Positions 1-57,674 of a stretch of 57,674 bases of DNA are shown here, one piece after another. Within the stretch, counting starts at the first letter, position 1. Each line of letters begins with the position of its first letter. The notes beneath the pieces are model-generated. The model did no database searches. It had not been told where the DNA came from and was given only the letters and a program-made list of their open reading frames with translations. The DNA is taken from assembly GCA_902384455.1 (NCBI GenBank), contig CABMCB010000010.1:1-57674 (forward strand). The letters run 5' to 3'. The translations under genes were made by a program, and so were the position numbers. The stretch comes from an uncultured archaeon. Lineage in GTDB: Archaea > Altiarchaeota > Altiarchaeia > IMC4 > SCGC-AAA252-I15.

Positions 1-32
1 ACCTCGTAGGAGCCAACCTCGGAGGAGCCATA

Positions 33-308
33 TTGCCGTCGCCTACTCTCATCCTCCTAGCATACTGGGGCAGTGTCTCTGAGCAACTGCGTGCTGATTT
101 AATGGAGTACGATTGCTGGGTACACGGCAGCCGCGCAGCGTTTAACTACTGGGCTGAATCTGGCCGCTGCCCGTATTCTGGTCACGGCGAACAACGCGCC
201 GCAAATTTTTGCGAGAGCAGGTATATGTGGTCAAAGGGAGTTGGAAAACTTTGCAGTCCGAAGGAGTTAATGCTCCGCTTGTTTGAAGAGAAAGGCATTA
301 AGCGATAA
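33..308 (+). CDS. Hypothetical small phage protein
   Basis: An open frame of 91 codons with a TTG start, chosen because GGAGG lies 7-11 bases upstream. The product has an aromatic-rich N-terminal half (WAESGRCPYS near residue 40) and ends in a basic tail. The spacing of its three cysteines does not match a zinc-finger pattern I know, and I do not recognise the family. It is followed by a strongly structured 62-base gap, so it is probably the last gene of an upstream operon. Confidence 0.6.
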   Translation: MPSPTLILLAYWGSVSEQLRADLMEYDCWVHGSRAAFNYWAESGRCPYSGHGEQRAANFCESRYMWSKGVGKLCSPKELMLRLFEEKGIKR

Positions 309-311
309 CAG

Positions 312-355
312 CGAGCGAGAGGGCACGAGGTGCTCTCTCACTCGACGTTAGTCGA
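312..355 (+). promoter_or_regulatory. Two adjacent hairpins in the 309-370 intergenic gap
   Basis: GAGAGGGCAC (317-326) pairs with GTGCTCTCTC (330-339) with one G-U pair and a 3-nt loop. The stem is extended by CGAG/CTCG (312-315/341-344). A competing small hairpin TCGAC-GTTA-GTCGA lies at 342-355. No U-tract follows, so this is not a textbook intrinsic terminator. It could be an RNase III site, attenuator or operator upstream of the 371 gene. Confidence 0.5.
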
Positions 356-370
356 AGAAAAGAGAATAAA

Positions 371-835
371 ATGCTTAAAATAGGAGACATCGTTTTAGTA
401 GAACGAAAAGCGGAAAGTCACGAGCGCGGATGGCGAAATACGTGGGAAAAAGGAATGGACTCCGTTGTTGGAAAAACCGGCGTCGTTATCCGCTACAATA
501 AACTTCATCGCAATGTACACATCAAGGTAGACGGAAACATCGACGGCTACGGCTACCCAGATTTTGTTCTTCGCAAATTTAAGCATGCGGCGGGTATGCG
601 AATCACAAAAATTAAGCGGGCCGGGGGAAGGAGCGGACTTAAAATTTATGCCGAGGTGTCCGGGGCACACGGGAAGAATTATTTAGTCGGATACTTTCGC
701 CGCAACAATTTCCGAGGCTGGCAATGCACTTGCAAAAATTTCTTCTTTGACGCATTCAAAAAGAACCGGAACTGCAAGCATATCAAGCTGGTTCGCGCTG
801 AAACTGGACGCTACGGCGGCGGAGTACCAGAGTAA
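371..835 (+). CDS. SWIM-type zinc finger protein
   Basis: The 154-residue protein has an N-terminal SH3/KOW-like beta region (KIGDIVLVER, then GKTGVVIRYN) and a C-terminal CxCx(n)CxH motif (CTC..., then CKH, residues about 118-137) typical of SWIM zinc fingers, which bind nucleic acid or protein. The start codon ATG follows an AGAGA stretch. The protein is probably nucleic-acid binding, but its role is unknown. It is the last gene before the candidate structured RNA, so association with that RNA is possible but only inferred from position. Confidence 0.6.
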   Translation: MLKIGDIVLVERKAESHERGWRNTWEKGMDSVVGKTGVVIRYNKLHRNVHIKVDGNIDGYGYPDFVLRKFKHAAGMRITKIKRAGGRSGLKIYAEVSGAHGKNYLVGYFRRNNFRGWQCTCKNFFFDAFKKNRNCKHIKLVRAETGRYGGGVPE

Positions 836-854
836 AATTGGTACTAAAGTACTA

Positions 855-883
855 TTGACGAAAAACAGAGACAGGCTCATACT
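855..883 (+). promoter_or_regulatory. Sigma70-type promoter for the structured RNA region
   Basis: TTGACG (855-860), a 17-bp spacer and CATACT (878-883). It lies just after the stop codon of the 371 gene and points into the long gene-free stretch. The predicted transcript would start near 890. Confidence 0.5.
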
Positions 884-889
884 GGTTAC

Positions 890-1505
890 AGATTAGGGAG
901 TGAGAAGCAGCCCCTGATGTGGCCCGACACTCCCACGATGTTTCTAGCAGTGACGTTATGACGTAGGCGGCAAGGCACCGCCCTCGCAAAGAGCAGGCCA
1001 GCTACTAAACTGGACGCCCCTGCACCTCTAACGTTACTGCTAGGCGCATCGAGAGCTGAACCGCTGAGGCTTCACCGAGATAGAAGCCGATTTGAGAAGC
1101 GAGTGGTGCGCCAACAATTTTCGGCGGCATCGGGAGCAAGTACCCGAGCGGGAGCGACCCCGAGCCAAGCGAGCACCGCCGAGTCGCTTTAGTATTAAAG
1201 TTTCTCGGGCAGTGAAGTGCGGCTCTTCCGTGACGGCTGCGAGGTACACCACGGCATTGGGTACGTTTGGCGGACCACTTCCGGGCAACCGGGGCGTTGA
1301 CAGCCAGCGGACGCTAATCAATGCGAAGGGTGACGAGAAACGGGCGGTTTGTACTACCTTGAAATGTCCGACGATGGGTGCGGCGAAATACCTGCTTTGG
1401 CCGAAAGCTAAAGCGTAAAGGGAAAGCGCATCGCGAACAGCGACACCCACAGGCGTTGTTAGCCTCGGCGGTAGGACGCCCGTACCAAGGTACCGGAGGC
1501 TAATA
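890..1505 (+). ncRNA. Candidate large structured non-coding RNA (or giant leader)
   Basis: About 600 bases with no convincing gene but with consecutive nested helices. 896-902/928-934 (7 bp); 944-958/1029-1043 (15 bp with one G-U), enclosing 966-970/978-982 and 993-997/1019-1023 with inner 998-1001/1010-1013; 1044-1048/1107-1111, enclosing 1068-1073/1083-1088; 1121-1127/1176-1182, enclosing 1130-1134/1143-1147; 1187-1191/1196-1200; 1244-1250/1259-1264 with one bulge; CCGG-GCAA-CCGG (1281-1292, GNRA loop); 1394-1398/1404-1408; 1431-1434/1440-1443. A promoter precedes it and it ends at a ribosome-binding site. It may belong to a phage large-RNA class such as GOLLD or ROOL or be new; I see no decisive class signature. 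The open frames here (1092-1418 plus, 1040-1534 minus) look like chance frames. Confidence 0.6.
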
Positions 1506-1506
1506 A
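1456..1506 (+). promoter_or_regulatory. Three-way junction sequestering a ribosome-binding site
   Basis: TTAGCCTC (1459-1466) pairs with GAGGCTAA (1496-1503), extendable to 11 bp (1456-1466/1496-1506). It encloses GGCG-GTAGGA-CGCC (1467-1480) and a GTACC/GGTAC element (1482-1493). The 3' arm contains the GGAGG (1495-1499) and reaches the A of the ATG at 1506. Translation of the 1506 gene would therefore depend on opening this stem. Confidence 0.5.
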
Positions 1507-1700
1507 TGCCGGATTTTCTCATCACCGTACACACAGACCCTCCCCGTTCCTACGTGGTGGAGGGCGTGCCAAGTGCCGAGACCGCGTGCGCCAAACTTTT
1601 GGCTTTGCTGGGCAGCGACCCCGGTGTCGAGGTTGATGTTATCAGAACACCGCTCAACGTCAATCCAATGGAGAAGTTCCCATGCTTGTCGTCGTCATAG
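1506..1700 (+). CDS. Hypothetical 64-residue protein
   Basis: A short protein with an alternating hydrophobic start (DFLITVHTD) and a helix (AETACAKLLALL), probably a small alpha/beta fold. The ATG has GGAGG 7 bases upstream, but that site is inside the stem described at 1456-1506. Its end overlaps the next tiny membrane ORF. No family recognised. Confidence 0.55.
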   Translation: MPDFLITVHTDPPRSYVVEGVPSAETACAKLLALLGSDPGVEVDVIRTPLNVNPMEKFPCLSSS

Positions 1701-1768
1701 TTTATTTAATAATCGTCGTCTGTATCATCGACATGGGCGCGGCGTCCCACAAGAAAGGGAAAAGATGA
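1682..1768 (+). CDS. Tiny single-pass membrane protein (28 residues)
   Basis: ATG at 1682 opens a 28-codon frame made almost entirely of one hydrophobic helix (about residues 2-17) followed by a basic tail ending HKKGKR. It overlaps the upstream gene by 19 bp and its stop shares ATGA with the next gene, which supports translation. The topology suggests N-out/C-in. Function unknown; many phages carry such orphan membrane peptides. Confidence 0.5.
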   Translation: MLVVVIVYLIIVVCIIDMGAASHKKGKR

Positions 1769-1974
1769 ACGAACATCACGCGGGGCCTTACGACGCGGAT
1801 AAATGCTATTTCTGCGGTAAATCAGGAGAGAAGAACGGCGGGAAGCACACCGCCGGATACCAGCGGCGGGAGGAGTATGCGCAACTAGGACCTTGGCGCG
1901 ACTCATGTCAGTCGTGCGCTGAGAAGCCGTATAAGCAGCCAGAGCAGTTTAAAGAGGGGGTGGCCGTTGCTTGA
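1765..1974 (+). CDS. Small zinc-ribbon protein
   Basis: A 69-residue protein with CYFCGK near residue 14 and CQSC near residue 50: two CxxC pairs that should bind one zinc. Start ATG at 1765 overlaps the preceding stop (ATGA) and has a GGGAAAAG site upstream. Probably a nucleic-acid or protein-binding ribbon; no specific role can be given. Confidence 0.6.
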   Translation: MNEHHAGPYDADKCYFCGKSGEKNGGKHTAGYQRREEYAQLGPWRDSCQSCAEKPYKQPEQFKEGVAVA

Positions 1975-2134
1975 GCCATACAAAGCAAACCAGCCTGTGA
2001 CCGTGGCAGGACCCCGAGGCACCCGAGAGCCTGCTACGGTGAAGGGAATTACCCGCGCCGGTCTCATTGTTGTGCAGTGCGAAGACCGCGAGTTTCGAGT
2101 AGTGAACAAGGAAGAGTTGGAGGCGACCCAATGA
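1967..2134 (+). CDS. Hypothetical small protein (TTG start)
   Basis: A 55-codon frame starting at TTG 1967, supported by AGAGGGGG at 1953-1960. The sequence (EPATVKGITRAGLIVVQC...FRVVNKEELEA) reads as a small beta-barrel of the SH3/KOW type often seen in phage accessory genes. It overlaps both neighbours (8 bp upstream, ATGA downstream), a layout that supports it. Function unknown. Confidence 0.5.
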   Translation: MLEPYKANQPVTVAGPRGTREPATVKGITRAGLIVVQCEDREFRVVNKEELEATQ

Positions 2135-2277
2135 GCAAGACATGGAAGGAACAACCGAGAAGCGGTCGGATTGATGAGACGCCACAAAAGGCTATTGACC
2201 GCTTGCAAGCGAAAGAGGCGGAGTACGACATCCGCGAAGCACTGATAATGCCAAAGGAGGCATACCGTGAACAGTAG
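2131..2277 (+). CDS. Hypothetical 48-residue charged protein
   Basis: ATG 2131 follows GGAGG at 2119-2123. The protein is highly charged and mostly helical (QKAIDRLQAKEAEYDIREAL). It overlaps the previous gene by ATGA and the next gene by 11 bp. The frame is open further upstream, but that extension would overlap the previous gene and has no ribosome-binding site. Confidence 0.55.
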   Translation: MSKTWKEQPRSGRIDETPQKAIDRLQAKEAEYDIREALIMPKEAYREQ

Positions 2278-2536
2278 ACAGCGACAGGACCTCGACAACT
2301 ACATCACCGGACATGATGGAGAAGACCAGTTTTTCAAATGCCCGGTCGAGGCATTATCAGCCCATGAACTTTTCTCTTTTAACCGTGCCCTGCCCGGTGT
2401 CTATGATTATGACCCGACAGACGATGGGCCGGAAGTGGAGACAATTCTCGCCGTCCTTATCGGCGCACAACGGGAATTGGCTAAGGAGCGTAAGGATGTC
2501 CGCGAACAAGCGGTATCCCGTGCCTTATACCAATAA
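2267..2536 (+). CDS. Hypothetical 89-residue protein
   Basis: GTG start at 2267 with AAAGGAGG 6 bases upstream. The product is acidic in the middle (YDYDPTDDGPEVE) and ends in a basic helix. No recognisable domain. Its position in the run of early genes suggests a host-takeover or regulatory role, which is inference only. Confidence 0.6.
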   Translation: MNSRQRQDLDNYITGHDGEDQFFKCPVEALSAHELFSFNRALPGVYDYDPTDDGPEVETILAVLIGAQRELAKERKDVREQAVSRALYQ

Positions 2537-2601
2537 TACGCGACGCCACTGTTCGCGTGGAATCTCCCCTCCCCGGTAGCCCCGGAGAAAGGAATCGAGC
2601 C

Positions 2602-2880
2602 GTGAAGCTAAAATTAGTTGAAGGCAAGGCGCGGCATTTTCGATGCCTTGGTTGTAGCAAGGAAGGTGTCGGAGGTACAGAACCGTACGAACAAGCATCG
2701 AGCGGGTTGTTGCTTGCGCCAGACCAGCGGTGGTACACTGCCGAGGACGGCATGTCTGGGCTCATAACATATTGCAGCGAGTGTGCAGCAAAAATGGTGT
2801 ACGAAGACCCAACACGAAGCGTGAGCATATTCTACGCCGATGTGTCGGGCACTCAGATTGAGCCGGAGCACTTAGAATAG
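2602..2880 (+). CDS. Small zinc-binding protein
   Basis: A 92-residue product with CLGC near residue 15 and CSEC near residue 59, consistent with one zinc site. The start is GTG 2602, chosen because AAGGA lies 8 bases upstream; the frame stays open to 2557 but without a good site. No family name can be given. Confidence 0.6.
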   Translation: MKLKLVEGKARHFRCLGCSKEGVGGTEPYEQASSGLLLAPDQRWYTAEDGMSGLITYCSECAAKMVYEDPTRSVSIFYADVSGTQIEPEHLE

Positions 2881-2900
2881 CGTTGCGGACCACGAGATTT

Positions 2901-3314
2901 ATGAACAAAAACGAGAAGGCTCGCGCAAAGCGACTCATGGACAACTACAAGTTGACCGTGGAGCAGTACGAGGCTATATTGGAACATCAGGGCGGCGTGT
3001 GTTACGGTTGCGGTGAAGCCGAGCCGGTTAAGGGGAGACGCCTCTCTGTAGACCATGACCACGAGACCGGTTTGGTGCGCGGATTATTGTGCAGTCGCTG
3101 TAACCCAATTCTCGGGAAAATTGAGAACGCATACAAGCGTTTCGGACTGGGCAAGGTGCTGACATTGACAGTGGCGAAATTGCTGCTTCGATTAGCAAAA
3201 TATTTAAATGACCCACCAGCTAGTATCGCCCTTGGTTTCAGACATATAGGATATGCAGGGAGAACCGGCACTAAGAAGCACAGAAAGCTGCTCAAAAAGA
3301 TTAAGAAAGGGTGA
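2901..3314 (+). CDS. Recombination endonuclease VII-like HNH nuclease
   Basis: The motif series CYGCGE (two Cys), VDHDHETG, RGLLCSRCN and the following LGKIEN is the His-Me finger/zinc core of the T4 endonuclease VII family. These enzymes resolve Holliday and other branched DNA during phage replication and packaging. The core is at residues about 33-75 of 137, and a basic C-terminal tail (KKHRKLLKKIKKG) may bind DNA. ATG 2901 is the best start in the frame, though its Shine-Dalgarno is weak; an upstream TTG at 2883 is possible. Its stop codon lies inside the first copy of a 29-bp repeat. Confidence 0.8.
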   Translation: MNKNEKARAKRLMDNYKLTVEQYEAILEHQGGVCYGCGEAEPVKGRRLSVDHDHETGLVRGLLCSRCNPILGKIENAYKRFGLGKVLTLTVAKLLLRLAKYLNDPPASIALGFRHIGYAGRTGTKKHRKLLKKIKKG

Positions 3315-3337
3315 GGTAGTTGGAACCTCTTTGGGAG
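3309..3337 (+). repeat. 29-bp direct repeat, copy 1 (stop-hairpin-RBS element)
   Basis: The sequence from 3309 to 3337 recurs at 20025-20053 with a single mismatch (A at 3324, G at 20040). Each copy contains the TGA of the upstream gene, a GAGGT/ACCTC hairpin and, at its end, the GGGAG that serves as ribosome-binding site for the downstream gene. Confidence 0.8.
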
Positions 3338-3342
3338 ACGAT

Positions 3343-4080
3343 ATGACGATAAACGCCACACCACCAACCGTAGCGGCCACGGACCCACTTTCGGTGGTCG
3401 AAAACTTCGTCGGGCACTGGGTAACATTGGTGAAGGCACATGAAAAGTTACTGCTATTCGTCATCGTTTCCGCCACCCTCGTGCATCTCGGCTCCAAGGG
3501 GCTTAATATCTACGACAAGCACCTACATAACGTGGACGCACAAAACCAATCCCAAATCACCGCACTAGAAACTAAAATTGCACAAAGTGCCAAGGACCTC
3601 GCTGCGCTACAACTCACAGTAGATGCCAACGCCAAAATTTCGGAAGCCAAGATTGCCGCATCGAAGCAAAAGCTAATCGTGGCCCAGAGTAACGACGCCG
3701 CGCTGCCGTTGCCGGAACTCTCCGCGCACTGGCAGGACTTGCTCGTGCTCCCTCCGGGCAGCGTAACGCCGCAGCCTAACGGCACCGTAGCGGTCACCAC
3801 CGATGCGGCCCACACCACTGTAAACGAGCTCGAAAAGGTTTCCGCATTGGTGGAACAGAATCTTGAAACGCAGAACGAGTTGAAGGGCTGCACCAATGTA
3901 CGTGCCGCACAGTCGGGACAGATTGCCCAGCTCACCTCCGACCTCGAATTACAAAAGAAAGGCCGTGCGGAAGATGCTAAGGCTGCTGCGGTGGACCGCA
4001 AGAAATCGTGGTGGAACGGGTTCAAGTGGGGCGCAGTGGCTGGTTTCGTCGGCGGTATCATCACATTACACAAAATTTAA
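3343..4080 (+). CDS. Membrane-anchored coiled-coil protein, possible spanin-like
   Basis: A 245-residue product with a transmembrane helix near residues 37-56 (LLLFVIVSATLVHLG), long coiled-coil stretches on both sides of a Pro-rich break near residue 130 (LPPGSVTPQP), and a second glycine-rich hydrophobic segment at the C-terminus (GAVAGFVGGIITL). The single Cys is in the distal coil. The layout resembles envelope-spanning phage proteins such as spanins, but the endolysin is 24 kb away and no lipobox is seen. Start ATG 3343 has GGGAG 6 bases upstream, part of the 29-bp repeat. Confidence 0.55.
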   Translation: MTINATPPTVAATDPLSVVENFVGHWVTLVKAHEKLLLFVIVSATLVHLGSKGLNIYDKHLHNVDAQNQSQITALETKIAQSAKDLAALQLTVDANAKISEAKIAASKQKLIVAQSNDAALPLPELSAHWQDLLVLPPGSVTPQPNGTVAVTTDAAHTTVNELEKVSALVEQNLETQNELKGCTNVRAAQSGQIAQLTSDLELQKKGRAEDAKAAAVDRKKSWWNGFKWGAVAGFVGGIITLHKI

Positions 4081-4092
4081 GAAAGAGGTCTC

Positions 4093-5703
4093 ATGAACGT
4101 AGCGAAGATTGACAGAACGTCAACCGAAGAGGTGTCCGCTGTATTCGCGAAGCACGGTGGCAATATCCGCGCAACTGCGAAGGAGCTAGGAATCGCCCGT
4201 AGCACAGTCCGCGCAAAGTTGAAGCCGCTAGGTCATTTGAAGAAGCCCTTGGCAGCGGGAACCGTCGAAGGAACAAAGGTCATCAAAATTAAACCGCACA
4301 CATCCGGTGTGAAGCGCTACATTCTTACCTCGGCGCAGAATAACACGTTTGTGCATGAGAGCGCGTGGGCCAACCTGCTTGCGCTGGCAAGTCACTACAA
4401 CGCAGATGTTTTTGTCGGCACATATACGTATAATCAGAACGCTTTCGGTAAGCTGAGCGTGAAGCGCGGCAAGGAAAAAGAGGAGCAAAAAGACCTTTGG
4501 TATGACCCAAAGGTTGTCCCATTTATCCGGGACGAGCGCGTCGAACTAGGGAAGGGTCTCGTGTGGTGCGGGGAGATGAATACACTTCCTACTGCCGTAA
4601 ACCCCTTGGCCGGGTTTGAGTCGTACACTGGACGCTCATCCGCAATTTTTCCCCACGCCAAGCTGGCGATGCGCTCTATCGCGACGATGCAGGGTGAGGG
4701 TGTGAAGTTGAATTACACCACAGGAACTGTGACCCAGCGTAACTACATTCAGAAGCGGGAAGGATTGAAGGCCGAGTTTCACCATATCTACGGCGGGCTA
4801 CTCGTGGAGGTTAATGCTGCCGGAAATTGGTGGGTTCGTCAGTTGAACGAAGACGAAAAAGGAGTGATGCAGGACCTTGATGTCAAGGCCGATAACGGCT
4901 TCGTAACGACTGATAACCAAATTGAGTCGGTAACACACGGTGACCTGCACGGCACATTCGCTGACCCGGAGATTGTAAAGACCTCGCTCGATATGGTTGA
5001 CACATTGCGACCGAAGTTTCAGTTCCTCCACGACGTGATGGAGGGCGCATCTATAAATCCGCACCAGCGCAAGCACCCCAGTAACTTTGATAAGTTTCAC
5101 ACTTGGCTGCGCGGATACCATCGTCTAGATGCGGAGTTGAAGGAAACCGCGACCTTGCTCAATGCTTATCACCGCGATTTTGCAAAGACCGTCATCGTCG
5201 ATTCAAATCACGACGACCCGTGGTTGAAGCGTTGGTTGCAAGAGTACGACTACCGAAAGGACCCGGCGAACGCTGAGTTGCATCTCGCGTTGCAAACGTT
5301 TGTGTACCAGCAAGTTCGCAAAGGTAAGATGGTTCGAGACATTAGCGTGATAGAGCATGCGCTTCGCAAGGAAGGCTACGAGGCCCCGGCAAAGTTCTTG
5401 CTCACAGACGAATCATTCCTGACGTGCGACCGTAAGATTGAAAACGGTATGCACGGCCATCTCGGCCCTGCTGGCCGCTGGGGCTCGCCGGAGAATCTTA
5501 GCAAGATGGGGCGCAAGGCTAACACCGCTCATACCCACACATGCGGAATTTACGACGGTCTTTACGTCGCGGGAACATCATCGAAATTACGCTGGGATTA
5601 TACGAAAGGCCCCAGTTCTTGGACGAACTCACACGTCGTAACATACCCTAACGGAAAAAGAACTATAATCACCATTTTCGGTGGTAAGTGGAGGGCAGAA
5701 TGA
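4093..5703 (+). CDS. HTH plus metallophosphoesterase protein (T5 A1-like layout)
   Basis: A 536-residue protein. Residues 1-50 hold a Fis-type helix-turn-helix (NIRATAKELGIARSTVRAKL). The rest has calcineurin-like metallophosphoesterase motifs in order: HGDLH near 280, SNHDD near 372, HGHLG near 455 and AHTHT near 478. The order D-x-H, N-H, H, H-x-H matches binuclear metal phosphoesterases. The layout recalls the DNA-transfer/nuclease protein A1 of T5-like phages, so a nuclease or phosphodiesterase that binds DNA is plausible; the specific homology is from memory. ATG 4093 follows AAAGAGG. Confidence 0.65.
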   Translation: MNVAKIDRTSTEEVSAVFAKHGGNIRATAKELGIARSTVRAKLKPLGHLKKPLAAGTVEGTKVIKIKPHTSGVKRYILTSAQNNTFVHESAWANLLALASHYNADVFVGTYTYNQNAFGKLSVKRGKEKEEQKDLWYDPKVVPFIRDERVELGKGLVWCGEMNTLPTAVNPLAGFESYTGRSSAIFPHAKLAMRSIATMQGEGVKLNYTTGTVTQRNYIQKREGLKAEFHHIYGGLLVEVNAAGNWWVRQLNEDEKGVMQDLDVKADNGFVTTDNQIESVTHGDLHGTFADPEIVKTSLDMVDTLRPKFQFLHDVMEGASINPHQRKHPSNFDKFHTWLRGYHRLDAELKETATLLNAYHRDFAKTVIVDSNHDDPWLKRWLQEYDYRKDPANAELHLALQTFVYQQVRKGKMVRDISVIEHALRKEGYEAPAKFLLTDESFLTCDRKIENGMHGHLGPAGRWGSPENLSKMGRKANTAHTHTCGIYDGLYVAGTSSKLRWDYTKGPSSWTNSHVVTYPNGKRTIITIFGGKWRAE

Positions 5704-5918
5704 GGACACCGATGGACGGCGGTAAATCGGACGGCGTACGAAAACCGAAGAGTGACCGAAAACCGAAGAACGTCATTCACATCACGTCGAAGCTAGCATG
5801 CCAGCGTTGCACGAACGAATGGGGCGTGGTAGACTTGAATCCAGAGCGCAAAATCGCGCCGTGTCCGGTATGCGGGGAACAGAACGACATCCGAGAGGCA
5901 ATTAAGAGGGCGGAATGA
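5700..5918 (+). CDS. Zinc-ribbon protein
   Basis: A 72-residue protein with a basic N-terminus and CQRC...CPVC (residues about 34-58), a four-Cys zinc ribbon. Start ATG 5700 overlaps the stop of the phosphoesterase (ATGA); a further in-frame start at 5688 lies inside that gene. Likely a DNA/RNA-binding accessory of the replication operon. Confidence 0.65.
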   Translation: MRTPMDGGKSDGVRKPKSDRKPKNVIHITSKLACQRCTNEWGVVDLNPERKIAPCPVCGEQNDIREAIKRAE

Positions 5919-6682
5919 ATCAGCTAATTCTAGGACTCGGACACAAAGCCCGCCACGGGAAAGACTCGTTTGCTAAGGCGGTTGACCAACACTACGCTAT
6001 TCAATCCGCCGCCGCAGCGAGGCACGGTCTGGTGAACTACAAACACGTTATTATTCAGAAGCTGTCGTTCTCGGACCCACTGTATAAGGAAGTTAACAAA
6101 TGGCTCGCGACACCGGAAGGTTGTCGCTTTCGCGGTCTCGGCGGCAGTTTATTGAACGGATATACCGTAGACGAAGGCGAGGGATACGAAGAGAAAATTA
6201 CTCCGGCAGGACTTTATCTCGGGAGTAGTTGGACACGGAAGCCGGTGGTTTTGCCGTCGTGGGTAAAGGCGGATGATGTGTCCACGGACCCGAGAGCGCC
6301 TCTCGGCAAATACCCGAGCTTGTTACAATGGTGGGGCACCGAGTATCGTCGCAATAACTTCGGCCAAGACTATTGGGCGAAGCAGTGGAAAGCGAGCATC
6401 AATCCAAAGGCAAATATCGTGATTAGCCCCGACATGCGCTTCGCTAACGAACTTGAGGTCATCAAATCCGTCGGCGGATTTACTGTGGACGTGAGCCGAT
6501 TGAACGTGGACGGTACGTTGTATGTAGACCCGTCTCGCGACCCAAAGCATATTAGTGAAACGGAGTTGGACGGAGTGAATCATGACTTCCACATTAAGGT
6601 TAAAACCGGCGACCTAGTGTTGTTAGAAGAGTATGCTATCACGCTCGTACACTATTTGAGAGCGTTGAAAGGAAATAAGTAA
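5915..6682 (+). CDS. Deoxynucleoside monophosphate kinase-like
   Basis: The N-terminus carries a P-loop (GLGHKARHGKDSFA, residues 6-19) of the form seen in phage dNMP kinases, which phosphorylate dNMPs with ATP to feed replication. Later motifs include ISPDMRFANELEVIKSVGG (about residue 170), the DxR-type region of that family. At 255 residues it fits the family. It overlaps the zinc ribbon (ATGA) and sits next to an HD nucleotidase, so the pair likely tunes the dNTP pool. Confidence 0.75.
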   Translation: MNQLILGLGHKARHGKDSFAKAVDQHYAIQSAAAARHGLVNYKHVIIQKLSFSDPLYKEVNKWLATPEGCRFRGLGGSLLNGYTVDEGEGYEEKITPAGLYLGSSWTRKPVVLPSWVKADDVSTDPRAPLGKYPSLLQWWGTEYRRNNFGQDYWAKQWKASINPKANIVISPDMRFANELEVIKSVGGFTVDVSRLNVDGTLYVDPSRDPKHISETELDGVNHDFHIKVKTGDLVLLEEYAITLVHYLRALKGNK

Positions 6683-7227
6683 TGAGCGAGGCGTGGATTG
6701 AGACGTTTACGGGTAAGGCGTTCAATATACTGGACCCGCAGCCGGACATGGTGTGCTTGGAAGACATAGCACACTCTCTCTCCATGCTTCCTCGTTATAC
6801 CGGCCACACGAAGTTTCCATACCCGGTGGCGCAGCATCTTCGTGTCGGAAGTTATTTCATCCCCGACCCGTATAAGTATGACTATTTCTGCCATGATTTT
6901 TCGGAGGCATATCTGAATGACATGAGCCGTCCGCTGAAACACTTCACCAAATGCGGTAAGGAGTACAGGAAGATTGAAAGGCGGGTGCAGCTTTTACTCT
7001 CGGATGTCTTTGGCTTTTCTAAATCGGAGCCGAAGGCCGTGAAGCTGTATGATAATCGGATGCTTTACACGGAAAAGTTTCAGCTTAAGTCAGGCGTCAA
7101 ATTTCGTCGCGAGTGGGCCGCTGCCGAAGGCCGAGAGCCGCTGGCGGTGACACTAGTCTACAATGATTTTTGGACACAGAAGCAAATGTTTCTCGATAGA
7201 TTCGAGGAGTTAAAGGGGAAAAGGTAA
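6682..7227 (+). CDS. HD-domain nucleotidase (YfbR-like)
   Basis: A 181-residue protein with H...HD...D motifs: VAQHLR (about 50), CHDFSEAYLND (about 73) and PLKH, the arrangement of YfbR-type 5'-deoxynucleotidases, which remove phosphate from dNMPs. Its first residues (TFTGKAFNILDPQPDMV, then IAHSLSMLPRYTGHT) are typical of the phage branch of this group. Start ATG 6682 overlaps the kinase stop by one base. Role in nucleotide metabolism is inferred from neighbours. Confidence 0.75.
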   Translation: MSEAWIETFTGKAFNILDPQPDMVCLEDIAHSLSMLPRYTGHTKFPYPVAQHLRVGSYFIPDPYKYDYFCHDFSEAYLNDMSRPLKHFTKCGKEYRKIERRVQLLLSDVFGFSKSEPKAVKLYDNRMLYTEKFQLKSGVKFRREWAAAEGREPLAVTLVYNDFWTQKQMFLDRFEELKGKR

Positions 7228-7614
7228 ATGATTACTAATATCATCACGCAGGTAGCGGGACAGCAACAGCCGTCGTCGGTTATTCAAATCATCAAGTGCG
7301 ATGAATCTGGGTGCTCAAACGCGGCACAGTTCGATATACAAAACGAGAAGGACAAGGCGTTAGCGGAAAATCCGTGGTTAAGAACTTATCGCACCGTCCA
7401 AACCGGCGACGGTCGTACCTTCGGTTATTGCGGCGACGCGTGCGAAGTGAGGGCTACCGCAACTGGGAAACATAACATCCCAGAACCGTCGAAGATTATC
7501 TCTCAAGCTAGTCCCGTAGCAATCGCGGCAGCCGCGCAAGCTGTAGCTGTACAGAAGCAGTCAGAAGAAGCCCTCCGCACAGGCTCCGGCGGAAAGATTC
7601 AAATCACCGAGTAA
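7228..7614 (+). CDS. Hypothetical protein with a Cys-rich core
   Basis: 128 residues. Cysteines in KCDESGCSNAA (about 25-31) and YCGDACEV (about 69-73) could form a zinc site. The C-terminal third is an Ala-rich helix (SPVAIAAAAQAVAVQ). ATG 7228 follows GGGGAAAAGG. Family not recognised. Confidence 0.6.
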   Translation: MITNIITQVAGQQQPSSVIQIIKCDESGCSNAAQFDIQNEKDKALAENPWLRTYRTVQTGDGRTFGYCGDACEVRATATGKHNIPEPSKIISQASPVAIAAAAQAVAVQKQSEEALRTGSGGKIQITE

Positions 7615-7616
7615 TT

Positions 7617-7967
7617 ATGGATTATATTATCAAGTTTACCGGCGAAGTTTCTTGGGAGGGCCAAGCCAACGGCCTTCCCGACAAGATTCACGCATTTTTG
7701 GTCTTCAAGGAATACAACCGGGAGGTGTTTGACGCAGCTATTGAAACTCAAACCGGCGCGTTTCTGCGGATGGGTGCAATGTTTGTGCAAAAGGACCAAG
7801 GCCAGATTATCGAGTTGAACAAGATGCCTCAAGACCGCATCATGGTCCCGATGCGGTGGATTGTGAGTATGGGCGTAGAAGTTGTCAACATGGTCGGTGA
7901 ACTTTCGATGCCCGATGAAGCAGGTATTGAGAGATTATCGAGCGGAGAGGAGCCGGTAAAACAGTGA
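7617..7967 (+). CDS. Hypothetical 116-residue protein
   Basis: A compact alpha/beta protein (starts DYIIKFTGEVSWEGQ; middle FVQKDQGQIIELNKM). No motif recognised. It lies two bases after the previous gene and its stop overlaps the GTG of the exonuclease, so it belongs to the replication operon. Confidence 0.65.
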   Translation: MDYIIKFTGEVSWEGQANGLPDKIHAFLVFKEYNREVFDAAIETQTGAFLRMGAMFVQKDQGQIIELNKMPQDRIMVPMRWIVSMGVEVVNMVGELSMPDEAGIERLSSGEEPVKQ

Positions 7968-8629
7968 TTGTAGCCGGGATGGACTTGGAATCGACTGGGC
8001 TCGATAAAGTAAAAGACAGACCCATCGAGCTAGGAGTTACGTTATGGACTACAAAATACAGCCGGGGTCTGGATTCTCAATCCATTCTGATTAAATCTGA
8101 CGGCGTCCCTGTCGTTTCAGAGATTACTGAGATAACCGGCATTACTCAAGACATGGTAGACAACTTTGGCTACGAGCCGGACGAGGCATTTGAAGTCGCG
8201 ACATCGTACGCAGACCGGGCGCAAGCGATTGTGGCATTCAACGGCAGGCGTTTTGACATTCCGATGTTTCAAGCTATGGCCAAACGTTTAAAGAGGCAGT
8301 GGCCTGACAAACTCATAATCGACCCTTTTGTGGATTTGCCTATGAGGGGACAGGAACTTATTACGATGTGCGCGAAGATGGGCATTTATTACGACCCGCA
8401 CGAGGCCGGTGCCGACGTAAATGCCATGCTTCGGCTGACGGCGAAATTTCCGTTTGACATCGTACTTGAGCGAGCGAAGTCGCCGGTAGTGGTGGTGCAA
8501 TCGAAGCAGAGTTACGGTGAAAACGAAAAGGCAAAGAAGCATAAATTTCGTTGGAATCCCGGAGAGAAAATTTGGTGGAAGGCCGTCAAAGAAATCGACA
8601 TGAGCGACTTAAACGGGGCAGTTAACTGA
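7964..8629 (+). CDS. DnaQ-like 3'-5' exonuclease
   Basis: DEDDh signature: MDLEST (residues 6-11, exo I), FNGRRFDIPMF (about 89, exo II) and HEAGADV (about 147, exo III with H...D). Such enzymes proofread or trim DNA 3' ends. After residue 175 a small module reads KKHKFRWNPGEKIWWKAV, a HARP-like/WW-rich add-on common at the ends of phage exonucleases. GTG start at 7964 overlaps the previous TGA. It may support the nearby family A polymerase or recombination. Confidence 0.8.
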   Translation: MIVAGMDLESTGLDKVKDRPIELGVTLWTTKYSRGLDSQSILIKSDGVPVVSEITEITGITQDMVDNFGYEPDEAFEVATSYADRAQAIVAFNGRRFDIPMFQAMAKRLKRQWPDKLIIDPFVDLPMRGQELITMCAKMGIYYDPHEAGADVNAMLRLTAKFPFDIVLERAKSPVVVVQSKQSYGENEKAKKHKFRWNPGEKIWWKAVKEIDMSDLNGAVN

Positions 8630-8649
8630 GAGTTCGCTATGGTCGTTAG

Positions 8650-8673
8650 AGAGGACCTCTCACCAGAGGACCT
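8650..8673 (+). repeat. Tandem AGAGGACCT operator-like repeats
   Basis: AGAGGACCT occurs at 8650-8658 and again at 8665-8673, 15 bp apart, the second copy touching the -35 box of the 8673 promoter. This looks like a binding site for a regulator of that promoter. Confidence 0.5.
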
Positions 8674-8701
8674 TGACACGGAGTAAGTAGTACGGTAGAA
8701 T
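8673..8701 (+). promoter_or_regulatory. Strong sigma70-type promoter upstream of the SSB-like gene
   Basis: TTGACA (8673-8678), 17-bp spacer, TAGAAT (8696-8701). The start of transcription should be near 8708. The 5' leader then holds a GGGG/CCCC hairpin (about 8720-8733) before the ribosome-binding AAAGGA of the 8752 gene. Confidence 0.7.
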
Positions 8702-8751
8702 AGAAGGCTGTAAATTTAAAAGGGGCTTGAACCCCGCAAAGGAAAACAAAC

Positions 8752-9360
8752 ATGGCAGAAATGAGAACAATGAAGCCGTTTGAAAAGCCGGAAGGCGGCT
8801 CGTATATCGGAACCATCATTGACTTCGTTACCAAAGAAGTCGCTGATACCGATTATGCAACCCGCATGCAGAAAGTCGGCCCGGACGGTAAACCAAAAAC
8901 CAAGTTTCAAGTTACGTGGACTTGGGTGTTGAATGCGAACGACAAAGAGGGACGTGCGTTTCAGGTATTTGAGACATACGACGCATATCAGAATCCCGCA
9001 AAGCCATCCAAGTTGGACAAGGCTTTGACGCAGATTTTGAATGCTGCGCCCCCTCTTCTCTCGGATACCGACCAGCTAGAGCCGTTGCTGCTGAATCGTG
9101 CTAATGAACTATTCATCACCAAGAGTCCGAAGGTGAGCAACCCAGCCGAAATGACCGTCAAGGTTATTGGGCATACTCCTCTAAAGCCGGGCCAGCTTGC
9201 ACCACAAGCGCCGAAGGACTTCATCCGCTTCAAAAACCGTACGAAGGGCACTACTGGCCCGAATCCCGGACAGTCTACCCAGACATACGCTCAGCAGCCA
9301 AGCCAGCCAGCGAATAACGTTTCGTTGAACTCAGCACCAGAAGAAAACGAAGCGTTTTAA
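8752..9360 (+). CDS. Single-stranded DNA-binding protein-like
   Basis: A 202-residue protein with an N-terminal beta-rich domain (GGSYIGTIIDFVTKE... FQVTWTWVLN) and a low-complexity Gln/Pro tail ending in acidic EENEAF. The acidic tip ending in Phe is the hallmark by which SSBs recruit replication partners. The fold also recalls the DUF669 family of phage ssDNA-binding proteins. It has its own promoter and sits between the exonuclease and primase. The identification rests on the tail plus context. Confidence 0.6.
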   Translation: MAEMRTMKPFEKPEGGSYIGTIIDFVTKEVADTDYATRMQKVGPDGKPKTKFQVTWTWVLNANDKEGRAFQVFETYDAYQNPAKPSKLDKALTQILNAAPPLLSDTDQLEPLLLNRANELFITKSPKVSNPAEMTVKVIGHTPLKPGQLAPQAPKDFIRFKNRTKGTTGPNPGQSTQTYAQQPSQPANNVSLNSAPEENEAF

Positions 9361-9361
9361 T

Positions 9362-9381
9362 TTTCCCTCCGAGCCGGGAAA
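9362..9381 (+). promoter_or_regulatory. Hairpin after the SSB-like gene
   Basis: TTTCCC (9362-9367) pairs with GGGAAA (9376-9381) across an 8-nt loop, directly after the stop codon. No T-tract follows, so it is a weak terminator at best. Confidence 0.35.
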
Positions 9382-9399
9382 GCCGCTGGTAAACAAGGC

Positions 9400-9429
9400 T
9401 TGACGGCCCGCCAGAGCGCGGGCTATAAT
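9400..9429 (+). promoter_or_regulatory. Promoter of the primase/polymerase operon
   Basis: TTGACG (9400-9405), 18-bp spacer, perfect TATAAT (9424-9429). Transcription should start near 9436-9438, so the mRNA would begin only a few bases before GGATGGGAG, the ribosome-binding site of the TTG start at 9452. Confidence 0.7.
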
Positions 9430-9451
9430 ATTCATTCGGATGGGAGACACC

Positions 9452-11509
9452 TTGACAGTGACCGTGAATAATGTTCTTCTTGAAACAGCACTGCTCTGCG
9501 TGAAACGCGGGTGGTATGTGTTTCCCCTCGGAGAGAAGGCCAAGGAGCCGGACAGCGAGTTTTCACCACACGGATACCAGTCTGCATCTAGCGATGCCCG
9601 TCAAATTACCCAGTGGTGGACTGCGAAGCCGAACGCTAATATCGGCATCGACCTCGGTCGCTCCAATCTCACTGTTCTAGACTTCGACAACGGCCAGCCT
9701 CCCGCAGAACTAAATCTACCACAAACATTGCAGGTTTCTACATCTCGTGGACGTCACGTTTATTTCCAAGGCACTTCAAAGCAGGGGGATATGTACGTCG
9801 GCGAGTTACACGTCGGCGAAATTAAATCAACCGGCGGGTATGTTCTTGCTCCGATGTCTGTCCACCCATCTGGCCCGACTTACAATGTTGTCGTAAAAGC
9901 GGCGGTGGCCCCTCTCCCGGGCGGACTTACAGACCGTCTCCGCAAGAACTCAAACGGCGCAAAAGCGTTCATCGACGTTTCTCCTCAAGGCGCGAAAATA
10001 TCTCGCGGACAACACGACAACTTCCTCCGAGACGTGGCGCGTAAGTTGCGCGGCCAAGGCGGGGAAGAAGAGGGCATCTACAACTGGCTTGTAGAGGTAT
10101 GTGAAAAGCGGTGCGTGGACTACGGCGTGGATTATTTAGACATGTGCCGTAAGCACGCGAAGAACGTTGTGTCTAAGTTTGAGCCGAACCCTCCGCTGTC
10201 TATCGGTAATAATCTGAAACCAAAATCGGCGCAGGAGGTGGTCGAGACCGCCGATTTTGTTGCGGAAGAGGATATAGACTACACAGACTTAGGATTACCT
10301 ACCTTCCCATCATGGGTAATGGGTGGCACAAGCTTGTACGACGGTTTTGTGAAGCCGTTCTGCGATGTAAATTCACGCGTGGATTACTTTATGTGGCTGC
10401 CAGCGGCGCTGATGATGTTGAACTATCTCGGCACGAAGGTGCGCGTTCACATGAAGTCATGGACCCCCAGCTTGTACGTGGTTCTTATCGGCAGGAAAGG
10501 AGAAGCGCACAAATCCTCCTCGATTAAAAGCGCGATGAAGTATATGGAATATGCGGGCGTCTCAGCCTATCACTCGAAAGAGATAAAGAACGCCGACGGT
10601 AAGACGCTCATCTGGCAAGCCGGGTCACCGGAGGGTCTCGGCATAGACATGATGAAGACCAACTGCAAGAACGCGATTCTATTTTACGATGAGCTATCGT
10701 CGTTGGTGAAGAAGGCTGGAATTGAAGGCAGTGGATTGAACTCTGCTTTGCTCAACATGTATGAAGCATCTCTTTTTTCAAACTCAATCAAGTCGAAAAA
10801 GGATGCGTACTCGGTTAGCGCGGATACGTACTGCGCGAGCCTCATCACCGCTACTACCGATAAAAAATTTACTGCGTTGTGGGGTGCTCTAGCCGGTGAA
10901 GATACCGGTTTGGATGACCGTTTCTTTTTCGTTCACGCGCCGCTAAAACTCCCGGACACTACGCTAGAAACCGACGTGCCGTTCCAAGAGGCCTCGCTTA
11001 AGACCCGTAAGCTATTGGATAGCGCAGTGAATCAGAAAGAGTATAGATTCAATGACGAGGAGGATTTGATGCCCTTGATAGGCGGGGCTCTCCTCGATTG
11101 TGCTAAGGCCTACGGAAGCCGCGCAGAGCAGCGGGCGGAGAAGTTTGCGCTCTACTTTGCCGTGGATATGGGGCTTGACAGCATAACTTATGATTGTGTA
11201 GAGCGCGGCGTAGCCATTGTGAAATATGAACAAGCAATGAAGAAATACCTAATGCCGTTTGAGGCTAATAACGACGAGTCTTCGATTCAACAGCGTATTA
11301 TGCAGATGCTGTACCGCGCCAAAGGGCGCGTTGCTTTACGGGAGCTGGAAGATGTCCTTCATCCGGCCCGCTTCGGTCTCTCTGTTTGGAACAAAGCTAT
11401 GGGCCAATTACAGGCGCAGCGCTACATCGTTGTCACCGGAAGAGGTGTTAAGGGAGACCCTAAGTTGGTCAATATGAATCGCCGCATGCACTTCGGAGAT
11501 AACGACTGA
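9452..11509 (+). CDS. Bifunctional primase-polymerase / helicase-like protein
   Basis: About 685 residues. The first 180 form a Prim-Pol (AEP-type) domain: LDFD (metal-binding DxD, near residue 70), STSRGRHVYF (substrate His) and GEIKSTGGYVLAP (third acidic site). The C-terminal half resembles DUF3987-type helicase/ATPase regions, with a P-loop-like IGRKGEAHKSSS near residue 350 and a Walker B-like AILFYDE near 406. It likely primes and unwinds DNA for the adjacent polymerase. I chose TTG 9452 because GGGAG lies 6 bases upstream; an ATG at 9440 is also in frame but would be almost at the 5' end of the mRNA. Confidence 0.8.
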   Translation: MTVTVNNVLLETALLCVKRGWYVFPLGEKAKEPDSEFSPHGYQSASSDARQITQWWTAKPNANIGIDLGRSNLTVLDFDNGQPPAELNLPQTLQVSTSRGRHVYFQGTSKQGDMYVGELHVGEIKSTGGYVLAPMSVHPSGPTYNVVVKAAVAPLPGGLTDRLRKNSNGAKAFIDVSPQGAKISRGQHDNFLRDVARKLRGQGGEEEGIYNWLVEVCEKRCVDYGVDYLDMCRKHAKNVVSKFEPNPPLSIGNNLKPKSAQEVVETADFVAEEDIDYTDLGLPTFPSWVMGGTSLYDGFVKPFCDVNSRVDYFMWLPAALMMLNYLGTKVRVHMKSWTPSLYVVLIGRKGEAHKSSSIKSAMKYMEYAGVSAYHSKEIKNADGKTLIWQAGSPEGLGIDMMKTNCKNAILFYDELSSLVKKAGIEGSGLNSALLNMYEASLFSNSIKSKKDAYSVSADTYCASLITATTDKKFTALWGALAGEDTGLDDRFFFVHAPLKLPDTTLETDVPFQEASLKTRKLLDSAVNQKEYRFNDEEDLMPLIGGALLDCAKAYGSRAEQRAEKFALYFAVDMGLDSITYDCVERGVAIVKYEQAMKKYLMPFEANNDESSIQQRIMQMLYRAKGRVALRELEDVLHPARFGLSVWNKAMGQLQAQRYIVVTGRGVKGDPKLVNMNRRMHFGDND

Positions 11510-12714
11510 TGAGGTTCCTTTATGCAGACTTCGAGTCGCGTGCAGCGGTGGACCCGTTTGAAGTGGGGCTGTACAACTACATCCAAGCAAGCGAGCCGCT
11601 GTTTCTGTGGTGGGCGCTAGACAACCAAACGCCCCGCTGCTGGCGTCTGTGGGAAGACCCGCTCGTTATCGACAGCGAACTTATGAACGCGCTGTTAGAC
11701 CCGTCTGTCAATATCGTGGCCTTCAACTCGGCTTTTGAGCGGTATATGTTCCGAAAAATTGGCTGGGACCTGCCTACGTCTCGTTTTCTATGGGACCCGC
11801 AAGTAGGAGGTCGCTACTTATCGTTACCAGCCTCTTTGAGCGTTCAAGGCGAAGTTTTGGACTTACCGCACCACCTGCGTAAAGATAAGCGCGGAGACGC
11901 TCTAATAGGGCTATTCTGCCACCCCGTGGTGACGAAGCCGACCAAGAAGAACCCGACGCCTCTCGCGCCTTACTATAACGACTGGGTATCACACCCGAAA
12001 GAATGGCAGGAGTTTCTCGACTACGGCAAGAGTGACATTCTCGCAGAGAGGGAACTTTTGCGTCGCATGCAGGTACTCGGCGCAATGCCGCTCCCGCCGT
12101 TTGAGCAAAGACTGTGGCTCTTTGACCAGAAGGTAAACGACCGTGGAATGCCGGTAGACAAACCATACGTGGAGAAGATGTATCGCATGGCTTTGCGTGC
12201 GAAAGCAGAAGCGAAAGCAGACTTCGAGGCATTCACCGGTGTTAAGAACGCAAACAGCCCAACACAAGTTAAGGCATGGGCCAAGACACAAGGATACCCT
12301 CTTAAAACGTTAAAGAAAGATGCGGTCACCAGTGTGTTGAAAGACCCGGTAATCAAGTTGACGGACGCGTGTCGCAAGGCGCTTGAGATGCGCGGAGAAG
12401 CGGCATCGACATCGTACCAGAAGCTGGGAGCTATTCTTGCTAACATATCGCCGGATGGACGCCTCAGAAACCAGTTTATTTTCCTCGGTAGTTCTCGCTG
12501 CGGTCGTTGGTCTGGAAACGCGGTTCAATTACATAATCTCGCTCGTCCTCTGGTTGTGGGCGGTTATGACTTTGAAGACCAGAAGGTGGTGAAAGAGGCG
12601 CGGGAGTTTGTATACCGCGAAGACTTCGAAGGCATGAAAGCGAAGTACGGCTCCGTGCTTTTAGTAATTAAAAGTCTTATTCGCACTGTCTTCGTCGCAG
12701 AGGTAGCGCAATGA
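11509..12714 (+). CDS. Family A DNA polymerase, N-terminal part (exonuclease and thumb)
   Basis: 401 residues. Proofreading exonuclease motifs: YADFES (D7, E9), VAFNSAFERYMF (exo II, about 69) and DYGKSD (YxxxD, exo III, about 172). The rest resembles the thumb, ending LIRTVFVAEVAQ, the segment that in family A enzymes immediately precedes motif A. The stop then intervenes and palm and fingers follow in the next gene, with ATGA overlap. Either a true two-subunit polymerase, a programmed frameshift, or a one-base sequence error; no polymerase residue seems missing at the joint. Confidence 0.85.
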   Translation: MRFLYADFESRAAVDPFEVGLYNYIQASEPLFLWWALDNQTPRCWRLWEDPLVIDSELMNALLDPSVNIVAFNSAFERYMFRKIGWDLPTSRFLWDPQVGGRYLSLPASLSVQGEVLDLPHHLRKDKRGDALIGLFCHPVVTKPTKKNPTPLAPYYNDWVSHPKEWQEFLDYGKSDILAERELLRRMQVLGAMPLPPFEQRLWLFDQKVNDRGMPVDKPYVEKMYRMALRAKAEAKADFEAFTGVKNANSPTQVKAWAKTQGYPLKTLKKDAVTSVLKDPVIKLTDACRKALEMRGEAASTSYQKLGAILANISPDGRLRNQFIFLGSSRCGRWSGNAVQLHNLARPLVVGGYDFEDQKVVKEAREFVYREDFEGMKAKYGSVLLVIKSLIRTVFVAEVAQ

Positions 12715-13838
12715 GTTTACGTTTTCAGGTGACGGACCTTAATGCTATCGAGACTCGTGTCGGCGCATGGTTGGCGCAATGCACCGATTTGATGAACGTC
12801 TTTGTACCGGTGCTGGAACTAGGCCGTAAGGGCCGCAACGGGAAGGACCCCTATCTCGCGTTCGCGACGAAGATGTACGGCACCACTTATGAGGCGCTAT
12901 GGGCCGATTATAGCGGCATCAACGGGCCGGAACGCAAGGCCGACGCGAAGCGTAAACGTCAGGTCGCAAAGCCGGGGGTGCTGGGCGCTATCTATCGTTT
13001 GTCAGGCGGAGCGCTAGTTAAAGCGCACACAGACGAGTGTATTAAAGCCAAAAATGCGCGGGATTATGTTAAGGGAACACCGTGCGACTGCCCTATGGTT
13101 AAAACCGGGCTGTGGGCGTATGCCGACAACATGGGCGTTGATATGAGCATGGAACAAGCGCACCAAGTTGTGGAAATCTTTCGCAATAGCTACCCCGAAA
13201 TTTGCAGCATGAAAAATAACCCAGAGTGCGGCGAGTATCCGGGCATTTGGAAAAAGCTGGAACTAGCGGTGGCAGATGTGATGAATCCCGACCGCCCGGC
13301 TACTGTTCGCTACATCGGTCCCGGAAATTGCGTCAAGATTGACCGCGTGAATATCGGCCACACGAACAACGACGGTGTGTGGGTTGAGAGCCGTAAGCCG
13401 ATTATGCGTATGCAGTTACCAAGTGGCCGCTGTCTGCACTACTTGGACGCACGTTTAGAATCCACGATGATGCCGTGGAAAGGGGAGGATGAGGACGGCA
13501 ACGAGATTGACATCTACCGCGACAGCCTTATTTACGCCGGAACTAACCAGAAAACTAAGCAGTGGGATGTGTGGGTTTCAACTCACGGAGGAAAGTTGTT
13601 TGAAAACCTTGTGCAAGGAATTGCACGGGACGTTCTAGCTTGCAAATTATTGGACTTTGAAGATGCCGAACTCCCTATCGTTGGGCATGTGCATGACGAA
13701 GGCATCGCTCTTGTCGAAGACGATATTTTGTCGCCGACCGTACTCGATATGGAGAAGATAATGACAACGCCAATCGACTGGGCACCGGGTCTGTTATTGG
13801 GTGCGGACGGCTACGAGGACAGTTATTACCACAAATGA
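12711..13838 (+). CDS. Family A DNA polymerase, C-terminal part (palm and fingers)
   Basis: 375 residues. Motif A is DLNAIETR (D9), motif B is RKRQVAKPGVLGAIYRLSGG (K87, Y95) and motif C is VHDE near residue 328, the catalytic set of PolI-type polymerases. Motif A begins nine residues after the start codon, so this chain cannot work alone as a proofreading enzyme and should pair with the 11509 product. Its ATG overlaps that gene's TGA, allowing translational coupling. Confidence 0.85.
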   Translation: MSLRFQVTDLNAIETRVGAWLAQCTDLMNVFVPVLELGRKGRNGKDPYLAFATKMYGTTYEALWADYSGINGPERKADAKRKRQVAKPGVLGAIYRLSGGALVKAHTDECIKAKNARDYVKGTPCDCPMVKTGLWAYADNMGVDMSMEQAHQVVEIFRNSYPEICSMKNNPECGEYPGIWKKLELAVADVMNPDRPATVRYIGPGNCVKIDRVNIGHTNNDGVWVESRKPIMRMQLPSGRCLHYLDARLESTMMPWKGEDEDGNEIDIYRDSLIYAGTNQKTKQWDVWVSTHGGKLFENLVQGIARDVLACKLLDFEDAELPIVGHVHDEGIALVEDDILSPTVLDMEKIMTTPIDWAPGLLLGADGYEDSYYHK

Positions 13839-13846
13839 GGTTTAAC

Positions 13847-13875
13847 TTGACAACAGAGCGAAGGCGTGATACTCT
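13847..13875 (+). promoter_or_regulatory. Promoter with extended -10 abutting the rlpA-like start codon
   Basis: TTGACA (13847-13852), 17-bp spacer ending TGA, TACTCT (13870-13875). The predicted first transcribed base is at about 13882, the G of the GTG start codon, which suggests a leaderless mRNA. Confidence 0.65.
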
Positions 13876-13881
13876 TTATGA

Positions 13882-14328
13882 GTGAAGAAAACCACCGCGA
13901 TTCTGACAACGATACTCGGGGTACACCTATTAACGCCGGTGATGCAAGCACCAGCGGCCCCCAAGCCGATGAAACCCACGGCACCGAGGGTGGTCAAAGC
14001 ATGGCAGGGGATGGTTTCGTGGTATGGGAAGGAGTGGGCAGGCAAGAAAATGGCAAATGGGCATCTTTACGACCCGCAAGCATTGACAGCCGCGCATCCT
14101 GTCCTGTCGTTTGGAACTTGGGTACGCGTGACCAACCTTACTTCTGGGCGTTCCGAGTTCGCTAAAATAACCGACAGAGGACCCTACGTCGAGGGCAGGG
14201 AAATGGATGTCAGCGAGCGAGTGGCAGAGCGTATCGGGATTAAGGAAGTCGGTGTCGCACACGTCAAGATTGAAATCATCCGATTCGCGGACGGCTCCAT
14301 AAACTATTTCATGAGGAGTGAACAATAA
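13882..14328 (+). CDS. RlpA-like double-psi beta-barrel protein, secreted
   Basis: 148 residues. A signal peptide (KKTTAILTTILGVHLLTPVMQAPAA) is followed by the RlpA domain: GMVSWYGKEWAGKKMANG (about 44-61), LSFGTWVRVTNLTSGRS and KITDRGPYVEGREMDVSERVAERIG. RlpA proteins are periplasmic/outer-membrane septal proteins, some of which are lytic transglycosylases for denuded glycan strands. In a phage it could help lysis or alter the host wall. GTG 13882 is the start that gives the full signal peptide; a competing ATG at 13878 opens another frame that I reject. Confidence 0.8.
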   Translation: MKKTTAILTTILGVHLLTPVMQAPAAPKPMKPTAPRVVKAWQGMVSWYGKEWAGKKMANGHLYDPQALTAAHPVLSFGTWVRVTNLTSGRSEFAKITDRGPYVEGREMDVSERVAERIGIKEVGVAHVKIEIIRFADGSINYFMRSEQ

Positions 14329-14414
14329 TGACCGAGTTTGAAGCGCAAGCCCGTTCTTTCTTGCCAGCAATGGCAAGCCCACCTTTTCTTGCGCTTCAGA
14401 AAGAGGTAGTATGA
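14328..14414 (+). CDS. 28-codon micro-ORF between rlpA-like and IS110-like genes
   Basis: The frame starts at ATG 14328, which overlaps the previous TAA by one base (TAATG), has AGGAG 11-15 bases upstream, and ends in a TGA sharing ATGA with the next gene. It tiles exactly between its neighbours. The peptide (starts MTEFEAQARSF, ends LALQKEVV) has no known family. Nearly the whole frame is covered by a hairpin (14339-14398), so it could be a regulatory leader peptide rather than a functional protein. Confidence 0.45.
   Translation: MTEFEAQARSFLPAMASPPFLALQKEVV
14339..14398 (+). promoter_or_regulatory. Double hairpin with GNRA tetraloop
   Basis: An 11-bp perfect outer stem TGAAGCGCAAG/CTTGCGCTTCA (14339-14349/14388-14398) encloses, across pyrimidine-rich internal loops, a 7-bp hairpin CTTGCCA-GCAA-TGGCAAG (14360-14377) closed by a GCAA tetraloop. 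It ends directly before the AGAAAGAGG ribosome-binding site of the 14411 gene. Confidence 0.7.
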
Positions 14415-15304
14415 AATTACCGAACGGCATGAATACAGAGCGCCCAATAATCGGAGCAGATTGGAGCCGCAAAAAGGGGGTCGATATTTACGACCCTCAT
14501 ACAGACTCAGTAGCAAATTTCCCGTCCTTCGAGGCGGCAGCGCCAAACTACAAAGGCTATTTGCTGATTACAGAATCTACAGCAGAGAGTTTTGAGTTGC
14601 AGCGCCGCGCAGTGGTCCTTAAGGCTTTCGAGGAAAACAACGTTGAGGCGTGGGGGTTCAAAACGCAACGCACCGCCCAATTTCGAATGAAATGGGATAT
14701 TCTTAAAAGTAATGAATCTGACGCCAAAACAATCTATTGTATCGGGACCAAAACAAAGACCGCGCTCAGCCGCCTCGGCCCACTTCGCACGGAGGATTTA
14801 CTCAGGGAAGAAATTCAGGAGACTTTGGTACGAGACCGCTTTTTGTTCGATGGGGAGCCAAGCCAGAAATTAGCGGCGGCGGTTTTGAATGACGCCGTAA
14901 TTCCTCGTGAGTTCTCTTCTATTCTGGTGGAGAAAGAGTTCAAAAAGAAGAGGGGCCGCGTATATCGCTCTAGCGTCGGGCGCATTTTACTGGTCGCCAA
15001 GGCTGTCCGCGATGCAGGTCGCGGTTATCGTGAGTTTCGTCGCCAGCTAGGGAACTACGGCAACGGATACAAGTCAATGGCTCGCTCGGAGCACAACTGG
15101 CATCTTACGATTTACGAAGTTCGCAGGGCTTTGAAAAAGGCAGGAATCACGAAGACGACGAAAGCGGTGAAAGACCCCAAGACGGGCATAGAAATTTCGG
15201 TACGAGTCTGGACAGACGAAGAATTACACATCAAAAGTCAAGTACAAAAGACGGTCGTCGCCGCCGCCAAGTTTTTGTGGCAAGTGAGCAAGGAGATAGC
15301 ATGA
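14411..15304 (+). CDS. IS110/RuvC-like RNase H-fold protein
   Basis: 297 residues. The first 120 resemble the DEDD transposase domain of IS110 elements: IIGADWSRKKG (first Asp), ITESTAES (the EaTG-like Glu position) and RMKWDILKSNESDAKTIY (the KTDxxDA-like Asp position). The C-terminal half is basic and ends in a helix (VVAAAKFLWQVSKEIA), without the clear second IS110 domain. No insertion-sequence ends are seen, so this may be a domesticated resolvase or recombinase acting on branched DNA. The RuvC-fold call is moderate; the exact family is uncertain. Confidence 0.5.
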   Translation: MKLPNGMNTERPIIGADWSRKKGVDIYDPHTDSVANFPSFEAAAPNYKGYLLITESTAESFELQRRAVVLKAFEENNVEAWGFKTQRTAQFRMKWDILKSNESDAKTIYCIGTKTKTALSRLGPLRTEDLLREEIQETLVRDRFLFDGEPSQKLAAAVLNDAVIPREFSSILVEKEFKKKRGRVYRSSVGRILLVAKAVRDAGRGYREFRRQLGNYGNGYKSMARSEHNWHLTIYEVRRALKKAGITKTTKAVKDPKTGIEISVRVWTDEELHIKSQVQKTVVAAAKFLWQVSKEIA

Positions 15305-16536
15305 TAAAGAAACCATTTCGTATTATTCATGACCTTTCAGTTTTACAAACAAGAGCCGAAGTCGATGCATATCTTGCGGAAGTAAGCGCGTATGTCGGCC
15401 TGCCACCGGAGTTGAACGCATTTGACACTATTTGGATGGATAACGAGGGAGCCCCCGGGAAGTCGTTGGTGGTGTACGCACGCCGTGGCACCGCAGAAAT
15501 TTTGCGTGATAAATTGGGAATCGAGGTAGATTCTCTTACCGATAAAATGGTAAACAGCAGCATCGTGTACACCGCAGCAGGTCACACCAACCACCCCGAC
15601 ACCGGACGCCCTCTTCGCCACGAGATTGCTATCGGCTCAAAGAATTTGCATGCGCTGCAAGGCAAAGCGCTGGACGATGCCATCATGACTGCAAGCACCC
15701 GGGCGCTTCGCAGGCTGACGATGCAGTTTACGACTCTCGGCATTTTGGATGAGTCGGAAGTCAAGGCCAGTATCAACGACGTCGTCAATCCGGCAGCGGG
15801 CGCGTTACCGGCTGTTAATAACACCCCGAGCATTTTCATCCCGTCGATGACACCAAATAATAGTTCGGGTAAGGATATTACCCCAGAGCACGAACGAAAT
15901 CAGCCAGAGATTATCGGGAAGGAACAACTGACCACACATCTTGACCACACAGCAAAACCAGAAGAGCCGTTTCTCGGCCAGAAAAGCCAGATTGACGCCG
16001 CCATGAATCAGGTGAAGGAAAAACAAGCGGGCGCACAAGCAGAGAACGCGTCGCCGCAACCGGACGCGGAAATAGCGAAACCGAAACGCGCTCGCAAGCC
16101 TAAGAACGCCGTATCAATGGTGGAGCCGGAGACCGTTTCAACGAAGCAGCCCGCCTCAACAACGTCTGAAAAGATTATAGCACCTCCCGCGCCCGCGCCT
16201 GCACAAGCGCCGCCGGTATCGGCTGCTACAACGGAGCAAGCGCCTCTTGTGCAGAGTGCGCCCGTTCCGGCCTTATTTTCCGGTCAGCCGTCGCCGGAGC
16301 AACTCGCGGAGTATCGTAAAAAGATAAGTGTATATACTGCCCAACTTCCGGCCAGCGAGAGCATGGGTAGCGTGGCGAAGATGAGGGCGTTTATTACCCA
16401 GACCTCCGGCTTCGCGCCACAGGCTATGACCGTGGGGCAGTGGAACGAACTGCTGGCATGGTTCGAGGAGTTTGTTGCTAGGAATCAGGTAAAGGGGCTC
16501 ATTAACTACATCAATACCTGCTTAGGGGTTAAGTGA
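15301..16536 (+). CDS. Single-strand annealing protein-like (Rad52/Sak type)
   Basis: 411 residues. The N-terminal 165 hold KSLVVYARRGTAEIL, then IAIGSKNLHALQGKALDDAIMTASTRALRRLTMQF; the A..TxALRRA helix is typical of Rad52-like phage annealing proteins. A long Pro/Ala/Lys-rich linker (about 170-330) and a compact helical C-terminal module (SPEQLAEYRKKISVY...INTCLGVK) follow. Start ATG 15301 has AAGGAG 5 bases upstream and overlaps the previous stop; an upstream in-frame start at 15277 lies inside the previous gene. Genes for a helicase and nuclease follow, supporting a recombination role. Confidence 0.6.
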   Translation: MIKKPFRIIHDLSVLQTRAEVDAYLAEVSAYVGLPPELNAFDTIWMDNEGAPGKSLVVYARRGTAEILRDKLGIEVDSLTDKMVNSSIVYTAAGHTNHPDTGRPLRHEIAIGSKNLHALQGKALDDAIMTASTRALRRLTMQFTTLGILDESEVKASINDVVNPAAGALPAVNNTPSIFIPSMTPNNSSGKDITPEHERNQPEIIGKEQLTTHLDHTAKPEEPFLGQKSQIDAAMNQVKEKQAGAQAENASPQPDAEIAKPKRARKPKNAVSMVEPETVSTKQPASTTSEKIIAPPAPAPAQAPPVSAATTEQAPLVQSAPVPALFSGQPSPEQLAEYRKKISVYTAQLPASESMGSVAKMRAFITQTSGFAPQAMTVGQWNELLAWFEEFVARNQVKGLINYINTCLGVK

Positions 16537-18158
16537 GTCTCTCTCTCAACGAGGAACAACTGGCCGGGGTCAATGCAATCGACGGTGACTACGTCATGAT
16601 TGCGGGACCCGGCTCGGGTAAGACCCGCGTGCTTGTAGAGCGCTATCTTCGTATGGTAACTCAACGCCAAATCTCCCAGCGCGATATTTTGAACTTGACT
16701 TTTACGAATGCCGCCGCTTCCGAGATGGTGGAACGGGTTGGACTTATGGATGCCGATAAGGTGTTTCGCACGTTTCACTCCCTCGCTCTCGACATCTGCA
16801 AGAAGGAACGCAACTATCTACCATTCAAGACCTGCCCCACAATCATCCCGGTACGCGGGGAGCAGTTCGCCCTGATGAAGGACCTGCTTAAGTTTTATCC
16901 AGCTATTAGCGGTTATCGCCCTCTGTCGGAGGCCATTACGAGGTGGAAAGCCGAGAACATGGACCCATCGGAGGCAGTGGCAGAGACCGCTAACATGGGG
17001 CCGGAATATTTTATGGCGGCGGCATACCGCGACTACGAGCGCATTTGCCGAGAGCAGGGCTGGCTTGACTTCGATTCGCTGATGAAGGAAACCGTCCTGT
17101 TATTGGAGAACAACGATGAGGTTCGTGTTAGACACCAGAGAAAATACATCGCTGTCGATGAGTGCCAAGACACCGACATCACTCAGTTTCGTTTGCTACA
17201 GCTACTCTACGGAGGGAATATCTTCGCCGTTGGAGACGAAAGTCAGCTTATCTACGCGTGGCGTTCTGCTCAAGCTGGAAATCTCACGAACTTTAGTAAA
17301 ACGTTTCAAGGGGCGAAAACACTATTTCTCGGTACGAACTATCGCTCTACCAAAAAACTGGTCGAGTTCTTCAAGCAAATTCTTCCCGTCGATAATGGTC
17401 TTGCCTCTCACATGAAGTCGGCCCGACCGGAGGGGGAGGGGCCGCGCTTTATCCGATACACAAGCGACGACGAAGAGGCGAACGAGGTGTTGACTGAGAT
17501 TGTGGACCGCGATATTCAGGAGTCGTCCGCCATTATTGCCCGCACCAATCGACAGCTTCAACTGATTCAGCGCCGTGCGATGAGCCGTAATATCAAGGCG
17601 GAAATTCTTGGTAAGAATGCCAACGTGTGGGAGTCGAACGAGGTTAAGCACCTAATTGAGTTGACGAAGGAGCGTCGTAACGACTTACGTCCGGCACACG
17701 TCGTTATGAGCGAGTTGATGCGCCAACACAACCTCACTTACCGTTACGCCAATACCGGGAACCCGCAAGACAAGGACCCGGTCGAGAACATGAACGACAT
17801 CATTCGCATGGCAGGACGAAAAAACAAAGAGACCCAGCAACCGCTGAGCGTCCCGGATTTTCTAGAATGGCTTCGCAAGATTACATTCATGCGCCGAACA
17901 AACAAGAACCCAATCCTAACATTGACTACGGTCCACCAAGCAAAGGGCCGCGAGTGGCCCCACGTATTCGTGGTGGGCTGTGAGCAAGGTAAGATGCCAC
18001 ATATCAACGGGGACCTGCCGGAAGAGGCACGCATATTTTTCGTCGCATGCTCTCGCGCAGCCGACGAACTACAGATTAGCTACTACCAAAACCGGAGTCA
18101 GTTTTTGAATCAGTTTGAGGAAGAAGTTGAAATCTTCGGCGAGGAGGACGATGAATAA
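16533..18158 (+). CDS. UvrD/Rep-like superfamily 1 helicase
   Basis: 541 residues with the full SF1A set: Q motif NEEQLAGVNAIDG, Walker A AGPGSGKT (24-31), TFTNAAASEM, Walker B YIAVDECQDTD (about 205), GDESQLIYAWR (about 233), TVHQAKGREWPHVFVVG (about 470) and the motif VI region FVACSRAADEL (about 505). It translocates 3'-5' on DNA. It overlaps the annealing-protein gene (GTGA) and directly precedes a RecB-like nuclease, so the two may act as an AddAB-like end-processing machine. Confidence 0.9.
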   Translation: MSLSLNEEQLAGVNAIDGDYVMIAGPGSGKTRVLVERYLRMVTQRQISQRDILNLTFTNAAASEMVERVGLMDADKVFRTFHSLALDICKKERNYLPFKTCPTIIPVRGEQFALMKDLLKFYPAISGYRPLSEAITRWKAENMDPSEAVAETANMGPEYFMAAAYRDYERICREQGWLDFDSLMKETVLLLENNDEVRVRHQRKYIAVDECQDTDITQFRLLQLLYGGNIFAVGDESQLIYAWRSAQAGNLTNFSKTFQGAKTLFLGTNYRSTKKLVEFFKQILPVDNGLASHMKSARPEGEGPRFIRYTSDDEEANEVLTEIVDRDIQESSAIIARTNRQLQLIQRRAMSRNIKAEILGKNANVWESNEVKHLIELTKERRNDLRPAHVVMSELMRQHNLTYRYANTGNPQDKDPVENMNDIIRMAGRKNKETQQPLSVPDFLEWLRKITFMRRTNKNPILTLTTVHQAKGREWPHVFVVGCEQGKMPHINGDLPEEARIFFVACSRAADELQISYYQNRSQFLNQFEEEVEIFGEEDDE

Positions 18159-19355
18159 ATGGCATTCTTATATATTAACGCCAAAGGACTTCCGTGGAAG
18201 CGGCACTCATATTCCGCAGGAAATACTTTTGACCAGTGCCCTCTCAAGTACAAACTTCAAAAAATTCACGGCTGGAAAGAGAAGAATAACAAGGCTCGCT
18301 TCGAACTTGGAAAAGCATTCGAGTCTGCGGTTCAGTTCTATCACGAGCATCAAGGGGACCTCAATGAGGCCAAGCGACATTTCGAGGGACAGTGGCAGCC
18401 TTATGCTACCGTTGACCTACAGTACACCAAGGTTGAACGAGACTGGGCCAGATGTCGTATTATCGGGCTGGACTGGTTATCACTTTATGCACTCCGACAG
18501 CCATCCCTCCCCATACCTCTTGGCGGACAAACACTTTTTCAGAGAGAGTATGAGAAAGAAGTCTTCCCCGGAGACCCCAATTACGGAGAAATCGTTGATG
18601 CCGGAAAGCTTGATATTGTTTCATGGGTTGAGCCTAACCATCCCCTCTTGCCTCGCCTTGAATGGAAACCAGAGTACGGCGCTCTTCGGCCCATCATCGT
18701 TGACATTAAGACCGCCGGTAACGACTTCCCAGACCACTATGGAATCGCCGCTCATGACCCGCAGCTTCGTCGCTACTCTTGGCTTAGCAGTATCCGCGAT
18801 GTCGCGCTTCTTTGGTTCGTTAAAAAGAGTCCTGCGCTTGCGAAAGGTTACTCGGTAACATTGTTGGAAGACGCGGGATACATGGCAGCCGGAGCGGAGG
18901 CGGTAATCGCGGCCATTGACAAAGAGAGCATTTGGCTCGTCGCCAATGATTTTATTACGGAGGAGATGGAGCGCGTGCAAGGCCAGAAAAACGGAAAGAC
19001 CGACCAGACAGCGGAAGCAAGGGCGCGTCGCGACCAATGGCTGGAAACTAACGCCGTTCGGGTAAGCGAACATCAAATTACAAAACAACGCCTACAATTT
19101 AATGCCGGATATGTCACGATTGAGTCCGCTAACGACGCTGGATTAATTGCTGCACGCCAGATTACTAACATCGTACAATCGTGGCATTCCGGTAATTGGG
19201 AGAATAAGTTTGGAGTGAGATACCCTCACGACGACAGGTCGGACCCATACTTCCGTGCCTTCGTTTTAGGTGACGAGGCGTATAAGGTGGAGAACTTTAC
19301 TAGGTCCGACGAAGAGATTGACCTCTTCGCGGAAGAGGATACGGAGACCGAATAA
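18159..19355 (+). CDS. PD-(D/E)XK nuclease, RecB/Cas4-like
   Basis: 398 residues. The N-terminal YSAGNTFDQCPLKYKL and GKAFESAVQFYHE are typical of the RecB/Cas4 nuclease group. The catalytic core is GKLDIV (about 148), PIIVDIKT (about 180) and the QxxxY motif PQLRRYSW (about 206). The family degrades or trims DNA ends and often partners UvrD-like helicases, as here. A cryptic open frame overlaps it (18115-18858), but this frame carries the conserved motifs. Confidence 0.85.
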   Translation: MAFLYINAKGLPWKRHSYSAGNTFDQCPLKYKLQKIHGWKEKNNKARFELGKAFESAVQFYHEHQGDLNEAKRHFEGQWQPYATVDLQYTKVERDWARCRIIGLDWLSLYALRQPSLPIPLGGQTLFQREYEKEVFPGDPNYGEIVDAGKLDIVSWVEPNHPLLPRLEWKPEYGALRPIIVDIKTAGNDFPDHYGIAAHDPQLRRYSWLSSIRDVALLWFVKKSPALAKGYSVTLLEDAGYMAAGAEAVIAAIDKESIWLVANDFITEEMERVQGQKNGKTDQTAEARARRDQWLETNAVRVSEHQITKQRLQFNAGYVTIESANDAGLIAARQITNIVQSWHSGNWENKFGVRYPHDDRSDPYFRAFVLGDEAYKVENFTRSDEEIDLFAEEDTETE

Positions 19356-19639
19356 TGAACAAATTAAAGTGCAGTAATGCCGAGTGCTCTGCTTTCATAG
19401 AGACCAGCGAATCCGTCAGTGCCGATGCTACGTACAGTTGCCGAGCCCACACGAAGAAGTATGCGCCGCCGATAGCCTTTCAACATGCCCAATTCGACTC
19501 TGATTTTAGGCGTGCAGCAAACCCCGTCGGCACCACGCACATCCACAATCAAGGCTCCGATACTCAAACATCCGAGGACCTCGTGTGCGGGCCCTTGATG
19601 ACGCCGTCTTATGCACGTAAGAAGGATGCCGATGAATAA
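19355..19639 (+). CDS. Small Cys-containing hypothetical protein
   Basis: 94 residues. KCSNAECSAFIET...YSCRAH near the N-terminus gives three Cys and a His that could bind zinc; the C-terminal half is polar and probably disordered. It overlaps the nuclease stop by one base and the next gene by 8 bp. No family recognised. Confidence 0.6.
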   Translation: MNKLKCSNAECSAFIETSESVSADATYSCRAHTKKYAPPIAFQHAQFDSDFRRAANPVGTTHIHNQGSDTQTSEDLVCGPLMTPSYARKKDADE

Positions 19640-20030
19640 TCCCGCCGATACATTTCGAGAACTGCGCCAGCGTTACTTCGACGGCAGCGAGTCGTTCATG
19701 GCAGGCGGTCATCAGATTTTAAAGATTCGCCGTATCAAGAGAAAGACTCCCGACTGGGTTAACGACGAAAAGAAAATACGCGTCGTGTTGCTACGTTCGT
19801 TCTCAAGCCTGAAAACCAATCAAACACACAGAAGTCATGCTGCTCGTTGGGCTAGGGTGATTCATCTTTATTATCGGGTGGGCATGACGCAGGGACAAGT
19901 AGCCGCTGAGATGGGTATCACCTCCAAGGCAGTCAACAACGTTCTTCGCTCCATTTCTAACGCGATGAAAGGAAAAAAGGCAAACGGTACAGGTTTTCTA
20001 TCTGTTAGAAAAAACGACCAAAGAGGGTGA
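19632..20030 (+). CDS. Sigma-70 region 4-like HTH protein
   Basis: 132 residues. The C-terminal third, WARVIHLYYRVGMTQGQVAAEMGITSKAVNNVLRSISNAM, is a clear sigma-region-4-type helix-turn-helix, which normally reads a -35 element. The N-terminal part is basic and lacks a region 2, so it is not a full sigma factor; it could be a phage transcription regulator that works with host RNA polymerase. I chose ATG 19632 with AAGAAGG 6 bases upstream rather than ATG 19626. Its stop lies inside repeat copy 2. Confidence 0.65.
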   Translation: MNNPADTFRELRQRYFDGSESFMAGGHQILKIRRIKRKTPDWVNDEKKIRVVLLRSFSSLKTNQTHRSHAARWARVIHLYYRVGMTQGQVAAEMGITSKAVNNVLRSISNAMKGKKANGTGFLSVRKNDQRG

Positions 20031-20053
20031 GGTAGTTGGGACCTCTTTGGGAG
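20025..20053 (+). repeat. 29-bp direct repeat, copy 2
   Basis: It matches 3309-3337 at 28 of 29 positions. It carries the TGA of the sigma-like gene, the GAGGT/ACCTC hairpin and the GGGAG used by the 20060 gene. Confidence 0.8.
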
Positions 20054-20059
20054 TAACCC

Positions 20060-20632
20060 ATGAAACGAGTTAAGGTCCACCACTGTATATCACAGGAAAT
20101 GGTGGCGCAACAAATAGAAGAGCCGCCAGCAAGGAAGTGTCGTTGCAGAGAGATGATTGAGTACAAGGAGGCGGACCAAAAGGTTAAAAAGGGTGAGGCC
20201 CGCTGGACCGTGGTCGGCAGAGAACGGGGAGAACACAAGGTCGTTTGTCCGATGTGCGGCAACAAGCCGGAGATTCGTAACTGCGCTAATTGCAGCGGGA
20301 CCGGAACGGTGGTTGAGCCTGTGATTTGGGAGACATTCGGGGCCGACATTGTGCTTGTTTCTCAAGCGGCAGCGGACCCCAAGGAAAAGAAATACAGACC
20401 CGCGCTAGCAATGAAGACGCCGCGCGTGGCGACTATCGAAAGCGAGCACATCGAATTGGCCTATGTTGACGGTAATAAGGAAGCACAAGAGCGCATCGAA
20501 GAGTACGGGCGTCTTATTTTGGATGCCAGAGCGTTCGTGGGACCAAATAGACTCCCGGCTATCAAGTCGGAACCGAAAGACAACGCGTCACGAAGCGAAG
20601 GCAGAACCTTCGATTATGGGAGGGCGATATGA
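20060..20632 (+). CDS. Zinc-finger protein with DnaJ-like Cys motifs
   Basis: 190 residues. CRCRE (about 27), CPMCGN (about 63) and CANCSGTGTV (about 74) resemble the CxxCxGxG zinc modules of DnaJ. The C-terminal half is charged. A protein-binding or RNA-binding role is possible. Translation starts at ATG 20060 behind the repeat element GGGAG. Confidence 0.6.
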   Translation: MKRVKVHHCISQEMVAQQIEEPPARKCRCREMIEYKEADQKVKKGEARWTVVGRERGEHKVVCPMCGNKPEIRNCANCSGTGTVVEPVIWETFGADIVLVSQAAADPKEKKYRPALAMKTPRVATIESEHIELAYVDGNKEAQERIEEYGRLILDARAFVGPNRLPAIKSEPKDNASRSEGRTFDYGRAI

Positions 20633-20793
20633 GTGACAACAAGGGGCTTACAGTAGGAGAGGCGGTCGGAGCAGCGCTGGCCGGATACCTGTCGTGGGTT
20701 CGCTGGCATAGTGTTACGTGGGCCGTAATTCACGCGATATGTGGGTGGGTTTATGTGATTTATTCTCTGGTTCGCTTCGGGGTGCCCCATTGA
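20629..20793 (+). CDS. Small membrane protein (54 residues)
   Basis: ATG 20629 overlaps the preceding stop (ATGA). The product is aromatic and hydrophobic from residue 14 to 52 (AALAGYLSWVRWHS... IHAICGWVYVIYSLV), enough for one or two membrane passes. Its stop overlaps the next TTG. It could be holin-like, but the lysin is far away and no other support is visible. Confidence 0.55.
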   Translation: MSDNKGLTVGEAVGAALAGYLSWVRWHSVTWAVIHAICGWVYVIYSLVRFGVPH

Positions 20794-21002
20794 GTAAGAA
20801 AAATAAGAAGACGGTAGTAAAGACGCTTCGTTCCAAGCAGCGCCGAATCTTGGCGAGAGCGGAGAGAGCTTTGGAAGTAGTGGCTTATACCATCCCAACC
20901 AAATTTTTGCTGATGATAGCCAATGCCAGTGAACCCGCCGACCAACGTAATAATCTTTTCAGGATTGCAGCCCAAATCAGGGCGGAGCGTAATTCTATAT
21001 GA
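20790..21002 (+). CDS. Small basic protein (TTG start)
   Basis: 70 residues, very basic N-terminus (SKKNKKTVVKTLRSKQRR) then a helical hydrophobic part. TTG 20790 overlaps the previous stop (TTGA) and its own stop overlaps the next ATG. It may bind nucleic acid. A longer frame reaching 20718 would overlap the membrane-protein gene. Confidence 0.5.
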   Translation: MSKKNKKTVVKTLRSKQRRILARAERALEVVAYTIPTKFLLMIANASEPADQRNNLFRIAAQIRAERNSI

Positions 21003-21610
21003 TTGATAATCATGAGCACTCGGTACACGAGTTAGAACCGGAAGCATTCGTTCCCTCCTCGGAGTTAGAACAGGCAACAAAACTCGCACTAGGACAGATT
21101 ACGGGTCGCTCGTTTTCTGACCGAAACCCGGGATTAGGAAAAATGGTGAATTGTCCATATCACGGTTTTCGTCATCGCGCTCTTGAGTTCGGCGGGCCTT
21201 GTAAACAAACATTCACGTACACAGTGAACGGCCACGAAATTTTCCGAGAAGAAAAAGATACCGACGGCGGCGTTACTTTGGTACCAGATTATCGAACCGC
21301 GCTGAACTCAGACACGCGACAGACACTGAGGCAGGTTATAGGTGCTGCTCAATTCTCGAAGAAACGCCGTCACCCACACCGCTCACGTGCAAAACTAATG
21401 CTTATCGAGCGTACTCGCAAAGTGTTCGATGAACTTGAATTTGATTTGGACGCGCCGAAGGAGCAGTTCGAGAAGGATTTACAACGCGCCCGCGTATTAG
21501 CCGCTCGCCGGATTCGGAAGGAGCGTCGCCTAAAAAGTCGTGCCGCCCGCCGTATGCAGGACCACGCTAACAGGGTCAACCGTGGGCTCATCAGCCCCGG
21601 GCAGGGCTGA
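20999..21610 (+). CDS. Hypothetical 203-residue protein
   Basis: An N-terminal part with CPYHGFRHRALEFGGPC (a possible Cys/His metal site) and a very basic helical C-terminus (ARRIRKERRLKSRAARRMQ). Possibly nucleic-acid binding. No family recognised. Confidence 0.6.
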   Translation: MIDNHEHSVHELEPEAFVPSSELEQATKLALGQITGRSFSDRNPGLGKMVNCPYHGFRHRALEFGGPCKQTFTYTVNGHEIFREEKDTDGGVTLVPDYRTALNSDTRQTLRQVIGAAQFSKKRRHPHRSRAKLMLIERTRKVFDELEFDLDAPKEQFEKDLQRARVLAARRIRKERRLKSRAARRMQDHANRVNRGLISPGQG

Positions 21611-21618
21611 GCACCACC

Positions 21619-21708
21619 GTGGCACCTATCATCGCTGTCGCGGGACTTATCTTTTTTATTTGTGTACGAATCCGGGAGATTATGATGCACCGGGGACAAC
21701 GTGATTGA
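21619..21708 (+). CDS. Tiny membrane peptide (29 residues)
   Basis: GTG 21619 opens a frame with one hydrophobic segment (APIIAVAGLIFFICV) followed by a basic stretch (RIRE...HRGQRD), ending 8 bp inside the glycosyltransferase gene. No clear Shine-Dalgarno is seen, so the call is tentative. Confidence 0.4.
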   Translation: MAPIIAVAGLIFFICVRIREIMMHRGQRD

Positions 21709-22459
21709 TAAAGTCACCATTCTAATTACTACCTTTCTTCGTAGGGGGTTGTTGCGTCGCTGCCTTCAAGGCGTCGCGACCAACCTCCCGGAGTGTGCGG
21801 TTGTAGTAACGTCGGACGACGACATTGACCCGGAGTTTCAAGGCAATGAACGGTGGAGAGAACTCCCATTTGATTCAGGGTTGACCGCAAAAAGAAACGT
21901 AGGGGTGCAATTGGTGAGTACCGAGTACACTCTGCTGGGTTGCGATGATTTTGATTTCTCTACGCCGGACTCCCGCAACGGTGTTTGTTTATTGGCTGAG
22001 GTATTAAATAATAATCCAGCGGTGGACGTGGTATGCGGTCGTCTCTTAGGCCGAGGTAATCATGCTGGTTTTCTTGAGTACATACCGGGTGAATATATTC
22101 GGGAGACCAGACTGAATATCGGGTTAACTCCTCCGTATAGTCGTGCTCCTGTGTCGGTTTGGAAAATCGACCTCGGAATAAATTTTTTCCTTGCCCGCAC
22201 ATCGGTTCTTCGGGAAGTTCCGTGGGACGAAAATATTAAACCTATCGGCGGAGAGCACGGGGACTTTTTCCTATCATTGAAAGAGGCCGGTAAGACGGTA
22301 GTATTTTTGCCGTCTGCGAACATCGAAGAGATGACCCCGTTGCCGGGAGATGTCGATGAGCGGTACGCAGCACTTCGACGGAGGGCGCAGGAAGGACATG
22401 AAATCTTTTTAAAGAAGCGCGGAATCAAGAGATACATTTCTTTCGGAGAAAAACCATGA
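21701..22459 (+). CDS. GT-A type glycosyltransferase (GT2-like)
   Basis: 252 residues. KVTILITTFLRRGLLRRCLQG at the start, VVVTSDDD and LTAKRNVGVQLV, then LLGCDDFDF (DxD-like, about 86) and a later GGEHGDFFLSLKEAGK give the usual GT-A order: nucleotide-binding fold, metal site, acceptor region. It transfers a sugar from a nucleotide donor, probably in the cytoplasm, to an unknown glycan. First of a cluster of sugar transferases. Confidence 0.75.
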   Translation: MIDKVTILITTFLRRGLLRRCLQGVATNLPECAVVVTSDDDIDPEFQGNERWRELPFDSGLTAKRNVGVQLVSTEYTLLGCDDFDFSTPDSRNGVCLLAEVLNNNPAVDVVCGRLLGRGNHAGFLEYIPGEYIRETRLNIGLTPPYSRAPVSVWKIDLGINFFLARTSVLREVPWDENIKPIGGEHGDFFLSLKEAGKTVVFLPSANIEEMTPLPGDVDERYAALRRRAQEGHEIFLKKRGIKRYISFGEKP

Positions 22460-23355
22460 TAGATTTAGTTGTGTATCATAACGCATGTCCCGACGGCTGG
22501 GCCGCTGCATACATCGCCAAGAAGAGATGGCCGGGTGCTGAACTTCTGCCGATGAATTACGGGCAAGACTTGTCTGAGCTATTCTTAAAGTCGGCTGGTA
22601 AGCACATTTTCATGGTGGACTATTCTCTTCGTACTCGGGAACTAAATGACCAACTAAATTCAGAAGCTAAGCGGTTGTGGATTTTAGACCACCACAAAAC
22701 AGCAAAGGCTGTGTTGGAGGGAGCGAACTACGCGACCTTTGATATGGAGCGCTCCGGCGCAGGCTTAGCGTGGGATTATCTTTTCGGGATAGATAGCGAT
22801 GCCCTTTGTAGAGAGGCTAACGCTCGACCTTGGTTCGTTAATTATACAGAAGACCGAGACCTCTGGCGTAATAAGCTGCCGCGCAGCGAAGAGGTGAATG
22901 CATACCTGATTAGCGCAGAACGTACAACGGAAAAGTGGGACGAGATTGCAAAGATGTCTCTGGATGATGCCGTTCATGCGGGTAGCGCAGCAAGGCAGTA
23001 TATCGAATATTACGTTCGCGGCGTGGGTGTAGAGACTCAAGCGGGAGTGTATGTGTTTTCTGGCCGCAACTACCACACGGGCGTCGTGAATATGCCGTAT
23101 GTGGGGGTTAGTGATGCGCTGCACGCGGTCGTGAAGGCTGGCTTCGACATCGGTATGGCGTGGTTTGAGCGCGGTGACGGAGTGGTTCAGTTCTCTCTTC
23201 GCTCGGAGGGCGACACGGATGTGTCGGAGATTGCGAAATCTCAAGGCGGCGGAGGGCATAAGCATGCCGCAGGATACCAGCTACCACTAACAGCGGCAAG
23301 AGCCCACATTGACTGGATACTAGGGAGAACAAACCATGTTACTCGTTGCTGTTAA
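22456..23355 (+). CDS. DHH-family phosphoesterase
   Basis: 299 residues. HNACPDGWAAAYI (8-20), MVDYS (about 55), LWILDHHKTAK (the DHH motif, about 76) and GGGGHKHAAG (DHHA1, about 261) define the family. Members degrade short RNA (nanoRNase), 5'-3' single-stranded DNA (RecJ) or cyclic dinucleotides. The size and sequence resemble the oligoribonuclease/phosphoesterase branch rather than full RecJ. Degrading host cyclic-dinucleotide signals is conceivable but not shown by the sequence. It sits oddly between two glycosyltransferases. Confidence 0.8.
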   Translation: MIDLVVYHNACPDGWAAAYIAKKRWPGAELLPMNYGQDLSELFLKSAGKHIFMVDYSLRTRELNDQLNSEAKRLWILDHHKTAKAVLEGANYATFDMERSGAGLAWDYLFGIDSDALCREANARPWFVNYTEDRDLWRNKLPRSEEVNAYLISAERTTEKWDEIAKMSLDDAVHAGSAARQYIEYYVRGVGVETQAGVYVFSGRNYHTGVVNMPYVGVSDALHAVVKAGFDIGMAWFERGDGVVQFSLRSEGDTDVSEIAKSQGGGGHKHAAGYQLPLTAARAHIDWILGRTNHVTRCC

Positions 23356-24016
23356 ATCTTGCCTTCGAGATTTAGACCGAGGTTGTCACGATGTAATTCG
23401 TGCAACATGGGGTAAAGACTTGCCAAGGAGTGAATCAATGGTCCGCTTCTTCGTAGGGATGGAGGTGGATGGAAAAACCTCCCGAAACTTTAAAAGCGAC
23501 GAGGTCGTTCTCAGCGCACCGGATGACTACGCAGGTCTCCCATTTAAAACTCGCGAGATTACGCGCTGGGCCACTACAAAGGCGGTTTCTCACGCTTTTC
23601 TTTGTGATACCGATACCTTCGTGAAGCCCAAGAAACTTTTAGAGTGTGGTTTTGAGCAAGCCGACTACATGGGCAAGATAAGTAAGCCGATTGGAGAGAG
23701 ATTTTCTTACGAGGACGTAGACCGCGCCGGACAAAAACATGTATATGACCGCGCTTTTCCTTGGGCTAGCGGCGGTTTCGGCTACTTTCTATCTAAAGGT
23801 GCTTGCTTCGAGGTCTCCGACCAATATCCGGCGGGGATGTGGGCGGAAGATTTTTGGGTTGGCCAAGTAATGGGAGAGCAAGCAGCGCAGGGCTATGCTG
23901 TAATCGAGGATGTGCCCGCCGGTACTTACTCGTTTCACTTTCCTCAAGGGAAATACGGCTCGCAGTATGACCCGAAGTTCAAGTGGATGGAGCAAATGTA
24001 CGAGGAGAATAAGTGA
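23336..24016 (+). CDS. GT31-like glycosyltransferase
   Basis: 226 residues. LLVAVKSCLRDLDRGCHDVIRATWG, then AFLCDTDTFV (DxD, about 97) and WASGGFGYFLSKGA and WAEDFWVGQVMG resemble the galactosyltransferase/Fringe type (GT31) with its D-x-D and E-D-V-x-x-G acidic motif. ATG 23336 has GGGAG 7 bases upstream and overlaps the DHH gene by 20 bp. Confidence 0.65.
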   Translation: MLLVAVKSCLRDLDRGCHDVIRATWGKDLPRSESMVRFFVGMEVDGKTSRNFKSDEVVLSAPDDYAGLPFKTREITRWATTKAVSHAFLCDTDTFVKPKKLLECGFEQADYMGKISKPIGERFSYEDVDRAGQKHVYDRAFPWASGGFGYFLSKGACFEVSDQYPAGMWAEDFWVGQVMGEQAAQGYAVIEDVPAGTYSFHFPQGKYGSQYDPKFKWMEQMYEENK

Positions 24017-24816
24017 TTACGACAATTTTAAGAGGCGGAATGGGTAATCAAATGTTTCAATACGCTATGGGTTTAGATACCGCCCGTCGTCTCGGAACCA
24101 AACTGGCATTGGACACCACGCATCTTCGCTCTAACTGGAAGCGCCAGTACAGCCTCGGATTATTCAATATCAATGACCCCCAAGTAGAAGGAAGTGAGCC
24201 CACCGTGTCGGAGGCATGCCTGCCCTACGACTCCTCGCTCGTGAAGCGTATCAAGGACGGCGACGTGCTTCTCGGGTACTGGCAAAGTGAGAAGTATTTT
24301 AAAGACTTAGACACCCGCATCATGCTTCGCCACAGATTTTTTCCGAAGGGCAAGATACCGGCAGCAGCAGAGGATTTTTCTAATGAAATTCTTGCGACAG
24401 GCGAGCGCGGCGTTATGATTGGTGTTCGTCGAGGAGATTATCTCGTGAGTTCGTATCACGGCGTAATGACCTCAGAATATTATTTAAGAGGGCTCTCGGC
24501 TCTCGGCGTACAAAAGCCGATTCTCTTCGTATTCTCAGATGACCCGGTATGGTGTCGTCGGGTACTGGCAATGGAGTTGCCGCATCCGATACATATCTTT
24601 CAAGGAGATGTATCGGTCCCAAATCACTTAGGGCGAGAAGACGTTGACCTCTGGTTGATGAGCCAGTGCTCAAATTTCGTAATCGGAAACAGCACATTTC
24701 ACTGGTGGGGCGCGTGGCTTTCTACTCGTTTTAATGTGGTTGCACCGAAGAACTGGTTTGCATCGAGCAAGGAAGACCCGAGAGATATTTGCCCCGAACA
24801 CTGGCTGAGAGTATGA
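24013..24816 (+). CDS. GT11 alpha-1,2-fucosyltransferase-like
   Basis: 267 residues. The family signatures are all present: LRGGMGNQMFQYAMG (6-20), VRRGDY (138-143, the HxRRGDY donor-binding motif with His replaced by Val) and VIGNSTFHWWGAWLS (about 224). GT11 enzymes add fucose from GDP-fucose in alpha-1,2 linkage to galactose. The next gene is a GT6 enzyme, whose animal relatives use exactly that product. No GDP-fucose synthesis genes are in the window, so the host would supply the donor. Confidence 0.85.
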   Translation: MITTILRGGMGNQMFQYAMGLDTARRLGTKLALDTTHLRSNWKRQYSLGLFNINDPQVEGSEPTVSEACLPYDSSLVKRIKDGDVLLGYWQSEKYFKDLDTRIMLRHRFFPKGKIPAAAEDFSNEILATGERGVMIGVRRGDYLVSSYHGVMTSEYYLRGLSALGVQKPILFVFSDDPVWCRRVLAMELPHPIHIFQGDVSVPNHLGREDVDLWLMSQCSNFVIGNSTFHWWGAWLSTRFNVVAPKNWFASSKEDPRDICPEHWLRV

Positions 24817-25511
24817 AGATTGTACTAATCACTATTGCTGACGGCGCTGCATATTGGGATTACGCCCGCAACATGTTTGCGTCTGCGAAGGAGTATTTCC
24901 CTCGACACGACCAGATTACATTCACTGAGCGCCCATTTAAAGCAACCAGCACATTTCTTCGCGGGAACGAATACCATCTACAAATTGCTTCAAGAGGATA
25001 CCCGGGCGCAACGCTTTACCGCTACCACGCATTTTTACAATACGAGCACTGGCTCAATAAATACGACTACGTTTTCTACTGCGATGCCGACATGGAGTTC
25101 GTTGCTCCAGTAGGCGACATCTTCGCGCCGCTTGTTGCTGTGCTGCATCCGGGTTATCTCGGAACACGCGGTACGCCGGAGGACCGCCCACAATCGGCGG
25201 CATACTGTACTAATAACGGTGCATACTACGCCGGTGGCTTTCAAGGCGGGGAGTCAGTGGCATACTTAAGTGCGGCAAAAGATATGGCTGGCAAAATCAC
25301 AGAAGATGCGCTTCGCCAAATCACGGCGGTGTGGCATGATGAGTCGCACTGGAATCATTACCTTGCTAACCTTCCCACTAATGACCGTCTGTTAGCGCTC
25401 GGTCCTAGCTATTGCTTTCCAGAAGGCTCCAAACAAGCATACCCGCCTATTTTGATTGCATTGGATAAACGTAAGCGCGGTAATCATCCGAGGTTTCCCA
25501 GTGCGTGTTAG
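24813..25511 (+). CDS. GT6 glycosyltransferase, ABO transferase-like
   Basis: 232 residues. DADMEF (91-96, the DxD metal site), LHPG (111-114), RPQSAAY (125-131), YYAGGFQGG (138-146) and AVWHDESHWNHYL (172-184) match the same blocks, in the same order, as vertebrate ABO transferases. These add GalNAc or Gal alpha-1,3 to Fuc-alpha-1,2-Gal. Many bacterial GT6 enzymes have lost the DxD; this one keeps it. Start ATG 24813 overlaps the GT11 stop. The acceptor is inferred from the GT11 neighbour. Confidence 0.85.
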   Translation: MKIVLITIADGAAYWDYARNMFASAKEYFPRHDQITFTERPFKATSTFLRGNEYHLQIASRGYPGATLYRYHAFLQYEHWLNKYDYVFYCDADMEFVAPVGDIFAPLVAVLHPGYLGTRGTPEDRPQSAAYCTNNGAYYAGGFQGGESVAYLSAAKDMAGKITEDALRQITAVWHDESHWNHYLANLPTNDRLLALGPSYCFPEGSKQAYPPILIALDKRKRGNHPRFPSAC

Positions 25512-26109
25512 CATCATCATTCTGTATGTAGCGTCGGGACCGCTGCTGGACGAGGCTGTTAAAAGCGCGGAAAACCAGACGCTGCCGCCGTACGAGGTTA
25601 TCGCGGAGCACGACCCCGGCAGAACGGGGATAGCTGCGACCCGTAATCGGGCACTGGCGAAAGCCACGGGGGACGCGTTTGTGCCGCTCGATTCAGATGA
25701 TTGGGTCGAGCCGACATTTTTGGAAAAGACTGTGCCGCTCCTTGTCGGAGCCGTGGGCATAGTTTCTACTGCGTTTGAATACCACGGGATTCACGACGGA
25801 TTAATCATGGCCGCATATTCTAGAACATTGAGAGAACAGTTATGCTCAAACAATATTTGCGGCTGTTCGTTGGTTGACCGTCGTGCTTATGATGCGGCGG
25901 GGCCGTACGACGGCTTCATCCCGGGCTGGGAGGATTGGGATATGTGGATTCGAATTTTGAAGGCAGGTTGGACCCACGAGGTAGTGAACGAGCCGCTGTT
26001 CCATTACCGTCTCACGAACACAGGAATGAATGCGTACGCATCTGCTCGGAAAGCAGAGAATCGTGCCAAGATGAGGGAGAAGCATGGAGAGGGAGAGTAT
26101 TACGCATGA
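25501..26109 (+). CDS. GT2 glycosyltransferase
   Basis: 202 residues. RVSIIILYVASGPLLDEAVKSA, IAATRNRALAKATGDAFVPLDSDDWV (DxDD, about 62) and GWEDWDMWIRILKAG (the ED-type acceptor motif, about 142) are classical GT2 features. GTG 25501 is chosen because it is the first start beyond the GT6 coding end with a GAGG upstream; it overlaps that gene by 11 bp. Fourth transferase of the cassette. Confidence 0.75.
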   Translation: MRVSIIILYVASGPLLDEAVKSAENQTLPPYEVIAEHDPGRTGIAATRNRALAKATGDAFVPLDSDDWVEPTFLEKTVPLLVGAVGIVSTAFEYHGIHDGLIMAAYSRTLREQLCSNNICGCSLVDRRAYDAAGPYDGFIPGWEDWDMWIRILKAGWTHEVVNEPLFHYRLTNTGMNAYASARKAENRAKMREKHGEGEYYA

Positions 26110-26576
26110 GAGCCGTAGAGCGCGAGAAATATCCAAAACTCTACAAGAAACACCTTGCTTTCGGGCGTAGCAAGAGAGGTCGTAGACTGAATAAACGGGC
26201 CGTTAAAAAGTACGTGAACAGTGAAAAAGGAAAAGAAGTCCGAAGCAAATATCAGACCGGGGCGGGAGCAGAAATTCACAAAATTTCAGTGAAGAAATAC
26301 AATAGTTCGAATCACGGCCAAATCAACCGCCGTTTGTGGAATAAGGGTTTATCTAAAACAGAGAAAGAGAAGGCTAGAAAAGCATGGGACCAATTTGATG
26401 GGCGCTGTCAGTGCTGTGGGCGACGTAGAATAACTAAACGCGGATGGCATCTGGACCACAAGGGAAAGAAATTTCGAGGAATACTTTGTCACCATTGTAA
26501 CATTGCCCTCGGGTTCCTCAATGATAGTGTTGAGAGATGCAACCAAGTAATCTCGTATCTGGAGAAAACAAAATGA
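26106..26576 (+). CDS. HNH endonuclease, endonuclease VII-like
   Basis: 156 residues. A basic N-terminal half precedes the core CQCCGRRR, HLDHKGKK, RGILCHHCNIALGFLND (about 100-143), the Cys-His-Cys arrangement of the endonuclease VII/HNH group. ATG 26106 overlaps the GT2 stop (ATGA); the frame is also open upstream into that gene. It could be a homing-type nuclease that came with the transferase cassette or a second branched-DNA nuclease beside the one at 2901. Confidence 0.7.
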   Translation: MRAVEREKYPKLYKKHLAFGRSKRGRRLNKRAVKKYVNSEKGKEVRSKYQTGAGAEIHKISVKKYNSSNHGQINRRLWNKGLSKTEKEKARKAWDQFDGRCQCCGRRRITKRGWHLDHKGKKFRGILCHHCNIALGFLNDSVERCNQVISYLEKTK

Positions 26577-27310
26577 AAATTGTGTTCGTGGGAGATGTCC
26601 ACGGGAAGACCGACCAATATCAAAAGAAGCTGCGTCAGAAATATAAGGGGCAGCGTACTTTTCAACTAGGCGATATGGGTTTTGGTTTCCCGGGCACGCC
26701 GGGTCTACACAAAGATATTATGGAGAGCGGCGACCACAAGTGGATTCGCGGGAACCACGACGACCCAGACGCGTGCCGCTCCAAGATTGGGTACGCTGGC
26801 GACTACGGCTACTGGCCGGATGACCGGCTATTTTTCCTCGGCGGCGCATACTCTATCGACAAGATGTGGCGCGTGCCGGGAAGGTCGTGGTGGGCGGGAG
26901 AAGAGTTGAGCTACACCGAACTTCAAGCCGCCATCGACCTTTACAAAGAGGTTAAGCCGAAGTATGTGGCGACGCACGAGGCACCCAGCGACGCCGGGAA
27001 GTATATGCTGATGCAACTGATGGTCGGCTTTCGCGCAGATAAATTGGAGTGTAGCATGAGTCGTACCGCTGAGGCGTTACAAGTCATGTTTGACTTCTAC
27101 CGGCCCCAAGAATGGGTTTTCGGCCATTATCACGCTGACAAGTCATTCGACTGGAACGGCACAAAATTTACTTGCGTTAATGAGCTTTCGTGCTACACTA
27201 TATCCGATGAGCCGTTTTTGGCACCACTAAGTAACGCGGGAAAAACCGTGGACGGAATCACTTATGTAATACCCGAGGGCACAAGCATCAGAATCATCGA
27301 CAACGAATGA
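26573..27310 (+). CDS. Metallophosphoesterase
   Basis: 245 residues. VGDVHG (D-x-H, 6-11), LGDMGF (about 34), RGNHDDP (about 61), THEAP (about 125) and FGHYH (about 183) form the calcineurin-like binuclear metal site. ATG 26573 overlaps the HNH stop. Substrate unknown; the family includes nucleotide, RNA-cap and DNA phosphatases or nucleases. Confidence 0.8.
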   Translation: MKIVFVGDVHGKTDQYQKKLRQKYKGQRTFQLGDMGFGFPGTPGLHKDIMESGDHKWIRGNHDDPDACRSKIGYAGDYGYWPDDRLFFLGGAYSIDKMWRVPGRSWWAGEELSYTELQAAIDLYKEVKPKYVATHEAPSDAGKYMLMQLMVGFRADKLECSMSRTAEALQVMFDFYRPQEWVFGHYHADKSFDWNGTKFTCVNELSCYTISDEPFLAPLSNAGKTVDGITYVIPEGTSIRIIDNE

Positions 27311-27324
27311 GCGAGGAGAATAAG

Positions 27325-27957
27325 ATGAAGCTGTGGGTTGTGAGCGACACACACTGGAATGAAAAGGATGGAAGTCCTATGCGGACCCACTGTCTTCGTC
27401 CACCTGATTATACCCGCATCAGCTTGAAACGCTGGAACGAGACAGTTCGCCCAGAAGACACCGTAATACACTTGGGCGACGTAATCAACGGAACGAAGCG
27501 CGAGGTGAAGGCAATCCTTGATTCGCTTCACGGCAAAAAGATACACGTTCGAGGCAACCATGACAGAGACAAGGCGTGCTCTTGGTGGATGGATAACGGC
27601 TTCGCATTTTCGTGCGACTGGTTCGTTCTTCGAAATGTTCTTTTCACGCATGAGCCTGCCAACGCAATAACGAAGTCGAATGGAAATCGTCCATACGATA
27701 TGCTGGAAGAGGGCCTTCCATACGGCTGTGAGCTAAACGTTCACGGACACCTTCATAATGTGTGGAACGGCTTCATGGATGAAGAGCGCTATGAGCGCGA
27801 CAAGGCGCTGCTCGGGATAGACTTCAAGAAGCAGTTGCGTTACCCGTGGCAGCGTTTGTTCGCGATAGAATACACGGACTATCGACCGGTTGAACTGGGC
27901 AAATTTCTTGCTCATCCGCAAAAGTATCAATCTACTGAGCCGAAGAAGGCCGAATGA
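27325..27957 (+). CDS. Metallophosphoesterase, second copy type
   Basis: 210 residues with SDTHW (7-11), HLGDV (about 52), RGNHDRD (about 78), FTHEP (about 109) and VHGHLHN (about 142): a complete phosphoesterase site. I chose ATG 27325 because GAGGAG lies 7 bases upstream; the ATG at 27307 overlaps the preceding stop. Sequence relation to the preceding phosphoesterase is limited to the motifs, so they are not a recent duplication. Confidence 0.8.
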   Translation: MKLWVVSDTHWNEKDGSPMRTHCLRPPDYTRISLKRWNETVRPEDTVIHLGDVINGTKREVKAILDSLHGKKIHVRGNHDRDKACSWWMDNGFAFSCDWFVLRNVLFTHEPANAITKSNGNRPYDMLEEGLPYGCELNVHGHLHNVWNGFMDEERYERDKALLGIDFKKQLRYPWQRLFAIEYTDYRPVELGKFLAHPQKYQSTEPKKAE

Positions 27958-27976
27958 GGAGCGAGGAGCATAGCTT

Positions 27977-28453
27977 ATGACAAACTTTCAAATTGCTGTT
28001 CAAAAGACGTTGGCCCACGAAGGCGGTTATGTCAACAACCCGAATGACCGGGGCGGACCAACAAAATATGGCATTACCCAATCCGACATGCCGGGAGTGG
28101 ACATTGCATCCATTACTCCGGCGCAGGCCGTTTCTTATTACAGCGAGAAGTATTGGAAGCCGCTGTATTCAGAAATCAATGACCAGCTACTCGGGGAGAA
28201 GTTATTCGATATGGGCGTTCTCTTCGGCGTCGGAACTGCGGTGAAACTGCTTCAAATTAGTTTGACAGAGGGCGGCAAAATCTCTTTAGTTTCGGATGGT
28301 GTGTTCGGCCCGATTACTTTAGCGGACACAAATCAGCGGGGAAGCTTAGAGGAGTATCGCACCGTCTTAGTTCGACATGCTGTTGATGTCGTTAATCGTA
28401 ACCCGCAAGATGGCGTCTTTCTACAAGGCTGGCTCAATAGGATTGCCGCGTGA
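27977..28453 (+). CDS. GH108-type endolysin (N-acetylmuramidase)
   Basis: 158 residues. The N-terminal HEGGYVNNPNDRGGPTKYGIT (13-33) is the signature of glycoside hydrolase family 108, with the Glu of HEGGY as catalytic acid. The C-terminal half (SDGVFGPITLADTN) matches its PG_binding_3 partner domain. The enzyme cuts peptidoglycan at lysis. No signal peptide or membrane anchor is visible, so it needs a holin. Strong AGGAGCGAGGAG upstream. Confidence 0.9.
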   Translation: MTNFQIAVQKTLAHEGGYVNNPNDRGGPTKYGITQSDMPGVDIASITPAQAVSYYSEKYWKPLYSEINDQLLGEKLFDMGVLFGVGTAVKLLQISLTEGGKISLVSDGVFGPITLADTNQRGSLEEYRTVLVRHAVDVVNRNPQDGVFLQGWLNRIAA

Positions 28454-28851
28454 TAACAATGGGCCGAGAGTGGATGAATAAGTTGAAGGTGTGGCTTCGT
28501 TCTTCGAAACACTCGGACACGCCGCGAGATGTTTTTATTAACGTTACCGGATACGACCGAGTTCGTACCGTGTTGATAGGCCGCTGTCGAGTTTGTGACT
28601 ACGTCATATCATCCGACCCTGAAAAGGTGCGTGAAATTGTCTATGATTGCGGCAACGTGAGGTGCTGCGTACCGACCGGGTATCGTAGCCCAGCGAACGC
28701 GCATGCGGTCTGCAACCTGTGCTATGATATGTTTCACGCGCTGTATGTCAATTACAAGATGACAAACATGAATTACTTCAAAGAGCTTGACGAGCGGGAA
28801 AAAAGAGACAAAGGCGATGACCCGAAGCGTCGCGATAGGATGGGATTATGA
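28450..28851 (+). CDS. Hypothetical Cys-rich protein
   Basis: 133 residues. CRVCDY, CGNVRCC and CNLCYDMF provide three Cys clusters that could bind one or two zincs. The C-terminus is charged. GTG 28450 (AGGA 8 bases upstream) overlaps the endolysin stop. Not a recognisable holin. Function unknown. Confidence 0.6.
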   Translation: MITMGREWMNKLKVWLRSSKHSDTPRDVFINVTGYDRVRTVLIGRCRVCDYVISSDPEKVREIVYDCGNVRCCVPTGYRSPANAHAVCNLCYDMFHALYVNYKMTNMNYFKELDEREKRDKGDDPKRRDRMGL

Positions 28852-29063
28852 AACATAGAATTGAGACGATTGCATTCAGCCAAGGGTGGTTGGGCAATCA
28901 GTTGGAGCAGGCCGCGAAAGAAGAGATGAGCGAAGGCGCTACCGCCGTCGGTCAACAAGTATTAGACCAGTGGCGCGTCATTGACGAAGGCTTGGACGAC
29001 CTTATTCAAGAGAACCAAGAGTTACGGCGTCGTCTTGCCGCCGTGCAAGACGCGCTTAAGTGA
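28848..29063 (+). CDS. Small helical protein
   Basis: 71 residues ending in a leucine-zipper-like coil (LDDLIQENQELRRRLAAVQDAL). Overlaps both neighbours with ATGA/GTGA. Probably oligomeric; role unknown. Confidence 0.6.
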   Translation: MKHRIETIAFSQGWLGNQLEQAAKEEMSEGATAVGQQVLDQWRVIDEGLDDLIQENQELRRRLAAVQDALK

Positions 29064-29584
29064 ATATACGTTATGTAAACGGACGATTCGAGGCGGAGTT
29101 CTCCGATTTTAGCGGGGACATGGCCGCTGTCAAGGCTGCCGGGTGGAAGTGTGACGGCCCTCCCGGCTGGACATGGCATTCCCGTACTGCCGCCGGTGTT
29201 GTTCGACTTCGTGAGAAGCATCGTCCTGCTAGCGGACTTACTATCACGCCCGAGGCTAAAGCAGCGTTTGCTTCTCTTCTCAAATGCGAGGAGCAAAATG
29301 CGGAGGTAAAAAAGCAGCTACAAAAAGCCCGCAAAGAAACTGAGAAGAAGCGCATATCAGAAGACCCCGCCAACGAAATCCCCATCCCTGAGAAAGGCTA
29401 CATCGGCAAGGAAGACCTCAGCCCATCAAAGGTCAGCTACACCCCGTACGCTCCCCCTCCCAAACCTGCCACGTTGTGCGTTTACTGCGGGGACCCTGTT
29501 TATGCCCTGTTTGACCGGACGGAGCCTTACCCATATTGCTTGTGGTGCGAAAAAACAGTACTTGACAAATGCGACGGTTTTTGA
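29060..29584 (+). CDS. HARP-like/zinc-ribbon protein
   Basis: 174 residues. The N-terminus (VKAAGWKCDGPPGWTWHSRTAAGVVRLRE) resembles the small HARP-like module seen at the end of phage exonucleases. A charged coil (about 75-105) and a C-terminal CVYCGD...CLWCEK ribbon follow. Possibly a DNA-binding accessory. The promoter for the next genes lies over its last codons. Confidence 0.55.
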   Translation: MNIRYVNGRFEAEFSDFSGDMAAVKAAGWKCDGPPGWTWHSRTAAGVVRLREKHRPASGLTITPEAKAAFASLLKCEEQNAEVKKQLQKARKETEKKRISEDPANEIPIPEKGYIGKEDLSPSKVSYTPYAPPPKPATLCVYCGDPVYALFDRTEPYPYCLWCEKTVLDKCDGF

Positions 29585-29590
29585 TACTAC
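29562..29590 (+). promoter_or_regulatory. Promoter of the secreted Ig/FnIII gene group
   Basis: TTGACA (29562-29567), 17-bp spacer ending TGA, TACTAC (29585-29590). The hexamer alone is weak but the extended TGA and perfect -35 compensate. The start of transcription falls near 29597, directly at the AGGGGG ribosome-binding site of the 29607 gene. Confidence 0.5.
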
Positions 29591-29606
29591 TTTAATAGGG
29601 GGATTT

Positions 29607-29930
29607 ATGAGGCTGCTATTTGTTCTTTTCTTAACGCTCGCGTTGTGCGGCTGTGCATCGTCTCCGCCGCCGCCCTCCGTGTTGCAAATAACTACTCAGA
29701 CCCTCTCGCCCGCCTTCACTGGAAAGACTTATACCCAGCAACTGACCGCCTCCGGCGGGACAGCCCCGTATATTTGGAGCGCTACGAACCTCCCGAAAGG
29801 CTTAGCGCTTTCTTCGTCCGGTGTTCTGTCCGGTGTTCCCGAGGTTCCGGGTCAATATCAGTTAACGATTCAGGTCGTGGATTCAAAACTCGCGGCAGTA
29901 AACTTGAAAATTGATTGGAGAAAATCATGA
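29607..29930 (+). CDS. Lipoprotein with putative Ig-like (He_PIG) domain
   Basis: 107 residues. Signal peptide with lipobox LALCGC (Cys about 15), a Ser/Pro linker, then one Ig-like repeat of the He_PIG type (YTQQLTASGGTAPYIWSAT...LPKGLALSSSGVLSGVP). It should be lipid-anchored to the inner or outer membrane and display one beta-sandwich. First of three secreted proteins transcribed from the 29562 promoter. Confidence 0.8.
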   Translation: MRLLFVLFLTLALCGCASSPPPPSVLQITTQTLSPAFTGKTYTQQLTASGGTAPYIWSATNLPKGLALSSSGVLSGVPEVPGQYQLTIQVVDSKLAAVNLKIDWRKS

Positions 29931-30592
29931 AATTGAAAAACGTTTTAGGGGTTCTCTTGTTTTTGTTTTCTGCGTTTTCCGCCTTCGGGCAGGACAAAGC
30001 GGTGAAACAATTGACGCTCGTGGTTAATCCGGGTGTTGTCTCAATTACGCCCGCCGTCGTTCCGGGGGGAATGGTCGGCTTAGCGTACACGACCACACTC
30101 ACCGCCTCCGGCGGACTGGGGCCGTACACGTTTAGCTTGACCACCGGCACGCTTCCTTCCGGTCTAGCATTAACCGCCGCTGGTGTTATCTCCGGTACCC
30201 CAACGGTTGCCGGTGCGAGCACATTTGCGGTGCAGGTAGCGGACTCCGAAGTTCCAGCTATTACGGCGTCGCAGTCTTATACAATCACTGTCGTCCCTAC
30301 GCTCGCTATTACGACTACCGGCTTGCCAGCGGCTAACATCGGCGTGGCTTATACAACCTCGATTGCCGCTACCGGGGGCGTTGCTCCATACACATTTGCC
30401 GTGACCGCCGGTTCTCTACCGGCTGGTTTGACACTCACCCCGTCCGGTACCCTCGCTGGAACCCCAACCACCGCTGGGTCTTTCACATTCACCGTCACCG
30501 TCACCGACTCCGCAACGAATATCGTGCTTTTGGAGATTCGAGGCAAGGTAATCGTGGCCGGGTTGACGAAGGGAGAAGTCGGGAAGTCATGA
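29927..30592 (+). CDS. Secreted protein with two He_PIG Ig-like domains
   Basis: 221 residues. Signal peptide (NVLGVLLFLFSAFSAFGQ), then two tandem repeats with YTTTLTASGGLGPYTF...LPSGLAL...GTPT and YTTSIAATGGVAPYTF...LPAGLTL...GTPT. Such repeats occur in cell-surface and virion proteins and often bind glycans. No lipobox or anchor, so probably periplasmic or released. ATG 27 bases before the frame's earliest start is excluded; ATG 29927 overlaps the previous stop. Confidence 0.8.
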   Translation: MKLKNVLGVLLFLFSAFSAFGQDKAVKQLTLVVNPGVVSITPAVVPGGMVGLAYTTTLTASGGLGPYTFSLTTGTLPSGLALTAAGVISGTPTVAGASTFAVQVADSEVPAITASQSYTITVVPTLAITTTGLPAANIGVAYTTSIAATGGVAPYTFAVTAGSLPAGLTLTPSGTLAGTPTTAGSFTFTVTVTDSATNIVLLEIRGKVIVAGLTKGEVGKS

Positions 30593-30996
30593 AGAGACTG
30601 ATTTTTGCACTCCTGCTGGCGGCACTCTCCGCCAGCGGGGGTGCCTCCCAAGACAAAACGTCCAGACCGCTGGTTGTTCTGGTCGGACACACGGTCACCA
30701 TGAGTTGGACGTATACAAACCCGGCTCTTTACGACGTTGACCATTACAACTTATATTCTTCTTCTATCAGCGGTGGCCCATATACGATTGTTGGAACTTC
30801 AACTACCATGCAGTATGCTGACTTAACTACGATAGCTGGTCATACCTACTACTACGTGGTAACCGCCGTCGCCGGTCCCAGAACAGACTGTTCCTTTCTT
30901 GTGGTTCCTACTCCGTGCCCCCCGACTCAGCAATGTTATTGCGGGGAGAGCGCGTACTCACCCCAGTCTGTTCCGGTAACAATACCCACACCGTAA
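30589..30996 (+). CDS. Secreted fibronectin type III-like protein
   Basis: 135 residues. Signal peptide (RLIFALLLAALSASGGASQ), then an FnIII fold: VTMSWTYT, YNLYSSSISGGPYTIVG and HTYYYVVTAVAG. Four Cys near the C-terminus (CSF...CPPTQQCYC) probably form disulphides, which fits an exported protein. ATGA overlap with the previous gene. Confidence 0.75.
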   Translation: MKRLIFALLLAALSASGGASQDKTSRPLVVLVGHTVTMSWTYTNPALYDVDHYNLYSSSISGGPYTIVGTSTTMQYADLTTIAGHTYYYVVTAVAGPRTDCSFLVVPTPCPPTQQCYCGESAYSPQSVPVTIPTP

Positions 30997-31003
30997 AATT
31001 GCC

Positions 31004-31032
31004 TTGACAACATCCGTAGAATCTGATAGTAT
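31004..31032 (+). promoter_or_regulatory. Promoter with extended -10
   Basis: TTGACA (31004-31009), 17-bp spacer ending TGA, TAGTAT (31027-31032). The start near 31039 leaves a short leader with AGGAGG before TTG 31056. Confidence 0.7.
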
Positions 31033-31055
31033 TTAGTCTCAATAGGAGGTGACTC

Positions 31056-31442
31056 TTGTCACAGTTTACAGAACACGTAAAGGAACTCGCTAAACAAGAA
31101 GTCGCTGCGAAGAAGTTGGAATTACGCGCCGCCGCGCAGGATATTGTTGACATTGTACGACCGGGAGAAGCCGTTTCGGAGGTTGTAATCAACACCAACA
31201 CCGGCACCAGTGTGAAGGAAATCCTTGAGACGGCGGAGAGGTCCGCGTCTGAGTCGCTTATCCCCGAGGCCACAAAGATTAAGTACTTTTTGTACTACAC
31301 AGACCGCGAATTTGTGAAACGTTTTTACGACTACTACGACGCATTCGACACGCGCTTGGAGGCTTTGGATGCCCGTAAACAAGCAGAATGCCACGGTTTT
31401 TATAAATATTACATCTTTGCGACAGAAGTTCCGGCGGAGTAA
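31056..31442 (+). CDS. Hypothetical 128-residue protein
   Basis: TTG start with AGGAGGTG 5 bases upstream and its own promoter. The N-terminal 35 residues form a charged helix; the C-terminal half is aromatic (YFLYYTDREFVKRFYDYYDAFD). No motif recognised. Confidence 0.65.
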   Translation: MSQFTEHVKELAKQEVAAKKLELRAAAQDIVDIVRPGEAVSEVVINTNTGTSVKEILETAERSASESLIPEATKIKYFLYYTDREFVKRFYDYYDAFDTRLEALDARKQAECHGFYKYYIFATEVPAE

Positions 31443-31645
31443 TGCACGAGTGCAAACAAACAGCCCCCAAATATAATTCAGACGGGACGGAGTCAGGTCA
31501 GTTTTATAACTATCTCTGCTCCCGCTGCGGAAGATGTTATGTTTGCAAGCACAAGGCGGTCCTTTTCGGTGACGGAACGTGGCACTGGAAGTGTCCGAAC
31601 GGAAAGTTTCAAGAACTGATATTCGATTGGAGGATTCGAGCATGA
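31442..31645 (+). CDS. Small zinc-binding protein
   Basis: 67 residues. CSRCGRCYVCKH plus an early HECK and a late KCPNG give enough Cys/His for a zinc ribbon. Overlaps both neighbours. Role unknown. Confidence 0.6.
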   Translation: MHECKQTAPKYNSDGTESGQFYNYLCSRCGRCYVCKHKAVLFGDGTWHWKCPNGKFQELIFDWRIRA

Positions 31646-32064
31646 GCGAACAAATAAAGTCAAACCAGAAGCGGCACCAGAAGCCCCACAAGTCCACGTC
31701 TTCGGTACCCACTGCGGAGGAGAAAGCGGCTGCTCTTGCTGCGACTGAAAAGCAGGCGGCTGAATTGAAAGCAGAGCAGGAGCGGGTGGCGTTGTACGGC
31801 GAGGCGGTCAAGCACATGTCTCATCGCCAACTTTGCGCTGAGTTGCAGAAGACACTCAACCGAGAGCGTGTCAAGGTCGGCAAGGGCATTTACGACCCCA
31901 TCCCCGGACTGACGGGGCTATATGCCACGGTCTTGCTCAATGTGTTGAACAACACAAAGACTCCTACCCGGGTATTCGAGGCCGACTCGGATGGAAAACC
32001 GACACGGGTAGGCAGGTTAGACCAGATTAACCAACTCGGGGCCTTGCCTCACTTTCTGAGATAG
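31642..32064 (+). CDS. Hypothetical protein with charged helix
   Basis: 140 residues. Basic N-terminus, long Ala/Glu/Lys helix (about 25-50), then MSHRQLCAELQKTLNRERVKVGKGIYDPIPGLTGLYATVLLNVL. ATG 31642 overlaps the previous stop; a longer in-frame start lies inside that gene. Not recognised. Confidence 0.6.
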   Translation: MSEQIKSNQKRHQKPHKSTSSVPTAEEKAAALAATEKQAAELKAEQERVALYGEAVKHMSHRQLCAELQKTLNRERVKVGKGIYDPIPGLTGLYATVLLNVLNNTKTPTRVFEADSDGKPTRVGRLDQINQLGALPHFLR

Positions 32065-32072
32065 GAGGACGT

Positions 32073-32441
32073 ATGGATTTTTCTGAATTAATAGGCAAAA
32101 CACTAACTGCCGTAATCTATGACGAGGACAGGGTTATTTTCCAAGTCTCAGAAAACGAGGCATACGTACTTTATCATGACCAAGACTGTTGTGAGATGGT
32201 GCGGCTGGAAGACGTAAATGGGGAGTGGGACGATTTAATCGGCTCACCTATCGTGAGAGCGGAAGAAAACTCCAAAAAAGACGTAGATTCTTTCAAGGAG
32301 CCTCCCAAAAACGAGGATGCGGAGGAGGAGGAATGGACCTTTTATCGTATCGGAACCAAGAAAGGCACAGTAGTGCTCCGCTGGTACGGCACATCTAATG
32401 GCTACTACAGCACAGCGGTTAACTTTGAGAGAGTGAACTGA
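32073..32441 (+). CDS. DUF7448-like protein
   Basis: 122 residues. LIGKTLTAV, YVLYHDQDCCEMVRLEDVNGE, LIGSPIVRAEE and, after an acidic linker, WTFYRIGTKKGTVVLRWYG and SNGYYS form the conserved pattern I associate with the DUF7448 family of small phage and bacterial proteins of unknown function. Strong GGAGG upstream. Confidence 0.65.
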   Translation: MDFSELIGKTLTAVIYDEDRVIFQVSENEAYVLYHDQDCCEMVRLEDVNGEWDDLIGSPIVRAEENSKKDVDSFKEPPKNEDAEEEEWTFYRIGTKKGTVVLRWYGTSNGYYSTAVNFERVN

Positions 32442-32596
32442 TGTGGAAACTTTTCTGCCCCCAGCACGGTATTCCTGCCTTTATATCTTGGATGTTTCTT
32501 GGCACAGATTCGCAAATTTTCTTCTCGACAATCCAAATGTTTTTCAGTAAAATAGTTGAGTTAGTAAATTTCATTAAGAGAAGACGGCAAGATTGA
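32441..32596 (+). CDS. Small hydrophobic protein (51 residues)
   Basis: ATG 32441 overlaps the previous stop by one base. The product is Phe/Ile-rich (IPAFISWMFLGTDSQIFFST) with a basic end (FIKRRRQD), compatible with membrane association. No close Shine-Dalgarno is visible, so translation would depend on coupling to the preceding gene. Confidence 0.45.
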   Translation: MWKLFCPQHGIPAFISWMFLGTDSQIFFSTIQMFFSKIVELVNFIKRRRQD

Positions 32597-32605
32597 GAGG
32601 ATAAA

Positions 32606-32710
32606 GTGAGCCTGCCAAACGAGAAGTTTATCCGAAAGAACTACAACACCCGCGTGGTGGGAGATGCACCGAACGGCGGGTCAAACAAATTGTCTGCGTC
32701 AAGGGACTAA
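32606..32710 (+). CDS. Small polar protein (34 residues)
   Basis: GTG 32606 has AGAGGA 7 bases upstream. The sequence (FIRKNYNTRVVGDAPNGG) is polar and probably disordered. Included because of the good initiation site and tight packing. Confidence 0.4.
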   Translation: MSLPNEKFIRKNYNTRVVGDAPNGGSNKLSASRD

Positions 32711-32718
32711 GGGGGAGC

Positions 32719-32889
32719 ATGAGCGAATCGAAGAAATATCTAATCTCCGGGATTGTTGTGGATGCCGTTAAGTCGGAGGGCGGCGGATTCTATGATATTG
32801 TTATCGAGGCTACTGGAGAAAAATATCGTTTTCTTTCCGATGTCTTTGAGTCGGTAGCAAAGCCGTATAGCGAACAAGGGGATAACTAG
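32719..32889 (+). CDS. Hypothetical 56-residue protein
   Basis: ATG 32719 follows GGGGGAG. The product alternates strands (KYLISGIVVDAVKS, GFYDIVIEATGEKYRFLS), suggesting a small beta-barrel. Its stop overlaps the next GTG. Family unknown. Confidence 0.55.
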   Translation: MSESKKYLISGIVVDAVKSEGGGFYDIVIEATGEKYRFLSDVFESVAKPYSEQGDN

Positions 32890-33236
32890 TGGTCGTCGGC
32901 TACCAACCGGGCGGCACAATCAAGGATGCTAGAATCATTCTCGCAGAAGGTGAGACGCTGCCTAACAGCTTCAACACCGCGCTCACCGTTGTCTGGCGTC
33001 GAAGCCAATCAACGGACTGGCAGCTACTTTTGTTGAAGGATGTCGGCGAGATTTTACCGGGAGATGACCCTCTGCTATCTGAGCTGCCCGGTTATTTACC
33101 CTTGACAACCACGGAGAAAGAGAGTAGTATGTATGAGCATGCAGACATTATTGCGATTGATGAAGACAGCTTTAGCGATAACGGCGATACTAGCAATGGG
33201 GGCAGTGATTTGGTTCCTGATGGGCGCGACGTTTAG
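32889..33236 (+). CDS. Hypothetical 115-residue protein
   Basis: GTG 32889 overlaps the previous TAG. The first 75 residues read as a beta-rich domain (RIILAEGETLPNSFN, WQLLLLKDVGE); the C-terminus is acidic and low-complexity. The 33102 promoter and the small membrane ORF at 33139 lie inside its last third, so either the C-terminus is dispensable or the two genes truly overlap. Confidence 0.5.
   Translation: MVVGYQPGGTIKDARIILAEGETLPNSFNTALTVVWRRSQSTDWQLLLLKDVGEILPGDDPLLSELPGYLPLTTTEKESSMYEHADIIAIDEDSFSDNGDTSNGGSDLVPDGRDV
33102..33130 (+). promoter_or_regulatory. Promoter inside the 32889 gene
   Basis: TTGACA (33102-33107), 17-bp spacer, TAGTAT (33125-33130). The predicted start is at 33137-33139, on or next to the ATG of the small membrane ORF, hence a candidate leaderless transcript. 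Confidence 0.65.
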
Positions 33237-33258
33237 CGGAAATTGGAGGCCACATTGA
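33139..33258 (+). CDS. Small single-pass membrane protein
   Basis: 39 residues from ATG 33139 (an earlier in-frame ATG at 33133 is probably untranscribed). One transmembrane helix (ALAITAILAMGAVIWFLMGA) with a basic N-terminal region. It overlaps the 32889 gene in another frame and the next gene by 4 bp. A holin-like or inhibitory role is possible but unsupported. Confidence 0.5.
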   Translation: MQTLLRLMKTALAITAILAMGAVIWFLMGATFSGNWRPH

Positions 33259-33410
33259 ATCATGTCATGCCGTACCCGTTCCGAAAGGACGGCACCCTGA
33301 CCGTGACCAGCGAGCAAATTTTGGCTCGGCTTGCGACTATCGCGAATAAGAAGGCCGAGATAGAAACAGCTTTTGAGCAGTTCAAGAAGCAATTTGAGGG
33401 AAAGGCGTGA
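33255..33410 (+). CDS. Small helical protein (TTG start)
   Basis: 51 residues, mostly one charged helix (EQILARLATIANKKAEIETAFEQFKKQF). TTG 33255 has GGAGG 5 bases upstream and overlaps the previous TGA. Stop overlaps the next GTG. Confidence 0.55.
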   Translation: MNHVMPYPFRKDGTLTVTSEQILARLATIANKKAEIETAFEQFKKQFEGKA

Positions 33411-33883
33411 GTATAAAAACAAAGATTCTGCTCACGATTGCCTCAGTAGTTCTGTGCTCGTGGTTGTTTGGATGTGGGGCGCAGAAAGTAAGTACGCGGC
33501 AGCCGGAACTCTCTGACGGTTCCGATACCAACCTTACTTTTCTCTCGGTTGCACACAGCGCTTACAACGAGGAATATTTTGGCGGCAAGTTAAGAGCGCA
33601 CATCGGTTTAGACGAGACGCAGTACATGGCGTCCACGATATGTGAAGACGACGGCTCCGACTGTCGCATTAACTTTAATCTTAGATACACCGTTGCCCCT
33701 CGGGTTGCGCTCATCACAATGCTACACGAAATGTGCCACGAAAAAACTTGGATGCAGGACAAAGACATGCTAGGTAAGCAAATCGGGCACGGGTATCACT
33801 GGCGTTCTTGTATGGTTCTCTTGGATGCGGAAGGCGCGTTTCGAAAAATTATCATTGACAACTACTCAGAGCAAGTGAGATAA
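33407..33883 (+). CDS. SprT-like metallopeptidase lipoprotein
   Basis: 158 residues. A signal peptide ends in a lipobox-like WLFGCG (Cys about 23). The domain reads as a SprT-like zincin: FFGG-like EEYFGGKL, MLHEMCHEK (HExxH, about 109) and GHGYHW (third ligand, about 127). SprT/Spartan relatives cleave DNA-protein crosslinks in the cytoplasm, so a secreted lipid-anchored version is unusual and may act on envelope or external proteins. Confidence 0.7.
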   Translation: MSIKTKILLTIASVVLCSWLFGCGAQKVSTRQPELSDGSDTNLTFLSVAHSAYNEEYFGGKLRAHIGLDETQYMASTICEDDGSDCRINFNLRYTVAPRVALITMLHEMCHEKTWMQDKDMLGKQIGHGYHWRSCMVLLDAEGAFRKIIIDNYSEQVR

Positions 33884-33913
33884 TTGTGTGAAATTGAGTT
33901 TAAGGAGACCACC

Positions 33914-34447
33914 GTGAGTGAAACAAGGAAGAAGACATTGCTTTACAAACTGACGGACGCTAACGGCCAGACGTACAACCACACCCAATGGGATGAAGGC
34001 GTCACACATGAGACCTCCGGCGAGGGCGAGCTATGCGGTCCCGGCTGGATACACGCCTACACCAGTCCGCTGCTTGCCGTGTTCCTCAACCCGATACACG
34101 GTCGTTTCAAAAACCCGCAACTCTGGGAGTGCATCGGCGAGGGGCTGGAAAAATCGGACTACGGGCTGAAAGTAGGCCGTACGCGAATCACAACAGTGAA
34201 GCGTATTCCGTTGCCCGTCGTGACGACAAACCAGCGAATTGCATTCAGTATCTTGGCTGTTCTGGAAGTGTACAAAGAACCCAGCTTCGTATTGTGGACA
34301 AACAACTGGCTCTCCGGCAAAGACCGCACTGCGGCTGATGCGGAGGCTGTTGTGAGGTCTGCGTGGTCTGTTGCGGCTGATGCGGCTGTTGCGGGGTCTG
34401 TCTTGGACCTGCAATCGCTTGCCGAAAAAGCGCTCACGTATAGCTGA
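33914..34447 (+). CDS. DUF7666-like phage protein
   Basis: 177 residues. LLYKLTDANGQTYNHTQWDEG, ELCGPGWIHAYTSPLLAVFLNPIHGRF and PQLWEC form the pattern I associate with the DUF7666 family of phage proteins of unknown function. GTG 33914 has AAGGAG 7 bases upstream; a longer frame to 33884 is less likely. The C-terminal Ala-rich stretch (about 145-165) is coded by an imperfect tandem repeat. Confidence 0.6.
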   Translation: MSETRKKTLLYKLTDANGQTYNHTQWDEGVTHETSGEGELCGPGWIHAYTSPLLAVFLNPIHGRFKNPQLWECIGEGLEKSDYGLKVGRTRITTVKRIPLPVVTTNQRIAFSILAVLEVYKEPSFVLWTNNWLSGKDRTAADAEAVVRSAWSVAADAAVAGSVLDLQSLAEKALTYS

Positions 34448-34673
34448 AAGCTCTAGAGGTGCGCAAGGTGGAAGGGATTGAGTTTCACGCGATGGCAGGA
34501 GGCGCGTAGCGCCGAGCGTTTCGCGTGAGTGTGGTGGGCGCTGTGACACTGTTAGGCACGGAAACACGAACGGATAGCGTATCACTTTGGTTTATACCGT
34601 GCTTGGGTGAATACGTGCCGGGGCCAGCGCCCCATCACAAAAATTGAGTTTTGATTGCGTACAGGAGGAAAGG
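34448..34673 (+). ncRNA. Second structured untranslated region
   Basis: A 226-base gap without a gene. Helices: TCACGCGA/TCGCGTGA (34485-34492/34521-34528) enclosing GGCGC-GTA-GCGCC (34501-34513); GCACGG/CCGTGC (34556-34561/34597-34602), with an alternative GGCACG/CGTGCC pairing (34555-34560/34614-34619); and GGGGC-CAGC-GCCCC (34620-34633). It ends with a strong ribosome-binding site (GGAGGAAAGG) for the ASCH gene. It may be an independent RNA or a switch-like leader. No promoter hexamers are obvious. Confidence 0.45.
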
Positions 34674-35099
34674 ATGAAGGCCTTAACTCTTACAGAACCC
34701 TGGGCAACTCTAATGGCTCTCCAAGAAAAAAGAGTGGAGACACGTTCTTGGAAATTACCTGACTGCATGGTCGGCCAGAACGCGGTGATTCACTCAGCGA
34801 AGGGGTATCCCCGTTGGGCGAAGGAGACTTGCCTGCAAGAGCCGTTCTACTCGGCATTGAGGCCCGGTGGAAAGTACGTAGAACCAGAATTGCACACGGG
34901 TAGTGGACTGTGCGTGGTCAAGTTTATTGGCTGCCGATACACACAAGATGTCCGTGCTCAGTTAAGCGAAAAGGAGGTTTTGTTCGGGGATTATTCGGAC
35001 GGAAGATTTGCATGGTTCACAGAGTTTGTGGAGCGATGGGAAACGCCCGTGCCAAAGACTGGTCATTTAGGTTTTTGGGAGTGGCAGCAGGAGGGATGA
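34674..35099 (+). CDS. ASCH-domain protein
   Basis: 141 residues. KALTLTEPWATLMALQEKRVETRSW and NAVIHSAKG are the N-terminal signature of the ASCH/PUA-like fold, which binds RNA or modified nucleic acid; some members are ribonucleases or nucleotide deacetylases. ATG 34674 follows GGAGGAAAGG and the structured gap. Confidence 0.75.
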   Translation: MKALTLTEPWATLMALQEKRVETRSWKLPDCMVGQNAVIHSAKGYPRWAKETCLQEPFYSALRPGGKYVEPELHTGSGLCVVKFIGCRYTQDVRAQLSEKEVLFGDYSDGRFAWFTEFVERWETPVPKTGHLGFWEWQQEG

Positions 35100-35100
35100 G

Positions 35101-35439
35101 ATGGAAGGGAAATGGACGAAGGGACCGTGGAAGGTTGTGGATGAGCTAGACGTTATTACGTCTGGCAGAGAGCCAATCGAAATAGCCACGTGTGGAACTT
35201 CTATTCAGGAGTTCTACGAAACAGCTAAAGCCAACACCACTCTCATCGCGCAAGCGCCAACACTCTACGAGGCGCTAGAGGCCGCCCTTCCAAAACTGGC
35301 ACACGGTATAGAGTGTGCGGAGATGCGTCCAGCAGGAAAATGGGAAGAGGCTGGTGGCAGCATATCTTTTGACAGGTGTTGTTGCTTAATCAAAAGAATA
35401 GAATCTGTGCTAGCAGCAGCGAGAGGGGAGAAGCCATGA
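35101..35439 (+). CDS. Conserved phage hypothetical protein
   Basis: 112 residues. The pattern WTKGPWKVVDE, then NTTLIAQAPTLYEALEAALPKL is a common small-phage-protein type with unknown function. A Cys trio near the C-terminus (RCCCL). ATG two bases after the previous gene, GGAGG upstream. Confidence 0.65.
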   Translation: MEGKWTKGPWKVVDELDVITSGREPIEIATCGTSIQEFYETAKANTTLIAQAPTLYEALEAALPKLAHGIECAEMRPAGKWEEAGGSISFDRCCCLIKRIESVLAAARGEKP

Positions 35440-35489
35440 TTGGTAATCCGTTTGAGAAGAAAGTGAAAAAGAGAAAGGTGCGGCTGTGA
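35436..35489 (+). CDS. Possible 17-residue basic peptide
   Basis: ATG 35436 overlaps the preceding stop (ATGA), has GAGGGGAGAAG upstream, and its TGA overlaps the next GTG. The peptide is Lys/Arg-rich. It may simply pass ribosomes to the next gene. Confidence 0.35.
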   Translation: MIGNPFEKKVKKRKVRL

Positions 35490-35614
35490 ACGCTATTGAC
35501 ATTGCACTTATCACAATTTCTGCGTCTTTTGGTCTGTTTGTTTGTATTTGCGCGGTGTCTGCTTTTTCTGATGAGCTTATCCAGATAATTCGCGCATGGA
35601 GGGAGCGGCCATGA
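35486..35614 (+). CDS. Small single-pass membrane protein (42 residues)
   Basis: GTG 35486 has GAGAAAGG about 9 bases upstream. One helix (IALITISASFGLFVCICAVSAF), then a charged C-terminus (IQIIRAWRERP). Overlaps both neighbours. Function unknown. Confidence 0.5.
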   Translation: MNAIDIALITISASFGLFVCICAVSAFSDELIQIIRAWRERP

Positions 35615-35844
35615 AGCGCAAGGTGGATAAGTACGACCGAATGGCCATGACCCTCGACAGCATGATTGATAGTTGGGGGAGGCTGAATTTGAAAAAGGCG
35701 GCTACTCTCTTGCGTCAAGTGGCGAAACGGGCAGAAGCGAAGGGGTATGCAGACGGGGAGGCCGGACGTGTCCCTGCGGGTGGATGGGTCACTAGTGCAA
35801 AGTACGAAGTCGATTTGAAGAGAGCGCGAAGAGGTGCCAAGTGA
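35611..35844 (+). CDS. Hypothetical basic protein
   Basis: 77 residues, basic and helical (MDSMIDSWGRLNLKKAATLLRQVAKRAEAKGYADG). ATG 35611 has GGAGGGAG 9 bases upstream and overlaps the previous stop. Not recognised. Confidence 0.6.
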   Translation: MKRKVDKYDRMAMTLDSMIDSWGRLNLKKAATLLRQVAKRAEAKGYADGEAGRVPAGGWVTSAKYEVDLKRARRGAK

Positions 35845-36452
35845 AAGGAGAGCAGAAGTTGAGGGATGAAATTTGCAAATTGCCACGATATGAGCATCCG
35901 TGCGGGGATGATGGTATTTGCGATTGCGTTGTGCTGTCTGACGTGCTCGCCATTCTCTCCACCCCGGAGCCGGAAAGAGGATTTGATGTGCGACAACTCC
36001 AACTGGCGAACCAATTAGTTCAACCACTTCGTCCCGATGGTTTTTTGGAAGCTCAACTTATCTGTACGAGTACCGAGGATGAAGAAGATGCGGAGACTAT
36101 GTTTTATGCCGTTGGGAAGCACAAGGCATCCGATGCAGAAGAACTGGTTCGTAGGTGGAACACCGCAGGAGCGGCCAGTCAGTCCGCGCCCGAAGAATCT
36201 CGAAGTGTTCAGCGTCGAACTGCACTGCAAAAGGGTGAAGCCATGCCTACATTTGTTTCTCCAGTTGAAAGTCAGCATCCTTCTACGTCTGTGCAGCCTC
36301 CCGTAGAACGTGAGGCGCTGGAAAAGTTGGTGCAAAACTGGTGCGATGAAGGGTGTCTGCACGATGATGCGGATGTACTTCTCTGCTCTACGTGTGCAGA
36401 GAGGCGTTATTGCGCCCATCAGTTAGAGCGCATCTTGAAGGGAGAGAAGTGA
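35841..36452 (+). CDS. Hypothetical protein with Cys/His clusters
   Basis: 203 residues. A middle segment (FYAVGKHKASDAEELVRRWNTA) is common in phage accessory proteins. N-terminal HPCGDDGICDC and C-terminal CDEGCLHDD...CSTCAERRYCAH clusters probably bind zinc. GTG 35841 overlaps the previous stop (GTGA). Confidence 0.6.
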   Translation: MKGEQKLRDEICKLPRYEHPCGDDGICDCVVLSDVLAILSTPEPERGFDVRQLQLANQLVQPLRPDGFLEAQLICTSTEDEEDAETMFYAVGKHKASDAEELVRRWNTAGAASQSAPEESRSVQRRTALQKGEAMPTFVSPVESQHPSTSVQPPVEREALEKLVQNWCDEGCLHDDADVLLCSTCAERRYCAHQLERILKGEK

Positions 36453-36459
36453 TGAGTGT

Positions 36460-36481
36460 GGGAGTCATCTATATGATTCCC
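36460..36481 (+). terminator. Hairpin before the integrase promoter
   Basis: GGGAGTCAT (36460-36468) pairs with ATGATTCCC (36473-36481) with one G-U pair and a CTAT loop. It ends the upstream operon 12 bases before the integrase -35 box. An A-rich, not U-rich, stretch follows on the plus strand, so terminator versus operator remains open. Confidence 0.4.
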
Positions 36482-36492
36482 AAATAAAGTGC

Positions 36493-36521
36493 TTGACTTT
36501 TCTTTCTCGTTTATGTAGAGT
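36493..36521 (+). promoter_or_regulatory. Integrase promoter
   Basis: TTGACT (36493-36498), 17-bp spacer, TAGAGT (36516-36521). The first base should be near 36528, at an in-frame ATG whose following GGAG would serve the ATG at 36540. Confidence 0.6.
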
Positions 36522-36539
36522 TAGCACATGGAGACACGC

Positions 36540-37412
36540 ATGAACTTTCGAGGCCAAGCGGAGAAGTATCTGCTTGAAATTGCCAACCGCAAACGTAACC
36601 CGGCGCGAGCCGGTACGCTGCACGTTTATCGTTCTCTTCTCGATGCCCGAATCCTGCCCTTCATCGGAGGGATGGAATTGGGGGGCATCGGCAATAAGAC
36701 CGCCAAGATGCTCGCGGGTCGTCTTGCAGAGGCCCGTCTGAGCCCCGCCACAATCAACTTGGCGGTCACTGTTGTCAAGCAGGTTCTCGCTTCTGTAGTG
36801 GACGAGAATGGAAACCAGCTATATCCTCGTACTTGGAACTCGGAGTTTATCGACGCGCCCCGGGTTGATAAAAAGGCTCAAAGGACCCCTGTAATGGGTC
36901 AGGAAGGGCTCTCCCGGTCAATTTCCGAGGCTTTCGGAGAGATTAAGGTCCTCGTAGCCCTTTTAGCGGGAACAGGGCTCAGAATCGGCGAGGTGCTCGC
37001 AATCGGGGTTCCGGGGGGTAACGTTTGGGACCCAGCCACGAGTACCATCCAAATAACCTCCACGATGGTCCGTGGAAGGCTACAGCAGGCCCCTAAGACC
37101 GCCGCCGGAGTCCGTACGGTTGACCTTCACCCCGACATCAATAATGCGCTGGCGAGCTTGCCGGACGGCAAATTTGCCCGCTCCGAGGATACATACCGCC
37201 GCCAAATCGAGAAACTCGGCATCCCCGGCTTTCACTCTCTTCGTCGTGCCCGTATTACCCATTTACAGAACGAGAACGTCCCGGCCATGCTCATCAAGTT
37301 TTGGGCTGGCCATGCGGCTGGCGACATCACCGAGCGTTATACAAAAATCGGCAGTGAAATTTCAGCGAGAAAGGACTGGTCTGAAAAGGCTGGATTAGGT
37401 TTCGCATTATGA
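36540..37412 (+). CDS. int: Tyrosine recombinase (phage integrase)
   Basis: 290 residues. A SAM-like N-terminal core-binding domain (YRSLLDARILPFIGGMEL) precedes the catalytic domain with TGLRIGEVLA (Arg I), HSLRRARITHL (His-x-x-Arg), WAGHAAGD (second His) and ERYTK (nucleophilic Tyr). It integrates and excises phage DNA at att sites, so the phage is or was temperate. There is no long N-terminal arm-binding domain. ATG 36540 has GGAG 6 bases upstream; ATG 36528 is also in frame and could be used by a leaderless mRNA. No att core could be identified. Confidence 0.85.
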   Translation: MNFRGQAEKYLLEIANRKRNPARAGTLHVYRSLLDARILPFIGGMELGGIGNKTAKMLAGRLAEARLSPATINLAVTVVKQVLASVVDENGNQLYPRTWNSEFIDAPRVDKKAQRTPVMGQEGLSRSISEAFGEIKVLVALLAGTGLRIGEVLAIGVPGGNVWDPATSTIQITSTMVRGRLQQAPKTAAGVRTVDLHPDINNALASLPDGKFARSEDTYRRQIEKLGIPGFHSLRRARITHLQNENVPAMLIKFWAGHAAGDITERYTKIGSEISARKDWSEKAGLGFAL

Positions 37413-37594
37413 TAACGACTGAAAACCTGATAAATATACTCACCCGGTACGAGGGCGCAGTTCAAGCTGCTATTGATGAATCGGGCGACGAAGCTGTTGA
37501 GAAAGAATTGGAAGAGGCCCGTAACGAACTTTTGGTAGTTCTTCGTGAAGCCAAAGAATATTGCAAACAAACCGACCACTCGGGGGACCTATGA
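37409..37594 (+). CDS. Small acidic helical protein
   Basis: 61 residues, predicted helical hairpin (ENLINILTRYEGAVQAAIDES, then EKELEEARNELLVVLREA). ATGA overlap with the integrase. It could be a directionality or regulatory factor by position, but it has no HTH and is acidic. Confidence 0.55.
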   Translation: MITTENLINILTRYEGAVQAAIDESGDEAVEKELEEARNELLVVLREAKEYCKQTDHSGDL

Positions 37595-37971
37595 TTCGGT
37601 GGTTTAATCAACTTCGCGCCCGATTACTTTGCTCTTTCGCGTATGAGTGGGGCGGCATGCTATGGGAATTTGATTTACGGAGTCGCGACCTCCACAAAAT
37701 TTGTCAGTGGGTAGACCAAGAATGGCAGAGGGAAGCGAAGGCGTACTCTGAAAATGTCTTTACCGGCTCTCACGACGCAATACATGTCGTAGTATTGAAA
37801 CAAGGTGAGAGGCGCGGATACTTCTGTGTGTATAGCTCGGAACGGAAAATCTACAACCGAGCCTTTTGGACGACGATTTACAAGCCGGAAGAGGCCTTCC
37901 GCGACGTAATAGATAAGTGCAACGAGTGGGCGGAAGAGATGGGGTATCGGAGAAAAGATGAAGAGTCTTAA
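37591..37971 (+). CDS. Hypothetical 126-residue protein
   Basis: Aromatic-rich protein (FAYEWGGMLWEFDLRSRDLHKICQWVDQEW) ending in a helix (EEAFRDVIDKCNEWAEEMG). ATG 37591 follows GGGGGA and overlaps the previous stop. Not recognised. Confidence 0.6.
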   Translation: MIRWFNQLRARLLCSFAYEWGGMLWEFDLRSRDLHKICQWVDQEWQREAKAYSENVFTGSHDAIHVVVLKQGERRGYFCVYSSERKIYNRAFWTTIYKPEEAFRDVIDKCNEWAEEMGYRRKDEES

Positions 37972-38329
37972 ACGAATCTATGTGGTTATCCCGGCAGTGG
38001 TTGAGGTCACTGACAAGCAAATGGTAACTCAGCCAGTCGGACGCCAAATTGCCCAAGCATGCCATGTCGTCACCAAGCTTCGCCACAAAACTCTTCGGTC
38101 AGAGAAAGACTTCATTCCGGTCACAACAATTATTCTTCACGCCAGAGACCAGAACGAGATGTTTCATGTTTCTCAGCTACTACAAAAAAGGAAGATGAGT
38201 CCGATATTCTTCTCCGATGAGAACGCGGCGGTGTACGGGGCGGTGAGGCCGATTACGGCGATGGCCGTGTACGCAAGCAAAAAGCAGGTCGAGGACATCC
38301 TCGGCTACCTCCCGCTTTGGGAGGCATGA
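37958..38329 (+). CDS. PTH2-like protein
   Basis: 123 residues. VGRQIAQACHVVTKLR, VTTIILHARDQNEMFHVSQLLQKR, PIFFSDENAAVYGAVRPITAMAVYA and ILGYLPLW follow the order of the PTH2 peptidyl-tRNA hydrolase fold (GK.AAQ.AHA, K..L.V....EL, G.T.T..AI.P, ..LP.L). Catalytic competence cannot be judged because the Lys/Asp pair of true PTH2 is only partly matched. Could cleave or bind peptidyl-tRNA in infected cells. ATG 37958 has GGAG upstream and overlaps the previous gene by 14 bp. Confidence 0.65.
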   Translation: MKSLKRIYVVIPAVVEVTDKQMVTQPVGRQIAQACHVVTKLRHKTLRSEKDFIPVTTIILHARDQNEMFHVSQLLQKRKMSPIFFSDENAAVYGAVRPITAMAVYASKKQVEDILGYLPLWEA

Positions 38330-38517
38330 TGGCCAACAAGCCTATGCCACAAATTCAGTGGGGAACGTTCTACGACAATGTGGGGCGCTCACACGTTGCT
38401 CCGTGTATCGAAGGATATTTAATGTCGGGGCACGCGCTCAGGCTTGAGTGTGCTTGCTGGCCGGATAGAGACCAAACAGAGAACTACGACATCGTCGTCC
38501 ACTACGTTATTCAGTAG
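38326..38517 (+). CDS. Hypothetical 63-residue protein
   Basis: Short beta-rich protein (PQIQWGTFYDNVGRSHVAP...HALRLECACW). ATG 38326 or 38329, with GGGAGG upstream. It is the last plus-strand gene; the minus-strand operon ends only 9 bp further on. Confidence 0.6.
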   Translation: MMANKPMPQIQWGTFYDNVGRSHVAPCIEGYLMSGHALRLECACWPDRDQTENYDIVVHYVIQ

Positions 38518-38526
38518 CGAGTAAAA

Positions 38527-39288
38527 TCATGGAAGGAACGGCTCAAAGTCTTGTGCATACCGGTCGGATGAGCGAACCGAAGACAGAATCTCTTTAGCAC
38601 GAGCGACGCGCTGATGAATATTACCCCCCTTGTTAGCATAAATGTCCAATATTCCGTACCAAGAAAAGCCTTGGTGAGCGCACACCGGTGTTTCTGGGAA
38701 TGACCACCTCCCGTCCATCTCTTGAATAACTCGACGAATCAGGCCGTCGTCCAACGTCGAGGTCCAATCTGCCGGTGGGAACCGTTTACAGTATTCTATT
38801 GTGTTCGAAAAGTACTCGTCGTTGATATGCGGAGCCAACGCGTCCAGCAACGGGCGTCGCAAACATGACCCGGGATTGGTATACCACGGGAACGACTCAA
38901 ATCGGCGCATTTTCCTTCCGCACGAGGCGGCCACTCCCTCCTGAGATTGATGCCACTCAAAAAATTGCGGGTACACCATCACATCCTCCTCCACCAGAAA
39001 CACCTCGTCCGCAAACTGAGCGGCATGTTTGATTGAGTTGAGGATGTTCCAGCAACCGGACGGCGCTTGGATGTGCGGCGGGGCCAAAAACAAAAAAGCC
39101 TCCGGGAAATATAAGTCGCGAACGACCTCTACTTCGCGGAGGCGTGACTCCGATACGGTGTCCACGTAAATGTGGACTTCGAGATTACTTGGTTTTCTTG
39201 CGGCGCTTAACTTTTCCAACGCTAGGGCTAGGAGTTCCGGCCTGTGCGCTGTCGGAATCGCTACCACCGATGTTCGGCTTCGGTCCAC
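38527..39288 (-). CDS. GT-A-like glycosyltransferase at the end of the virion operon
   Basis: 253 residues. SVVAIPTAHRPELLALALEKLS (GT-A N-terminal strand and helix), LEVHIYVD, then EVFLVEEDVMVYPQFFEWH (acidic metal-site region) and DDGLIRRVIQEMDG suggest a GT2-like or GT13-like transferase. GTG at 39288-39286 has TTGGAG 7 bases upstream and gives the complete fold; it overlaps the preceding small gene by 104 bp in another frame. Such a gene at the end of a structural operon may glycosylate virion protein or host glycan. Confidence 0.6.
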   Translation of the reverse strand: MDRSRTSVVAIPTAHRPELLALALEKLSAARKPSNLEVHIYVDTVSESRLREVEVVRDLYFPEAFLFLAPPHIQAPSGCWNILNSIKHAAQFADEVFLVEEDVMVYPQFFEWHQSQEGVAASCGRKMRRFESFPWYTNPGSCLRRPLLDALAPHINDEYFSNTIEYCKRFPPADWTSTLDDGLIRRVIQEMDGRWSFPETPVCAHQGFSWYGILDIYANKGGNIHQRVARAKEILSSVRSSDRYAQDFEPFLP

Positions 39289-39403
39289 TGTCGTCTCCAA
39301 AAATCTGGTTCCACCGCTCCTGCGACACGTTCGGGCTACGAAAGGTAGCTCGTACAGCCCCACGAGCAAGCTGGTCCCCGCCTCCGTTTACTGTTGCTGG
39401 CAT
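39185..39403 (-). CDS. Small low-complexity virion-operon protein
   Basis: 72 residues. The N-terminal part (LARGAVRATFRSPNVSQERWNQIFGDD) is probably folded; the rest is Gly/Ser/Pro with a basic end (GKVKRRKKTK). Start ATG at 39403 has GGAAAGGA upstream. Its 3' half overlaps the glycosyltransferase gene. Not recognised. Confidence 0.6.
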   Translation of the reverse strand: MPATVNGGGDQLARGAVRATFRSPNVSQERWNQIFGDDSGPKPNIGGSDSDSAQAGTPSPSVGKVKRRKKTK

Positions 39404-39404
39404 G

Positions 39405-39611
39405 TCAGTCCTTTCCCGCGAGCCCTTGCAAAATACCCGCAGTTCTTGGTTTATGTTCCTGCTTAATTTGAAGATGTTCCGGGAGTTCGGCCTCGTTCTC
39501 GCCGTCCAATACCTCGCGCCCACCCTCGTCGCCCATCGTTGCAGCCTTCACATACTGTTGACGGTCTGGGCTGATGCCGTGCTTTTTAAGATAGCTGAGT
39601 AGCAGGTCCAT
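39405..39611 (-). CDS. Small hypothetical virion-operon protein
   Basis: 68 residues, charged; LLLSYLKKHGISPDRQQYVKAA at the N-terminus recalls short helical adaptor peptides. It starts directly at the end of the giant gene. Function unknown. Confidence 0.55.
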   Translation of the reverse strand: MDLLLSYLKKHGISPDRQQYVKAATMGDEGGREVLDGENEAELPEHLQIKQEHKPRTAGILQGLAGKD

Positions 39612-42600
39612 TTACTCCCCCTTCAAGAAGTCGAGAAATTGCTGCGCCTTTACCTTCCGTCCCGCTGCCATCGCTGGCTTGGTTCGGTCGAGGCTATTTC
39701 TGACATCTTGGGCATATTGTGACACAAGCTGGTGCGTTTTGTCAAGAGTCTGTTTTCCGGCAGCATAATCACGCCAGATTTGGTCTATTGCCTTGACATG
39801 GACACCGGCGGCGTTAACCTCGGCAGCCTTGTCAATCTTAGCGTTCCCTGTCTTCTTAATCGAAGCCGAGGCCAGCTTCAACGTGACCGGGAACATGTTA
39901 CGAACCTCTTCCCACACGATGGATTGAAGCTGGCGAGGCTGTATCCCGAGTTGAGCCGCAGCCTTTCGATAAGCCTCGGCATAAAGCGGATACATGCCCT
40001 TAACTCCGGTTTCTGCGCTACCGATGCGTCCGAAGTTGTTAAGTACCTCGTCGGATTTACCTCCGAGAGCACGCACCAAGCCTGCGGCGACTGCATGGGT
40101 GTCGACGGTGACGTGGCCCGCCGGATTATTTGGGTCCAGTATGTTGTTGTAGAAATTGCGAACCTTATGGCTACCGCCCAAATGATTCGAGATATTTTCT
40201 CTTGAGCCGTTTTCCAGAACGGATACCGCGTTTCCGATTTCGTTTAAACTACCCCACGCAATACCGGCGGGGCCTTTTGCGGCCATGACGGTTTCTTTTT
40301 CATCGCCGGTTGCCGGGTCGATGTGCTGATACGAGCGCGGGTTATGCGCTTCATCATAAATACGAATCCACGCAGCCTTCTCAATCGGGTCGTGAAGTTC
40401 ATTCAACGATTTTCCGCGAATATTGTCAAGGATGGCGGTGAGACCGGGGTTCAAGGTCTTGCCTTCCTCGTCCACGTCCGTGAGAGACTTTGCCTTGGCC
40501 TCCATCTCTGGCGTCATAACAATGTCAGCCTTCGTGTGGTAAATGTTGGCGACACGCTTTGCGAGCCCGACATTCATATCCCAATCCTTTTGGGGCGACA
40601 TCGCGGCGATTACCGCGCTCATTTGTTCGGGAGTGCGGCCATACTTATCCGCTAAGTCTTGCGCCAGTTTGTTGGCAGACTCGTACCACTTTGCATTAGC
40701 ATCCCGACGTTCTTGCGGTACTTGGTTGTATAGCTTCTTAAGGTTTACGGAGACGTGGTCAACAAACTTGTCCATGACCTTTTGTGGGTCCTTCAAGTTC
40801 GCCACACCTTTGACTCCCGGGATTTCCTTAATCTTATCGGCCATACGCTGGGCTAATGTCTTATTGTCGCGCAGCGCTGTTGCGGAGTTAATGGCCTCCC
40901 GGTTGATTACAAGCGGTTCTCCTTCCAGATGATTCTCTGTCGCGTCCTTAGAAGTCGGGACACGTGTCGAGATAAGCTGCTGCTTCTCCGGGTTGAACTC
41001 CTCGTTAGAGCGGCCCGATAAGTCGGCCAAGCGTGCTTCCGTCGTGTAGTCCGGGAACGAAGTCTGCTCACCCTTCCCGCCGGTCATAATCTCTTTCTGG
41101 TTTTTAACATCCCAGATGGACTTCTGGTCGAGGTTCTTTGCAGCGGTTTCCGCGTCCTCTTGATTTGAGAAGCGACTGCTGATGTTCAACTCGTTGCCGT
41201 ATCCGCCTACGTGAAGTTCCGGGTGCTGGGCCAACAACGCCTTGTTATCCTTCGCGAAGGATGCGATGTCCTCAGCCGTAGCCGGGTGGTCTAACACGCG
41301 GCGCTTCTCCGGGAACATCTCGTTCATGTAGCCCTCGGTCGGGACTTCTCCCGTCTCAGGGTTAACCGTGAATCCGCCTTCTTTATTGGACTCCTCTGCT
41401 TGCTGTGCCCACCTCGGGGCCTTCACGGCGTTTGCTTTCTCCGCCGTATATAGATGCTTCAACGCGGGAGCCGCTTTTATGAGGTCAAATTTGTGTTCTC
41501 GAAGAGACGTTACCGGAATCTCGACATCGCCTTTAGGAGTTCCTATTATAACGTCCGTTAAAGGAACCCCATACACGTTACCCGCAGCAAAATCTCTTTG
41601 GTCTTTTCGCAAATCCGATTCTATCGCTTGAAGAGTTGATGAGTTTAAGGAACCTACGTCGTAAGCGCCTTGACCGGCTTTTCGTATCCAGCCTTTATTT
41701 ATCAGGTCCTCAAGAGCATTGTCAGCTTTAGAGTACATTTGAGCATCAGCTTCGTGATAGCCGTGCTCTAGGTCCTTAAACTCGCCTTCCGAGGTAATCC
41801 ACCCCGCAGGCGCGTTTTTATTTGCATTAGCTTGCTCCATCTGGCTTGGGTGCGCCTTAATGTCTCGCAGCATTTGGTCAACGTCACCGCCGCGAGGAAA
41901 CGACTTTTGCTTCGAAAGCTGGTCCTTGGTATCGGCTTTTACGTCCGCACGCTCAATATTAAGATTTCCGTTTCGGCTTAATCCCTCCGCTGTTGCGCGG
42001 CGTATTGAGTCAAGCTGTTCGAGGCTTACACCACCAGCGGGTACGGAGAACGACAGATTTTCTCCCGAGCGATTATTGTAGCCGTGAACGCGAACAGCGC
42101 CGGACTTGTTCACAAACTCCGGGCGATTATCCCAACCATTTTTCTCGTTCGAGTTTCCCCCTCCGCTTTCTGCAATCGCGTCGCCGTGCTGTGTTCCTTC
42201 CAAGTGGACGAACTGGCCTTCCGGGGTAATAAACGAGTGCTGGTTTTTTACCGCTGCGGCGTTGTCTGTCACGCCGTATCTTTCCTTGATTTTATCAAGA
42301 ACATCCTTGGCTTTGGTCTTTGAAAGATTGGATTGCTCAAATTGGGAAGCACGCGCAGCATTGGCCTCATCGCCCTTGCGGTATGCCTCCCGACTCGCGT
42401 CCAACTTAGCCTTCACTGTATCAGGTGTAATTGTTTCGTTCGGCCCGAATGCCAGCGTGGTGCCGGATGTTGGGTCATGAAACATGCGGACTGCCCAAGC
42501 CTCGTTGCCGCCGAGTCGTCCACCGGGGATGCCGCCAGCCTTACGGATGATGTCATCCTCGCCTTCGTGGCCGGTGGTGTGTTCCGGCGGGGTCCTTACT

Positions 42601-45600
42601 TGGTTGGAAACGCTTTCTCCAATTCCGCCCTCACCTCGGCCTTGTGTTCCTCCGGTGCCGACTGCGCCCCCTTGGTCGCCTCCTCCACCAACTTGTCCGT
42701 TGTTAGGTTCTCCGGTACCTGATACTGGCTCATTTTGTGCTCCTAGTCTTCTTTTAACTTCCGCCGCCATCGCATTCAAACGTTCCGGCGAATAGTGATA
42801 CTGGCGGGACAACCCCTTTTCACGGGTACCCGCATTCTGATTTAGTATATCCGAAATCTCCGGCCTTGTCAAGTGGGTCTTGGCGTCGTCAATGGCCTCA
42901 TTGAACATCCTACTAGCTTCCGGGAAGGAAACACCGTGCGCCATGATAAGACCGATGGCTTGGTGTGCATCCGAGCCCGAGAGCCTCGAATTGTTGTTTC
43001 GGTTCGCTTCTCTCGGAGTGTCAGAAAATGCCTCATCGGCAGCGATACCTCCTGCCAGAGCGCGAAGAATCGTCGGCATGTGTTCCGATTTAATAACCAA
43101 AGCACCCCGCATCGCAGACCGCCACAGGTCTGCTAAGTTTGCTGTGCTCCATCTCACCGCAGCATTCACCGTATTCGGCACATCGGGATGAGTGTGACGA
43201 AGAATGCCCGTTTGAACCAGTCCCTCGTTCATGCCGACTAAGGCGTGTCCTAACTCGTGCCTCATGGTCCCGAGAAGAAGATTCTCCGGTTCTAGACCGC
43301 GTGTTCTTGCAACGCGAGAATCAGGCGTACTTAGGTGGCTGCCGGTCGGCACAGAATATGGAATCGGTCCCGGCTCGGCTCCTTGATTAACAGAGAAGCC
43401 CTTCGCGTCCGGCTGCTCCTTCTTAGCAATCTCAATCGCTTCTTGCATTGAGTGCGCTGAGACTTTATCCTGTCTCGGTCCCTCCGCTGTATCGTATTCG
43501 ACGTTGAACTCACGGGGCAATGCATGCTCTTCTACTTTCTTTTTCAGGTTTGACTGCTCTATATTTTTACGCTCTTTGTCAACCACGTCGTGAAGATAGT
43601 TCGGGGCTTCCGCAGCCGGAGTTTTCTCCTCGTGGGTGGGCTCACTCGCGGTCTCCTTACGAGACTCAGCGAGACCTTGCATTACTCCGTGACTGAGATT
43701 TGACTGCTCTTTTCCTTCATCAGTCTTTCGTGACGCTTCGGATTGAACTCCTTGTCCGCTTGCAGACTTATCTTTTCCAGTTCTTCCGGCTTCTTCGACT
43801 CCGGCTTGTGAGGTACCATTCGCCCCTTCTCCTTCACCATCTCCATCGGGTATTGATGTTTCATTTCGGTATGCTCCCTTCAATTTTTTAACGTACTCGG
43901 CCATTCGACCGGCACTGATGTGGTAGTTCTTGTGGAGACCGACTTCTCTCAGGCCCTTGTTCGCTTCCACGAGCGCTAACGCCTCTGGGTTCGAAACATG
44001 CTCCTTGGCACGCTCATACAGCGCATCTATCACGTTATCGAGCGTGGTGCCGGACGTGATGCCGCCCTCGTCGCGAAGAATCTCGCGTGCGCGACGGAAA
44101 TCATCCCGGGCTGCAACATTGTCTCCCTTCTTAATGCCGTTGTGAACTTCATCGAAAGCCGGACCCGACAGTATTGCTGTTACGCGTTGCTTCAAGCCAT
44201 CGAAGCCTTCCTTCGCACCGGTAATGTCGGCCTGTACCGCTGCCGCAGCACCGGCTCTTTGAGCGTCCGGGTGGTGTTCCGAAATCATCTGGAACGGGTC
44301 CAATCCTTCCGCGACGTAGCCCATAATATGGCCGTGTTCGTGGCCGTGGATTTGGTCGGTGGTGTGAGATGAGACACCGGTGATGTCTGCCGCCGGGTCC
44401 AATGCTCGTAATACAGGACCGTGCGCAACGCGCTCATCCGCGCCTGCGGCGTTTGCTTGCTCTGCGGCCTTAGCTGCTCGTGCAGCCTCTTCCTTCGCGA
44501 TTGCGGCCTTATACTTCTCCTGATATTTCAAGAGGTCCTTCTGATACTTATCGTTCGCAGCCTTGTTGGCCTTCTCGACTTGCTCATTCTCAATCGAGTG
44601 CTGCTCGTTAATCTTGGACTGTAAGTCCATCGCCTTGTCGATTTGAGCCTGCGAGTACTTGCCGCCCTTGTTCGCGATGTCCTGCTTCATATCCGCAACT
44701 TCGTTGCTAAACTTTTGCAAATTGTCTTTGTATGGAGTGTCGCCGAGGAACTCCCCGTAGTACGACGCGAGTGCGCCGTTTAAACGGTGGTTCACTTCCG
44801 GCGCAGTTACCGGCGTCGGTGGTTGCGGTACCGGCGGAAGACCCTTCGGAGCCGGTGGTTGCGGAGGCGGCGGAACAGCGCCTTGTTGTGGGGGAACGTC
44901 GGTTGGAGTAGTTGCTTGGGCTCCCGGCTCGCGTCCCGCCAGATTCTGGGCACGCTCCAAATTGCCTTGGGTATCCTTCGCGTTATCTTCGTATACGCGA
45001 CGCCATAGCTCCGCGCCGCCAGCGATTGCACCGATTGGCCCGGTCAAGAAGTGGCCGAGTAATCCACCTACGATGCCAGCGGTCTTGCCGTATTCGAATA
45101 GCTTGCCGAGAACGGTGCTCTTAGCCTTCAAATCCATCTTATCCAGCGCGGCTTGTGCATTACGCAAGCCGTCACGGATGTCGATTAGGTCAGCTTCCTT
45201 CTGACGTGCTTCCTTGACGCCACCGATGCCTTTGGCATCATACGATTCATCAATGGTCTCGCGCATGAAGTTGTTGGCTTCATTTGCCGCAGCGCGGTAC
45301 GCATTCGCTGGAAGATTTGTTTTGTCGTCGGTGAAGCTGGCCTTACCCTCTTCGTTCAATCCTTGGCGGGCGTTCTCAGCTTCATAAAGATTTGGAGCGC
45401 GGCGGACAGTCAAGCCGTCACCGTGGTCCTCTGTCTGCATAACGCGCTCGACAACCTTGTCCGCAGCTTCTCTCGCAACTTCACTGCCGTAACGGCCTCG
45501 GTTGTCGTCGAAAAACTTATCGAGACGCTCACGAAGACGGTCCTCGAAATTCGGGACCACCGGCTCCGTGGAGTCACGGGTTGCGCCTGCCTTTTCTAAT

Positions 45601-46601
45601 AGTGGGCGCTCAATCTCGGTCTTCAAATGCGTGTCAATCGCGTCTGCCGCCGTTCCCGGGGAAGTAATCTTATTGTCCGTGTCGTTGTTCAAAATCGACT
45701 TCAAATCATCGCTGACGCGCCCGATTTTGTCGCCGATTACTCGACCGCCTTTACCGGAAACCTTCGTAGCGCGTTGTACAGCGGTATTGAAGTTATCTGT
45801 TTTTCCGATAGCCGCCCCAACTTTATCAAATGTAGCCTGCCGCATTGCCTTGAATCGCGCTACATCCGAACGAACACCCTCTGGTAATTCATTCACTGGA
45901 CGAGAAAGTGCGTCAGATATTTTTCCTTCGTGAGCGCCCGCCAGCATCGTCCAGCCCGCCGCATTCAAACGACGTTCCAACGCATCCGCTGGTGATTCTC
46001 CCGGCTGTTGACCCTTAATAATTTCTGGTATTTGGGTTGCCGCAATAGCCCCACCGGCTGCTCTTCCGCCGCCGACAAGAACCTTGGCCGCAGTCAGGCC
46101 AGCGGGGCCTGCTTTGCTCAATGTGTTAGCCGCCGCTCCTGTACCGAACAACATAATCGACAACGGAGATGAAAGACTAGACAGAACCCCCGCAGTGCTA
46201 TCCATCACCCCTTGTTGCAACGTATCTAAATCAATGTTGCCGAAACCGGGAATATGAGCGACCGGGTGAACGTGTTGTGTGAGTACATCTCCGTACTTCC
46301 CGGTTGCAGAAGCACGCTGCATCACATCCTTTACGGTGTCTTTAGAAATCAGTCCTTGGTTCACCCAATTCCACAGCTTATGGATGCCGCCGGTTTCTTC
46401 GGGTTGAACGACAGTCTTTTCAGTTTGAGGTGGTGTTCCGGTGCCGGTGACAGGACTGCTGTCAACAGAGATACCCGCAGGAACAGATAAAGACTGTTGG
46501 TGCGGTTGGTCTACCGAGATACCCGCAGGCGCTGAGGACTGATTCTGTATCTCTGAATCGAGTGTAATCCCAGCGGGTGCTGTAATCTGGTTGTCAGTCA
46601 T
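39612..46601 (-). CDS. Giant multidomain ejection-type ('polyvalent') protein, 2329 residues
   Basis: N-terminus with three PAGISVD-type repeats (residues about 8-50); hydrophobic segments near 140-190 and about 505-530 (GIVGGLLGHFLTGPIGAIAGG); a Pro-rich linker near 580; then two zincin-like modules with HEHGH (754-758) and HELGH (1115-1119), each ending in a similar R..GL...YH.S..R helix. Repeated TPEGEF/LEHG segments follow, then a C-terminal domain (about 1930-2290) whose VTVDTHAVAAGLVRALGG resembles the HhH-GPD glycosylase VDTH motif. This is the layout of polyvalent proteins packed in the head and injected with the DNA to blunt host defences. Domain naming is by motif only. Confidence 0.7.
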   Translation of the reverse strand: MTDNQITAPAGITLDSEIQNQSSAPAGISVDQPHQQSLSVPAGISVDSSPVTGTGTPPQTEKTVVQPEETGGIHKLWNWVNQGLISKDTVKDVMQRASATGKYGDVLTQHVHPVAHIPGFGNIDLDTLQQGVMDSTAGVLSSLSSPLSIMLFGTGAAANTLSKAGPAGLTAAKVLVGGGRAAGGAIAATQIPEIIKGQQPGESPADALERRLNAAGWTMLAGAHEGKISDALSRPVNELPEGVRSDVARFKAMRQATFDKVGAAIGKTDNFNTAVQRATKVSGKGGRVIGDKIGRVSDDLKSILNNDTDNKITSPGTAADAIDTHLKTEIERPLLEKAGATRDSTEPVVPNFEDRLRERLDKFFDDNRGRYGSEVAREAADKVVERVMQTEDHGDGLTVRRAPNLYEAENARQGLNEEGKASFTDDKTNLPANAYRAAANEANNFMRETIDESYDAKGIGGVKEARQKEADLIDIRDGLRNAQAALDKMDLKAKSTVLGKLFEYGKTAGIVGGLLGHFLTGPIGAIAGGAELWRRVYEDNAKDTQGNLERAQNLAGREPGAQATTPTDVPPQQGAVPPPPQPPAPKGLPPVPQPPTPVTAPEVNHRLNGALASYYGEFLGDTPYKDNLQKFSNEVADMKQDIANKGGKYSQAQIDKAMDLQSKINEQHSIENEQVEKANKAANDKYQKDLLKYQEKYKAAIAKEEAARAAKAAEQANAAGADERVAHGPVLRALDPAADITGVSSHTTDQIHGHEHGHIMGYVAEGLDPFQMISEHHPDAQRAGAAAAVQADITGAKEGFDGLKQRVTAILSGPAFDEVHNGIKKGDNVAARDDFRRAREILRDEGGITSGTTLDNVIDALYERAKEHVSNPEALALVEANKGLREVGLHKNYHISAGRMAEYVKKLKGAYRNETSIPDGDGEGEGANGTSQAGVEEAGRTGKDKSASGQGVQSEASRKTDEGKEQSNLSHGVMQGLAESRKETASEPTHEEKTPAAEAPNYLHDVVDKERKNIEQSNLKKKVEEHALPREFNVEYDTAEGPRQDKVSAHSMQEAIEIAKKEQPDAKGFSVNQGAEPGPIPYSVPTGSHLSTPDSRVARTRGLEPENLLLGTMRHELGHALVGMNEGLVQTGILRHTHPDVPNTVNAAVRWSTANLADLWRSAMRGALVIKSEHMPTILRALAGGIAADEAFSDTPREANRNNNSRLSGSDAHQAIGLIMAHGVSFPEASRMFNEAIDDAKTHLTRPEISDILNQNAGTREKGLSRQYHYSPERLNAMAAEVKRRLGAQNEPVSGTGEPNNGQVGGGGDQGGAVGTGGTQGRGEGGIGESVSNQVRTPPEHTTGHEGEDDIIRKAGGIPGGRLGGNEAWAVRMFHDPTSGTTLAFGPNETITPDTVKAKLDASREAYRKGDEANAARASQFEQSNLSKTKAKDVLDKIKERYGVTDNAAAVKNQHSFITPEGQFVHLEGTQHGDAIAESGGGNSNEKNGWDNRPEFVNKSGAVRVHGYNNRSGENLSFSVPAGGVSLEQLDSIRRATAEGLSRNGNLNIERADVKADTKDQLSKQKSFPRGGDVDQMLRDIKAHPSQMEQANANKNAPAGWITSEGEFKDLEHGYHEADAQMYSKADNALEDLINKGWIRKAGQGAYDVGSLNSSTLQAIESDLRKDQRDFAAGNVYGVPLTDVIIGTPKGDVEIPVTSLREHKFDLIKAAPALKHLYTAEKANAVKAPRWAQQAEESNKEGGFTVNPETGEVPTEGYMNEMFPEKRRVLDHPATAEDIASFAKDNKALLAQHPELHVGGYGNELNISSRFSNQEDAETAAKNLDQKSIWDVKNQKEIMTGGKGEQTSFPDYTTEARLADLSGRSNEEFNPEKQQLISTRVPTSKDATENHLEGEPLVINREAINSATALRDNKTLAQRMADKIKEIPGVKGVANLKDPQKVMDKFVDHVSVNLKKLYNQVPQERRDANAKWYESANKLAQDLADKYGRTPEQMSAVIAAMSPQKDWDMNVGLAKRVANIYHTKADIVMTPEMEAKAKSLTDVDEEGKTLNPGLTAILDNIRGKSLNELHDPIEKAAWIRIYDEAHNPRSYQHIDPATGDEKETVMAAKGPAGIAWGSLNEIGNAVSVLENGSRENISNHLGGSHKVRNFYNNILDPNNPAGHVTVDTHAVAAGLVRALGGKSDEVLNNFGRIGSAETGVKGMYPLYAEAYRKAAAQLGIQPRQLQSIVWEEVRNMFPVTLKLASASIKKTGNAKIDKAAEVNAAGVHVKAIDQIWRDYAAGKQTLDKTHQLVSQYAQDVRNSLDRTKPAMAAGRKVKAQQFLDFLKGE
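42844..42872 (-). promoter_or_regulatory. Possible internal promoter in the giant gene
   Basis: On the minus strand TTGACA (42872-42867), 17-bp spacer and TATACT (42849-42844), a near-perfect sigma70 match within coding sequence. No convincing start codon with ribosome-binding site follows closely, so it may be fortuitous. Confidence 0.3.
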
Positions 46602-46607
46602 GATATT

Positions 46608-48506
46608 TTACTGTGCTCCCTGTGTTTTCGGTTGCGCTGGCTGAACGAACGGCGAACCGTCTTTTGAATTGAACCAATCCCTTCCGTTCATTGAATAAAC
46701 TGCGCCTTTGTTTCCGGTCTTCACGGCGGATGGGGGAATCTTACCGGCTTCCGCATACTCCGTGCGGTAATCCACTTCATGCTGCTTACGGGCGTCGCCG
46801 ATTGAGATGAAGTCATGTCCATTCTTATCATACATCATTTTATCATCCGACAAGTGGTTATTATTTGCATTCAACAAAACGTCGTTGCGATACTTGATGT
46901 ACGCCGCGCCTTGTAAACGCTGCGCCAAGTCCGATGCTTCTTGCAACGACTCTGGCGGCAGCGTGCCGCTTGATGCCTTGTCCATCAAAACGTTCCAACG
47001 ACGGTACAGCGAACCAACGCGAGGACCGGCTGCCTCGACTTCCGTCTGGTTGATACGGTGAACGCCTGCGGATGTAGTTACGCCCAACGCGCTGAACAAC
47101 GGGGCCATTGATGTTGCGAGTTGGTCGCCGTTCTTTGCAGCAGAAACGTTTGCCAAAATTGTATCGCGCTCTCTAGAGACATCCGAGAACTTGTCTGAGT
47201 CCTTCAATAACTTCTGCGTGCCGACTTGCTCGGTGCGGTCCAATGCCTTATCCTTACGGTTATTTGCTTCTTCCAAACGCTTTTGGGCGAGTTCCGCAGC
47301 CTTAGCGCGCTCCGCCGCGATTACAGTCGGCGTGTAGTAGGTCGTCACGTCTGACGCGAATTGAGCCGCTTGCTGCTTTTGTTCCGGCGTCTTCGCAGTA
47401 GCGGTCATGCGCTCCGCATAATCTAGCATGTCGAGCGGTTTTCCACCGGATGCCGCGATTGCAAGAGACAAACGCAGGCCTGCCGCGTTACGCTCCTGTT
47501 TTTCTTTCGTGTCTTCTGCCGCCTTATCGGCCTCGCTCATATTCTTGCGATTTTCTTGAATGACCTTTTGGGTCACGAGGTCCGCAGCTTGGGCAGCCTT
47601 GGCTTCCTTCACTGCTCGTACGTAAGTACTGCCCGGAAAAGTACTGCCAGCTTCGTAGACCTTGCCGTCTGTGCCGTGGTTCGTGAGAAGCTCAGCGGTA
47701 GATTTGTTTAACTTCACGGCTTGAGGGACAGCCCCATAAAGAGTGTAAGTTGGGCGCAAGAACTCGTTGCCGTGCTGGTCAAAAGTCGGCGTAAGTCCGT
47801 CTTTGACGGCAGTGACCTGACCCTTAACATCGCTGTTTTGCGAGTCCGCATACCATGCCTGCAACTGGTCTGAGGTCATTCCAGAGTGTAGCTTCGGGGT
47901 ACCAACTGTGTCCAAATCACCGGCAATCGCTTTATCGTACTCCAACGCCTTACGCTTGTCATCTGAGTCTGCATGACGCAGTGTTTGCTCCCCGATTAAC
48001 GTCTGCATTTGCGCGTGGGCATAATTGATTTGGTCGTTCTTCAAACGTTCTTGATTCTCAAACTGTTGCTGTTTTTCCTTGTCAAGACGCTCATTACGGG
48101 CGTTTAAGGTTCTTGCTACGCCGCCAAGCCAGCCTCCGCGCCCTCCATTGTTAGCCGCTGCCGCATCACCCAGTCCGGCTGCCGCCGCGCTCAATGCGCC
48201 GCCTAACTTATCCCTGAATGAGCCCGTCCCACCGGCGGGGGCCGCTGGTTGGTCCTTCGACACGAGGTGGTCAATGAACGCGGATGCCATTTTATCAACC
48301 GGGTGGATGTCTGGGGCTTCTCCCACGTCTTCGTCGCCAGCGGGCCTGTTTGGGACCTGTGCCGCAGGAACGCGGCCTACACCTGAGTCGTAGGTGTTAC
48401 CTTGTGGGCCGTTAAAACCCGTCGGCTGGGGTCCCGTCGCAGCTTGCTTACCGAGAGCCTCATCAATCGTTTTTTGCACATCTGGTGGCAGGGGAAAATC
48501 AGTCAT
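46608..48506 (-). CDS. Internal virion-like protein
   Basis: 632 residues. Low-complexity Pro/Gly N-terminus, then Ala-rich segments (DKLGGALSAAAAGLGDAAAANN), long Gln/Glu/Lys coils (about 135-180, 310-440) and a polar C-terminus. This composition and its position between the MCGP protein and the giant protein fit a podovirus ejection protein that travels through the tail with the DNA. No enzymatic motif seen. A strong promoter precedes it. Confidence 0.6.
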   Translation of the reverse strand: MTDFPLPPDVQKTIDEALGKQAATGPQPTGFNGPQGNTYDSGVGRVPAAQVPNRPAGDEDVGEAPDIHPVDKMASAFIDHLVSKDQPAAPAGGTGSFRDKLGGALSAAAAGLGDAAAANNGGRGGWLGGVARTLNARNERLDKEKQQQFENQERLKNDQINYAHAQMQTLIGEQTLRHADSDDKRKALEYDKAIAGDLDTVGTPKLHSGMTSDQLQAWYADSQNSDVKGQVTAVKDGLTPTFDQHGNEFLRPTYTLYGAVPQAVKLNKSTAELLTNHGTDGKVYEAGSTFPGSTYVRAVKEAKAAQAADLVTQKVIQENRKNMSEADKAAEDTKEKQERNAAGLRLSLAIAASGGKPLDMLDYAERMTATAKTPEQKQQAAQFASDVTTYYTPTVIAAERAKAAELAQKRLEEANNRKDKALDRTEQVGTQKLLKDSDKFSDVSRERDTILANVSAAKNGDQLATSMAPLFSALGVTTSAGVHRINQTEVEAAGPRVGSLYRRWNVLMDKASSGTLPPESLQEASDLAQRLQGAAYIKYRNDVLLNANNNHLSDDKMMYDKNGHDFISIGDARKQHEVDYRTEYAEAGKIPPSAVKTGNKGAVYSMNGRDWFNSKDGSPFVQPAQPKTQGAQ

Positions 48507-48521
48507 TTCATCCTCTATACT

Positions 48522-48550
48522 ACTATATCACAAGATTGGGCTATTGTCAA
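48522..48550 (-). promoter_or_regulatory. Minus-strand promoter for the ejection-protein genes
   Basis: TTGACA (48550-48545), 17-bp spacer ending TGA, TATAGT (48527-48522), the same extended -10 design as on the plus strand. The start near 48515 leaves a short leader with GAGGATGAA before the ATG at 48506. Confidence 0.75.
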
Positions 48551-48556
48551 GAAAAA

Positions 48557-48766
48557 CTATTCTGCCGCACGGGCAGCCTGCGCCAGCTTATACGAGGACC
48601 TTTGACGAGCCTCGTTGGCGTTGCCGATACCGCGCTGGACAGCATTAGAGAGCGCCGTACCTAGTGTGCTAACCTTGTCGAGCGTTGAAGACTTGTCGTC
48701 TGTCTTCTTCGTCGCTGGTTCCGGGGCATCCTGTAAGTGCCCGTCTTCGTTAATCATTACACTCAT
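48557..48766 (-). CDS. Small virion-operon protein
   Basis: 69 residues. Polar N-terminus and an amphipathic C-terminal part (LDKVSTLGTALSNAVQRGIGNANEARQ). I chose ATG 48766 with AGGGGATAAC upstream over an earlier start that overlaps the previous gene. Possibly a minor ejection component. Confidence 0.55.
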   Translation of the reverse strand: MSVMINEDGHLQDAPEPATKKTDDKSSTLDKVSTLGTALSNAVQRGIGNANEARQRSSYKLAQAARAAE

Positions 48767-48767
48767 G

Positions 48768-49388
48768 TTATCCCCTGACTGACTTCGCAATATTTCCCGC
48801 GCTGCCCGCTAATGCGGTTGCGAAGCCCGCGATGTCTTGACCGACGGCGTTGTTCTGCTGGTTGATGTCCGACGCCTGTTGATACGATTGTGCATTCTCA
48901 CTAATCGCGCCCGACTGTACCGCGCTCGGATTATATTGTTCCGCCAGATTTTCCATTCCGCCGACACTGCGCCAGTAATTCTGCTGGCCTAAATTGAAAT
49001 CGGCTTGAGCAATCTGATTCTGAGAAGTCGCCAGTTGATTTGCTGACTGAGAACCGATAGCAGACTCGATTTGCTTCGTGATGCCGGAAGTGACGCCGGA
49101 GGTTCCTCCACCCCCCTGTCCTGCGCCGTATGTACGAGCTGCTTGCTGTGCCGAAATGTTAGCTGCCCCCGCAGCATTAATGGCTTGAGTATCCAGCGCG
49201 GCTTTATCCGCCGCCGTGAAGCCGTGTTGCCCCGGCCCACCCCCGAAAACTGATGAGAGCCCTGCGCTCAGTTTAGATAAAACGCCCTGTCGGTCGCCGA
49301 ATAGCTGGCTAAACTTATCCTGTAACAAATTGGAAAAAGACTGCGAAGATGCTTGAATCGCGTTCATCGCGCTGCTGGGTCCGCACAT
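48768..49388 (-). CDS. Internal virion protein with MCGP start
   Basis: 206 residues, Gln/Ala/Gly/Ser-rich with an N-terminal MCGPS motif. A short MCxP start followed by helical Gln/Ala-rich sequence is common in small ejection proteins (gp14-like) of podoviruses. The C-terminus (AGFATALAGSAGNIAKSV) is hydrophobic and could insert in a membrane. Assigned from composition and operon position. Confidence 0.6.
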   Translation of the reverse strand: MCGPSSAMNAIQASSQSFSNLLQDKFSQLFGDRQGVLSKLSAGLSSVFGGGPGQHGFTAADKAALDTQAINAAGAANISAQQAARTYGAGQGGGGTSGVTSGITKQIESAIGSQSANQLATSQNQIAQADFNLGQQNYWRSVGGMENLAEQYNPSAVQSGAISENAQSYQQASDINQQNNAVGQDIAGFATALAGSAGNIAKSVRG

Positions 49389-49822
49389 TATTGTTGTTCC
49401 TCGAAATCCAGCCGGTAGTCATCGCTTCCGACCGACTTAAATCCATGATGTTTTTGCATGAATGCAATCAACGACGGGCTGACGGAGTTAAAGACGATGC
49501 CTTTAAAGCAGCGGTCTGCTCGATACAAGGCAATCAATCTCCTCATGCACTCAAGCATCCCCACCACCAATCTATGCCGAGACACGACCGAGCGGGGCGC
49601 AAACTGCGTGTGGAGACGAATATACTCACCTTCCACGTCCAAACGAACGTAGCTCAAGGGGCCGCGAGCATCCATCAAACAGAAAGCGAGCAAGCTGCTA
49701 TTTTCGGTCAGCCACCACTCCGGCTGATTTTGATGAGAATGATACGGGTCGTGTTGAGTCCACTCCTCAATTTGCGGAATGTCGCCGAATACGGACGGAG
49801 AAAAACTGATAACCGCCCCCAT
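49388..49822 (-). CDS. GNAT-like acetyltransferase fold protein
   Basis: 144 residues. The order of strands (SLLAFCLMDARGPLSYVRLDV), helix (VVGMLECMRRLIALYRA) and final FMQKHHGFKSVGSDDYRLDF fits the GNAT fold; the cofactor-binding R/Q-x-x-G-x-G/A motif is not clear. GNAT-like proteins occur in podovirus structural operons with unknown role. Overlaps neighbours by one base. Confidence 0.55.
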   Translation of the reverse strand: MGAVISFSPSVFGDIPQIEEWTQHDPYHSHQNQPEWWLTENSSLLAFCLMDARGPLSYVRLDVEGEYIRLHTQFAPRSVVSRHRLVVGMLECMRRLIALYRADRCFKGIVFNSVSPSLIAFMQKHHGFKSVGSDDYRLDFEEQQ

Positions 49823-51576
49823 TATAGCATCTCCGCTCTTACGTGAACGTTGTAGGTCATGGCCGTTGCTCCTGTAGATGCGTACGCCGTTAAGTTTCCC
49901 GTTTGAAGTTGTACAGCGACGCTTGCCTTAGCGTAAATGATTAAGCTTCCTGTAACCATTGTTTGAAGCGTGTTCGCCGAGGGCGTCGCCGAAACAAAGC
50001 TAGCGGTTTGTGCCGCACTATTATTTCCGTCCGTCCATTGAATCTGGATGTTGGGGAGCGTCGAAGATGTGGTTGCTGCCACTCCCACGGTAACGGTGAA
50101 GTTGATTCGGTATATCCCCGCGACTGTCGGCGTAAAGATTGTAGACGCCGCGATGTTTGCTGTTGCATTTCCGAAATTGTATGTCCCCGGAATGGTTGTC
50201 AGGCCGTTGGAAACGAGCGGGACGCTGTTATATTGAGAAGCTAATCCGACGCCAGCCAAGTCAGAGTAATCTGGTTGTACAACCGTGATTGCAGACCCGG
50301 TGCTGGCTTGATGAAGAAATAACCCGCCGCCGCCTGTTGATGAGAGATTGGCTCCGGTTCCACCGGAGTCTACTCTTAATGTACCTCCAACGCCGCCGTT
50401 TCCTGTTTGTCCTAACTGAATAGGCGGAATCATCGCAGAATCGAGGTTTCTGAATAGCGGCTTATTGCTACCGGAAGGAAAAGACCCGAACTCAAGGATA
50501 ACCAAATTTCGAGAGAACGCAGGAACTGCCGTCCCTGAGAAATTGGCCGTTACAGTGTTTGCTCCACCTTTACAATTTGGGGCAATAAAAATTGTCTGTT
50601 CTGCTCCGGTTGCAACCGGCGACGCTGTGTAAGGGGCAGAGCCACTAGAAAGAATTTGATACGAATTGCCGTTGCTATCGGAACAAGAGAGACTCTCTAA
50701 TGGATTCCCAGAACTTGTTTCTTGGAGAATAACAACGAGAGTGTTCCCTGCTATATTTCCGGCGGGGAAGGCAAGAGTAAAAGTATGCAGGGCACTACTG
50801 CTGTTCGCTTGCTGAACTAGAGAAGGTTGAGGCCCGTTAAAAATAGCCAAACAAGCGGCGTAATTTGACGCGGCTGCAATGGTCTGACTTGCTGTAACAG
50901 GAGCCGTTCCAGAAATGGCTCTCCAAAATATGTTTTGTCCGTTACTGGTGATGATGGTGGTCCAACCAGCAGGAGCACCTAATGAGTTCGTACCGGATAT
51001 GCTAGAATACAACCCGAATGTGCTTGCTGTCTTTGGAGTAGCGGTTACAGTAAGATTGGTGGTATTTAACTGAACATTCTCACCTACCGCCTGCAATCCC
51101 GTTAAACCGGGACCGGGCGCAGCGAATACGGTGTTTGTGGGCTCAGAACTCCAATCTAACCCGATGACGCCGTTGCTGGTAAGGGGAGAGTTAGTAACAA
51201 TGACTTCCGAGGGAGCGGAAATACCAACGGATGTTAAGCCACTCGATGTTCCACCGCCGCCTCCTCCACCGCCGATAATCTGCTTCACAATGGTGGTTGC
51301 GCCGGTGTTAACCGTGCTCTGAACCGCCGCATTGGTAACCGGATTGCCTTGCAGACCGAAGGGCATCAACGAAAACTTAGGAATGGCCGGGGTCCCAACC
51401 TCCGTTCCTACGAAGGTCTTATCATGCTGCAAAGCTGGCGGCATGCTGCCAGAAAACAACGACGGCATCGCGTTCGGGAGCGGAGGCGCAGACGGGCTTT
51501 GTGCTTGAGAAACAGACGCGGCGGGCGTCCAGTTTTCTGGTACTTCGTTCTCTGAGATGAGGTTTTTGTTAGGCAT
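49822..51576 (-). CDS. Probable tail fibre / receptor-binding protein
   Basis: 584 residues. A Pro-rich N-terminus (residues 15-60), a poly-Gly hinge (IIGGGGGGGGTSSG, about 100), then Ser/Thr/Gly/Asn-rich beta sequence, and a C-terminal TNF/C1q-like jelly-roll pattern (FTPTVAGIYRINFTVTVGVAA... VQLQTGNLTAYAS). This is typical of phage fibres and host-recognition tips. It directly follows the tail nozzle-like gene. Its glycan target cannot be guessed. Confidence 0.65.
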   Translation of the reverse strand: MPNKNLISENEVPENWTPAASVSQAQSPSAPPLPNAMPSLFSGSMPPALQHDKTFVGTEVGTPAIPKFSLMPFGLQGNPVTNAAVQSTVNTGATTIVKQIIGGGGGGGGTSSGLTSVGISAPSEVIVTNSPLTSNGVIGLDWSSEPTNTVFAAPGPGLTGLQAVGENVQLNTTNLTVTATPKTASTFGLYSSISGTNSLGAPAGWTTIITSNGQNIFWRAISGTAPVTASQTIAAASNYAACLAIFNGPQPSLVQQANSSSALHTFTLAFPAGNIAGNTLVVILQETSSGNPLESLSCSDSNGNSYQILSSGSAPYTASPVATGAEQTIFIAPNCKGGANTVTANFSGTAVPAFSRNLVILEFGSFPSGSNKPLFRNLDSAMIPPIQLGQTGNGGVGGTLRVDSGGTGANLSSTGGGGLFLHQASTGSAITVVQPDYSDLAGVGLASQYNSVPLVSNGLTTIPGTYNFGNATANIAASTIFTPTVAGIYRINFTVTVGVAATTSSTLPNIQIQWTDGNNSAAQTASFVSATPSANTLQTMVTGSLIIYAKASVAVQLQTGNLTAYASTGATAMTYNVHVRAEML

Positions 51577-54500
51577 TAGGTCTCAACTATCAGACGGCCA
51601 AACACCGTCACGCTGTATAACTCATCCGCATTACTGGTTGTCCCAAAATCCACCTTGATTTGAAGGTGACGACAGCGTGCCAGATATGCATTAGCGTCAA
51701 AATAGTAGCGGTTCGGACTATATGTCGAGGGAGACAAAGTATCTCCGTACAGCGACGGCGGGTCAAATTGCGGAACTCCCGCAGCCCCGTTTACGAACGA
51801 CGTGAAAGTACCGCTAATCTCGTTCAACAAATAACTGATTGTCGGCTGGTACAAAACGCCGGAGAAATCGAACTCCAAGAATTTGAGAAGCGCCAACTGG
51901 CCCGGGTGAGCCAGCGTGATGCTGCCCATAACGAAGTTCGCGTCATACGCCACGCCGTCGTCCGTGAAAATAGACAAGCTTCGACGCAATATTTTCTTAC
52001 CCGGCAGCTTTCCACCCACAAGCAACTGCTTTATACCCGGGGAGGTTTCAACAGATTGAACCATCTGGCATCCGTTAGTTATGTTCGCGTAAGGAGACCA
52101 AATCGGCTCCGGTCCTTGAGCAGCACCCGGAACTTGGTGCGGATTCAAGCGATACCACCCGGTACTGCCGTCACCGACGAAGATGCAGTTGTCGATTCCG
52201 TTTTGATGTACAGCAACATAAACTTGTTTAGGGTTCCATGTAGTATCGGATACACCGCTGGACGGGAGATTAGCAAATTGGTCTCCGAGAGGGAAACCAA
52301 AGTTAGACAAATTCAATGACGGAGTAATCACCCGAAACGCGTTGTCGCTTGAGAAGAAATATATCTCCCCTGCAAAAACGTCCAAGGCGTTATAACTTAA
52401 AAGTCCGACGCCGGGAGCCATCGTTACCGAGAAGAAGGTTGCGGTCGCAGGTCCGCCGCCAATCATCTCGATGCTGTCCGTCAAAAATGTTACGATGCCT
52501 TGAGGCGTCTTAACGAGGCGGACCACCGGCGCAAGAAACGGAAGCTCGTCGGCAGGATTGAATGCCTCATTGGGATTGCCTGTGGAAACATCCGGCCCTC
52601 CCGAAAACTGAACGCTCTCTCCGTTCGCTCCCCAGATTCGCTGATAGTTATAAACCATCGGCAAGAAAGTGGAAGGAGGCGGATTGTTAGCGCTATTTAT
52701 CGGCGCAGGAATAAGCACGTTCAAACCCGGGAAACCGCCGGACGCGACGCTCGGCAAATAATCGTTGAATGACCACTGGGATACGCCCGCAAGAGCCGGA
52801 ACGTTGGGAATTTCCGTCAGTTCAAACATGGTGCCGGAACCAGACGCGGTATCAGCAGAGCGCCAAATTATAATCGTGTCCACTTGGGGGTCCGGCGAAT
52901 AAATGCCCTTGATTGTATTCACTGCTCCCGGGTTCGCACCAACAATTTGATTAACGGGAGATGCCGTAGATATTGCGTTAGTTCCACTCCCCAGCGGTGC
53001 GCCGAGGGACACGCTTCCCGGAGGCGTCTGTCCCCCGCCTAAAGGCGCAGGAGAGTAAAAGTCGATCACAGACCGAGACTTGTAGCTGTATGCGTAAGCC
53101 AAGCCGAAGGACCACGCAAGAGAGTTTGCAGAAACAGCGGCGACGGTCTGCCATGTGGCTTGGGGGCTGGTTCCGTCTGTGACCGTCGAGCCGATAGTAA
53201 CCGGCCAAGCTGGTGCGGAGCCGCCCGATTTACCCGACTGAATAATAGCTTGCACGAATCCGCTGGCATCCACGAAAGAGCCGCCGAACGCCTCGCTCGG
53301 CCCCGGCGGTTGAAAGCCGACGGTCGGCAGGTTCCAAATCTGAGTTGCGGCCCACGGCACGTTTTGTCCCACGCAAGTCCAAGTGATGCCGGTATCGACT
53401 GTTGTTGAGCCGTAGCCGGTCGCCCAAGGATTAAACGTAGCGGTTGCTGAGTGTGTCTCCACCACTCCGCCGGGGTTGTTTACAACGATTGCTGTAGATG
53501 TTGCGCTGATAACCGAAAACGTTCCGTTGTTACCAGCATTCGTAAATCCGCTAAAAGCAACTTGGTCGCCCGGATTCGGTGTGAACGCATACCCGGTGCC
53601 GTAAGTGTAGGTTGTCTGAGTGCCCGAAACAGAGGTGGTGATGCTGACAGTGGTTGCAAGTGCAGTTCCCGGCTGGTGGGCCGAGGTAAGACCGCTTCCG
53701 GTACTCTTCACGCAGACTTGGAAGTTGGTGCCGTCAAAGACGCACCCGAACGGTAATCCTTGTGCAGACCAAGGCACGTAGCCGGTGGTAGCCGCCCAAG
53801 CCGCCGTACCGAGACACAACCACTTTACTTGGCCGTCGTCCTTGGTCGCTCCGAAACCAGCGTTTGCTGGGAACGGCGAGTAGCCGGATGACGACAATCC
53901 GCCGGTGGTCGGGACCATCAAATAAACGATGGTGCCGGTTGCAGCAGGAAGATTTCCAGTTAAAACAAAGCCCGGTGTTCCGTTCAAAATGGACGCCGAC
54001 GAACCGCCAGCGGACCATCCCGTGTACGTATGCGACGGCTTCCAGCGCATTGCAGCCGTTTGTGCCGGGGTGTTATAACTACCGATTGCAAACCAGTGGG
54101 TGTTGTTGTTGAAGTAGCCCCCCGACGGGCCGGGGTATGCACCGCTGAAAGCCGGGAGAGAAGACCCGGTATTTCCTAGACCACCGGAATTTTTGTAGTT
54201 ACCGTAAATAACATTGACCGCAGTTCCAGCGCCGGGTTTGGAATAGTTTTCTCCCCCGACTCCCGCAGACCCCAAGTCCGTGTAATACGTGCTCGGTAAA
54301 ATAGGAGACACAGGACCTAAGTTTGTCCACGTCACAGCGCCGTCAACAATTGTTGCGCCTTCTGCTGTCGGCCAGTTTGGTTCCCCGTTCCCGGTGGTTC
54401 CGAATTGCGCGGTCGCGGTATTAGTGCCGTCCGCGTTAACGCCGATAACCTGCCAAATCTGAGGAGTTGCGTTCGTGTCCTTCGTCAAACCCATCGTCGA

Positions 54501-55322
54501 GAACACGGTGTTAGCTTGCCAAACCGTGGCCGCAGCACCGGACGCCGTGATTGACACCGAGGGCTGGGTTGCCGGGGCCGTAATACCCCAATTCCAAATC
54601 GTGCCGTTTATATTGAGAGGCGTGTACTTTTTTATGTCTGTCCCATCGCCCATGTAGAGCACACCGGCTACCGCGATGAAATTTGTTTGACCCGCTCCCG
54701 GAGACTTGGCAACGAGAAGACTCGTGACGCCGTTTTGTTGGTCATAATACACGCCGCCCGCAGTATCGGCAGTGGCCGCGTGAGTTTCAGAAACGCCGTT
54801 AGCGTTGTTCAAAGTTAAAGTTGTGAGAGTTGACGCGGTGCAGGTGTAAGTACCCACGTTTTGTGGGCTCGTGAAACCAGAAACCGTAAAAATCAAGCCG
54901 CTGTAACCGTTCGATGCGCCGCCGGGGAAGGTCCCGGTGTATACTGTGTTACCACCAGATGCATTCGCTGCTGCTGTAAGAACAAGCGCACCGCTATCCT
55001 GCGTATCAATTATTAGGCGGATGGTTCCATCAGCCAACTGGAATGAGAACGCACGGATCGGCGGCGTTGAATAAACAGAGGACGACAGAGCAGTCAGGCC
55101 GGGACGACGCTGTAACGTAAGACGGTTTGTGAGTTCTACGTTCGAGCCCTGCCAAAGAGCTTCGGGACGCCCGCCATAAAAACGGGCCGTGGAAACGTCT
55201 GATGGGTCATGCAGCACTACGCGTTGGGTATAAAGTCCCGTGAATGCGCGGTCCATGAAAATGGGCGTGTATTTCGGCTGCTTTTGTGGCCCGCCGCCGT
55301 TAGCTTCAAGTAATGTCGCCAC
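51576..55322 (-). CDS. Large tail nozzle-like protein (1248 residues)
   Basis: An opening segment TGLYTQRVVLHDP...YGGRPEALWQGSNVELTNRLTLQRRPGLT is typical of tubular tail proteins, where RRPG follows the annotation of source values. The rest is beta-rich and repetitive with many T-G-x-V-x-W repeats (TVDTGITWTC, TVTDGTSPQATW, TIVDGAVTWTN). Two copies of a roughly 65-residue insert module (about 112-186 and near 555-630) end in GV(S/V)ETHSATA. It probably forms the distal tail tube. Confidence 0.65.
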   Translation of the reverse strand: MATLLEANGGGPQKQPKYTPIFMDRAFTGLYTQRVVLHDPSDVSTARFYGGRPEALWQGSNVELTNRLTLQRRPGLTALSSSVYSTPPIRAFSFQLADGTIRLIIDTQDSGALVLTAAANASGGNTVYTGTFPGGASNGYSGLIFTVSGFTSPQNVGTYTCTASTLTTLTLNNANGVSETHAATADTAGGVYYDQQNGVTSLLVAKSPGAGQTNFIAVAGVLYMGDGTDIKKYTPLNINGTIWNWGITAPATQPSVSITASGAAATVWQANTVFSTMGLTKDTNATPQIWQVIGVNADGTNTATAQFGTTGNGEPNWPTAEGATIVDGAVTWTNLGPVSPILPSTYYTDLGSAGVGGENYSKPGAGTAVNVIYGNYKNSGGLGNTGSSLPAFSGAYPGPSGGYFNNNTHWFAIGSYNTPAQTAAMRWKPSHTYTGWSAGGSSASILNGTPGFVLTGNLPAATGTIVYLMVPTTGGLSSSGYSPFPANAGFGATKDDGQVKWLCLGTAAWAATTGYVPWSAQGLPFGCVFDGTNFQVCVKSTGSGLTSAHQPGTALATTVSITTSVSGTQTTYTYGTGYAFTPNPGDQVAFSGFTNAGNNGTFSVISATSTAIVVNNPGGVVETHSATATFNPWATGYGSTTVDTGITWTCVGQNVPWAATQIWNLPTVGFQPPGPSEAFGGSFVDASGFVQAIIQSGKSGGSAPAWPVTIGSTVTDGTSPQATWQTVAAVSANSLAWSFGLAYAYSYKSRSVIDFYSPAPLGGGQTPPGSVSLGAPLGSGTNAISTASPVNQIVGANPGAVNTIKGIYSPDPQVDTIIIWRSADTASGSGTMFELTEIPNVPALAGVSQWSFNDYLPSVASGGFPGLNVLIPAPINSANNPPPSTFLPMVYNYQRIWGANGESVQFSGGPDVSTGNPNEAFNPADELPFLAPVVRLVKTPQGIVTFLTDSIEMIGGGPATATFFSVTMAPGVGLLSYNALDVFAGEIYFFSSDNAFRVITPSLNLSNFGFPLGDQFANLPSSGVSDTTWNPKQVYVAVHQNGIDNCIFVGDGSTGWYRLNPHQVPGAAQGPEPIWSPYANITNGCQMVQSVETSPGIKQLLVGGKLPGKKILRRSLSIFTDDGVAYDANFVMGSITLAHPGQLALLKFLEFDFSGVLYQPTISYLLNEISGTFTSFVNGAAGVPQFDPPSLYGDTLSPSTYSPNRYYFDANAYLARCRHLQIKVDFGTTSNADELYSVTVFGRLIVET

Positions 55323-56261
55323 TTAAACGGACCTCCCGCTGGTTCCTGTTTGAATCGACCCAAGTACAGACTGGCGCTCCACACCCCGCGCAAGCCACTG
55401 TTGTGCGAAGGCGTTCTTTTGGGTCTCGGTGAGACCCGTTGCTTTTGCAAATAGCGCGGCGACTCCCCGCTGGCGATAAAGTTGTGCTCTGGCGTCGTCC
55501 ACAACCGCCAGCATCTCTGACAGAAATAAATTGTTGTAGATGTCGGAGTATTGCTCCGGGATTGGTGCCCAGTCCCAGTTATTGGCGTAGCCTGTCTGAC
55601 TCGACGCCGCGACACCGGCAGCATTCGCTACCGTAAGCGTGGTGTTGGTGCAAGACACGACAAGAAATGTTCCATTGTTAACCGGCGCGGCGCAGCCGGT
55701 AATGATTGCAAGAGAACTCACTGGAAACGAAATCACGTCAAAAATACCCGTGTACGCCGTGTTACCGCCTGATGCGTTTCCGACAGCGGTAATCTGGAAC
55801 GGCCCAAACTGCGGGGACAACTTCTGGTACGTGAGGGTGACGGCGTAAATCTGGTCCGGCACACCTAAAAAGCGGAGTTTGTAGTTCAATACATTTGAAA
55901 TAATCGAAGAACTCATGACGCTGACCGCGCTCGGGCGTTGCTGAAACGAAGACACTGCCAGAGGCGCGTTGTTGTACACATCTTTAATTTCCCAGATATT
56001 TCCTGAATCATCTGAGAGAGAAATTTTCTCAATGAAGGCCATATCGGAAATAGTTGCCAGCGTATAGTCTTGCGTACCGACGACTGTAGAAAAAGTGACT
56101 TCACCGCGATTAAAGAGCCATGTCAACGGGGGGTTCAAAAGTGAATTTCGAATCATAGAAGCGACAGAAGACGCAGGCTCCAATCCAAGTCCCGCAGTAA
56201 GCGGGTTGTACTGAATGAATGTTCTTGCCCAGTTGATTGTCTGTTGTAAATTCTGTGTCAT
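55323..56261 (-). CDS. Head-tail adaptor/tail tube-like protein with insert module
   Basis: 312 residues. The N- and C-terminal halves (WARTFIQYNPL..., then WDWAPIPEQYSDIYNNLFLSEMLAVVDDARAQLYRQRGVAALFAKATGL) resemble a T7 gp11-like gatekeeper: an N-terminal helix, a beta core and C-terminal helices. Residues about 155-225 hold a copy of the module found in both flanking proteins (NNGTFLVVSCTNTTLTVANAAGV). Confidence 0.6.
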   Translation of the reverse strand: MTQNLQQTINWARTFIQYNPLTAGLGLEPASSVASMIRNSLLNPPLTWLFNRGEVTFSTVVGTQDYTLATISDMAFIEKISLSDDSGNIWEIKDVYNNAPLAVSSFQQRPSAVSVMSSSIISNVLNYKLRFLGVPDQIYAVTLTYQKLSPQFGPFQITAVGNASGGNTAYTGIFDVISFPVSSLAIITGCAAPVNNGTFLVVSCTNTTLTVANAAGVAASSQTGYANNWDWAPIPEQYSDIYNNLFLSEMLAVVDDARAQLYRQRGVAALFAKATGLTETQKNAFAQQWLARGVERQSVLGSIQTGTSGRSV

Positions 56262-56269
56262 CTAAGCCT

Positions 56270-57601
56270 CTATGGCCTTGGATAGTTGAATGGCCAAGCG
56301 CCGCCTTGGAAGTTACTGCGGCTACGTGACGCGCCGAATACGGTACGAGCCGGAATGAACTTATTTTCTTCCAACTCGCGGTCTTCTTTAATACGAAGTT
56401 CTTGTAAACTGCGAAGCCACTGCTGCCACGCTACTTGATATTTCGCGAACACGGCTTTTTCCGGGGAACGACCGTAAAGTTCGGCGATAAATCCTTGTCG
56501 AAAGTGAGGCTCGAACTCGTCCGGTAAAGGAGCCAAAGTCTGACTGAGCGAGGTGAAACGAACAGGCTTCATCTGCGCCGTTAAATTAAATTGCCACTCT
56601 GTGCCGGTTGTGGACGGGACAGGAGTGAACCTGAAACCCCAGCCGTTGGGGTCCAGCACGGTCCACGTTGTCGTAGCTCCTACACCTGAAACGGTCGTGC
56701 CGGGAGTGGCGTTACGCGCAGCTAAAGGCGCTCCGCTACCCTCGTGGCCGTAGCCCGTTAACAGCAGGTAGTTTCCGTTCGCATCAATTATTTGAGTGAT
56801 GGGGTTGAGAGGTTGAGAGTTAGAGCCGAGTGGCTGAGTGTACACGCTGTTTGCAACCGGGTTATTGCCGACAGTTGCGTTGCCGACGTTTGCCGCGCCC
56901 CATATTCCGTAGTAAAGTGTTCGATTAGGGAACCAGTTACAGAAGAAGCCCGGGTCGCCGAGCCCACGACCGCCGACGTACGAAGCTTGGATTTGAGGAA
57001 GCTGTCGCCCGCACTCGATGCGAACATAAGGCTTTGGAACGGCGCTGTTATTGATGTCAAATGCTACGCCTCGCTCAAGCCATGACATGTTAAGTAGCGG
57101 GCCAGCGGCTGAGATTGCATTGCCTGCGTGTGTCTCTAAAACGCCGCCGGTGTTCACGAGAGTAAGCGTCGTCGAGGTGGACGACGCGCACATAAAGGTC
57201 CCGTTGTTGCCGCTGTTGACGAAGCCGGTGATTACAAATGGCACGCCTGCGTAGCCGTTAAAGTCACCGCCGGTGACCGAGCCCGCGTAAACTGCCGTGC
57301 CGTTGGCGGAGGATACGAGGCTGACCGCTGTGAGTACCAAGTTTCCGCTTACCCCCGCCGGATTAACTACCGCGTAATCTTGTTGCAGACTGTTGGTGTA
57401 AATAGGGGGGATATTAAACTCATTCCACTTGTGGGGGAAGGCCACCGCGCAGATTGCGTTCATAACAGAGTTCGCAGCCGAGATTGCAACGGTCTGAGTG
57501 AAACCACCCGCGTTGATAATCGGCTCTATGTCGCCGTACGTTTGAGCGACATCAACCAGATGCTGTAGCGTAACCATTGAAAGACTATTGAAGTATGTCA
57601 T
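56270..57601 (-). CDS. Virion structural protein with insert module
   Basis: 443 residues. A helical N-terminus (LVDVAQTYGDIEPIIN), an insert module (about 90-165) ending GVLETHAGNA, a beta-rich middle and a helical C-terminus (AVFAKYQVAWQQWLRSLQELRIKEDRELEENKF). Its C-terminal helices parallel those of the next gene, so the two may be related connector or tail-tube subunits. Position upstream of the adaptor suggests a head-proximal part. Confidence 0.55.
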   Translation of the reverse strand: MTYFNSLSMVTLQHLVDVAQTYGDIEPIINAGGFTQTVAISAANSVMNAICAVAFPHKWNEFNIPPIYTNSLQQDYAVVNPAGVSGNLVLTAVSLVSSANGTAVYAGSVTGGDFNGYAGVPFVITGFVNSGNNGTFMCASSTSTTLTLVNTGGVLETHAGNAISAAGPLLNMSWLERGVAFDINNSAVPKPYVRIECGRQLPQIQASYVGGRGLGDPGFFCNWFPNRTLYYGIWGAANVGNATVGNNPVANSVYTQPLGSNSQPLNPITQIIDANGNYLLLTGYGHEGSGAPLAARNATPGTTVSGVGATTTWTVLDPNGWGFRFTPVPSTTGTEWQFNLTAQMKPVRFTSLSQTLAPLPDEFEPHFRQGFIAELYGRSPEKAVFAKYQVAWQQWLRSLQELRIKEDRELEENKFIPARTVFGASRSRSNFQGGAWPFNYPRP

Positions 57602-57674
57602 TTAGTTACCCGCCCGGATGATTTTCAACGGATTTATTCTTCTGTACCACAAACATTTACACGATAAGAGCCCG
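57602..57674 (-). CDS. Possible 3' end of a further upstream gene (partial)
   Basis: One minus-strand frame is open from the window edge to a TAA at 57604-57602 and ends WYRRINPLKIIRAGN. Another frame reaches a TAA after five codons. Either could be the end of the preceding virion gene; the stretch is too short to decide. Confidence 0.25.
   Translation of the reverse strand, partial: GLLSCKCLWYRRINPLKIIRAGN

Follow-up and report, generated by a model that had tools for sequence, protein, structure and literature searches.

A predicted modular RNA family outside Rfam in a clade of uncultured tailed phages

Introduction

Few large structured phage RNAs exist, and their functions are open. Two of these, GOLLD and ROOL, are thought to act as a decoy, a scaffold or an RNA-only assembly; a homo-oligomeric RNA cage is characteristic of both. 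The PeSL cassettes of T4-type phages consist of a promoter plus a stem-loop, and HEARO is an HNH-associated RNA and ORF. Neither GOLLD nor ROOL has a known function; both are phage RNAs often found near tRNAs, and the GOLLD linker holds a tRNA in some cases (PMC12286853). The put RNA of HK022, present in two copies per genome, is ~70 nt long and made up of two stem-loops (PMC9378689).

The RNA described here lies within a 57,674 nt stretch of DNA (the window), which is a piece of a tailed phage. It resembles GOLLD as a large structured phage RNA with tRNA-like pieces at the locus in relatives, as sometimes in GOLLD (PMC12286853), and it resembles ROOL in being phage-borne, large, elaborate and of unknown function. 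However, comparison of window 800-1700 with Rfam 15, both at gathering thresholds and at E values up to 10, revealed no family, and the GOLLD and ROOL models were likewise unmatched in relatives L003, L004, L009, L014 and L007. Most members are much shorter than GOLLD, at about 150-300 nt, and the RNA lies beside ribosome-binding sites rather than in tRNA islands as for ROOL. GOLLD is longer than ~800 nt with a conserved 3' region, whereas here it is the promoter-proximal ~165 nt that is conserved. GOLLD and ROOL are the nearest systems as elaborate phage RNAs, but membership fails on the Rfam models. A preliminary description, made from the window alone, had offered an RNA of this kind or a new class; the first option is unsupported and the second gains support.

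In position, the nearest functional analogue would be HK022 put, an antitermination RNA that makes RNAP read through terminators. It is likewise folded and placed shortly after an early phage promoter, 'early' being judged here from the neighbouring genes. The likeness is one of position, not sequence: in place of two stem-loops, ~70 nt in all, that contact the beta' zinc-binding domain, there is a hairpin followed by a multibranched domain of ~120 nt closed by a long helix, in one copy. As in PeSL, promoter and RNA structure are gained or lost together between genes, but this RNA is much larger, is not a simple hairpin and is single copy. As in HEARO, a structured RNA lies upstream of an HNH gene, but there is no Rfam match and the HNH gene occurs without the RNA in L002 and L012.

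Promoter and setting of the locus

The main features surrounding the RNA are as follows.

371-835, + strand: SWIM-like zinc-finger ORF, upstream, a locus marker in most relatives (Pfam SWIM only at E 0.1)
855-860 and 878-883, + strand: -35 and -10 elements of a sigma70-type promoter, TTGACG-N17-CATACT (spacer 17 nt)
1506-1700, + strand: first ORF 3' of the RNA, 64 aa, its ATG shortly after GGAGG; coding status unproven
1683-1766: short membrane-peptide ORF (in relatives: L004 5706-5810; L006 3690-3810; L009 3250-3350; L010 3889-3978; L036 3543-3633; L037 3682-3770)
2883-3314, + strand: endonuclease VII-like (HNH) gene, downstream (phrog_307, E 3e-33)
4093-5703, + strand: T5 A1-type DNA transfer protein gene, downstream (phrog_1745, E 1.4e-163)

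The promoter is located as originally claimed, and from its position the RNA is expected to start at about 889-891. Its -35 context, GTACYATTGACG, recurs in related phages, ahead of other genes as well as of the RNA. No terminator-like site was found on the + strand between the RNA and the next ORF within the window. No homologue of ORF 1506-1700 was found; small ORFs also lie downstream of the RNA, and between 1506 and about 38 kb the main long ORFs share, for the most part, one direction. The short membrane-peptide ORF recurs downstream of the RNA and ends near IDMGR in most of these phages. In L009, an ORF directly 3' of the RNA locus (3346-3930) contains a GDARVSGNAWVF-like repeat in many tandem copies. 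Elsewhere in the window, tiles 226-450 and 8926-9075 (150 nt) give folding z values of about -4 to -6; the former contains a strong hairpin, GAGCGAGAGGGCAC..TGCTCTCTCACTC, at about 314-343 between two ORFs.

The bin holding the contig looks archaeal: eIF-6 is present, and neither sigma70 region 3 nor bacterial 16S was found in the bin. The phage nevertheless carries sigma70-type promoters and Shine-Dalgarno sites. The contig may therefore be mis-binned, or the host may be an unexpected one.

Structure and covariation of the promoter-proximal region

Immediately behind the promoter the following elements are predicted.

896-934, + strand: hairpin 1, GGGAGTG (896-902) with CACTCCC (928-934), the first structure behind the promoter
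936-1051, + strand: core domain, comprising P1 (936-940/1047-1051), an internal loop (TTT/GCG) and P2 (944-958/1029-1043)
966-982, + strand: P3 hairpin within the core, GGCGG (966-970) with CCGCC (978-982)
993-1023, + strand: P4 within the core, 993-997/1019-1023 and 998-1001/1010-1013

The 15-bp long-range helix of the preliminary description, P2, is present and exact except for one G-U pair (CTAGCAGTGACGTTA at 944-958 with TAACGTTACTGCTAG at 1029-1043). Over 887-1505, the MFE is -251.4 compared with -227.9 +/- 7.4 for shuffled sequences (z -3.15, from 20 shuffles only). With 100 shuffles each, 889-1054 (z -5.36), 936-1054 (z -5.46) and the terminal hairpin stretch 1455-1505 (z -3.56) stand out, and 1055-1505 alone is weak (z -1.84). 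On these values by part, the thirteen cleanly nested stems described earlier reflect a GC-rich fold, in which the first ~165 nt and the last hairpin clearly exceed chance.

Related IMG/VR loci were located through their SWIM, HNH and A1-type proteins, and a clear core homologue was found in eight phages (L003, L004, L006, L007, L009, L010, L036 and L037). Across nine cores, 98.5% of P1 and P2 cells are paired, and nine of the 15 pairs are altered on both sides (0/500 shuffles). With a covariation score of 0.544, the real alignment far exceeds shuffled (0.188) and slid (at most 0.144) ones; adding L016 in a model-fitted alignment gives 0.647. RNAalifold energies lie below 200/200 column shuffles in all four alignments tested. 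Four relatives have an equivalent of hairpin 1. Its loop, GACCTGAGARACC, is invariant, and its 6-bp stem covaries, with 5/6 pairs altered on both sides among the four copies; the window hairpin, a divergent form, was left out of this count. The core interior is common to the window and L037, between which P4 has three compensatory pairs; since P3 is identical in L037, it is predicted but neutral in this comparison. The preliminary description had made its case dependent on compensatory changes, and these were found for P1 and P2, for hairpin 1 and for the tail (below).

Among members, P1 and P2 contain 14 G-U cells and one A-C. This bias points to an RNA of the + strand rather than a DNA cruciform, and transcription is suggested by the promoter together with these strand-specific pairs.

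Two long frames cross the region, 1092-1418 (+) and 1040-1534 (-). No match was found for either in Pfam or, by tblastn, in the related loci, nor for the minus-strand frame in the phage collection, and a coding explanation was rejected. Indels between the homologues have lengths not divisible by three, so the region is non-coding in its behaviour.

A family of related RNAs

Homologues of 936-1054 share a genomic address, usually behind the SWIM-like gene and upstream of the endonuclease VII and T5 A1-type genes. The family plan consists of a promoter, often a first hairpin, then P1 (GATG-like), a loop and a CTNGCAG helix; on the 3' side the variable interior is followed by CTGCTAGGCGCATCG, with a ribosome-binding site further on. 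The RNA is about 610 nt in the window and about 160-210 nt in L003 and L036, and some members have hundreds of extra nucleotides between core and ORF; 'giant' fits few of them. One copy is present per phage record in all seven records with a match.

A covariance model, R1, scores window 935-1052 at 76.7 bits, the window being in the training set. Outside that set it found L016 4558-4687 (28.4 bits, E 2.5e-5), a match that is weak at the P1 end and rests largely on an interior common to L004 and L007. A similar arrangement in L014, with an 18-bp helix of different sequence, was not found by R1. With compensatory changes exceeding controls and recovery of the unseen L016, the RNA can be regarded, on comparative sequence grounds, as a new family, modular and single-copy, whose members belong to a clade of uncultured tailed phages that carry a T5 A1-type gene.

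The interior hairpin of the L004/L007/L016 type shows compensatory changes. Its motif, ACAGCACCCACGTAAGTCCRAGMGCGGTGGG, lies in a covarying stem and is also found as an exact copy in L165, a 39-kb contig whose relation to the clade is not established; there it precedes a small ORF that has a Shine-Dalgarno site. The positions are as follows.

L165 1860-1925, - strand: ACAGCACCCACGTAAGTCCRAGMGCGGTGGG hairpin motif
L004 5543-5590: the same motif
L007 1890-1936: the same motif
L016 4584-4630: the same motif

Comparison of L002 (5377-5400) with L003 (5243-5460) reveals promoter and RNA to be cleanly absent from the former and present in the latter between the same two flanking genes. Because this near relative lacks both together, promoter and RNA appear to behave as one cassette that is not essential. 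L003 and L002 form a natural presence/absence pair; the RNA could be tested in the laboratory if a cultured relative were found. The closest cultured phage by A1 is Pan1 (46% identity), in which the genes upstream of the A1 gene are closely spaced.

In wider searches, the window, L006, L010 and L052 RNAs showed no DNA similarity to 50,697 phage records. The pattern CTAGCAG..CTGCTAGGCGCA gave three true members in viral contigs; matches in L028 and L030 lie inside genes and were dismissed as chance. A hairpin-1 pattern had 30 matches, with the expected paired stem and core only in the four already known. Among genome contigs, the SWIM-protein scan gave no match and the HNH scan only distant HNH proteins. 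No further RNA was found at 58 A1-type loci, and long gaps in L008 and L012, considered as RNA sites, were rejected when they proved to be coding.

tRNA-derived modules

At the same address, some relatives carry modules that appear to derive from tRNAs, each standing after a promoter of the same kind and before the RNA or gene that follows; in L009 and L010 this is between promoter and core. Rfam identifies L052 1121-1247 as a tRNA (46.5 bits) in which 63 nt replace the anticodon loop. In L050 1517-1675, acceptor, D-like and T arms can be recognized by eye, enclosing ~120 nt. L009 2333-2555 and L010 3547-3710 each combine an acceptor stem and a T loop with a CUGAUAA-like anticodon loop, the D arm being replaced by a structured insert. 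These inserts are about 60-180 nt long (anticodon region in L050 and L052, D arm in L009 and L010). ARAGORN called no tRNA in any of the four modules. Neither ARAGORN nor Rfam found a tRNA or tmRNA in the window; only relative L052 matches tRNA. Such modules at one address suggest that the phages build RNA parts by recombination.

Tail domain and middle stretch

The 3' part of the window RNA contains the following features.

1341-1482, + strand: tail domain, T1 (1341-1346/1477-1482) and T2 (1354-1358/1470-1474)
1367-1370/1375-1378, + strand: hairpin within the tail domain
1395-1401/1407-1413, + strand: hairpin within the tail domain, loop CGAAA
1459-1503, + strand: terminal hairpin, TTAGCCTC (1459-1466) with GAGGCTAA (1496-1503); z -3.6 for 1455-1505

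Window 1293-1483 resembles L052 1453-1636, with a score reached by 0/150 shuffled sets. Between these two sequences, nine of 22 pairs are altered on both sides, and the CGAAA hairpin (1395-1413) is largely re-written. As the structure was picked on the same two-sequence alignment, the tail covariation is support for this pairing, not proof. The GNRA-capped CCGG hairpin reported earlier does exist in the tail (CCGG-GCAA-CCGG), but is not conserved in L052, the sole relative of this part. The terminal hairpin, for which no counterpart was found in the relatives read, covers the Shine-Dalgarno GGAGG (1495-1499) with its 3' arm and competes with T1 and T2 for 1470-1482, and thus with the tail pairing conserved in L052. 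For the middle stretch, 1055-1290, neither comparative support nor a relative was found. The proposal of a structured RNA with its own promoter accordingly stands as to structure, non-coding character and promoter, but not as to its GOLLD or ROOL nature or this middle stretch.

Possible functions

The preferred explanation, to which a probability of about 45% is given, is an uncatalogued modular RNA family in which each member is a promoter-proximal leader, made with the early transcript and acting in cis. Sequence comparison shows the layout behind the sigma70-type promoter: a 5' hairpin (most members), next the domain that P1 and P2 close around a variable multibranched interior and that ends at GGCGCATCG, and downstream the ribosome-binding site of the next ORF. 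Produced as the 5' part of the early transcript, the RNA would act in cis whichever gene comes next, and the folded element could affect the elongating polymerase or the stability or translation of the early message; binding to RNAP or another protein is a guess. The RNA is directly downstream of the promoter in most members, and P1 reaches to within about 0-2 nt of the Shine-Dalgarno sequence in L003, L010 and L036. In several members the domain borders a ribosome-binding site and so resembles the 5' part of an mRNA rather than, clearly, a free-standing giant RNA. Many phages encode a small membrane peptide in the next ORF, others something different. A gene-independent leader fits best because of the single copy, the lack of a terminator, the Shine-Dalgarno adjacency, the varying next ORF and the absence from L002. 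Against a leader, the elaborate, fast-changing interiors and the tRNA-like modules exceed what a simple one needs; a put-like element would usually serve several early promoters, whereas the family is single-copy; members differ, with no common pattern, in how the ribosome-binding site is predicted to pair; and in some the core is far removed from the ORF.

A trans-acting RNA (decoy, scaffold or RNA-only assembly), cut or terminated from the early transcript and directed at a host factor or defence system, is tentatively considered nearly as likely as the leader. The large modular interiors, own promoter, single copy and apparent dispensability (L002) would suit it, as would the tRNA-derived modules in L009, L010, L050 and L052, given that GOLLD and ROOL are often near tRNAs and the GOLLD linker sometimes contains one (PMC12286853). 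However, the window has no terminator behind the RNA, the RNA abuts the ribosome-binding site in several phages, the GOLLD and ROOL models are unmatched and most members are < 300 nt.

A translational or metabolite-responsive (riboswitch-like) leader of the next gene, with the last hairpin hiding the Shine-Dalgarno sequence of ORF 1506, is unlikely. Hairpin 1459-1503 does cover GGAGG, in competition with the tail pairing that L052 conserves, but it lacks a counterpart in the relatives read, and the next gene differs between phages. It is highly improbable that the inverted repeats act as DNA (a cruciform, an origin or a T5-like injection stop signal) with incidental transcription. T5 DNA entry pauses near the A1 gene region, and the locus is near an A1-type gene; against this, G-U pairs far outnumber the rare A-C mismatches (14:1), L002 lacks the element and the promoter points into the repeats. 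Chance folding of GC-rich DNA or an unrecognized gene can scarcely be entertained, given covariation in four separate structural parts and no protein homologue, although, for the tail by itself, folding exceeds that of shuffles only slightly; chance folding is refuted for the core and possible for 1055-1290.

Implications

Compensatory changes in nine phages, a covariance model and a fixed genomic address together argue for a real structured RNA, outside Rfam, that is conserved in a clade of uncultured phages. A more ambitious reading, which is doubtful, is a new phage RNA machine with a fixed P1/P2 clamp, a swappable interior and 5' modules, and a host-factor target early in infection. If true, it would be an RNA machine that swaps modules, tRNA-derived ones included, and that modifies the polymerase or serves as a decoy for RNA-targeting defence.
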